Assembly: GCA_001275005.1 (NCBI GenBank)
Contig: JWZX01002747.1
Coordinates: 1-42,888 of the forward strand
Origin: Chrysochromulina tobinii
Lineage: Eukaryota; Haptophyta; Prymnesiales; Chrysochromulinaceae
DNA: 42,888 nucleotides
Direction: 5' to 3'
The notes under the pieces were generated by a model, which worked only from the letters and a program-made list of their open reading frames with translations, had not been told where the DNA came from and searched no databases. Within the stretch, counting starts at the first letter, position 1, and every line of letters begins with the position of its first letter. Of this stretch, positions 1-42,888 are shown piece after piece. Position numbers and translations under genes: made by a program.

Positions 1-2
1 TG

Positions 3-113
3 CACGCCTCCACCGATGGCACGCCGTTCACGTCTGCGACCTCGCTTCCCCACAATATTGTAGAAATGGGCAAGTTTGATGAGTTGTTGATCGTCAAACG
101 TTGGGGTTGTTAG
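3..113 (+). CDS. possible C-terminal end of a gene entering from the left
   Basis: An open frame runs in from the window edge for 36 codons and stops at TAG 111-113. It reads like ordinary coding sequence (it includes IVEMGKFDELLIVKRWGC) rather than repeat, but it is too short to assign to a family. It could be chance. Confidence 0.25.
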   Translation, partial: HASTDGTPFTSATSLPHNIVEMGKFDELLIVKRWGC

Positions 114-390
114 GGTGTGAAAATCCCCCCCCCCACCTCCCCACTCCCCCCTTCTCTCCACACAATCTCGCCCCGCCGAGTTTCCCGACGCACCCGCACG
201 CCAGTGCTACTTTGTGAGTGTTTCGCCGCAGCACAGTGTGGTCTCTCCCTCGTTCTCCCGATCCTGGCTCGGCGACGCTGAGCGTGTAAGCCCCCATTCT
301 CTATGAGAAAGGTGGGGCTGGGTTGCACGAGGTGCACTGACTGCTGTACACGACAACCACGCGCTTGTGTATTGTAGACGCCTCGGAAAA
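114..390. other. intergenic region upstream of the FAD monooxygenase
   Basis: This stretch holds a C-rich run near 127-155 and no convincing coding frame. It presumably contains the 5' UTR and promoter of the gene starting at 391. I see no clear TATA element. Confidence 0.4.
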
Positions 391-2120
391 ATGGCACATG
401 ACGGCTTCGCCTTGACGCTCCGGACCAAGGTGAAGGCTGCCCGCAACGATACAGTGGAGGAGAAGAATTCTGCTGCAAACGCTCATCATAAGGCCGCGGC
501 GCGATTACGGCGACGCGAAGCACAGGCTTTCGCAGCGAGCATCGGTGAGCGCAAGGGTGCTCGCGTGGCCATCGTCGGTGCGGGCCCAACTGGCCTGTGG
601 CTCGCGGTGCTCATTGCACGGAAGCACGCGAGCTTTGCAAAAGGGCCCAACGGGCTGGTGATCACGCGGCGACACAATGCGCCGACGGTGGATGTGTTCG
701 AAAAGCGCGAAAAGCGCCGGCCAGGTGCTGACGAGAGGGCACACGGTGCCCGCTCGATCGTGCTGGCCATCACGCAGCAGACGTCGGCGCTCCTCAACCG
801 GCACTTGCACTCACCCCATGGATTCGCGCCGATCTCGCGCGTCGGCCAAATCGAGAGCGTGCTGCTCGCCGAGTTCGAGCGCTACGCAGCCGCCGGCTTC
901 GGGCGTACTCAGTTTGGAGAGGAGGTGTCCGACCCGGACGAGTTGCATGCGCGCGGTTACGACGTGGTCTTCGTCGCCTCGGGCCGGCGGCACGCGTCCG
1001 ACGCGTGGCGCGCCGCACGTGGGATGGAGTCCCTTGTCGACTCGACCTCCGCCGCGACGGTGCTCGAGTTCTGGGGCGCGACGCCGTCCTCTGACTTGTG
1101 GGCGAGCGCGGCTGCGGCGGCAAGCCGGCCGATCGCTCCCGCACGCCTCTTCGTGCGCCCGGGCGCGGATGCGGGGCGTGGCTGGATTTGGCTGGTCGGC
1201 CTGCCCGAGCCGCTCTCCGAAAAGGTCCGTCGGGGCGTGCAAGGAGGTGCCCAAGACGGCGCGCACACTCCCCAGAAGGCGTGCGCGCTGCAGGCGGTGC
1301 TGCAGGCGGTGCTGGCGGAGGGCGCCGGTGCTCGAGACGGCGCCCTATCGCTCCCAGGGGCCGCGGCGACGCTCGAGGCGCTCGCGGTGCTCGGCACGGC
1401 GCTCACACCCACGCCTCTGGCCACCGCTGCTTGCCACTGAGAGCCACTGAGCGCCTCTCTCGCCTGCAGGTGCTCGATACGGCGCTCAAGGTTCAGGGCG
1501 CTCGCGTAGGCTGGACGGAGGCAGCGTACTGGCGGTCCGCGAACGTGGTGCATGCGCCCAGCACGGTGCCCAGCACGGCGCCCATCGCCGCCGGGCTGCC
1601 CCGGGGGCCGACCCTGCTCATCGGGGATGCATGCTGCGGACGCCCGTTTTGGCTCGGTTCGACCCTCAACGGCCACTTTGCGGACCTCGAGGTCCTCGTG
1701 AACGAGGGCACGTGGCATGCAAACAGCTGGGCAGCGGAGGGCGTGAATGCCTTTGGCGCGTACATTGAACGGATGCGTGCGCTGCGGCGCTGCGGCGAGC
1801 AGCGCCCGCCAGCGGAATTCCGTCGTCCCACAGCGCAGGAAAGCGCGCTCGTGTACCACGCGCCCGGCCGACGGGGGATGCACGACGCGATCGCAGCCGA
1901 CTTGCTCAGGACGGCGGCGGCGGCGGCGAGGCGCCTTCGAGCTCGTGCCGTGGGGGTCGACCGAGCCGAGATTGTGCGCACGCAGCGGCTGAGCCCCGCC
2001 GTACCGACTCGCGCTGCGGCGGTGCGCACCGGCGCCGACGCTGCCGCCGCCACCAGCCCCGGCACCGCCAACCCCGCCACCCCCCCCGGCGACGCCATCT
2101 CCGCGTGTTCCGTCCGCTGA
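391..2120 (+). CDS. FAD-dependent monooxygenase, MICAL/hydroxylase-like
   Basis: The gene has two exons, 391-1386 and 1470-2120, giving 548 residues. An N-terminal Rossmann motif (VAIVGAGPTGLWLAVLIAR) binds the ADP part of FAD. The second exon carries the downstream flavin motif LLIGDACCGRPFWLGS, resembling the GD...PFW block of MICAL-type and aromatic-hydroxylase flavoproteins. The intron (83 nt, GTGCTC...CTGCAG) was placed because the first frame stops at 1438 while the essential GD motif lies in another frame; the join is phase 0 and restores one reading frame. The C-terminal about 90 residues are Ala/Arg-rich low complexity. The start is the first in-frame ATG (391); the frame is also open upstream from a GTG at 367. 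Substrate is unknown. The flavoprotein assignment is firm, the subfamily is not. Confidence 0.75.
1387..1469 (+). other. intron of the FAD monooxygenase with direct repeats at both ends
   Basis: The 83-nt GT-AG intron begins GTGCTCGGCACGGCGCTCA. The exon immediately after it begins GTGCTCGATACGGCGCTCA, which matches at 17 of 19 positions. The intron is therefore flanked by an imperfect direct repeat that contains the splice junction. Confidence 0.65.
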
Positions 2121-2216
2121 GACTCATTTCTCGAGCCGAGACAAAAACGGAAGACACGTAACACTGCAGTCTATTTATAGCTTCCTTTTTTTTCGTTCTG
2201 CCGCTGCGGAAAGTGG

Positions 2217-5072
2217 ATGCGCTTAGGCCTTCGGCGGGGCTGGATGTTCTGGTTCACGAGTCCGCCCAACAAAGAGCTCTCCCACAATTCAGTCTCAGCA
2301 TCTCAGCATAATCCAGCTCATATGCGGCTCCAGGTGATGTGCGGCGGCTACCAGAAGAATCTCAAAAGTGAGGACCGCTTCATTACTCATACTGCAAGCC
2401 TCGCAGGGGACCGCTGCTACTTCATGCTGGTCGCGGATGGGCATGGTGGGAAGGATGCGGCACAATTGGCAGCGCAGCGGATCCTGCCGCTCATCGCCCA
2501 GGAGGCAGGGAACGGCAGCGGCGCCGAGCTGAACAGGGCGTGTGTCAAAAGCTTCCGCACGCTGCACGAGGAGATCTGCGCGTCCGGCACGACCGCGGGC
2601 TCGACGCTCACCGTGTGCTGCATCAACGCGTCGCGGCAAGAGCTGCACGTTTGGAACGTCGGCGACTCTCTCGCAGTGCTCGTCGACGCCGACGGCCACG
2701 CGCCCCTCGGCGTGAGCCATCGGCTCGGGATCAATCCAGATGAGCAGTCGCGGCTGCAAGCACTCGGCGTCAAGCTTGGCCGCGCGATGACAGAAGAGGG
2801 CAAAGAGGGCGGGCCGCTGCGCGCCTGGCCCGGCGGCCTGGCCGTCACCCGCGCCATCGGCGACGCCGACTGCATGAGCTACGTCATCCCCGCGCCTGTG
2901 TGGTCCAAATGTCCAGTGCCGCCCAAGGGCGGTGCGCTGCTCGCGTGCACTGATGGCGTATGGGACCTCATGTCTGCGGACGAGGCGGCGACGATACTAC
3001 TCAAGGGCGAGTACGACGCGGCGCGCGACGCGGCGCGCCAGGTCGTGCGAAAGGCAGTGAGCCGCGGCCTGGTCGATGACACGACCGCTGCGGTCATGCT
3101 TTTCGGCCCCGTGCTCGAAGACGATGACGAAGACGATGGCACTCTGGCGACCAGACCCGCGGCCATCCCGGAGTCTCAGACGCCTCCTCGGCCCGCCCGA
3201 GCGAAGAGTGGGGAGCTGACGATCCAGGTCCAAGACCTGACCTCTGCCCCTGCCCCCGCCGCCACCACGAGCCAAGCGGCGGTGCGCCGAGCGCCTCCGA
3301 CGTCGTCGTCGGTTCGTCAAGTTTCGTCGGTTCGGCGCATCCGAAAGCTCAGTGGGGATATCCTCTTCGACTTACCCCCCAAAGAGGACGACAAGGACGA
3401 CTCCGACGAGTTCCTCCTGAGCACCGATCGAGCCCTCATATCCCCATCCACGCAGAATCCCCTCGGCAGCCAGAACGCAAAGCTCGAGCTCCACCAGGCG
3501 CCCCAGTCGGTGCGCGCCTCGATCGATGCAGGCCCGAGCTCAGAGGCGGGGTCGTCGCTTGATCAGCGGCTCGAGGCGCGGAGGCTCTCGGATCAGCTCT
3601 TGGAGCTGTCGGACTCCATCCGACGAAACTCTGACGAACCCCAACGAGCCATCCGACGAAACTCTGACGAAGCCCAACGAGCCCCGGTGCCGTTGCGTGG
3701 GCCCGGCCTCGCGGGCTCTCTGGCCCCGAGCGCTCGTATTAGTCCTGCGACCAGCGAGGAGATGACGAGTGCCGCGGCCCAGGGCTCGGAGACGCCCAGC
3801 AGGCAGCACAGAGGCTCCACAAGCCTGGGCAACTCCCCTGCTTCCTCGCGCGCAAGCAACACCGATCGCAACTCACTGCGTCTCTCGACCATCTTCGACT
3901 CTTTCGTGCGCGATGCACCTAAGGCTCCCGGGACGACGCCACCGTGGGCGGGCAGCACGACCGGCCGAAGATCCCTCAACACGATCGATCGCTTCGGCAT
4001 CCTCACCTTGGACGCCGCAAACCCTGCTCGCGAAGCCGGGACGCCGCTGCCAGGGGGGGCTTGGTCACCGCGACGAGAGCCAAACGTCGACAACCATCAC
4101 GGGTCGGACTTGCAGGAGTTTACCCGCTGGCGCCGCAAGTATACCGCCGATGGGGACGCGGGCACCCGGGTAGTCGACTTTTCGAAGCTCACCATCAGCA
4201 GGTACTTGGGTGAAGGCGAGTTTGCGATGGCGCATCAGACGACCCTCGACGAGCGCCCCGCGGCGATCAAGATGCTCAAGAAGGAGAAGCGCGAGATCCC
4301 CTCTGCCGTGGAGGGTCTCAAGCGCGAGATCATGATGATGACGCTGATGGACCACCCGAATGTGCTCAAGGCGTACGCGCTCGGCCAGCACGAGGGCATC
4401 CCACTCATGATCGTCGAGCTGCTCAGCCGCACGCTCCCCTCGCAGTTGCCGCGTAACCCGGACACGGTCCCCTTTTGGGTGCGATGGCGCGAAGTCAAGC
4501 GCTGGCCGCTCTCGCGCAGCCTGCACTGCGCGGTGCAGCTCGCGCGCGCCCTCAAGTACTGCCACGACGACGCGTTCCCGGGCTACCGCGTCCTGCACCG
4601 TGACGTGAAGCCCAACAACATCGGCTTCATCCACGACCCTGAGGACCCCGACCATCTCGTCCTCTTTGACTTTGGGCTCGCCAAGCTGTGGGGAATCAAG
4701 AACGATCCGAGCGACACCCTCGCCCGCAACCTGACGGGTGAGACGGGCTCGCTTCGTTACATGGCGCCCGAGGTGGCCAACTCGAGGCCGTACTGCCCGA
4801 AGGCGGAGGTCTTCTCGTTCGCCACCGTCACGTACGAGATCGCTTCCTGCGAGAAGCCCTTCTCGAGCATGCTGCCCGACCAGTTTCGCCGGGCGATCGG
4901 CAAGGGCTACGTGCCAGAGATCCCGCGCAAGTGGCCGGCCGAGCTGCAGTCCCTGATCTCCGAGTGCTGGAAACTGGACGCGCAGCAGCGGCCCGAGTTC
5001 CGCGAGATCGTGCCTCGCCTCGAGGCGCTCTGTGCCGAGCACCCGCAGAAACCTCTTCAAAGAGCCGCCTGA
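2217..5072 (+). CDS. PP2C phosphatase-protein kinase fusion
   Basis: A single 951-residue exon encodes two opposing enzymes. Residues about 40-300 form a PP2C Ser/Thr phosphatase with its metal-binding acidic residues in place: SEDRF, D74-GHGG, CTDGVWD and DDTTA, plus VTRAIGDADC. A long Ser/Pro-rich linker (about 300-650) follows. It contains acidic runs and an 11-residue tandem duplication of IRRNSDEPQRA. Residues about 655-935 form a protein kinase with a glycine loop GEGEFA (from G665), ATP lysine K685 in AAIKMLKK, catalytic HRDVKPNN (D796), D818-FG and APE; all look intact. It resembles the tyrosine-kinase-like/RAF group loosely. PP2C-kinase fusions are known in algae and protists. A TATTTATA-like element lies at 2171-2180. 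An alternative start is the ATG of MRLQVMCGG. The neighbour at 5916 carries a related PP2C domain. Confidence 0.9.
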   Translation: MRLGLRRGWMFWFTSPPNKELSHNSVSASQHNPAHMRLQVMCGGYQKNLKSEDRFITHTASLAGDRCYFMLVADGHGGKDAAQLAAQRILPLIAQEAGNGSGAELNRACVKSFRTLHEEICASGTTAGSTLTVCCINASRQELHVWNVGDSLAVLVDADGHAPLGVSHRLGINPDEQSRLQALGVKLGRAMTEEGKEGGPLRAWPGGLAVTRAIGDADCMSYVIPAPVWSKCPVPPKGGALLACTDGVWDLMSADEAATILLKGEYDAARDAARQVVRKAVSRGLVDDTTAAVMLFGPVLEDDDEDDGTLATRPAAIPESQTPPRPARAKSGELTIQVQDLTSAPAPAATTSQAAVRRAPPTSSSVRQVSSVRRIRKLSGDILFDLPPKEDDKDDSDEFLLSTDRALISPSTQNPLGSQNAKLELHQAPQSVRASIDAGPSSEAGSSLDQRLEARRLSDQLLELSDSIRRNSDEPQRAIRRNSDEAQRAPVPLRGPGLAGSLAPSARISPATSEEMTSAAAQGSETPSRQHRGSTSLGNSPASSRASNTDRNSLRLSTIFDSFVRDAPKAPGTTPPWAGSTTGRRSLNTIDRFGILTLDAANPAREAGTPLPGGAWSPRREPNVDNHHGSDLQEFTRWRRKYTADGDAGTRVVDFSKLTISRYLGEGEFAMAHQTTLDERPAAIKMLKKEKREIPSAVEGLKREIMMMTLMDHPNVLKAYALGQHEGIPLMIVELLSRTLPSQLPRNPDTVPFWVRWREVKRWPLSRSLHCAVQLARALKYCHDDAFPGYRVLHRDVKPNNIGFIHDPEDPDHLVLFDFGLAKLWGIKNDPSDTLARNLTGETGSLRYMAPEVANSRPYCPKAEVFSFATVTYEIASCEKPFSSMLPDQFRRAIGKGYVPEIPRKWPAELQSLISECWKLDAQQRPEFREIVPRLEALCAEHPQKPLQRAA
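3618..3683 (+). repeat. 33-bp in-frame tandem duplication in the kinase-phosphatase linker
   Basis: Two adjacent 33-bp units (3618-3650 and 3651-3683) differ at one base, so the protein gains a second copy of IRRNSDE(P/A)QRA. Each copy holds an RRNS site, the type basophilic kinases phosphorylate. Confidence 0.9.
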
Positions 5073-5915
5073 GAAATACCTCGGGAGTAAGAACTCTCCA
5101 AAATGGCGAATGCTCGGCAGGTCGCTCCGCACCCGCTCAGTTGCCTAATTAGGTCGCTCATCTGCCTGATTCGTCGGCACTCCGGTCCTGTCATCTGGGG
5201 TAGGGGGTTTGCCGTCGGTTCTCGTTCGCGTTCGCCGTGCTCTCGGCCGCTGGTCTTGGTCGTGATGTATCTTCTGTGCGCGCGTGCTCACGCACTTCTC
5301 GTGGTGCGCTGTTCGCTCGTTGAATGATGCCTTGCTCAAAGGACCAGGAAATGGCTACAGCGTACCGGGGAATGGGCACGGCCGCCCCCTTCTTCTGAAA
5401 GTTGGGTATCCTGAGGTAGGAAAGGGGCAAAGAGGCTTTGTCACGCTGCGAAAACATTAGGCGGAGTGAGTGCGGAGGGACCGCGACGAAACTGACCGAC
5501 TGGCTGTCTGAAACATAGGCCCACCCTTTGTGTTGACCGAGGGGAGCGGAGCCGTCCGTCGAGACGGTGGTGGAGTGAGCGTGGTAGGGGTGTGCTGGGA
5601 GAGCCCGACCTCACTAGCGAAATTGAGTAGCCCGAGCGAGCGAGTACTCTGTACTTGTGTTGACCGAGGGGAGCGGAGCCGTCCTTTGAGACGGCGGTGG
5701 AGTGAGCGTGGGGGGACCGCGAAGAAACTGAACTGAACTGAACTGAGCGTGGTAGGACCGCGAAGAAACTGAAACTGAAACTGAACTGGCCGGCGTCTCG
5801 ACGCTTTTATTACGGGTCGTACCGTTGCAGGGTGGATTCCACTGATGATTCCGAAACTAGGGTGGTCTCGACAACCGCGCAGTTTGCGGTGGGGAACAAC
5901 ACGTTGTAGCGCCAG
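5073..5915. other. intergenic region with a dispersed 55-bp repeat
   Basis: No coding frame is convincing here. A 55-bp element occurs at 5530-5584 and again at 5657-5711 (127 bp apart) with few differences. It is followed by short CTGAA-type repeats around 5725-5790. The function is unknown; it probably includes the 3' end of the kinase gene and the promoter of the gene at 5916. Confidence 0.6.
5530..5711. repeat. two copies of a 55-bp direct repeat
   Basis: Both copies start GTGTTGACCGAGGGGAGCGG and end in GTGAGCGTGG. They are separated by 72 bp of unrelated sequence. Confidence 0.8.
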
Positions 5916-8835
5916 ATGCCACTCGACGCACCTCGCCGTGGACAACCTCGCGACGAATCGCTCGAGTCGTCGGAGGTTGCATTCGAGGGCAAGGAGTCGT
6001 CGACGACAGATCAGTCGCTGATAAGCTCATCTTCCTCCTCCTTTTTCGATTCATCCGAGAACGTGACGTTGTCTGCGGGCTTGCAGGCGCTGGACCTTCA
6101 TGAGGCTCCCCCGTTGCTCATTGCCACCAGAATCGGCTCGCACACGGCGAGCCACAAGGGAGAGGACGGCTTGCGCGTCAGGCGCCTCGTCATTGGCGGA
6201 GACGTCGTACTGTGTGCAGTTCTCGCGGACGGGCATGGAGGCCATGAAGCAGCCTTGTTCGTGGTGGATCATCTCATCGAGTTCCTCGGCGAGGAGAGCC
6301 ATAACGACGCGAGCGCCCACGGGCTCTCGCAGGCCTCGGAGCGCGCCTTTGCCCGGCTGCACGCGCTGCTGCTCGCAGACGACCGGCACACGGCCGGCAC
6401 CACGGCGACCCTGTGCCTGCTCAACGAGACGCGCGGAGAGATCACGACGGCGCACGTGGGTGACTCAGCCGCTCTCCTCGTGAGCGCCAATATGGCAAAG
6501 ACGTACGAGCACGCCGCGATCCCCGACGCCGCGACTCCCCTCGCCACGAGCCCCCTCACCTCCGAGCACTGCCTCGTCGACAGCGTCGATGAGCGTCGTC
6601 GCGTGAGCGCGTTGGGCGCCAAGCTTGGGCATCTACACGGGCGGTTGCGCGCCTTCCCTGGCGGTGTTCACTGCGCCCGAGCGATCGGCGACCGCGACTG
6701 CAGAGCGTTCGTGAGCCCTGTGCCGGACATCAAGGTGATGCCTGTTCCGGAGGGGTCTGCGGTCGTGCTCATGGCGAGTGACGGGGTTTGGAGCGCTCTC
6801 CGGCGCGAGAAGGTCGTCAAGCTGGCGCTCACGGCAAATGACGAGAACCAGGCCGCCGAACAGATCGTGGCCAAGGCGATGCGTGCGAATGGTCGCCGCG
6901 ACGTGACGTGCGTCTTCCTCTTCGTCCAAAGGCTCGCCGCGCGGGAGGCGAGCTCCGCCGGCAAGCTCGCGTCGCGCTCGTGCTCGCGAGACATTGCACT
7001 GCTGCGGCCCTTCCCCAAGGCTTCTAGCTCTGCTGAGATCAGACATACAGCGACAGCGACAGCGAAAGCCCAGAATTCGGAACTCGCGGCACTCCTCGCG
7101 GCAGCCGCGGCGCGACGAGATCCCTCTGATTGGCCACCGGATCGTCTGCAGGTGCCCCTGCCACCGCCGAGCATGCCGCCGAGGTGGACCCTACCAGACG
7201 AGCTCGTCCAGAACGTGGCATTCCACCTTTGCCGCCTGTCTGGCAAGGTCGGCCGCACGCTGATGCGCAGCATCTGCCGGAGCTGGTATGCCGCCATCTC
7301 CGCGGTCGACGACGAGTTGTGGAAGCTCCTTTGCTGCCAGCGGTACCCCTTTCTTCCAGACGTAATCCATAGCTGGCCCTCCGACGAGCCGTGCTCCTCC
7401 TTTCAGGACTGGCGTGAGCTGTACCGTGCCCAGATGCACAGCCACGCAGTCGCAAGCGCCAAGGCGCTCCCACTCTCTCCCAGGTCCTCCTTTCGCATCA
7501 CAGTCGAGGTTTGGAGTCCTTTCGTCCGCTTATGCACAGAGCGCGCCGAGGACGCGGAACGCCTCGGCACCTGTGTGCTCGAAGTTCGGTACATCTGGGC
7601 AGGGGACGTTCGATCCGCCATCCTCGAGCCTGTCGAGCTCCAAAAGCGTGACACGGCGCTCCAGTCTGTGCCCTGCTGTAGCGATGGTGACGGGGCGCAG
7701 CTCTTGGCCAACCGGACCAGAGGTGTTGCACAAGCTCCCTTCTCGTCGAAGTACGAGCAGGCTGCTTCGATGATCCGAGTGCTCTGCACACGGGACTCGG
7801 GCGCCACGATCGTGCTCTACACTGCACCAGCGGACCTCGACGAGGCGAGGCGCTTACCGGTCCGGTCGGAGCTCGTGACACGCGCGGGGCTCTCAGCCGC
7901 CTATTCGGAGCACTTCGCGCTCGGCCTCCAATTCGGCGTCGTTTCGGCGGACGCCGTGGGCTCCGCTTCGCATCCGCTTCTTCGCTGGCCACAATCAAGG
8001 GCGCTGGCTTGCCGAGGAGCGTTGCGTACTCACGTACCTGGAGCACTTTGCACCGTGGAAGGAGGCTGGCCTCTGCTCCTACCAGGATGCTTGCGTGCAC
8101 GTGTCCACAGTGGCCGAGCTCCACTCGATGTTTGGGGGCGTTTGGAACTATTCGCGGTCCTGGCGGCGGCACTGCGGCACTGCCGTGGTGCCGAAAGCTC
8201 GCAGCTCCAGCTTTGTGATCTCCGTGGAGCTCCGAGACATCTCGCAACATCTCGCTGGAGCTCCATCGCTCGAGATCAGCCGAGATGCATCGCCAGGGAA
8301 GCCTCTGCGCGGAGATGTACCCGAGATCAGTACCCGAGAGGTGCCCGGTGGACTGTCGTTGTTACCCGCCCAAGCACGTTGGGTCGGCGTTCTGACGAGG
8401 AACGTCGAGGACGAGCCTCCCCAAATCCGGCTCTGGGAGGGAGTGGCGCCCGACTGGGTCCACTTTACGGACGATGGGGCGAACGTGGTCACCGTCTACG
8501 TGACCCGCGGGGATGGCTGCACGCTCCGAATCTTCGAACAGCGGCTGGAGCTCTTCGATGATGACCGGGCCGAGGGGATCGACGATGTCCGAAAGGTCCT
8601 CTCGGCTGCCAGTACCCTGCCCACCTGCCCTCTCTTGTCCACCTGGCTTGGCATCGCCGATTCCAGATTGGACAAATGTTCTTTCTCAGAGACGTTTGAC
8701 ATGCACGTTCTGCTCACCCACGATGGACTCGTCGAACTCTCTTGGGGCCACTGCCATGAGCATGACCAGGGCGCCGATGCATCCGACAGTAATACCATCT
8801 ACCTCGACTTATTCGCGCCCTGGCCAGATCGGTAG
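5916..8835 (+). CDS. PP2C phosphatase-F-box fusion protein
   Basis: The N-terminal part is a PP2C phosphatase: HKGEDG, ADGHGG (D105), HVGDSAALLV, CARAIGDRDC, ASDGVWS and a terminal RRDVTC in place of the usual D(N/D)xT. The key acidic residues are kept, so activity is plausible. An F-box-like segment starts near residue 426 (LPDELVQNVAFHL...LWKLLCCQRYP) and is followed by FQDWRELY, the usual post-F-box pattern for recruiting an SCF ubiquitin ligase. The reading frame changes between about 7930 and 7990. The first frame ends as Arg-rich nonsense, while another frame (RFFAGHNQGRWLAEERC...) continues sensibly to a stop at 8833-8835. I could not decide between a short intron and a one-base frameshift. 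The phosphatase shares the GAKLG...RLRAFPGG pattern with the PP2C of the preceding gene, so the two probably arose by local duplication. Confidence 0.75.
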
Positions 8836-9326
8836 CTCACGTCATCGGAGCGTGTTATCCGTCCGATGAGGATGACGTCCTCTGAGTATGGACCTCTTGT
8901 CAACCTCAGTACGTCCTGAGAGTATGTCCCCATAATCCGTAAACGACCGATACACGATCCCCGTTTTGTCCAGATCCGTAAACAATCGATGCACAATTGG
9001 CGCCTGATCGGCGCATCACTGGGCTGGCGCGAGTGCCGATCGGCCGTTACGCGGTTCGGTATCCGGGTTCGGGGTTGACCTCGGACCGCGGAGCACGGCG
9101 ATCGGCGTCCGGCGTCCTAGACGTCCCTAATTAATCCCTAATCCGCTAATGAGATGAGACCCCGCGGCGTCGGTCCGGGGCGGCGGGGGCACGGGTTGCG
9201 TCGCCGTGCGCGCAGAAATACTTAAGTGGGTCGTCTTAGGCTCATAATGCTTGTTCGGTAACAGAGGTGTTGTGGCACACGCTGACTTTCGCCTACCCCG
9301 CGCATTTCTCGGCTACATGGCTCTTC
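8836..9326. other. intergenic region between convergent genes
   Basis: No gene is visible. An imperfect 24-bp direct repeat beginning ATCCGTAAAC lies at 8935-8958 and 8974-8997. A related pair (ACGTCCTCTGAGTATG / ACGTCCTGAGAGTATG) lies near 8875 and 8911. Confidence 0.5.
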
Positions 9327-9803
9327 TCACTCCGCGTCTGGAAAGTCGAGGAGATGCTGTGCAATGGCCTCCTCAGAGGCGGCCAAGGCAGCCTCGGCGA
9401 TCTCTTCAAGCCGGCTTGCCTCCTCAGCGGCCTCCACCGCGTCTGACAGCAGGCTCGTCGCCTCAAGCGACTTGCCCATCGCGTCGGAGGAGCCGCTTAA
9501 CATCCTAAGGGAGAATTTGTTGGACGCCTTCAACTCGTCGGCAACAGCCTCGGAGCTCATGCCCGCCGCCTCTGCCGCCTCCTCAGCATCGATGGAGAGT
9601 TTCTCGGCAAGCTCTCGCGCCTTGAGCGCATCTGCCCATGCGTCCTCGGCCGCCTTGACAGCAGCCTCCACGTCATCCTCAGTGACCACCAAACTGATAT
9701 GGCAGCGGCGCGAGGCAAGAGCTGGCAGGCGAGGCACGGCGACGCTCGGCCAGGTCTGCGAGGTATGTGAGGGCACGGCGTAGATCACAGTATTAGCACG
9801 CAT
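9327..9803 (-). CDS. small Ala/Glu-rich helical protein, possibly plastid-targeted
   Basis: The chosen start is the ATG of MRANTVIYAVPSHTS (9803), giving about 158 residues. The frame stays open upstream, but that part (MAVLSMLIPSLSMLIPS) comes from a short direct repeat and looks artefactual. The first about 35 residues are hydroxylated, basic and low in acid, as in a transit peptide. The rest is a long Ala/Glu/Ser amphipathic helix (EDDVEAAVKAAEDAWADALKA onwards), likely a coiled coil. I do not recognise the family. The opposite strand is also open here, as expected for Ala/Glu-rich sequence, but its translation looks like a Ser/Ala shadow. Confidence 0.6.
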   Translation of the reverse strand: MRANTVIYAVPSHTSQTWPSVAVPRLPALASRRCHISLVVTEDDVEAAVKAAEDAWADALKARELAEKLSIDAEEAAEAAGMSSEAVADELKASNKFSLRMLSGSSDAMGKSLEATSLLSDAVEAAEEASRLEEIAEAALAASEEAIAQHLLDFPDAE

Positions 9804-10670
9804 GGGCGATGGTATCAGCATCGAGAGCGATGGTATCAGCATCGAGAGGACGGCCATTTCCCTTGTGAATAGCGTACGTGCGTACCTGGCCGCGCGAGAT
9901 TTTGGGTGCCGTTGTGAGCACTGCGATTCGGGCGGCCTCAGTGCTTTCCCGCGTATTTGGGGGATTGGAGCACGGTGTTCCCCTTTCGCGCACTTTTTTA
10001 CAATGCACGTCGACGCAGCCTCGCAGCCTCAGCCTCTCAGCGCTCAACACATTTCTAGAGAGAGCAGAGTCAGAGTTGACGATGTCCTGCAGGGAATCAG
10101 ACTCTCACATGACTGAAGCATCAAGGTGCGGCCCACATACGGCCTCCTCAGAATGCAGCTGCGCGTACGCACCTCCATCGCCCTTCCCTAACTCGCCAGC
10201 GTCACGCGGACAGATGGGAGATCCCCGCGGACCGCTGGCGGACCCTCGATGCCTTCTCCGTCCAACGTCATGCGTGCTCACCAACAACAGCCCCCCCGTT
10301 GGCATGCACGCCCGTCCAATGGCATGCATGCATGCGTGCCCGCCAACAGCCCGTCTGCCCGCATCACGTCTGGCCTCACGTCCCCACAGCCCCTCCCCAC
10401 TCGCCTCTCCACTCGCCTTCCTTATCGATCAGACCAGAGGGCCACGATTCACAGGGCCACGATTCACAGGGCCACGATTCACAGGGCCACGATTCACGCA
10501 GGTAGCCGCGCGCACCAGGCGACAGCTCCTACCAAGGCGCTCCCGCATGCATGCATTTCGTCGTTGGCGACGCGCCCACCACGGCGCGGAGCCCACCACG
10601 GCGCGTTCACGACCAGAGCTCCTGCATCAGGCGTGGCGCCCACCACGGCGCGGCGCCCACCACGGCGCGC
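9804..10670. other. intergenic region with short tandem repeats
   Basis: No supported gene. It holds an 18-bp duplication at about 9807-9847, a 15-bp unit repeated four times at about 10438-10497, CCACCACGGCGC-type repeats at 10570-10670, and a duplicate of the 3' end of the downstream minus-strand gene at 10607-10630. Confidence 0.6.
10438..10497. repeat. 15-bp tandem repeat, four copies
   Basis: The unit GCCACGATTCACAGG is repeated four times with almost no divergence, which points to recent slippage. Confidence 0.85.
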
Positions 10671-10694
10671 TCACGACCAGAGCTCCTGCATCAG
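10607..10694 (-). repeat. duplicated stop-codon region of the CYP51 fusion gene
   Basis: The last 24 nt of the coding sequence, stop included (10671-10694), are repeated exactly 64 bp downstream at 10607-10630, in the likely 3' UTR. The flanking GGCGCCCACCACGGCGC sequence is shared too, so this is a tandem duplication that overlaps the gene terminus. Confidence 0.85.
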
Positions 10695-13600
10695 ACGCCC
10701 CTGCTCCTGCATACGCTTCACATAGTCCGCGGCTGCAGCGGCGCTCATCCGCCCATGCGTCGCGATCGCCTCGGTGAGCGCACCAACCACATCACGACCC
10801 ATGGAAGTACCGCCGCAGATGTAAAAGTGCGCGTGGCGCTCGAGCAGACCCCACAGCTCGGCACCGTCCTCCTTGACACGATGCTGCACGTACACCTTCT
10901 TCTCTTGCGCGCGCGAGAAGGCGACGCGGAGGCTCGTGAGTGTGCCCTTGCTCAGATGCCCTTGGAGCTCCTCCTCGTACAGGTAGTCCTCATCTGGGCG
11001 CCGGCAGCCAAAGCAGAGGCAGTTAGAGGCAAGTAGAGGCAAGTAGAGGCAAGTACAGGCAATTAGAGGCAAGTACAGGCAAGTACAGGCAATTAGAGGC
11101 AAGTACAGGCAATTAGAGGCAAGTACAGGCAATTAGAGGCAATTAGAGGCAAGTACAGGCAATTAGAGGCAATTAGAGGCAATTGGAGGCAATTGGAGGC
11201 AATTAGACGTACCTGGGCGCCGGCAGCCAAAGTAGAGTCGCACGGGCCCCGTGCGCACCGGTGCGCCCGATGCGCCGAGCTGCCGAAGGAACGCTCGGAA
11301 CGGCGCGATGCCCGTGCCCGGGCCGACCATGATGATGGGCGCGTCGGGCGATGCAGGCAATTCGAAGCCCGACGGTCGTACGAAGACGCACGCGGAGGCG
11401 CCTGGCGCGAGCACGGCGAGCTGCGTCGAGCATACGCCCTCCTTGGTGCGTCCCTCGGCTCCGCGCATCGGCTCGCGCAGCACCTTGACGGTCAGGTGCA
11501 CCCGGTTCGGGTCCGAGACGGGCGAGGACGAGATCGTGTAGTAGCGCGGCGTGAGCTTCGGCGCGAGCTCGAGCAGACTCGCCCACGACGGCGCGCACGA
11601 CTGGAACTCGCGCAGCAGTTCTGCGAGCCCTCGCCCGTCGCGATGCACCCAGTCGTGGTACGCCTGCTTGCCCGCCGGCGACGCGAGATGGCACAGCCTC
11701 GCCGCCTCAGCCGAGTCAGAGCACGCCTCGGACATGAAGAGCAGCGCCGACTTGCTCGGCGGAGCGCGCAGGTCCGCGTGAAACCGAAGCGCTTGCTCGA
11801 CCGTGCACGGCGTGGGCAGCGGCGGTGGCACGTGGCTTCCCGCGGCCGGCTTGGCCACGAGCACGAAGCACGCGCTGAGGGAGAGGCCAAGGCGCGTCGC
11901 CACCTGCGTCGCGAAGGCGGCACGCGAGAGCGCTGTGATGAGCACTTGCATGCAAGGCAGGTCATCATCAGTGGCAATCCACGTACCAAGAGCGTTGTGG
12001 TGGGCACTTGCATGCAAGGCAGGTCATCATCAGTGGCAATCCACGTACCAAGAGCGTTGTGGTGGGCACTTGCATGCAAGGCAGGTCATCATCAGTGGCA
12101 ATCCACGTACCAAGAGCGTTGTGGTGGGCACTTGCATGCAAGGCAGGTCATCATCAGTGGCAATCCACGTACCAAGAGCGTTGTGGTGGGCACTTGCATG
12201 CAAGGCAGGTCATCATCAGTGGCAATCCACGTACCAAGAGCGTTGTGGTGGGCACTTGCATGCACGGCAGGTCATCATCAGTGGCAATCCACGTACCTGT
12301 GTCGCGAGCGCGACGCCGTTGTCGGGACACACAGCGAGGTCGTCGGCCATCTTGTACGCAGCACTGCCAACGCCCATCGCGCCCGTCTCCAACTCGAGAT
12401 GACGCACCGAGCCGCACTCGGGCTTGGCAGCCAGCTCACGGTTGACCGCGACGGTGCACTCGCACAGCGTGTGCTTCGGCTGCGTGCGCGCGAGGAACTG
12501 GAGCGTCGTCGGCGCCGCCTCGGCCGTCGCGAGCCACTCAACGTCAAAATTGGGCGCGGGCGCCCGGGACAGCGCGGGAGGAGCGGCTCCGCCCGCTCCG
12601 CCCGCGACGGCGCCCGCCGTACTGGGCAGTAGGGCTGCCCAGAGCGTTTCGCGCCACTTCTCGAAGTCGCCCTCGAGGTCATCGTCGTCGTCGCCGAGCC
12701 CCAGAGGGCAGATGCGCATGCCGCCGAGGGCCGCCACCTTGGCGTCGACCCACTTGCCCATCGCACAAAAGTGCTGGTACTGCTTGTTGCCGAGCGCAAA
12801 GGCGCCAAAGCGGACCGCCTTCAGGTTGGTCCCCATCTGCTCGTTCTCGATGTATTTATAAAACGCGACGGCATTGTCGGTCGGCTCTCCCTCGCCGTGC
12901 GTCGCCATCAGGAAGATGACCGGTGCCTCGTCCTCCTCAGCCAGCTGCGCCGCGTTGTACTCTTCGAGGTCGATCGAGCGCGCGTCGAAGCCCCGTTGAC
13001 GCGCCTCGTCGCGCAGGATCTTGCCGAAGCTCTCGGCGGTGCCCGTCTGACTTCCCCACAGGATGAGCATCGGCCCGTTGGGGTACGCCGCGTTGGTGAC
13101 GGACTTGACGAGCGACACGCCGCCGCCCGACGATGCGACCGGTGGGGGGGCACCGCCCGCGGCCGCGGCCAGCGCGGCCGCCTTGGCCGCTGTGGCCGTG
13201 GCCGCGTACTTGGCCGCGCGCTCGGCCATGTCGGTGGCCGTGAGGAACTTTTTGCGCTTGTAGCGCATCATGATCGGCGCATCGGGGCCGACCACCATGT
13301 CGTTGTACGCGGGTTTGGGCAGCGGCGTCACCATCTCGAGCTCGAAATCTCGGAGCAAGATCGACCAGATCGTCGAGACCTGCAGGTAGCCGAAGCGCCG
13401 TCCCGAGCACATGTGCGCGCCGCCGCCGAAGGAGAGCATGAAGCCCTGTGGGGAGGTGGGGGCGCCCTAGTGAGCGCTTGCATGCTGGGGCCAGATCGGC
13501 CAGGTGGGGGCGCCGTAGTGAGCACTTGCATGCTGGGACCAGATCGGCCAGGTGGGGGCGCCGTAGTGAGCGCTTGCATGCTGGGGCCAGATCGGCCATC

Positions 13601-16600
13601 TTCGCACGCACCTGCATCAGACCGTGCCCGACGGTGCGCGAGTCAAACATGAGCTCATTCTCAGCGCCTGTCAGATAACGCTCCGGACGAAACTCGGTGG
13701 CATCGGGCCAGTAGCGCGGGTCCAAGTTGGACGCCGGCGCACAGAGCCCGACCACGTCGCCCTTGGGGATCGTATGCTCGCCTACCTTGAAGCCGTCCAC
13801 CATCACCTGGCGCATGCGCAAGAGGAGAGGCGAGGAGAGGCCATCAGAGGTGATCGAGGGTCCATCAGAGCCGATCGAGGGTCCATCAGAGGCAATCGAG
13901 AGTCCATCGTAGGCGAATCAAGGGGCCATCAGAGGCCCATCAAGGGCACTCACCTGGCGCATGAGCAAGATGAGAGGCGTCCAAATGAGGGAGGCAATCA
14001 GCATGCAATCCGAGATGGCACTCACCTGGCGCATGAGCAAGATCAGAGGCGTCCAAATGAGGGAGGCAATCAGCATGCAATCCGAGATGGCGCTCACCTG
14101 GCGCATGAGCAGGATCAGAGGCGGGTAGAGCCGCAATGTCTCGGTGATTGCCCGGCGCATCGCGTCCATCTCGAGCAGGTTCGCATAGTTGAGCGACGAC
14201 GCATCGGGCACGAGCCGCTCCTGCTCGGCACGCACCTCCGCCATAGCTTTCGGATTCGAAAGCAGCAGCGCGCCGAGCCACGTGCTCGTGATGGAGCTGG
14301 TGTGCTGTCCCGCGAAGAGAAGCACGATCAGCTGGCCGGTCACCTGATGCGCGAGGCCACTCGTGCTCAGGCGCGCTCAGGCGCACTCAGGTGCGCTTAG
14401 GCGCACTCAAGCACACTCAGGCGCGCTCCAGGGCAGGGCAGCACGGCGACCAGATGAGCACACCTCTGCATCGGTGAACCCACGCCCCTCCTTGCCGTTG
14501 TTGTTGTAACGGAACTCGATGATCTTTTGGAGAAAGTCGCCGGAGCTGACCGCACCCGAGCGCCGGTTGGCGATGATCTTGGCAAAGATGTCCACCATCT
14601 CCTTGCGCGCCTCGTCGCGCTCCTTGTGCTTCTGCGTGGGCGCGCCCGGCCACAAGGTCGAGAGCGGGGTGAGGCCGCCGTCGAGCGAATGGTAGATGCG
14701 CGCAATCTCGGCCGAGAGATTCTCGCGGATCTCGGGGCCCATGAGGCACGACGAGGCGGTCATGATGATGAGCTCCGAGAAGACCTTCCGGATCTCGACT
14801 TCGCCCTCGTTGCCCCACTCGCGGAAGTACCTAAAGAGGGAAGCGAGGCCGTCAAAAGGTCATCGGAGCCAATCAAGGGTCCATCAGAGCCAATCAAGGG
14901 ACCATCAGAGGCAGTGCTTACTCCTCGGCCTCGTCGATCATCTTTGGCACCATCGCCTCGAGTCCCTTTGTGTTCATCGAGTGCACCAGCAGCTTCACCT
15001 GCGATGGAAGACGCCATCAAGCGAGGACATCAAGCGAGGACATCAAGCGAGGACATCAAGCGGCACTCCTCAGGCGGCACTCAAGAGGCACTCAAGAGGC
15101 GATCCAGAGGCACTCCAGGAGGCACTCAAGGAGGCACTCCATGAGGCACTCAAGGAGGCACTCCAGGGGCACTCACCTGCTGCTGGCGCTCCTCGAGAGG
15201 CGAGTCGTAGATGATGCCCTCACCGAAGACCGGGATCGTGAACCCGTAGACCGGGGCCTGGTCGAGCACCTCGTCCTTGGCCTTGATGAACTGCAGCTGG
15301 GGTCCCGCTCCAATCATAAAAGTGATACGCTGCGGCCCGACGCGGATGGTGAACATGGAGCGGTATTGGCTGCGCAGGTTGTCGATCATTCCCACAGGCC
15401 CCTTGACGAAATCGAGCAGGTGGCCGAGGAGAGGCACCCCCCCCGCGACCAGGGGCGGCGCTATCGGAGGCTGCGCGGGCAACTCCGTCGGGGGAGGCAG
15501 CAGCGCATACAACGCACCGAGCAAGCCGGCGGCGCCCGCGACGGCGCTCAGGTTCGTCAGGCCCACGGCGTCGGCGAAGAGGGCGACGGCGGCTGCCTCG
15601 AGGGGCACGACGAGACGAAGGGTGACCCCCGCGCGCTCGCGGACGGCAAGGAGGGCCGCATGCAATCCCTTCGCAGCCGCCTTGGGCGTGAACCCGAGCA
15701 CATCGTGAGCCTTCTGCGCCGTGTAGTACGAGTGGACTTGCGCATAGTGACGCCAAGAGGGATGGAAGTCTGCTGCCGCGCCGGAGGCGAGGGCCGCCAC
15801 GGCGCCGTAGAGCGCAGCGAGCAGCCCAAACACGCCCGCGACGACGCTCCCGAGCACCTTGGCAATCGGGGTGAGCGCCGTCCCGAGCACCTCGGCCGCT
15901 CCGCTGTTGAGCAGCACGCGTACGATGCGCACGAGGGAGGCCTCGACGAGGCGCCCCACCAGCTTCAACGGCGGGCCGACGAGCATCGCGACGGCCGCCA
16001 TGAAGAGAGCGATCACCGGCGCGACAAGGGGCGCGAGCGGCGAGGGCACACGCAGCACACACGCAAGGCAGCGGAGGAGATGGCTCACTTCCCACACCGA
16101 CGGGTCCGTCAGAACGATAATCTCGAACGCGGAGCTCGGCGCCGTCGCGAGCGCGGGCAGCAGCACGCCCGAGCCCGCTCCCGAGTTGGCCACCGCACCC
16201 GATTTGGAAGAGAGCGACGTGGGCAAGTTGGGCACGCTACCGGCCTTCGAGGCAAGCAGACGATCGGCGCCCAGGACGACGCCGTAAGCGGCATCTTCGG
16301 CATGCAGCAGGTTGGTCTGGGCGCGCTCGAAGCCGCACGCGAGGCCCGCGCCGCACGCGAGCAGCGCCGGCACGCCCGCCGGCAGCTGCGCCGCTGTCGG
16401 CGAGTAGACCCGATGCAGCCGCAGCACGATCGCGCCCAGCACGGCGCCCCGCCCAGCCTGGTGCCTCTCGAGCGCGGCCTCCGCATTCTTCAGGTCGAGC
16501 AGCCGGGCGGTGGGCGTCGGCGGCGGGCGCGGCTCCGGCGAGATCAGGGAGAGCCCCGGGTCGCTCAGCTCATCGCCGTCGCACACGTCGCCCAAGCAGT

Positions 16601-17105
16601 CATAGCCAACCAACGCGTCGGAGCACTGGATGATGGCTGGCACGCCGTGGGTCGCGCAGGCGCGGACGAAATAGCCCGTAGCCGCGGCCGCCTTGGACAC
16701 GGGCGCCTCGATGGCCAGGTCGATGCCCAGGTTCGCGCCACGGCACCCCTCCACCAGCTCGGCCGGCTTGGTCGCGCACCGCACCTCGCTGAAGCCGCGC
16801 TCGAGGAGGAGGCGGCGGATATGCTTGACGAGCGCTGACTCGGGGAGCGCCGATCCGGTGTGAATCAAGGCCACGCGGCCTCGGCAAGCGCCCGTGGACT
16901 CCACCGAGATCAGCGGCACCTCCTTTGCGGGCGCTTTCGGCTTGCGGCAGCGCACCCACGAAACAACGAGGCAGAGCAGCGCGAGGACAAGGCACCCAAT
17001 GGCCGCCTGCATGCACTGCTCAGTCGTCAAGTGGAGGCGGTCGTGGAGCGTCGCCGGCGGTGGTGGTGGTGGCGGCGGTGGCGGCGGGGGCCGGCGCCCG
17101 AACAT
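10671..17105 (-). CDS. SDR-like/CYP51/NADPH-P450 reductase fusion
   Basis: I assemble eight exons: 17105-15177, 14998-14922, 14830-14464, 14343-14098, 13806-13612, 13445-12297, 11903-11213 and 10993-10671. They total 4,977 nt, an exact multiple of three, giving 1,658 residues. All junctions are GT-AG and each join restores a conserved family motif (DEAEE/YFREWG, DAE/VTGQLIVLLFAGQHTSS, RRP/DEDYLYEEEL). Order: a Pro-rich N-terminus, a membrane anchor (about 33-52), an NSDHL/3-beta-HSD-like domain (about 66-485), CYP51 (about 550-1005), an Ala-rich linker, then a complete P450 reductase (about 1063-1658). The expected reaction is oxidative removal of the sterol 14-alpha methyl group at the endoplasmic reticulum, with electrons from NADPH through FAD and FMN in the same chain. 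The gene is head-to-head with an F-box fragment near 17333. The multi-domain reading frame is seen; the activity is inferred. Confidence 0.85.
10994..11212 (-). repeat. CYP51-fusion intron 7: 10-bp satellite between 20-nt exon copies
   Basis: The intron (219 nt, GTACGT...CCCAG) is mostly about 19 copies of a 10-bp unit (plus strand AATTAGAGGC / AAGTACAGGC) at 11021-11207. The last 20 nt of exon 7 (CTTTGGCTGCCGGCGCCCAG, plus-strand 11213-11232) are repeated without a mismatch as the last 20 nt of the intron (10994-11013). The splice site is thus duplicated: one copy serves as donor edge, the other as acceptor. Confidence 0.9.
11904..12296 (-). repeat. CYP51-fusion intron 6: 62-bp tandem array
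   Basis: Six near-identical units of 62 bp start at 11943, 12005, 12067, 12129, 12191 and 12253. In sense orientation every unit contains the donor sequence GTACGTGG that opens the intron, and the palindrome TTGCATGCAA. The acceptor at 11904 (TTCGCGACGCAG) mimics the end of exon 6 (CTCGCGACACAG). There are no unique spacers, so it is a minisatellite, not a CRISPR array. Confidence 0.92.
13446..13611 (-). repeat. CYP51-fusion intron 5: 48-bp tandem repeat, three copies
   Basis: Units begin at 13471, 13519 and 13567 (period 48) and share TGAGCGCTTGCATGCTGGGG. The intron lies between GATGCAG|GTGCGT (13612/13611) and CCACAG|GGCTTC (13446/13445). Confidence 0.85.
13807..14097 (-). repeat. CYP51-fusion intron 4: 72-bp repeat that duplicates the splice donor
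   Basis: The end of exon 4 plus the first part of the intron is repeated with a period of 72 bp. Three potential donors (CGCCAG|GTGAG) result, with exon ends at 14098, 14026 and 13954. Because 72 is a multiple of three and no stop intervenes, using donors 2 or 3 would add 24 or 48 residues, each ending in LILLMRQ. The acceptor side (GCGCATGCGCCAG) is again a copy of the exon end. Confidence 0.85.
14831..14921 (-). repeat. CYP51-fusion intron 2 with degenerate short repeats
   Basis: The intron reads GTAAGC...TTTAG. Inside it, units of about 22 nt (sense strand, of the type TGATGGWCCCTTGATTGGCTC) recur, ending in a Thr/Pro-poor pyrimidine tract before the acceptor. Confidence 0.6.
14999..15176 (-). 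repeat. CYP51-fusion intron 1 with short sense-strand repeats
   Basis: The intron opens GTGAGTGCC and carries runs of GAGTGCCTC-type units, then four to five GATGTCCTCGCTT units, before TCGCAG|GTGAAG. Splicing joins EERQQQ to VKLLVHSMN in phase 0. Confidence 0.7.
15620..16910 (-). other. degenerate NSDHL/3-beta-HSD-like domain of the fusion
   Basis: Residues about 66-485 follow the layout of sterol C4-decarboxylase/3-beta-hydroxysteroid dehydrogenases: a beta-alpha start (VALIHTG), a central ATGYFVRACATHGVPAIIQCSD with the expected serine, the LRLHRVYSP strand, and a C-terminal YYTAQKAHDVLGFTPKAAAKG matching the family's LGYxP ending. However, the usual glycine-rich NAD(P) motif is replaced by GSALPES. 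At the YxxxK site the lysine (about K206) is preceded by leucine (about L202) where tyrosine belongs. This suggests a non-catalytic, perhaps scaffolding or membrane-anchoring, domain. Hydrophobic stretches at about 345-445 would add membrane association. Residue matches are by eye. Confidence 0.6.
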
Positions 17106-17332
17106 GACCGGAAAAGAAAAGAGGCGTGCGTTCGCCGAGACGTGGAAAGATTTGGTGACCCGCCGGTGTCTCGTGGGTTCGCCCGCGCTATCTCGTCACT
17201 CAGATTATATTAAGAAAGGGGCAAATCTGAGGTCGGGTAGGAAAGCCCAATACCAGACCGGCTAGGTACAAAATGATCCTGCCTAATATGCAATCAATCA
17301 TCACGTGGCGCGCACAACCCACATCGAGGACG
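17106..17332. promoter_or_regulatory. putative bidirectional promoter region
   Basis: About 230 bp separate the start of the minus-strand CYP51 fusion from the plus-strand F-box fragment. It contains an AT-rich part at 17205-17300. No specific element can be named; the role is inferred from position only. Confidence 0.3.
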
Positions 17333-17770
17333 TCCGAGCTCTCCCCTGCTCCCGCTGAACGTCCTCTGCCATCTGCTGGGTGACGCACGGAGCATTGCTG
17401 CCCTCGCTTGCTGCGATACAAAGCGAGTCGCCATGCTCGCCTCCGACAGCACACTCTGGTGCAGTCTTCTGAGGCGGCGACACGGTGAGCTGCTCGGAGA
17501 TGCTGACCCGTGCCAGACGCTGCTTCCCAGCGTCAGGACTGCCGAGAGAAAACTTGCTCCTCGCCGATGCAAAAGCCGATGCACTGGACGCAGCTCCTCC
17601 AAGCGTATGAGCGGGAGTGGCCGTTCACAAAGGCGGAGCCTGTGAACGGCGTGACATGGTCGGAGTGGCTCGCTTGGCGTTTGCGCTTCGGACCGAAGGC
17701 AATCGTTCTGGGGGCCTGCGCTCTCCCGGTGCTCCTTCGGCCAGTTTCACTGCCCTCGCCCTCAGCGTGA
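17333..17770 (+). pseudogene. F-box protein fragment, frame-disrupted
   Basis: From about 17339 the sequence reads LLPLNVLCHLLGDARSIAAL...ASDSTLWCSLLRRRHG, an F-box-like pattern with the typical LW before the second helix. No in-frame ATG lies upstream in this frame. The continuation expected after an F-box (MHWTQLLQAYEREWPF, then a Trp-rich segment) sits in another frame from about 17570 to the stop at 17770. A tiny intron could explain this, but a missing start plus a frame change favours a decayed or truncated gene. Confidence 0.4.
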
Positions 17771-18278
17771 CCGTGCGCATGCTTGCTGCTGGCTCACGAG
17801 CGCGGGACTTGGGCGTCCTGCTCGACAGGCCACGTTCGTCACGTGGACGAGCTGTCGGCCCTCCTCCTTGCCGCCAGGGCACGCCATTGCCTCTGTGTGG
17901 ATGTCGTCGGTGCTGGCGATCGCCGCGGCAGTGTGGGATGGAAGGTGTGACGATGTTACTGATAGTTGTACGCGAGAGACCGACAGACCGTACTGCGTAC
18001 CACAGCGTACTAAAGCGTACTCGGAGTCCACTCCAATGTCCCAATCGAATTGTCCACTTCTAGTGTGAAAATGCACGGGACTGGGAGTCCACACCTCGAG
18101 AATGTGCCTTACGCTAACGCGACACCCCGCCGGCATCACCGAGACAGTCACGCTCCCACATGTGCACACCCGCCATCACACCAACTGACCATCAAGTCCA
18201 GCGCCTTACTACCCTACTAAGTACTAACAGAACACGGCTTCACCAAAACAGGACATTATTTCTTCTGTGACGATGGTT
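17771..18278. other. intergenic region, nothing recognised
   Basis: Several short frames are open but none resembles a protein family or continues sensibly. It likely holds the 3' end of the minus-strand gene at 18279. Confidence 0.4.
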
Positions 18279-18878
18279 TCAGTCGTCCCAGTCGTCCTGC
18301 AGCTGCTCGATCTCACGCTGCTGCAGGCGGAGCTGCTTCTGGAGCTTCCTGATCGTCTCCGCATCCTCACGGTCCGGCGCCGAGCCCCGGTCCGCCTGCT
18401 GCGACCTGAGGCCCTCGACCTTGGCACTCTGATCCGCGAGCTGGCGCTGCAACTCCGCAATCTTAGCCTGGTCGCGGCCGAGCTCCAGCTGCGTGCGCAG
18501 CTGCTGCTGAAGGTACGCCTGCCGCTCCTGCTCGCGTATCAGGGCCTCCACGAGTGACAGGCCCAGGTACGCGCCCGGCGAGATGCCATAGCCGTAGCCG
18601 TAGCCGTAGCCGCCGCCGTAGACGACCGCGGGCGGCGATATGTACACGTTGGTGGACCGATACGTTCGCGAAGGCGCCGACCTGTAAACGGGCGCGCGGC
18701 CGCCGACACGGCCACCTGACCTGCTGGCGGCGAAAGCCTCGTCGACGGGCGCCATCGTGAGCAGCGCGGCGAGCATGGCGGCGCCGAAGGCCTTGGCGGG
18801 CTGTGTCGGCGCGGTCAGTGCCCGCGGCGGCTGGATGGCAAACAAGGCTGTGATGCAAGGTGCTAGTCCATTAGCCAT
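18279..18878 (-). CDS. probable thylakoid-lumen/plastid protein with coiled coil
   Basis: The start is the ATG of MANGLAPCITALFAIQPPR (18878), giving 199 residues; the frame is open further upstream but that stretch looks non-coding. The N-terminus is consistent with bipartite plastid targeting: a hydrophobic signal ending near ALFA, a short basic transit region, then a second hydrophobic stretch (FGAAMLAALLTMAPVDEAFA|AS) resembling a thylakoid-transfer signal with an AxA cleavage site. The mature part has RSGGRVGGRAP, a Tyr/Gly-rich YGGGYGYGYGYG segment, and a C-terminal Gln/Leu-rich coiled coil (about 110-195). The family is not identified. It is divergent from the RING-TPR gene at 19126. 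Confidence 0.65.
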   Translation of the reverse strand: MANGLAPCITALFAIQPPRALTAPTQPAKAFGAAMLAALLTMAPVDEAFAASRSGGRVGGRAPVYRSAPSRTYRSTNVYISPPAVVYGGGYGYGYGYGISPGAYLGLSLVEALIREQERQAYLQQQLRTQLELGRDQAKIAELQRQLADQSAKVEGLRSQQADRGSAPDREDAETIRKLQKQLRLQQREIEQLQDDWDD

Positions 18879-19125
18879 GACCTCAACCCAAAAGCGGTCT
18901 TTGAAGAATCTTTCTTGATGAGTCGGCGGGCAGCGGCAGCGCCCAGTGCAAGCGCCAGAACGCACGCCGAAACTGAGGTGTTGCGGAATTGGAGTTGTAA
19001 CGTGCAACTTCCCGCGCGGGTACCCGTCTGGGCGAGGCAGGCGCGCGCGGCAGTGAGTGTCGGCTTCGCTTGGCTCGGCTGGCTTGGCTGGCTCTGCAAG
19101 ATCTCTCAGACTCGACGCTCCCACG
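18879..19125. promoter_or_regulatory. divergent promoter region
   Basis: About 250 bp lie between two genes transcribed away from each other. A GGCTTGGCTGGCT-type repeat is at 19070-19092. No defined element is visible. Confidence 0.3.
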
Positions 19126-20730
19126 ATGACCCAGCTGCGCCCTGATGACGTACGCCGCGTTGCCGAAGCAGCTGGGCTGCATGAAATTTACTGCAATCAA
19201 ACATCCTGCGTCATCTCATTCGCTCCCGACGAAGACGACTTCAGTGCTCTCTCGCGCATCAATGTTTACTACTCGACAGGAACAGTAGCCACATCCTTGG
19301 AAGACCCTCGTCAAGGAAAAACTCTGCTCTTCCGACGCGATGTCGACATACCTCTGTTACGCGAGCTCATGCGAGAACCCAGGCTCCACACGAGCAAGGG
19401 CGATCACCAACGTAACGTTCGACCCAGGCGTGAGCCATGTGTTGTCTGCCTTGACAAGCAATCTCATGTCACACTTGTATGTGGGCACACGGCTCTTTGC
19501 AACGGGTGTGCTGATCAACTCCCTCGTGGATTTGATGGCCTCGTCACTTGCCCGCTTTGCCGGGCCCGGTCAGGGCTTTCGATCATCAAGGGATCCCCGG
19601 GCAATGAAGAAGCCGAAGCCCTGGCCCAGGTGGCGGTGCTGCGGGCCCAGGCAGCTACGGCTGAGATCGCGGAGCAGATCGAGGCGGCGGAAGGTGTGAT
19701 AGTAGCTTGCCGCAAGCGTCGCGAGGACGAAATGCGTCGTGAGGCCGAGCAACAACGTGAGCGACGGGCTGATGAGCTGGCAGGGTACCGCGCGACGCTC
19801 GGCGATACGCACCCAGACACGCTCAAGTCAATCATCAGCCTGGGTGCGCTTCTGCAAGCTCAGGGCGATCTGGCAGCAGCGGAGCCGCTACTTCGCGAGG
19901 CGCTGGCAGGGCGCCGCGCGACGCTCGGCGATACGCACCCAGACACGCTCGAGTCGATCAACGACCTGGGCGTGCTGCTGCTAGATCAGGACGATCTGGC
20001 GGCAGCGGAGCCGCTGCTTCGCGAGGCAGTGGCAGGGTGCCGCGCGACGCTCGGTAACACGCACCAAGACACGCTCACGTCGATCAACGACCTGGGCGCA
20101 CTGCTGCGAGCTCAGGGCGATCTGGCGGCAGCGGAGCCGCTTCTTCGCGAGGTGGTGGCTGGGCGTCGCGCGACGCTTGGCGGAACGCACCCAGACACGC
20201 TCAAGACGATCAACGACCTGGGCGTGCTGCTGCAAGCTCAGGACGATATGGCTGCCGCGGAGCCGCTGCTTCGCGAGGCCGTGGCAGGGTATTGCGAGAC
20301 GCTTGGCGAGACGCACCCAGACACGCTCACGTCGATCAACAACCTGGGCGTGCTGCTGCAAGCTCAGGACGATCCGGCGGCAGCGGAGCCGCTGCTTCGC
20401 GATGCGCTGGCAGGGCGTCGCGCGACGCTTGGCGACACGCACCCAGACACGCTCGAGTCGATCAACAACCTGGGCGTGCTGCTGCTAGATCAAGACGATC
20501 TGGCGGCAGCGGAGCCGCTGCTTCGCGAGGCCGTGGCAGGGTGCCGCGCGACGCTCGGCGACACGCACCCACACACGCTCAAGTCGATCATGAGCCTGGG
20601 CGCGCTGCTGCGAGCTCAGGGCGATCTGGCAGCAGCGGAGCCGCTGCTTCGCGAGGCGCTGGCAGGGTATCGCGAGATCACCGACCTGGACTCGATGGAC
20701 GCTGCTGAAAGCGCAGATGGACAGCCGTAA
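19126..20730 (+). CDS. RING finger protein with kinesin-light-chain-type TPR repeats
   Basis: The start is the ATG of MTQLRPDDV, giving 534 residues. Residues about 45-90 (RINVYYSTGTVATSLEDPRQGKT) form a conserved block that I believe recurs in algal RING/TPR proteins. A C3HC4 RING follows at about 105-148 (CVVC...CGHTALCNGC...CPLC), consistent with an E3 ubiquitin ligase. A charged helix leads into seven 42-residue repeats (218-511) of the pattern RATLGDTHPDTL...LLREAVAG, plus a truncated eighth. The repeats are nearly identical at DNA level (126 bp), so the array has expanded recently; repeats 2-3 and 6-7 pair up most closely. TPR arrays bind partner proteins. Substrates are unknown. Confidence 0.88.
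   Translation: MTQLRPDDVRRVAEAAGLHEIYCNQTSCVISFAPDEDDFSALSRINVYYSTGTVATSLEDPRQGKTLLFRRDVDIPLLRELMREPRLHTSKGDHQRNVRPRREPCVVCLDKQSHVTLVCGHTALCNGCADQLPRGFDGLVTCPLCRARSGLSIIKGSPGNEEAEALAQVAVLRAQAATAEIAEQIEAAEGVIVACRKRREDEMRREAEQQRERRADELAGYRATLGDTHPDTLKSIISLGALLQAQGDLAAAEPLLREALAGRRATLGDTHPDTLESINDLGVLLLDQDDLAAAEPLLREAVAGCRATLGNTHQDTLTSINDLGALLRAQGDLAAAEPLLREVVAGRRATLGGTHPDTLKTINDLGVLLQAQDDMAAAEPLLREAVAGYCETLGETHPDTLTSINNLGVLLQAQDDPAAAEPLLRDALAGRRATLGDTHPDTLESINNLGVLLLDQDDLAAAEPLLREAVAGCRATLGDTHPHTLKSIMSLGALLRAQGDLAAAEPLLREALAGYREITDLDSMDAAESADGQP
19777..20658 (+). repeat. 126-bp coding tandem repeat, seven copies
   Basis: Seven in-frame units encode the 42-residue TPR motif of the RING-TPR protein. 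Most differences between units are single bases. Confidence 0.9.
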
Positions 20731-21085
20731 TGGATATGGCCTGATAGAATTGACAAGATAGCGACACAGGGAGGCTACAGTATTTGGACCCTAGGCGCAG
20801 AGGCTGTAGGCTCGCGAAAGGGAGCCGTTGCGCAGTACTTCGCACCTGGATCGAGGAGCGCCGAGCCGCCATGCGAGCCGCCGAGCGTTTGACCCAAAGG
20901 GGTAGGGGGAGGTATTCTTTCTGGAGAGGACAGGGTACATCCCTTGGCCCCAAACAGTCATGACACTATCCGCTTGCTGGTAGATTGGACCGGGTCACAA
21001 GGGTCAATTGTACCCCTTTGCGCGAAACATGTCGAAATCGGCCGAAACCAGCCGCGCTCGCTTTTGCTGAACTCAAACGCTGTTG
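20731..21085. other. intergenic region, nothing recognised
   Basis: It contains the 3' region of the RING-TPR gene and the promoter of the acetyltransferase. No repeat or conserved frame is evident. Confidence 0.4.
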
Positions 21086-22090
21086 ATGATGTCGCAGAGC
21101 GACAAATCGGCCGAGGATGACGCCATATCCCTTGGTTCCGAGGACAGCTCTGACGATGATGCGGATGATGACGACTATGTGCCCCCCGAGCAGCGCGGCA
21201 TCAAGAAGAAGCGGTCTAAGAAGCCGCGCAAGCCCAAGCAACCCGATCTCGTCGCCCTCAGCCTGCCTAAGCCCACGCGTCGCCTTGATCCGGACCTCGA
21301 TCTTGGCGATGCGGCGCTAAGCGGCTGCTCCTTCGACGATCTTGACATTTCCGGGTGGTGCGCGATCCCGGGATGGCAGCGCCGGGAGGGGTTTCTGCCA
21401 TCGAGTGCTCCCGCAAGCGCAAAGCTCCAGTTGCTCCCAGGTCGGCGCCCGACTCGCGGTGCGCCCGAGGACGTTCGGGTGGCCGAGTACCGCGCCATCT
21501 ACAGCGTGCAGCTCCCTGGGATGCCCTTCTACCACTCCGACGTTTGCCACGCGCTCCTCACCCTCGACCCGGCCGGCGAGGACGTCAGCGGCGGCGCCAC
21601 CTTTCGAATCGGGCTCCTCAGGACGAAAGAGCCGAGAGGTGGGCCGGTGCTCGTGTTCGACGTGCTCGCTCTGGCCGTGCACCCAGAGCGTGCACGTGGC
21701 GGCGTCGGCTCGATGCTCGTCAGCAGCCTCAAGGCCATGGCCCGCAAAGAGGCGGCGGCGCGCGGCGTGAGGCCGCTCCTTTTGACACAGGCAGACCTTT
21801 CGTGCATCGGGTTCTGGGCGAAGCAATCGTTTGCTCGAGCTCACGACGCGAACGCGCTCGTGCGCAGCCTACGCCGCGCGTCCGGTCATACGATCTTTGA
21901 CGGCGCGACGCCGATGGCTCTCGCCCTTCCAGATGCAAAGACGCCCGCCAAGGTAGGCCTAGCAAAGGCCGCCGCCGCCATCACGAAGAAGCGTCGCGCA
22001 TCGCTCTCGGCTGGTTCACGCGTGGCGCCAGTCGTCAAGTCGGCGAGGAGTGCGCAAGAGAATGATGCGGCCTTGAAGAATCACATTTGA
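21086..22090 (+). CDS. GNAT-family N-acetyltransferase, probably nuclear
   Basis: The start is the first ATG of MMSQSDKSAED, giving 334 residues. The N-terminus is acidic (DSSDDDADDDD) and followed by a basic cluster (KKKRSKKPRKPK) that would serve as a nuclear localisation signal. The GNAT fold is shown by FDVLALAVHPERARGGVGSMLV: the strand plus the R/Q-x-x-G-x-G/A acetyl-CoA pyrophosphate loop. It is followed by PLLLTQADLSCIGFWAKQSFARA, the usual beta5/alpha4 region. The C-terminal tail is basic (KKRRASLSAGSR). The acceptor is unknown; histone or another nuclear protein is possible by location signals only. Confidence 0.8.
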   Translation: MMSQSDKSAEDDAISLGSEDSSDDDADDDDYVPPEQRGIKKKRSKKPRKPKQPDLVALSLPKPTRRLDPDLDLGDAALSGCSFDDLDISGWCAIPGWQRREGFLPSSAPASAKLQLLPGRRPTRGAPEDVRVAEYRAIYSVQLPGMPFYHSDVCHALLTLDPAGEDVSGGATFRIGLLRTKEPRGGPVLVFDVLALAVHPERARGGVGSMLVSSLKAMARKEAAARGVRPLLLTQADLSCIGFWAKQSFARAHDANALVRSLRRASGHTIFDGATPMALALPDAKTPAKVGLAKAAAAITKKRRASLSAGSRVAPVVKSARSAQENDAALKNHI

Positions 22091-22356
22091 GCGAACCGGC
22101 GTTCAGACAAGTTCAGACTTCAGTGCGCCGTTTTCCAGACGGACACACGGACTATCTAGTCGGGTACACGTACGGAGCATGCTGCTCGGTGTACGGCCGC
22201 GGAGCCCGAGTACTAGTAAGGCCCTACTAGCGGTACCACGCACAGAGTGAGTAAGTTTTATCTGAACGAGCTACCCTACAGTATTGAAGGGTGCTACCTA
22301 CCTAGATTGAGGGGCACTACGCGTGGGTGCCCGTGACCCACTGTGGGCTTTCCTTG
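22091..22356. other. intergenic region, nothing recognised
   Basis: A weak repeat of GGCACTAC...GGTGCCCGTG lies at about 22312-22338 and 22370-22395, the second copy overlapping the end of the next gene. No coding sequence seen. Confidence 0.4.
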
Positions 22357-23136
22357 CTACCTCTCGCGGGGCACTACCGTTGGTGCCCGTGGGACCAAAA
22401 AGGGCTTTCCGGGCTGCATGAGCAGATCGCACTCATCCTCGGCGCACTGCACCAGCGATGGTCTCGTCACCGCCTGCTCCGTCGCGCACACGTCGTCGGT
22501 CGAGCCCAGCAGCTGACACCCTAGAATGGAGGGCTCGAGCGGCCGGTATATGAGACGCCCGCTGCGCTCCCACCGCACACGCATCGCTTCAAAGTCCTCC
22601 GCCAAGACATGGCAGCGGCCCATGGCGACCTCTTGCAGCAGCGGTTCCAGCCACTCCTTTCCCATGGCTCGGAGGTTGCCTCCCACGCCGAGGACGACTG
22701 CCTGCCGGCGCCACTCGTATATGTCCACATCATCTTCTATGCCTCGTCTCCTTGCCTCGTCTCCGAGCCACTGCTGACACGACTCCGGAGTTGGTCGCAC
22801 CATTGGCCCGTGACAGATGATCCTGGTCGCAAACGGAGCACACTTTGCCTTTACGAGCAGCCACATGAGTAATGTGCCGCCGCCCACGAGGTGCACCTCA
22901 GAGTAGCGCTTGCTTCGGGGCAGCGCGTCCGGCGTCACGCTCGCCCAGCCGCGTGGCGTTGCTATGTTGACTGACGGGTTGAGCAGGATGGAGCCGTCAT
23001 GGAGCCTGCTGTGTGATGTGTGCGGACCCGACCACATCTGATGGCCACTGATGGCCAATGTAGCCTCTGATGGCTTCTGAGTGCCACTGAGTGCCACCTG
23101 TGTGCTTCGGAGGGCGGGCGAGTACTTGGGTGTCAA
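22357..23136 (-). CDS. hypothetical protein
   Basis: A minus-strand frame encodes a credible central stretch (YSEVHLVGGGTLLMWLLVKAK; RIICHGPMVRPTPESCQQWLGDEARRRGIEDDVDIYEWRRQ; WLEPLLQEVAMGRCHVLAEDFEAMRVRWERSG), but I do not recognise the family. The N-terminal part near 23040-23110 consists of TGGCACTCAG/GGCCATCAG units that look intronic, so the true coding start may be the ATG of MWSGPHTSHS at about 23038, or an exon further upstream (a GT donor follows GATCAAG near 23187). The end at 22357 may also be inexact. Confidence 0.45.
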   Translation of the reverse strand: MTPKYSPALRSTQVALSGTQKPSEATLAISGHQMWSGPHTSHSRLHDGSILLNPSVNIATPRGWASVTPDALPRSKRYSEVHLVGGGTLLMWLLVKAKCAPFATRIICHGPMVRPTPESCQQWLGDEARRRGIEDDVDIYEWRRQAVVLGVGGNLRAMGKEWLEPLLQEVAMGRCHVLAEDFEAMRVRWERSGRLIYRPLEPSILGCQLLGSTDDVCATEQAVTRPSLVQCAEDECDLLMQPGKPFLVPRAPTVVPRER

Positions 23137-23252
23137 ACCTATGTGCGCAATGAAATGGAAGGGCGTGCCTCTCGCGAACCTACCTTGATCTGCAGTGAAG
23201 GGGTTGGAGATCTGTGGAGTCTGTGAAGAGTGCGTGAAGCGTGAACGTTAAG

Positions 23253-26200
23253 ATGACGAAGACCCGACCGCGCGTTCTGTCCCTGCGTCACAAGCGGGCT
23301 TCTTCGAACTTCCCTTGTCGCATGCAACGCCCACTTCCAGTTGGACTTTTTGAGCGCACCCGCTCCCTTTTGGTGCGGCCCCTCCTCACCGGCTGCGGCC
23401 CCTCCTCACCGGCCGTAACCCCGATGGTGCGGCGCGGCGCGGGTCGCATCACGGCTCAAGACATCACGCGCATGGGTGGCGAGGGTGGCGTGCCTACGGT
23501 CGTGGCCATGCTCGTCAAAACGGCCACGACCGGCGACCAGGAGGCCCGGGAGAGCGCAGCCGTCGCCCTGTGCAGCCTGGCTGGACAGAACCACTTTGAA
23601 CATTGTCAGGTTGTGTACGAGGCGGGAGCCGTGGGACCGCTGGTGAGTATTTTGGCCACCGGCACCAGCAAGGCGCAGGGCGCAGCCGCGGGTGCTCTCC
23701 ACGCGCTCTGTACCGACAAGCCCGAGATCCAATCGGCGATCGTTGCGGCAGGCGCGATCGTGCCGCTCGTGAAGCTGCTCAAGTCGGGCGGCTCGAAAGT
23801 GCAGGAGGCGGCGGCCTCCGCGCTCGCCGCGCTGAACGCCGAGCCGTCCTACCAGAAGCCTATGCTCGCCGCGGGCTGCATACAGCCGCTGGTCGCGATG
23901 CTGATCAACTCGTCAGCGGCGGCGCAAGCGTTTGCGTCGCAGGCGCTCGCGAACGCCGCCCAGTACGACGCTGTCGAAGGGCAGGCGGCGATCGTGAAGG
24001 CGGGCGCGATCCCGCTGCTCCTACAGCTCCTTAGCGTGGGCAAGGCACAGACGCCCGCCGCGGATGCCATCGCGCACCTGTGCGAACGCAATCGCGAGAT
24101 CCAGCTGAGAGTGGCTCAAGCTGGTGGTATCGCTCCTCTGCTGATGCTCCTCAATTTGCGCAGCAAGGACTCGCAGGTGGCCGCGGCGGCCGCGCTCGCC
24201 GAGCTCGCGCGCGACAATGTCGAGACGCAGACGCTCATCGCCAAGGCGGGCGGCATTGGGCCGTTGCAGGCGTTGCTCAGCTCGCGATACCCGATGGTCC
24301 AATCGAAGGTGGCAGGATTGATGATTGCATGCTGAGTGCCGATGGTCCAATCGAAGGTGGCAGGATTGATGAGTGCATGCTGAGTGCCGATGGTCCAATC
24401 GAAGGTGCTGGCAGGATTGATGAGTGCATGCTGAGTGCATGCTGAGTGCGTGCTGAGAGTGCGTGCTGAGAGTGCGTGCTGAGAGTGCGTACTGATTGCA
24501 TGTTGATTGCGTGCTGACGGTCACCTCCGATGGTCGATCGTAGGGGAGCGCCGCCTTGGGCGAGCTCGCGCGCAACAACAAGGAGATCCAGGACGCGATC
24601 TCGCGCATGGGCGGGCTCAAGCTGCTCGTCCAGCTGCTCGACACCGAGAAGAATCCCGATGCGGACGTCCAAGCGCATGTTGCGCACGCGATGATGGAGA
24701 TCACGTGCGGCAACCCGGCGAACCAAAAGGCGGTCGTCCAGATGGGTGGGGTCTTGCACCTCTCGTCCCTGATGAAGCTGTCGCAGAGCGGGCCCGTGAA
24801 GGCAGAGGTCGCGGGGGCGCTCTGGTCCCTGTCCGAGGCCACCGACATCAAGGTCGCCATCGCGGACGCGTCGACCATCGGGCCACTCGTGATGCTGCTC
24901 GGGATGGGGCATGCCTTCTCGTCCAAGCGCGCGGCCGCAGCCCTCGGCTCCCTCGGGCGCGACAACGAGGCGAACCAGATCCAAGTGACGCAGATGCTCA
25001 TCGAGCTGCTCTCCACCGGATCCGAAGCGGCGCAGCAGCGAGCGGCCCAGGCGCTGTGGAGCCTCGTCAAGGAAAACCCGAGCGCGCACGACGCGATTGC
25101 TCGGGCGGGCGATCCGGCGGCCTTGGTCGAGCTGCTCATCAAAGGCATCCCCGACGCACAGGACTATGCGCTCTGGTCTCTCTCTCTCTCCATCTCGCCT
25201 GCGTGCCAGGCGGTGGTCGCCCAGTCCGGCGGCGTGGCCAAGCTCATCGACAAGCTCGCAGATCTCCGCGTGGAGATACAGCAGCAGGCCGCCGATGCGC
25301 TGTCCAAGCTCGCGCTCAATAACGAGGAGACCCGAGCGGCGATCACGAAGCAGGGAGGAGTGCTACCCCTCATCAACCTCATACGACCAGATCGCCGACC
25401 ACCCTCGCCTGAGGTGGTGCTCGAGAACGCCGCCAAGGCCCTCGCGGACCTCGCCATCGATCCGGGAGCTCGCGACAAGATTGTGTCGGCCGGCGGCATC
25501 CCGCCGCTTGTGGTCTTGCTGCAGGAGCGACGAGTGCCCCTTGATGGCGACCTGAGTGTGCCCTGATGGCCTCAATCATCAGCTGAGCGCCGCTCGTGCT
25601 CTTGCTGCACAGGAGCACGGGAGTGTAGCCAAGCGCTTCGCGGCCACCGCCCTGGCACGTCTCTCAACAGACCATGAGGCGACGCAGCTCGCTATTGCCG
25701 AGGCGGGCGCCATTGCTCCCCTTGTGCTACTCCTCGATGGTTCTGAAGGAACCGAAGCGCAGACCGAGTCCGCGGGCGCACTCCATGCCCTCGCGTCAAA
25801 CGAGCACAACCGGCTCGCCATCACCGAATGTGACGGCATCGGGTTGATCACGAACGTGCTCGCGTGCGACAACGAGCGCGCACGCAAGCTCGCCGAAGGT
25901 GCGCTCGTGCGACTCTCGATCGAGCATGCAAACCGCGCGCTCATCATCAAGAAGCTCGTCGAGATGCTCCAGAACCCCGATGCGCTCCTAGGGCAAGAGC
26001 AGGCATGCTGAGTACCTACCCCAGAGTACCTACCCCAGAGTACTCTGCCCCGTGAGTACCTACCCCGGAGAGAGTAGTTCCCCTGGGGACCCCGGAAAGG
26101 CTCTAATGGCATCCGAGTGCCCTTCTCTCGCGTGCAGTCGGCGGCGGCCCTGTCCAATTTGGCGCGCGAGTCGGAGGGCAATCGCAACTGCATCATCGAG

Positions 26201-29200
26201 GCGAATGGCATCCCGCCACTGCTAGCTCTCCTCGACTCGCACAATCCAAGGTCACTTGCAGGCTGATTGCGCCAGAGTGCATGCTGATTGCCTCCCTCGT
26301 CCGCCGCTGCTCGCTCTCCTTGACTCGCACAACCCACAGGTCAAAGCAGAGCTCGGTGCTCGACCACGACAACCCACGACCGCATGCAAGTAATCATTTG
26401 GCGCCACCCCACCCCTTCCCACAGGTCAAAGGAGAACTCGGTGCTTGCGATCACGGAGCTATGCCGCAAGAGTAAACCCAACCAGACCGCCTTCTCCGAA
26501 GCGGGGGGCATCCCCAAGCTCGTGTCTGTCCTCCTCGGGTTCAGTCCAGGGGGCACCAAGGACTACTCCTTCATACGCCTATGTACACTCGTGGCGGAGG
26601 CCATCAAGGAGATGGCCAAGGGCAATCAGGCGAACCAGGATGCGATCGCCGAAGCGGGGGCCATCCCGCCAATCGTGGCTATGCTCGGCTCGACCGAGCC
26701 GCAGATGCAATCCAACGCCGCGGCGGCGATCGCCAGCCTCGCGCGCACTCACTTTGAGAATCAGGGCATGGTCGCGCGCACGGGCGCGGTGGCTCCGCTC
26801 TGCACCCTCGTGCGCGATGGCTCTGACGAGGCTCGTGATCGGAGTGCGAGCGCGATCTGGTCGCTCGCGACTGACCACCCCTTCAATAAGGATACGATCG
26901 CCAAGCTGGGCGGCATTGACCCTCTCCTTGGTCTGCTCGTTACGGGCACCTCGGACAAGTCGCAGGAGTGCGTCACAGGCGCTCTGAGTGCAGGGCCCCT
27001 CTGAGTGCATGGTGATGGACTCTGAGTGCACGTCGATTGTCCTCCCTCATCAGATGCGTCTCCGGCGCCCTCTGCGCTCTATCCGCAAAGCATGTCGACA
27101 ATCGCGCCCTCATCTCAAAGCGTCTAGTTGGGCTCCTCGGCTCTCCGGCGGCCAAGGCTGCGGACCGAGCCGTGCGTGTGCTCATGACGTGCGGCGCCTT
27201 CGCCTCCGACAGCTACGCCAACCAGGTCCGCTCGCATAGATCGGCCGCATCCCCTTGGTCGAATCGCAACAGAGATTGACCGCATCCAAGTACCCTCGAC
27301 TGATGCTGATTGCGTCTGAGTACCCTCAATTGCATGCTGATTGCGTCTGAGTGCATGCTGATTGCCTCACCCCTCAGGTGGCGCTCGCTAAGATCGGTGG
27401 TATCCCCTTACTTGTCCAATGGCTCGCGGGCCCGGCGATCAACGTGCAGGCGCAGGCAGCTCAAGCGCTTCTGTGCACAGTGATCGAGAACCCGATGACC
27501 CAGGTCCTAGTGGCCAAATGCCAGGGGATTGCGCCGCTCATCAAGCTCATTCAGCGGAGCTCGCCCCAAGCTCAGGACTGTGCGGCGCGCGCGATGTTCC
27601 ACATCGCCTCCATCGTCGACAACCAGACCCTGATTGCCGACGCGGGGGCTATCAAGCCCTTCGTCCAGATGATCATCGGGAATGAGAAGCTGACGCCGAA
27701 GGAGAACGAGGCTCCCCAGGAGCTTGCGGCCATCAACCTCGTGCGCCTCACGCGCGGAACGCCCGCGATCTCGGAGGCCATCGCCGAGCGCGGCGGCATC
27801 AAGCCCCTCGTGAGGCTGCTCAACGAGGGTTCTCCCGGCGCCATCTACTGGGCCTGCGCTTGCCTCGCCGAGCTTGCCCTGGTGCCCAAGAATCGAGATC
27901 TGATCGCCGCGGCGGGGGGCATCAAGCGGCTGAGCGAGCTGCTGATCTCGCCGGCGATGGGCACGCCCGAGATTGCAGCTCGCACGATCTCGCACCTCGT
28001 GATCGCCGACCATGAGGGCGCCGCTCGTCACGACGCCGAGGAGTCGAGCACTCATCGCGGCGCCGAGTCGGGCGCCAGCAGCTTGGTCGGTGGCTCCGAT
28101 GAGCGCAGGAAGATGTTCCACGAAGAGAAGGGGACGAAGCGGCTCATCTCGATGCTCGATGGCTCCAACCTGCACGGCCTTCAGTGTTTCATGATCCGTC
28201 CTATCGGGCTTGCATGCGAAAAGTGCGAGATCGGGATGCAAGAGCAAGCGGCCGCCGCACTTGCCGACCTGGCATACAAGAGCTCCGCGATGCAAGACGC
28301 CATCATTGAGCTCGGCGGCATCCCCAGCCTCATCCAGTTCATTCGGCAAATCCCTCCCTCGAAGGTTGGGCAGGAGCATGCGGTGCGTCCTCGGCATGTA
28401 TTCGACCTGCCGCCGCAGATTGAGACCTTGGATTGCGTCTCCGAGAGGGTCTCTGCGTGCCTTGGATTGCTATTGGATTGCGTCTCCGAGAGGGTCTCTG
28501 CGTGCCTTGGATTGCGTCTCCGATAAGGTCTCTGCGTGCCTCGATCGTTGCATGCAGGTGCGCGCCATCCTCAATCTGTCGCAGCAGATTGAGAACCAGA
28601 ATGCCATCGTCGAGTGCTGCACCATCCCTGAGCTTGTGCAGCTCACCAAGACAGGCTCGCAGAAGGCGATGGAGATCGCCGCCGCAGGGCTGTCGGAGCT
28701 AGCGAGTGGGGCAATAGCCGAGCGCGAGAGACACAAGGCGATGGCCCTCGGTATCGATGTGGACTCGTTGAAGCGCTTGGGTAGTGTCGGCTTCTCGGAA
28801 TCTTCCGGTGTGACGCCGAGCATGTCGCACACCGCCGCGTTCCGTGTGCTCGACACGCAGGCAACGGGGAGCATCACGGTCGAGGTGCTCAAGGCGGCGC
28901 TCTTGCCTAAATTGGAAGCCGACGGCTCCGCGTCTAAGGTTTCGCTCAAGGTTTCGTCCGAAGACGTCCAGCAGCTGATCGATGTGGTGGACGAGAACGG
29001 CGACGGCGAGCTGCAGCTCGGTGAGTTTGAGATTTTCTGGAAGAGCTTTCAGGCGAAGCACGGGTTGGAGGTCGAGATAGCCCCCGTCGCAGGCACGAGT
29101 GCCGAGGCGCTTGAGGGAGGGGAGGAGGAGGAGGGTCGAAGCTCGGACCGGCTGGTGCTCATCGCCGAAGCGGGAGGTGCGCGCGCGCGATCGCGATCCA

Positions 29201-32200
29201 TCCCTTTCCACAGCTTTCTACCACCTCTGTCGCCGCATGAGCTCAACATAAGCTCAAGAGGCCGCGCCCATTGAATGCGTCTCTGAAGTGGCCTCCCTCG
29301 TTGCACGCAGGGATCACTCCTTTGGTCTCGATGCTCTCCTCGGCCAATCGGCTTGCGCGCGAGAATGCGGCGGGCGCGCTGATGCACCTCGCTCAGGATC
29401 CTCTGAATCGTGTGGCCATCGCTCGTGCGCCGCTGACCTTCGATCCCCGGCCCTCGGGCAGGCGCCCATCCTTGTACCATCCGTATACCATGCTGGCTCC
29501 CCCTTCTGTTCCTCACCGGAGAGCTTCGTGAATCGACCCCCGTGACCGCAGGGGCCAACGGCATCCTGCCCCTCGTGAACATCCTCGACGATGGCACAGA
29601 CCTCGCCCACGAGCATGCGGCAGAAGCGCTCCTGCGGCTCGCGACCAATAACGTCGAGAACCAGATCCAGTCGAGCAAGAACCTCGTCGCGCTGCTTGCC
29701 AACGAGAACACGGGCACCCAGCGGCGAACGGCCCACGTCATCTCGGAACTGGCGGCGATGAACCCGAGCTCGCCGGTGAGCGCGGGCGCGATCTTGCCCC
29801 TGGCTCCGATGATCTCTTGAGTGCCCCTTGAGTGTCTCTTGAGTGTCTCTTGAGTGTCTCTTGAGTGCCTCCTGATTCCCTCCCTCGTCAGGTGATCATC
29901 GTGAACGCGGGCGCGATCTCGCCCCTCGTCAATTTGCTCTCCGTGGGCGTGCTCGAGGTCAAGAAGGAGGTCTCGCGTGCTCTGATGAATCTGTCGCTAC
30001 GATCTCTGTCGACACAGCTCGCCATCGCCGCTTCACTCGTGGCACTGCTGGGCACGGGCACGGCCGAGGCACAGGAGCACGTGGGGCTCCTGCTCCTGAC
30101 GCTCGCGGACGACGCGGACAACCTCGCCGCCATCTCGAAGACGGGCGCCATCCGCGGCCTCGTGCTTCAGATGAAGGGCAACGACAAGCACACCTCGGTC
30201 AAAGCTCAGGAACTCGCGGCCGCGGTGCTCTCGCACCTGTCGCAGGCATCCGACGGCAACGTCGACACGATCGCCGCCAACAACGGCATCCGTTCGCTCG
30301 TCGCACTCCTCTCGTCCGAATCGTCTGTCGCACAGGCGAAGGCATCCGCCGTCCTGGGCGACCTCGCCCGGCGATCCACCCGGAACAAGAATCTGATCCT
30401 CGCCGAGGGAGCGGTGCCCATCCTCGTCAATCTGATCAACGACCGCACGCGGAACGAGCAGACCAACCAATGGAAGGAGACGCCCTCGGCCACACGGGCC
30501 GAGGCGGCGGGGGCGCTGCAGTTCCTTGCGAGTGGACAGCCGGATACTCAGCGCCTCGTCGCCGAAGCAGGCGCTCTCAAACGGCTCGTGGCGCTCTTGG
30601 ACCTCGACGATCAATATGTGCGCCAGCGAGGCGCTGGGGCCATCGCAGCACTCTGCAAGGAGAACACGGAGAACCAAGACGCCGTCGAGAGCTACTCTGG
30701 CATTCTCAAGCTCGTGTCCCTGCTCGACCCTGGGCTCGCTGCCGACGTATTGCGAAGCTACGTGGCGTGCGCCCTCTCCGTGCTGGCGAGCGGCAACCGC
30801 AAGATCCAAGAGAAGGTGGCGTCGGCGGGAGGCGTTGAGCCCCTCGTGCGGCTCCTCGACGAGCCTACCGCGAGCCGTGCCAAAGAAGAGGTGATTGCAT
30901 CTGATGGCCTCTGATGGCGTCTGATGGCGTCTGATTGCTCGACGAGTCGTGCCAAGGAAGAGTCTAGGAAGAGTCGCCTGATCGTCCCTGATGGCATCTG
31001 AGTGCGTCTGATGGCGTCTCTCATCGATGGCTCGTCGTGCTGCAGGCGGCTTCGGCCCTCTGGTCGCTTGCGACGGAGAATCACGAGGCGCAGCAGGCGA
31101 TCGCTGCGGCGGGCGGCATCGCGGCCCTCGTCCACGTCCTCGGGCTCGGCACTGCCACCGGCTTCGTGAGCGATCGGACGTATGAGCAAGCCGCCGGCGC
31201 GCTCGCCGCCCTCGCCCTCGACAACCCGAGCAACGAGCAGTCGATTGCGCAGCAACTGGTGGCGCTGCTCGGCTCGACGGACCTGCAGGCCGCTGCGCGT
31301 GCCGCTCGCGCGATCGCCAACTTTGCGCGCGCCAACGCCCCCGAGTCGACTGGGCTGCGAGAGTACACGCCGGTGCTGAGTGCTCGGACGCAAGCGCAGG
31401 CACGGAATCAAGCCGCAGTAGCCGTGGCCGGGGGAGTGGCTCTGCTGGTGACGCTGCTCGACCCGAAGCACAATCCATCGATCGACGGGCAGCGGGAGAT
31501 GGCGGCGGCGGTCTGGGCGATGGCGGCACGGAATCCGGACAACCAGCGAGGCGTGGCGGAGGCCGGAGGCATCCCATCCCTCATTGCCCTCCTCCATGGC
31601 CCTCCAGATGTGCACCGTGACGTTGCCGGTGCTCTCTGGAGCTTGGCCGGGAACCCTGGAAATCCGGACAACCAGCAGACCATTGCAGAGGCGGGAGGCA
31701 TCGTGAGTGGACGCCTCTCGATAAGCCCTCGATGACCCTCTCGATAGGCCCTCGATGGCCCATCGATTGCGCCTTGATGATGTATTGATGATGGTCTCGT
31801 GTGTGTGTCGTGTGCAGGCGCCACTAGTCTGCCTTCTCAGGACGGGCAGCCTCGGCGCTCAGGAGACCTCCGCTGGCGCTCTGCTCTGGCTGGCTGAGTC
31901 GCAGACGAACCGGGTCTCGATTGCGGACGCCGGCGCCATCCCTCTGCTCGTCTCACTGCTCGATGGCGGCTCCGAGGAGGTGAAGGAGCAAGCGGCGGGG
32001 GCGCTCCAGATGCTCGTCAAGAACAACCTCTCGAACCAAAAGGACATAGCCGAGGGACTCGTCGAGCTCTTGGCCACCGGCTCCGCCTCCGCGCAGGAGC
32101 ACGTGACGCAACTGCTCAAGAATCTCGCCCGAGATCCCGAGAACCGCGCCTCGATCGCCAAGGCAGGCGCGGTTCCGGAGCTTGTGAGGCAACTGGAGCG

Positions 32201-35200
32201 CGGATCGCCTAAGGCGATGGGGATGGCGGCCCAGGGCCTCGCCCTCATCGCGCTGCGTTCAGCCGAATTCCGATCGGTCGTGACTCAGGAGCGTTCTCCT
32301 GAGCGTTCTCCTGAGTGCATCAGATTGCTCCTGATTTCCGATCGGTCGTGATTCAGGAGCGTTCTCCTGAGCGTTCTCCTGAGTGCATCAGATTGCTCCT
32401 GATTTCCGATCGGTCGTGACTCAGGAGCGTTCTCCTGAGCGTTCTCGCCCCTTACTCGCCCCTGCTAGCCCCTGTGGGCGTCTGAGTACTATCTGAGTGC
32501 ATCTGATTGCGTGTCGGATGGCCTCTCTCATCAAACTGTCCCGATCCATCATGACTCAGGAGCTCGTCAAGCTGCTTTCTTCACCGGCGGAGTCCGTGCG
32601 TCAGCGCGCCTCCGAGGCGCTACGCGACATGGCGGCTGGCGAGAAGCCAGGCGGACAAAAGGGCGGACGGGTCGTGAACACGGCCAAGGGTGGGGGCGCG
32701 CAGCACACTGGAGGACTGATCAACTTGCTCAAGGATGGGCTCAAGGACGGCAATGTGGAGGCGCAGGAGTACGCTCTCTGGTCGCTCTCGTCGATCACGG
32801 ACGCAGTGTCGCGCGAGGCGATGGTCGCGACGGGTGGCATCCCCGCCCTCATCGCCTCGCTCGTCGGAATGGCCGGTGACGTGGCACTGCTGAGCGACGT
32901 GGCGCAAGAGCATGCAGCGCGCGTCCTCTCGGGCCTCACTCCCATTGGCGACAACGCTCGGGCTGTCAAGGAGGTGGGCGGCATCGGTCCCCTAGTGCTC
33001 CTCCTCACAGTGGGGAACGCCGACGCGAAGGAGCACGCAGCTCACTCTCTCGCGCAGCTCGCTCGTCGGGCGGGTGCCGCCAATGAGATCGCGGAGGCGG
33101 GCGGCGTGTCAGCCTTCGTGGGCTGGCTCGCGGACCCGACGCTCGGTCCGCCGGAGATTGCAGCTCGGGCGCTCTCGGAGATCGCGCTCGAGAATCCCGA
33201 CACGCAGACGCAGATTGCGGAGGAGGGGGCGATCGAGCTGCTGGTCGGGATGATGAGCAGTTGGTCCGTAAAGTACGGCGCCACCTCGACGACCACCATC
33301 ACGACGAACAGGGACGGCCAGATGACGAGCCGAATCACGATGAGTGCGGGCCCCTCGGCCCCGGAAAACAAGTCGGCCACACTCGCCCTGCGCCTTGCCA
33401 TCGATGCGGCCTGGGCGCTTGCCACGCTGGTCAAGGACCACCCGGTCAACCAGATCACCGTCGCCGAAGAGAACGGCATCCCGCCCTTGCTCGATCTCCT
33501 GATGGACGCTCGCACGAGCGCTCAGGAGAGCGCCACCAAGGCCGTGTGGCACCTGGGCCAGTTGGAGGAGAACCAATCCAGCATCCCGCGAGCAGGTGCG
33601 AGCTCCGAGTGCCCTACCCTGACGAACCCTGACGAACCCTGATGAACCCCGATGAACCCTGATGTACCCTGACGAACCCTGACGAACCCTGACGAGCCCT
33701 CACCCCAGCCCGCGAGCTCAGAGAGCCTACCCCAAGCCCTCACCCGAGCCCTCACCCGAGCCCTCACCCTACACAATGCACCCTCCCGTACCCTCCCGTA
33801 CCCTCCCGTACCCTCCCGTGACCTCCCGCTCCAGGCGGCATTGCGCCGCTCATCGTGCTGCTGAGCACGGGCGACGAGATCACGCAGCAGTACACCGCCG
33901 CCGCTCTCGAATCTCTCGCGCGAGATCACCTCGAGAATCAGATCTCCCTCGCCAAGGCGGGCGCGATCGGGCCGCTCGTGACACTGCTCGGCTCGGACTC
34001 GAAGGAAACGCAAGCGCATGCAGTGGGCGCGCTCCTCTTCCTCGCCTCACACGACGAGGAGTCACGCAACGCCGTCGTGCGCCAGCTCGTGATCGTGCTC
34101 GACGTGCGCAACGCCGGCGCGCAGCTCAAAGCAGCGGAGGCTCTCGCTGTCCTGGCCGCCCGTTCGACTGAGAACCGCAAGGCTATCACACACGCAAAGG
34201 CCGTCGAGCCCCTCGTTCGTTTGCTCGGCGACGGCCGACGTGTCCGCTCCGACACTCCGCAGGAGCGCGCGGCGGCCGTGCTTTGCGACCTGGCGAGGCT
34301 AAGCGAGAACAAGCTCGCCATCGTACAGGCGGGCGCCGCAATTCCCCTCGTCCAAATGCTCTCGTCCGAATCGTCCAAGGCGGCGACGCATGCTGCAGGC
34401 GCGCTCTGGTTCCTCGCTGCCATCGGCACCAACAAGGAGAAGATCGCCGCGGCGGGCGGCATCGCGCCGCTCGTGGCGCTGCTCGCACATGGCACCGCCG
34501 AGGCGCAGCGCTTTGCCGCCGGCGCTCTGTGGCACCTTGCCGCCGTCGGCGACAACAAGAGCGCCATGGTGGGCGCCGGTGCTATCCCGCCGCTCGTGGC
34601 GCTGCTTGCGAGCGAGTCCGCGGAGGCGAGCGAGTACGCCGCGGCCGTGCTCTCAATGCTGGCACGCAGCCAGGGCGGCCCAAAGAAGGCGATCGTGCAA
34701 GCGGGCGGCGTCGCGCCTCTCGTCGCACTCCTCTCCGACCAGGTGTGATGACCACTGATGACCTCTGATTGCCTCTGATTGCCTCCCTCATCAGAGAAGC
34801 AACGGCAGCGCTCCTCTCCGACCATGTGTACTTTCCTCGGAGTGTGTCTTGGAGGGTGCCTCGGAGTGCATCGACTCGTCATTGCACTGGATGACTTCTG
34901 ACCCCACATCTGATTGCGATTATGATCTGATTGTGAACGGATTGCGATCTGATTGCGATCTGATTGCGATCTGATTGCGATCTGATTGCGATCTGATTGC
35001 GATATGTGCGCTCACCCTCTCATCCAATCTGATCCTATCTCCTTCGATCTCACTCCCTCTCTCCCATTCAGTCCGTGATGACGCAGCGCCACTCGGCGTG
35101 TACACTCTGGGGACTGTCCGAAGGTAAGGAGGGCGTGTACGACAAAGAGATCGTCGAGGAAGGTGCCATCCAGCCCCTCATCCAGATGTTGATGAGGAAT

Positions 35201-36307
35201 CACGCAGAGACACGTGGCTTCGCCGCCGCATGCCTGCTCTGCGTGTGCAACGACGCGGCGGCTCGAGACGCCATACGAACAAGCGGAGGCTCGGAGATCT
35301 GGCTCTCTCTCGCGCAGACGCCGTCCAAGTGGCTGCGGAGCCAGGCCATCGAGATGCTCCGATTGCTCGAGATCCCGTACGTGCCCCCATTGATTGCCCC
35401 TCTGGATCGCTCCCTTGAGTGCCCCTTGTGTGCCCCTTGAGTGCCCCTTGAGTGCCCCTTGAGTGCCCCTTGAGTGCCCCTTGATTGCCCCTTGAGTGCC
35501 CCTTGATTGCCCCTTGAGTGCCCCTTGAGTGCCCCTTGATGGTCTCTGAGTGTCCCTCGAGCGCGCAGGTTCCACTCGCCTGATGAGCACCTCAATATGA
35601 CGACGAGCCCTCGAGCTGCGCCACCGGGCAGCCCCGGCCGTGCCCTCGGCATGGGAGCCTCCTCGTCCGCGGCACTGCTCTCCGCCTTCCCCGTCGTGGC
35701 GACGAAGACGCTCCCCGTTCGCGAAGACGCGAGTGTCGACCCCGACAAGGTGTGCCCGAGATTGAGCCCGAGATTGAGCCCGAGATTGAGCGAGCTCCAC
35801 CAGGAAGAGACCCGAGTGCTGCTAATTGCCACTGATTGCCACTCGTCATCAGGCGAACCCGAGATTGAGCGAGCTCCACAAGGGAGATACCGCGTACATC
35901 ATCGAGCGGCGCGAGGTGGTCCCTGGCACTTTCCGAGCGCGTGTCGCCTTCGAGAGCGCGACGAGCGTCCCCGCGGGCTGGGTCACGTGCGCCAAGGACG
36001 GTGCGGACTTTTTGATCTCGGAGAGCGCGTACGCGCAGGTGATCGCTTACGAGGAGTACCTCTGCTCTGATGTGTGATCGCCCCTGATGGCCCCCTGAGG
36101 GTAGAAGGGTGCAGGAGACACTCGAGACTACTCCAGACTGACTTTCTGATCTCGTTCTGATCTCGCCATGATCTCGTATGCTCGCAGCTCACGCTCGGCA
36201 CGACGCCTATTCACGTCAAGATGCGGTTCCACGTCTTCTCGTTCCAGCTGCACGCGAATACCTACAACTCGGAACGCCTCCCCGATCGAGACTTCTTTAC
36301 TGACTGA
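23253..36307 (+). CDS. giant armadillo-repeat protein with EF-hand
   Basis: Nineteen exons by eye: 23253-24308, 24544-25533, 25613-26002, 26138-26250, 26425-26967, 27054-27225, 27378-28382, 28558-29176, 29311-29424, 29552-29775, 29892-30890, 31046-31702, 31818-32279, 32560-33595, 33835-34742, 35072-35376, 35569-35749, 35853-36038, 36188-36307. They sum to 10,080 nt (3,359 residues) with phases consistent throughout. Almost the whole protein is armadillo repeats of about 41 residues (for example NQxxIAEAGAIPPLVALLxSG...AAGALWNLA), so it should form a long superhelical protein-binding scaffold. An EF-hand interrupts the array near residue 1568. The C-terminus has a small SH3-like stretch (KGDTAYIIERREVVPGTFRARV...GWV). 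Most introns are made of short tandem repeats. Exon 13 could instead end at 32276. The start may instead be the ATG of MQRPLPVG. Confidence 0.85.
24309..24543 (+). repeat. armadillo gene intron 1: 48-bp repeat with copied exon end
   Basis: The exon end CCGATGGTCCAATCGAAG plus GTGGCAGGATTGATG is repeated with a period of 48 bp (starts 24291, 24339, 24387). Shorter TGAGTGCATGC and GAGAGTGCGTGCT units follow. The acceptor region CCGATGGTCGATCGTAG (from 24527) is a degenerate fourth copy of the exon end. Confidence 0.85.
25534..25612 (+). repeat. armadillo gene intron 2 bounded by exon copies
   Basis: The exon end CCGCTTGTGGTCTTGCTGCAG near 25502 is mirrored at the acceptor as CCGCTCGTGCTCTTGCTGCACAG (25590-25612). 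Splicing joins LLQERR to EHGSVAKRF in phase 0. Confidence 0.7.
26003..26137 (+). other. armadillo gene intron 3, probable GC-AG intron
   Basis: Exon 3 must end at CAG 26000-26002, because TGA follows in frame at 26009 and no GT lies between. The intron therefore begins GCATGC. The acceptor CGTGCAG at 26137 joins GQEQ to SAAALSNLA in phase 0. Inside are GAGTACCTACCCC units of about 15 nt. Confidence 0.65.
26251..26424 (+). other. armadillo gene intron 4 containing a decoy exon boundary
   Basis: The intron contains a second copy of the exon-exon boundary (CTTGACTCGCACAACCCACAGGTCAAAG...CTCGGTGCT, about 26320-26362) besides the functional acceptor at 26424. Using the copy would change the reading frame context, so it is a decoy or an alternative acceptor. 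Confidence 0.6.
28383..28557 (+). repeat. armadillo gene intron 7: 39-nt repeat and a degenerate exon copy
   Basis: Just after the donor GTGCGT, the sequence CTGCCGCCGCAGATTGAGAC resembles the start of the next exon (CTGTCGCAGCAGATTGAGAA). Then TTGGATTGCGTCTCCGAGAG-type units recur three times before ATGCAG|GTGCGC. Confidence 0.7.
28558..29176 (+). other. EF-hand exon of the armadillo protein
   Basis: Exon 8 begins as an armadillo repeat (VRAILNLSQQIENQNAIV) and then carries an EF-hand pair. The first loop (DTQATGSITVEV) is degenerate, lacking the final acidic residue. The second (DENGDGELQLGE, from D1568) has every calcium ligand. An acidic stretch (EGGEEEEGRSSD) follows before the repeats resume. 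Calcium-responsive bending or docking of the scaffold is inference. Confidence 0.8.
29776..29891 (+). repeat. armadillo gene intron 10: 12-bp repeat and next-exon mimic
   Basis: The intron opens GTGAGCGCGGGCGCGATCTTG, a near copy of the following exon (GTGAACGCGGGCGCGATCTCG, from 29900). It then carries about five TTGAGTGTCTC units and ends CTCCCTCGTCAG. Confidence 0.75.
30891..31045 (+). repeat. armadillo gene intron 11: CTGATGGCGT units
   Basis: Units of about 11 nt (CTGATGGCGT, CTGATTGC) alternate with a degraded copy of the exon end (GAGTCGTGCCAAGGAAGAG, about 30944). The acceptor is GCTGCAG at 31045. Confidence 0.7.
32280..32559 (+). repeat. armadillo gene intron 13: 68-bp repeat, three copies
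   Basis: Copies of the exon end plus donor (CGATCGGTCGTGAYTCAGGA) start at 32271, 32339 and 32407, a period of 68 bp. The acceptor region CCGATCCATCATGACTCAG (32541-32559) is a further diverged copy. Confidence 0.85.
33596..33834 (+). repeat. armadillo gene intron 14: short tandem repeats
   Basis: Runs of CCCTGACGAA (about 10 bp, 33620-33700), CCTCACCCGAG and GTACCCTCCC (10 bp, 33783-33820) fill the intron between GCAG|GTGCGA and CTCCAG|GCGGCA. Confidence 0.8.
34743..35071 (+). repeat. armadillo gene intron 15: 11-bp array GATCTGATTGC
   Basis: At about 34918-35005 the 11-bp unit GATCTGATTGC repeats about seven times. Earlier in the intron a copy of the exon end recurs (CTCCTCTCCGACCATGTGT, about 34811, against CTCCTCTCCGACCAGGTGT). 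Confidence 0.85.
35377..35568 (+). repeat. armadillo gene intron 16: 11-bp array TTGAGTGCCCC
   Basis: About eleven units of TTGAGTGCCCC / TTGATTGCCCC fill 35415-35540. The donor is GTACGT, the acceptor GCGCAG at 35568; the join reads EIP/FHSPDEHLN. Confidence 0.85.
35750..35852 (+). repeat. armadillo gene intron 17: copies of the next exon start
   Basis: CCGAGATTGAG is repeated three times right after the donor and leads into GCGAGCTCCACCAGG. This mimics the true exon start after 35852 (AACCCGAGATTGAGCGAGCT). Confidence 0.8.
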
Positions 36308-37044
36308 GTGCGTGCGCAGTGGCGAGGGAGGAACAGCGGCATCACGCGGCTCACACGTGGATCATATCGGATGTTCAATGCGGATGTTACGGCGGTTTGT
36401 CGTCAACATGTGGTGTGTGTCGTGTAGCGCACAGTCTACCAAGGGTTGAGTCTACTCTAAGTTAAGCACTTAACGCGGTTATGAAGGGCAGAGAGGGCGA
36501 GAGACGATGATCCAAATCCCGCTACACTCGATGCGCTCATCACGGCGTTTGTCACGACTAAGTTCGTGACGAAATCCAGTCTGAGTCGGAGGGTCTCCGG
36601 AGGATCCGAAATCGAGACGAAATTCGATTTGTTCCCTCTCAGGCTTCCACACCGACTCCAATGGTGCGGATCAGCGATCCTCTCCGCCCCTCTCTCCGTG
36701 GCCCTCACCCTTCGCCGCACCTGTGTCAGTCAGAAGTCTGTGTATTCGGTACACAAGCTAGTGTACCGAGTGTCCGGGCACGGGGACTATAGGTCCTGCC
36801 CGGGGTCGCATGCGGTGGGGCCCCGCCACGCGTCTCGTCAACGGCTGACGAAACCGAGGTTTCGTCAACGGCCAGACGGGGCGCGCGGCCGGGCAGGTTA
36901 CGCTACGCGCCTAACGGCAACGGCTAACCGCCCACCGCCACCAGGAGGTGTTTCATTCTAATCAAGATAAACGAACAACAACTCTGACATCATAAAAGGA
37001 TATTTGCATGCAGGTATGGGGTCTCATTCGGGCGTGTCGGCTGC
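36308..37044. other. intergenic region with two short inverted repeats
   Basis: No gene recognised. Inverted repeats lie at 36746-36754/36761-36769 (TCGGTACAC) and 36846-36855/36858-36867 (TGACGAAACC with a 2-nt loop). Several further fragments of the same words (ACGAAATTCG, GTTTGTCACGAC) lie near 36550-36620. They may be hairpins or protein-binding sites; the role is unknown. Confidence 0.45.
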
Positions 37045-38121
37045 ATGCAAAATCAACTTCCGGGCGGAAGAGCCTCCATGGCGGAAATCGACGCCGGTGC
37101 GTGGCTTTGCAGCGCTTCGCCGGCCGTGGCAGTGCTATTCTTTGGAGGGCTACGGAGCGCATGGCTTCCCAGGCGAACTCTCACCGACAACGTGGTCGGT
37201 CCCCTCGAGCTATCCTTCGGAGGAGGAGTAGATGTCTTCGTGCACGCGATGCTCACGCCTGAGCTTAATAGCATGCGGAGCGGCGAGCTGAATCTATCGG
37301 TTGATCTGTCAAGCTTCTCTGCCCTCGGTCCAGCCTGCCGCTACGCCTCTGACGACCAGGACGAGATCGACAGAACTGTTCTTGCATCCTACCACAACTC
37401 GCCGCACGCGAAGTGGGAGCTGAGTACATTCGAGGCGGTTGACAAGGCGAATGTGTTCCGAGCTTGGTACAGCCTTCAACGCGCCGCGCAGCTCGCACGG
37501 GCGCACGAGGCGAAATTTGGCATCACGTACCGTTATGTAGCGGCCGTTCGCTCCGACACGGCTGTGTACTCGCCGCTGAGACTCCCACCGGAGGCTCTCG
37601 CCATCTTCTTTGGCGAGGGCTCCAATAATACGATTCTGCTGCCGCACTACCAGCACTGGCACGGGCTAAATGATCGCTTCGCCTTCGGCCAGCGCCGCAT
37701 CCTCCTCGACGTCTATGCAGAGCAGCTCACGTTCGCCAAGGAAGAACACCTGCTGCGCGTCAAGAACACCGAGGCCTTCCTTTGCCAGGTGCTGCAGCGC
37801 GCGAGGGCGCAAGTGCTGCTCGCGGATATCTGGGTCGTCCGCGTGCGCGCCGACGGGCTGTGCAGCGCGCGCGACCTCATCTTGCCCGTAGAGACTAGAT
37901 TGCCTTCCTGCTTCAAGTCGGCGACCCTCGTCGCACTGCCTCGGGCCAGCATCGACTCTCCTGATCCCCGCGGAAAGAGGCATCTCTTTCCGTCGGCTCA
38001 GCTCCACACTCGGGCACAGTGCCCGCATCATGCCTCGCGTAACGGCTCCACGCTGGCAGTGGCTGCCACGCTCGCTGCGAAAGAAGCACCAGTGGCGCAC
38101 GCAATGAGCTCATTGCCATGA
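37045..38121 (+). CDS. glycosyltransferase-like protein
   Basis: A single 358-residue exon. Features: an opening strand VAVLFFGGLRSAWLPRRTL, then DVFVHAML, a central NVFRAWYSLQRAAQLARAHE, a strand RYVAAVRSDTAVYSP (RSD being a DxD-like position in this family), and HYQHWHGLNDRFAFGQRRIL. The GLNDRFAFG and NTEAFL blocks match a family of putative glycosyltransferases common in algae and giant viruses. Substrate and linkage are unknown. The alternative start is the ATG at about 37078 (MAEIDAG), which would remove a Gly/Arg-rich N-terminus. The C-terminal about 60 residues are low complexity. Confidence 0.7.
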   Translation: MQNQLPGGRASMAEIDAGAWLCSASPAVAVLFFGGLRSAWLPRRTLTDNVVGPLELSFGGGVDVFVHAMLTPELNSMRSGELNLSVDLSSFSALGPACRYASDDQDEIDRTVLASYHNSPHAKWELSTFEAVDKANVFRAWYSLQRAAQLARAHEAKFGITYRYVAAVRSDTAVYSPLRLPPEALAIFFGEGSNNTILLPHYQHWHGLNDRFAFGQRRILLDVYAEQLTFAKEEHLLRVKNTEAFLCQVLQRARAQVLLADIWVVRVRADGLCSARDLILPVETRLPSCFKSATLVALPRASIDSPDPRGKRHLFPSAQLHTRAQCPHHASRNGSTLAVAATLAAKEAPVAHAMSSLP

Positions 38122-38477
38122 GCCTGCCAACAGGCGTTACAGTACAGGGTTTCAGATGTAAGATCATGGCGGTGCTGGCAGGATTGGTCGCTATGCTGCT
38201 GGGCGCGATGACGAGCCCACGCAATCACGAATAAGGTGACCCAGCAAGCGTGGCGTCGGATCATGCGTCGGACAGGCCTGTAGTGTGATCGTGCGGTTTC
38301 GACGGTATGGTCGACGGTTCGCGGGTGCGCAATGCGCATGTTGATCTCGAGGGCGAAAAGTGGCCTCATCGTAGTAACGCACACATTGTATATGGTCTCG
38401 CGGGGCATGCAAGTGCAGACTGCCTGTGTACTGTTAGATTCTATCCGGATAATTCCTCCTCTTTTGTGGGGGGTGCG

Positions 38478-38510
38478 AGTAAGGGGGTAGGTCAGACCTA
38501 CCCCCTTACT
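38478..38510. repeat. perfect 16-bp inverted repeat with 1-nt centre
   Basis: Arms AGTAAGGGGGTAGGTC (38478-38493) and its exact reverse complement (38495-38510) are separated by a single A. It could be the end or centre of a small mobile element, a hairpin at a transcript end, or a dimer binding site. Confidence 0.9.
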
Positions 38511-39228
38511 TGTTACTAAGGGTCAGAACCGAAAGCAAGGGCTGGTTCGGCAGGGAGTATATTTACGGGATTCGTCCTGTCCACGTGACTCCGCCACCTC
38601 TCCGCCGCTGCCATGCCGCCGCTCGATCAATTTGCCAATTCATTTGCGGGCAACCGCACCAACCCAACCCTACCGCCGGGCTTGACCAGCCCCAACCAAT
38701 TTTCCGGATCCCCGACACCAAATCGAATGGAGCCCCGCCACGACAATTACTGCCAGATCCCGCAATTGCTATCGATCGATGGATTGAGTCGAGCTTGTCA
38801 GTCAGCCGTGACTACAGTGTTGAGTCTACAGTGTTGAGTCTAAGGGTTGAGTCTACAGTGTACAGTCGCCCCGCCTCTCAAACGCCGCACAACATGCTAT
38901 CTCCTAAGTCCTATCACCTATCTGCATCGTTCGTCAAGTATTTTGCGCGTTTAGCTTCATGGGTTAGCTTACATGTTTGACACAGACTTGTTTCAATTCT
39001 GAATTTTACGCGCCAGGTCACAGCTTTACACAGTTGACGGCGTACGGCGGGGGAGACGTCTGAGATCAGGTGCAACGCAGAGGGCGAAGGGGCGGACCAC
39101 GCCACCCTCGCTTTGAGCACCCATGGAAGGCCTCCAACCTCCGCACCAACCTCGCCAAAACGTCGGGTCTCCTCGCCTACCAGGGATGTCAATTGTTCTG
39201 TGACTGTCGCGTCGATAGTGCAGCGCGG

Positions 39229-39231
<3 letters not shown>

Positions 39232-39259
<28 letters not shown>
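39232..39259. repeat. CT dinucleotide microsatellite
   Basis: A run of about 14 CT units in the intergenic region. Confidence 0.9.
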
Positions 39260-39263
<4 letters not shown>

Positions 39264-39364
39264 ACTGCGTCCTTTCGCCTTTTGGCCGCTCCGCTCTGCC
39301 AAGCACCGGCAGCGGGTACGCTCTGCATGCATACCCATGACGTCACGCTCCGTCATGCGCGCTC

Positions 39365-39781
39365 TCAGTGGATGAGAAGGTGCGCGGGCGCCTTGCTCGG
39401 CGAGGCCGGCGCCTGCGACTCGAGCTCATCCAGGGTCGGTCCAGGCATCTTCCAATAGTTGTACGAATTGTAGCTCTCCTCGACCGAGACCCTCTTCGAA
39501 CCTTGGCGCCAGAAGTTGAACTCATTGTAATCCTCAGCATCCTCCTCGCCACGCGTCGCCTGGTGCGGGCTGCCCGAGAAAGGCCGCTTGAACTCCGCGT
39601 CCACATCCACGGGCGCTACCACGAAGAGGCCTGCCTTCTTCTCGGGTGAGACGGGCGGCGTCGCGACGCTACCGATCCCGCGCCCGCTCATGCCGCCGGT
39701 GAAGATTCCCAGGATGGCTTTGCCTGCTTGGTCCGTCAATTCTGTGACGGGCTTCAGGAAGTTGGCTGGGGTCGTGGACAT
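39365..39781 (-). CDS. small protein of unknown function with aromatic N-x-(F/Y)-W motifs
   Basis: The start is the ATG of MSTTPANFLKPV (39781), giving 138 residues. The protein has a Gly-rich stretch (GIFTGGMSGRGIGSV), an acidic patch (GEEDAEDY), and two similar motifs, YNEFNFWRQG and YNSYNYWKMP, about 20 residues apart. It is probably largely disordered with two short binding motifs. No family is recognised and no targeting signal is clear. The longer upstream frame (MKFQCQNCYQ...) is unlikely to be used. Confidence 0.55.
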   Translation of the reverse strand: MSTTPANFLKPVTELTDQAGKAILGIFTGGMSGRGIGSVATPPVSPEKKAGLFVVAPVDVDAEFKRPFSGSPHQATRGEEDAEDYNEFNFWRQGSKRVSVEESYNSYNYWKMPGPTLDELESQAPASPSKAPAHLLIH

Positions 39782-40185
39782 TGGAACGGAGCGCTCTCGG
39801 CGATGACACCTTCTCGACGAGGCTTGCGTCGCTTTGCAACGAAACTTGCCAAGTTTGAACGATTGGTAACAGTTTTGACACTGGAATTTCACATTGTCAT
39901 AGAGACGGGGCTGGCGCGCGACTTGCCGCGCCTACTGAGGGGGAAAACCGGTCCGACTCCCAGAGTGACTGCCTTGGTGCTTGGTGTCGGTCCACGTCCA
40001 TGTCCCAACACCCACATGCCGCTGGCCGCTCATCCAACTGCTCTGTCCCCAATGTCTCTATCCCTGTCCGCCTCCTCTCCCCGAGCCGTCACCGTTCCGC
40101 CAGCCGCCGCCAGCCGCCGCGAGCCGCGCGCGCATCGCCCCTCGGTCTATCGCCTCCCCCTCCCTGCTGCCCTCCTCAGCCCTCA
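39782..40185. other. intergenic region, nothing recognised
   Basis: About 400 bp between two minus-strand genes, including GCCGCCGCCAGCC-type low-complexity repeats near 40092-40125. No gene seen. Confidence 0.4.
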
Positions 40186-41814
40186 TCAGCCCAGCATCTT
40201 CGATAGGCCGTCGGCGGCGGCGCCGAGCAGCCCACGCGCCGCCGGGGTCGCCGCCGGATCGGGCTGCATGCATTTCTCCCACTTGGAGCGCAGCAAGTCG
40301 TGGTCAAGGTCGCGACCGATGAAGACGCACTTGGAGATCTTTGGCTCGTCCTTGGCCCACGGCTCGAGCGCGGTCGTGTACTGGATCTGCTCATGGACGC
40401 CCTGGAAGATGAAGCGTGCGTCCCCCTCCTCCACAAAGGCGAGCACCCCCTTGGACCGGTAGAGATCCCTCGCCTTCGTGCGCAGCAGCTCGGACATGAA
40501 CGCGTTGAATTGGGCGGAAAGTAACGGCCGATCCGCCGTGAGCCCGAGAGACCCGACTCCCGACAGGTCGTGCTTCTTCCTGCGCTTGCGCACGCCCTCG
40601 TCGTGCCCGTGGGCCACGTCGGGCATGCACTCCTCCACTCCGCCCGCCGCGCTGCCGGAGCCACCGCCGGAGCTGTGCCCGTGATCACTCTGCTCGGCAT
40701 GGCCATGATCGCTGATGTCCGCGTGCCCGTGGTCGGTCTCGGCGCAGTCGGGGTCGTGGTCTGTCTCGTGCCCGTGCTCGACGGCATGGTCGTGCTCGGG
40801 TGTGCCGACCTCCGGGAAGTTCTTGTACGACTTGCCCGGCATCGGGATGAAGTTCATCGGTTCGAGCTCGACCTCATACTCGTCCAGGTTCGCGTTCATG
40901 CGCTCGATCGAGAAGGAGGCGATGTTCATCACTTTCTCGACCGGAACGCGCGATCTCTCCGTCTCGATGAGCTCGGCAAAGGAGTTGATCGAGTTGATCT
41001 GCTCCTTGAGCTCCTTGAGCTCCTCCTTGGTCACCAGGTCGATCTTGTTCAGCAGCACGCGGTCCGCGAACGCAATCTGGCAGACGCTCTCGTTGATCGC
41101 ATCCTCCTGACGCGCCTCGTTCAAGTGAGCTGCGACGTACTTGCAGTCGACGACGGCAATGACGCCGTCCACGCGGAAGTGGTTGGAGATCGAGGCGGAC
41201 TGCGTAAACGTCGCCACCACCGGCGCCGGGTTCGCCATCCCCGTCGTCTCGACGATCACGAGGTCAAAGTCGTGGCGCCGCTCCTTGAGCTGCGAGAGCG
41301 CCTTCAAGAGGTCGCCGCGCACCGTGCAGCACGCGCAGCCGTTGTCGAGCGAGATGATCTCCTCAGCGACGTTCAGGTTCTCCTTGACCAGCGCCGTGTC
41401 GATATCGACGCTGCCGAACTCGTTCTCGATGACGCACACCTTCTGCCCCGTCTTGTTGGTCAGGATGTGGTTGATGAGCGTGGTCTTGCCCGCGCCCAGG
41501 AAGCCCGTGATGATGGTGACAGGCGTCTTATCGGCGTCGGGCACGTCCTCCATAAACTCCTCCTCCTCGTCACGGATGCCGGGCTCGTCGAAGAGCTGCC
41601 GGACGACGCGGTCCTCGTCCGCGGGCGCAAAGATGAGCTTCTTGTCGTCGAGCAGCACCTGGTACGGCACGCACATGCCCTCGGGAAAGGAGCGCTGCGT
41701 ATAAAAGTGCTTGACGATAGTGCCAGCCTTCCACTGGCCGCAGTTGCACTCGACGCGAGTGCCGATTGGGAAGCGCAGCGTAATGGAGTCGACGTCTGCC
41801 AGTCTGATGGACAT
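40186..41814 (-). CDS. CobW/COG0523 (ZNG1-type) zinc metallochaperone GTPase
   Basis: The start is the ATG of MSIRLADVD (41814), giving 542 residues. An N-terminal about 70-residue domain (FPIGTRVECNCGQWKAGTIV...PYQVLLDDKKLIFAPADEDRVVR), which I have seen in algal and protist proteins, precedes a CobW GTPase. The GTPase shows P-loop TGFLGAGKTT, the metal motif CACC (in LDNGCACCTVRGDLL), ETTGMANP, and the base-recognition NKID. A His/Asp-rich linker (HDHAVEHGHETDHDPD...HGHADISDHGHAEQSDHGHSS) is typical of zinc-handling members. The C-terminal CobW domain follows (GVLAFVEEGDARFIFQGVHEQIQY). The role is probably GTP-driven delivery of zinc to client enzymes in the cytosol. The His-rich linker argues for zinc over cobalt. 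It is head-to-head with the gene at 42046. Confidence 0.9.
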   Translation of the reverse strand: MSIRLADVDSITLRFPIGTRVECNCGQWKAGTIVKHFYTQRSFPEGMCVPYQVLLDDKKLIFAPADEDRVVRQLFDEPGIRDEEEEFMEDVPDADKTPVTIITGFLGAGKTTLINHILTNKTGQKVCVIENEFGSVDIDTALVKENLNVAEEIISLDNGCACCTVRGDLLKALSQLKERRHDFDLVIVETTGMANPAPVVATFTQSASISNHFRVDGVIAVVDCKYVAAHLNEARQEDAINESVCQIAFADRVLLNKIDLVTKEELKELKEQINSINSFAELIETERSRVPVEKVMNIASFSIERMNANLDEYEVELEPMNFIPMPGKSYKNFPEVGTPEHDHAVEHGHETDHDPDCAETDHGHADISDHGHAEQSDHGHSSGGGSGSAAGGVEECMPDVAHGHDEGVRKRRKKHDLSGVGSLGLTADRPLLSAQFNAFMSELLRTKARDLYRSKGVLAFVEEGDARFIFQGVHEQIQYTTALEPWAKDEPKISKCVFIGRDLDHDLLRSKWEKCMQPDPAATPAARGLLGAAADGLSKMLG

Positions 41815-42045
41815 GTGTGCTCGGGAGCCGCGACGCACTTCGAGACACGTAAGTGGCAGCACTGCTGCCGATCCTCTGTGGGGAACGGGCAGGAACACAA
41901 TTTACCTGAAAGAGTCATCTTCCGAGTCACCCTGCGGTGAGTCGGCATTCGTGGTACGTGTAGTTTCGGCAATTTTGACTAATTTTGCCTGAAACCGTCC
42001 TGCTCCCGCGCTGTGCCCCCGCCGCCTACGCCGCACCACCGCACC
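41815..42045. promoter_or_regulatory. divergent promoter region
   Basis: About 230 bp separate two genes transcribed away from each other. No specific element is visible. Confidence 0.3.
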
Positions 42046-42332
42046 ATGACTTCGCGGGCAGCTCGTCGCGCGGCGGCGGCAGTTGGCGTCGCCGCCACCA
42101 TGACAAACGCGGCAGCTGCAGGTGATGCTACCGGCGCTGCTGCTGTCATACAGGCAACATCGCCATCTGATGCTTCTTCTTTGCCAGCGTCAGCACCGTC
42201 GCTTTCACGACGGCGCGCTGCGGCCTCCGGCACTGCCGCCGCCCCGGCCGCGGCGCCAGCTGCCAACGCAGCCGACGCCTCCGACGCTACTTCTGAGGAT
42301 CCATCCCCACGCAGCCAGCGCTCCAAGGCAGC

Positions 42333-42366
<34 letters not shown>

Positions 42367-42888
42367 GTCGCTCCAGCATCGGCCGATCCTACTGAAACGG
42401 CTTTGCGCCCCAGCCCCAGCCCCAGCAGCCGCCGCAGCAAGGCTTCGTTGGCCGAGGCGCCGGCCGCATCCTCGACGCGCTCGTTCGCTGCTCCCATGCC
42501 CATCGACGAAGCGATCCCTAAAATGGACATCGGGGACCAGGTGGAAGAGCTCCTCGAGGAGGAGGAGGAGGCGGCCGCCGCCGCTCCGAGCGCGGCGGCA
42601 GCGAATCCCGCGCGCGCTGCGCCTGCGCCTGCCGCTTCCGTTGCGATCGCCGCTCCCACGCCGGTCGCTCCCGCGCCGGGTAGCGCTTCCTTTCGCTCGC
42701 GCCGCGGCTCCTTGACGGCATCTCTAGGCAAGGCATCGGCGGTCGCTGCGTTCGCTGTCATCGGCGACAGTATCGATGCCTCTGTCGGCGGCGGCAGCGG
42801 CGGCGTGAGCGGCGGCGGCAGCTGCGGCGGCAGCGGCGGCGGCAGCGGCGGCGGCAGCGGCGGCGGCAGCGGCGATGCCGGCGGCGGC
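42046..42888 (+). CDS. low-complexity Ala/Ser/Gly-rich protein, 3' end outside the window
   Basis: An ATG at 42046 opens a frame that runs 281 codons without a stop to the window edge. It starts MTSRAARRAAAAVGVAATMTN and contains a poly-Ala run from GCA/GCG codons (about 42330-42363), SPSPSSRRSKAS, a more complex segment PMPIDEAIPKMDIGDQVEEL followed by LEEEEEAAAA, and a C-terminal GGGS repeat array (GGCGGCAGC, 42788-42880). The acidic helix may be a short interaction motif. The reverse strand is also open here, but its start and order look like a shadow of this GC-rich repeat. No function assigned. Confidence 0.6.

Follow-up and report, generated by a model that had tools for sequence, protein, structure and literature searches.

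Eukaryotic CYP51, the housekeeping P450 of the sterol pathway, is taught as relying on a shared, separate P450 reductase (CPR). The locus described here, from the haptophyte Chrysochromulina tobinii, raises the question of whether a eukaryotic CYP51 can carry a reductase of its own. It lies in a stretch of 42,888 nucleotides (contig JWZX01002747.1 of assembly GCA_001275005.1), hereafter called the window, in which a preliminary description had read one gene as an SDR-like domain, CYP51 and a complete CPR. Judged from its sequence, this gene probably yields one membrane-bound protein that acts as a self-sufficient eukaryotic sterol 14-alpha-demethylase. The alga appears to have a self-powered CYP51, because a single protein joins CYP51, its own reductase and an apparently dead copy of a sterol enzyme.

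Gene structure and related sequences

Eight exons on the minus strand, running from 17105 to 10671, were rebuilt from the window and gave the single frame that had been proposed, with 1,658 codons, a terminal TGA and no internal stops. All seven introns begin with GT and end with AG, and tandem repeats lie within most of them. The product reads, in order, N-terminal anchor and SDR-like domain, CYP51, linker and complete CPR. Exon 1 (15177..17105) encodes residues 1-643 and was annotated by hydropathy, fold and alignment: a Pro-rich start is followed by a hydrophobic anchor (about 28-54), a degenerate NSDHL-like SDR domain (about 60-490), hydrophobic stretches (about 492-537), a Pro-rich hinge and the start of CYP51, matched from about residue 546. 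CYP51 continues through exons 2 (14922..14998) and 3 (14464..14830), whose spliced sequence aligns with that of a relative, P0001, then through exon 4 (14098..14343), with the I-helix FAGQHTSS and the K-helix ETLR, and exon 5 (13612..13806). Exon 6 (12297..13445) holds the heme-ligand region FGGGAHMCSG, the end of CYP51 at about residue 1005, an Ala/Lys/Pro/Gly linker (about 1006-1063), the FMN domain and the start of the FAD domain, so the CYP51-CPR junction falls within it. The CPR FAD domain and the start of the NADPH domain are encoded by exon 7 (11213..11903), and the NADPH domain, the C-terminal ELWS and the stop by exon 8 (10671..10993). Pfam placed p450 at residues 556-992 (4.1e-55), Flavodoxin_1 at 1066-1202, FAD_binding_1 at 1264-1481 and NAD_binding_1 at 1513-1620; the spliced protein ends in ELWS and contains FAGQHTSS and FGGGAHMCSG, all three named beforehand.

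Neither domain junction coincides with an intron: each sits within an unbroken exon, in ORFs of 681 and 416 codons, and relatives show the same order with no splicing assumed. In P0001 all parts occupy one ORF of 1,698 codons on a contig of 5,698 bases, and when the window product is aligned to this uninterrupted ORF, all seven splice junctions are free of gaps. A single ORF in P0002 runs from the SDR-like domain into the FAD domain. The CYP51-reductase junction also occurs in P0037, P0044 and P0045, with copies from both ENA and JGI sources, although P0002 and P0045 are near copies. An assembly chimera or faulty hand splicing has next to no chance of explaining the fusion, since the junctions are exon-internal and the order recurs in P0001 and P0002; a chimera of this very exon does exist, in a metagenome sequence (P0034) that joins it to a dihydroxy-acid dehydratase.

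It is also conceivable that the DNA does contain the long frame and that separate CYP51 and reductase products arise from it through internal promoters, alternative splicing or proteolysis. The repeats in most of the window gene's introns would suit such a reading, but the P0001 ORF, sitting on so short a contig, looks like cDNA or an intron-poor gene, and the fused reductase, unlike the stand-alone copy, begins (by eye) without an anchor. Separate products are thus considered unlikely, and we infer a single transcript.

In a tree of CYP51 sequences, six reductase-fused rows fell into one clade (100/98) together with two rows left unclassed as to fusion. Seven rows, Prymnesium parvum included, end without a reductase, although the ends of the genomic rows might conceal an intron. 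The tree leaves out P0046, because of a frame shift, and sequences in which CYP51 is nearly or wholly missing, such as P0030. In P0003 the SDR-like domain is joined to CYP51 and no reductase was seen.

CYP51 and reductase domains

The CYP51 domain is 39.5-43.8% identical to eight distant CYP51 rows, Guillardia theta and Balamuthia among them, and the usual family line for P450s is around 40% identity or more. Its best PDB matches are CYP51s. The family is recognised by SRS1 (Y..F..P.FG...YD), SRS4 (GQHTSS), ExxR and the heme Cys motif, and the spliced protein carries SRS1 as YGFTIPVFGEGIIYD, SRS4 within FAGQHTSS, ExxR as ETLR and the heme Cys within FGGGAHMCSG. No CYP51 besides the fused gene turned up in the 53-Mb assembly: a check for a stand-alone copy, which the preliminary description had called for, returned other P450s at 24-33% identity. 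A regular expression for the CYP51-type I-helix likewise matched none of 15 P450 loci (several overlapping), a weak result as patterns for other I-helix types also matched none.

Since fused P450s from other families work on different substrates such as fatty acids, the CYP51-like domain might by analogy have a substrate other than a 14-methyl sterol. This is quite improbable, given that no second CYP51 was found in an assembly holding other sterol-pathway domains as well, and that YGFTIPVFG...YD and GQHTSS, which we take to be typical of CYP51, are retained. The domain is best read as a sterol 14-alpha-demethylase, the substrate being predicted from sequence.

The reductase part has FMN (flavodoxin), FAD and NADPH domains in order and a Trp near the C-terminus, in the ELWS end, and its match to a CPR in the PDB spans 21-652 of 653 positions (E 1e-119). 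A P450 followed by a complete CPR in one chain is the anatomy of a self-sufficient fusion, and to that extent the idea of a self-sufficient eukaryotic CYP51 is borne out. The search for a stand-alone CPR did find one in the assembly, 53-55% identical to the fused reductase and starting, by eye, with a hydrophobic segment; it could still serve the fused CYP51.

The N-terminal domain

The SDR/NSDHL label rests on profile-profile comparison, on the predicted fold and on a sub-threshold match in P0003. Neither Pfam nor NCBIfam gave an SDR match in the window's own sequence. Pfam 3Beta_HSD gave no match in the window, P0001 or P0002, and in P0003 it reached 20.6 bits against a curated cut-off of 22. 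NSDHL was the top structural match of the predicted N-terminal fold, and the hhalign match, made with a query that leaves out P0023, P0025, P0026, P0028, P0029 and P0031-P0033, runs colinearly into the C-terminal region of NSDHL. The control for the profile comparison, 19 column shuffles, is lenient because shuffling also destroys local order. When the N-terminal alignment was run by hmmsearch against PDB sequences, one chance-like match came back, and no paralogue of the domain was found elsewhere in the genome at E <= 1. The model of the N-terminus alone (4 sequences) had a mean pLDDT of 53. As it was poor outside the Rossmann core, a second model was built on P0003 rather than on the window (23 sequences, pLDDT 80), for which all 50 structural matches listed were P450s, including 6mcw, 7snm and 7jj1, which are structures of the bacterial CYP51-ferredoxin fusion. 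By profile and predicted fold, the domain is related to NSDHL and has the Rossmann fold of extended SDRs.

This kinship is the part of the proposed NSDHL/3-beta-HSD-like assignment that stood; a complete cofactor glycine motif, in every member where the stretch could be read, and a Tyr at the catalytic place are absent. A complete GxxGxxG/A motif was found in none of the 13 readable members (16 members in all), and decay is graded, with part of the motif (GGxG) retained in P0003 and P0025 and a YxxxK or Tyr further along in some members. At the place of the NSDHL catalytic Tyr, hhalign put a Leu in the window. This place depends on the alignment, with MAFFT and hhalign differing on the NSDHL YYTETK, but neither puts a Tyr there. 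The stretch after DGDE has no Tyr at all in 12 of the 16 members, and in the other four one appears only at least 35 residues after DGDE, within a YxxxK in P0001 and P0026 and as a lone Tyr in P0029 and P0031. An S/T-DALVGYD stretch is kept in 16/16 members, a count that includes near duplicates (P0022-P0024 and P0026).

Were the domain a working C4-decarboxylating 3-beta-hydroxysteroid dehydrogenase, the protein would be trifunctional and catalyse consecutive sterol steps. The structural and colinear profile matches to NSDHL, the conserved S/T-DALVGYD and the partial glycine motif of P0003 and P0025 speak for this, but the missing complete motif and Tyr weigh against it, as does the presence, at another place in the genome (C2234, L014), of an NSDHL-like SDR that keeps both the glycine motif and the Tyr/Lys, though its identity as NSDHL is unsure. 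For L014 the best PDB matches were UDP-glucose/galactose 4-epimerases, with NSDHL eleventh. We regard a trifunctional enzyme as very improbable, and the suggestion that the SDR-like part performs the next pathway step was not supported. Because no complete glycine motif and no catalytic Tyr were found, the domain is probably a pseudoenzyme; it may possibly recruit next-step enzymes as a scaffold.

Proposed function and origin

The N-terminal part would anchor the protein, presumably in the ER membrane. NADPH would reduce the C-terminal FAD/FMN reductase, which would pass electrons through the flexible linker of about 60 residues to the CYP51 heme, and CYP51 would take the 14-alpha-methyl group off a sterol. 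A copy of the lineage's own CPR that lost its anchor is the probable source of the reductase module, which was probably added once, to a CYP51 already bearing the NSDHL-like domain. That domain has kept the extended-SDR fold and S/T-DALVGYD...DGDE but not the full glycine motif or the catalytic Tyr; most likely it has ceased to oxidise sterols and acts in membrane anchoring or docking. More tentatively, the single essential CYP51 of this haptophyte lineage may have become, stepwise, a one-chain module, in which a dead NSDHL copy, acquired first, docks the C4-demethylation enzymes and a private reductase, acquired later, frees sterol flux from competing with other P450s for a shared CPR.

With close relatives that remain unfused, a natural CYP51-CPR fusion in a eukaryote would offer a direct test of the advantage gained by linking a P450 with its reductase, be it rate, insulation from competition or localisation, and the retained, apparently broken NSDHL-like domain would be a handle on the physical coupling of sterol enzymes. 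Work on a bacterial CYP51-ferredoxin fusion favours, in the available part of the source, localisation over speed, and does not settle when such fusions arose or whether eukaryotic CYP51s descend from a fused ancestor (PMC9519919).

Relation to known systems

Among the literature matches listed, the available excerpts, including those of PMC10864609, PMC8172173, PMC9519919 and PMC12190008, describe no CYP51-CPR or NSDHL-CYP51 fusion. The Methylococcus capsulatus CYP51-ferredoxin fusion, as presented in the accessible portion of PMC9519919, resembles the window protein in joining an electron donor to the CYP51 C-terminus and in sterol 14-demethylation, which for the window is predicted. It differs in that its donor is a ferredoxin and a reductase is still needed, whereas the window fusion ends in flavodoxin, FAD and NAD domains, a full FMN/FAD/NADPH reductase, occurs in a eukaryote and has an extra N-terminal domain. 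CYP102 and CYP505 are self-sufficient P450-CPR fusions whose P450s belong to families other than CYP51. They share with the window protein the order of P450 and flavodoxin-FAD-NAD reductase in one chain, but the best matches of the window P450 are CYP51s. Five other P450-reductase fusions (P0004, P0005, P0008, P0014 and P0020) share 25-29% identity with the query across P450 and reductase. For BM3, fatty-acid substrates are given in the available excerpt of PMC6367340. NSDHL/ERG26 (sterol-4-alpha-carboxylate 3-dehydrogenase) is approached by the window's N-terminal domain in predicted fold, colinear profile and a C-terminal YYxxxKAxxxLGFxP-like segment; the domain differs in lacking the full glycine motif and catalytic Tyr and in being fused to CYP51. 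The Prymnesium parvum CYP51 (P0036, MMETSP0815) is 74% identical in its CYP51 domain but shows no SDR-like domain, its first 85 residues giving no significant match to that of the family, and it carries a Thr/Pro-rich tail where the window protein has its reductase.

Gene structure and introns

The gene lies on the minus strand, and its eight exons (17105-15177, 14998-14922, 14830-14464, 14343-14098, 13806-13612, 13445-12297, 11903-11213 and 10993-10671) could be rebuilt across seven GT-AG introns into a frame of 1,658 residues with a TGA stop. This agrees with the single frame of an SDR-like domain, CYP51 and a complete cytochrome P450 reductase (CPR) proposed in the preliminary description. 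Pfam domains were located at residues 556-992 (P450), 1066-1202 (flavodoxin), 1264-1481 (FAD-binding) and 1513-1620 (NAD-binding). The step from the N-terminal domain to CYP51 lies within exon 1 and that from CYP51 to reductase within exon 6, in open reading frames (ORFs) of 681 and 416 codons, so neither junction rests on splicing.

The final 20 bases of introns 4 (13807-14097), 6 (11904-12296) and 7 (10994-11212) resemble the final 20 of the preceding exon, being identical at 16, 15 and 20 places, versus 4-7 places for the other four introns and at most 12 for 42 mismatched exon-intron control pairs. These three introns look as if they arose when part of an exon was duplicated in tandem, a route reported in one study for a potato gene (PMC4974935). 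P0022, a 99% identical relative, carries about 26 extra in-frame residues between FMIGA and GPQLQ, at a place corresponding to exon 1 of the window gene, which lacks them; such an insert looks like an intron that one of these close relatives has and the other does not.

Elsewhere in the window, a single ORF with a PP2C phosphatase and a protein kinase domain (2181-5066, plus strand) is followed by a second PP2C ORF (5910-8555). Two Armadillo-repeat ORFs (23238-24329 and 27351-28520, plus strand) are probably pieces of one large gene, and ORFs of similar look, judged by eye, continue to about 34745.

Relatives with the same layout

Residues 546-1658 were searched against 5.8 billion proteins; 7,983 candidates were scored and 21 matches returned, the best three of which are of the window-gene kind. 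The domain order does occur elsewhere: P0001 (1,698 residues, a single ORF within a 5,698-base contig) contains all three parts and aligns without gaps at all seven splice junctions; CYP51 is its most similar part to the window protein (84% identical), ahead of the reductase core (63%) and the N-terminal domain (about 40%). P0002 (1,200 residues, 28-kb contig) has the N-terminal domain, CYP51 and FMN domain in a single ORF up to the edge of the FAD domain, past which the frame is apparently lost, and P0003 (923 residues) ends after the N-terminal domain and CYP51. A CYP51-only search gave 358 matches, of which the best 120 were examined; among the matches listed, P0045, a near copy of P0002, reaches into the FAD domain, and P0037 and P0044 continue as far as the beginning of the FMN domain. 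In P0034, a 2,293-base JGI metagenome contig, a piece identical to exon 1 is joined to a dihydroxy-acid dehydratase; this is probably an assembly chimera.

The CYP51 and reductase parts

The best solved-structure match of the CYP51 part is Acanthamoeba CYP51 (E 1e-101), and motifs typical of CYP51 are present. Of the listed CYP51 matches that carry a source name, P0036, found in a transcriptome of Prymnesium parvum (taxid 97485), is nearest at 74% identity; eight distant outgroup CYP51s reach at most 44%. This points to a haptophyte source for the window, probably near Prymnesiales. Stand-alone copies of both enzymes were looked for, as had been suggested. No second CYP51 was found by this search in the assembly (53 Mb, 2,253 contigs), where the sole close matches are exons of the window gene, so that the fusion is the only CYP51 found there; the remaining P450 matches are 24-33% identical. 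The assembly also has domain matches to a squalene/oxidosqualene-type cyclase (one), ERG4/ERG24 (four, three above cut-off) and FA_hydroxylase (15), and because of these the alga likely makes sterols. Two other SDR-bearing loci were noticed. A 685-codon ORF (L014, contig C2234) apparently fuses a START-like stretch, seen by eye, with an NSDHL-like SDR whose glycine motif and Tyr/Lys are intact; a 690-codon ORF (L015, contig C1856) has a 3Beta_HSD-like domain and then, by eye, a second SDR-like stretch.

The reductase part aligns to solved CPRs across almost its full length. A separate CPR is present on contig C1678 (55% identical to the fused reductase over 119 residues, 53% over 517), with no CYP51 match in the surrounding DNA. 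It starts with a hydrophobic segment, judged by eye; where it has this anchor, the fused reductase has an Ala/Lys/Pro/Gly linker. An Ala-rich tail such as the 85-residue C-terminal tail (59% Ala) of a sister sequence, P0038, may have been its source.

Probable order of fusion events

In a midpoint-rooted CYP51 tree of 23 rows (P0030 not included), the window and P. parvum sequences sit in a group of 15 (100/100). Six reductase-fused rows group in one clade with two rows that are cut off inside CYP51 or directly behind it (100/98), and P0038 is the next to join (95/94). A single reductase gain fits if both cut-off rows are fused too, and is not forced by the tree alone. Seven rows end without reductase; an intron could hide at the ends of the genomic ones, against which P0036, a transcript, argues for its own lineage only. 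The N-terminal domain is also carried by P0003, outside the fused clade, and by P0030, and therefore probably joined CYP51 before the reductase did. The first 85 residues of P0036 do not match this domain, which counts against simple histories and could reflect loss, original absence or transcript misassembly.

Proposed function and comparison with known fusions

From family knowledge, electrons would pass within one chain from NADPH through FAD and FMN to heme, at the membrane, and the CYP51 substrate would be a 14-alpha-methylsterol. With its own reductase, sterol synthesis would no longer compete for a shared CPR; the NSDHL-like part might, as a guess, dock C4-demethylation enzymes.

P450-CPR fusions are known in other P450 families, and five unrelated P450-reductase fusions are among the 21 matches to residues 546-1658. 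Among the open-licence PMC papers listed on the topic, no description of a CYP51-CPR or NSDHL-CYP51 fusion was found. Bacterial CYP51-ferredoxin fusions are known, and a study of these reads their role as keeping the redox partner close and not as faster transfer (PMC9519919). What we rate as new here, judging from sequence, is a self-sufficient P450 layout with CYP51 plus a putative pseudo-NSDHL.
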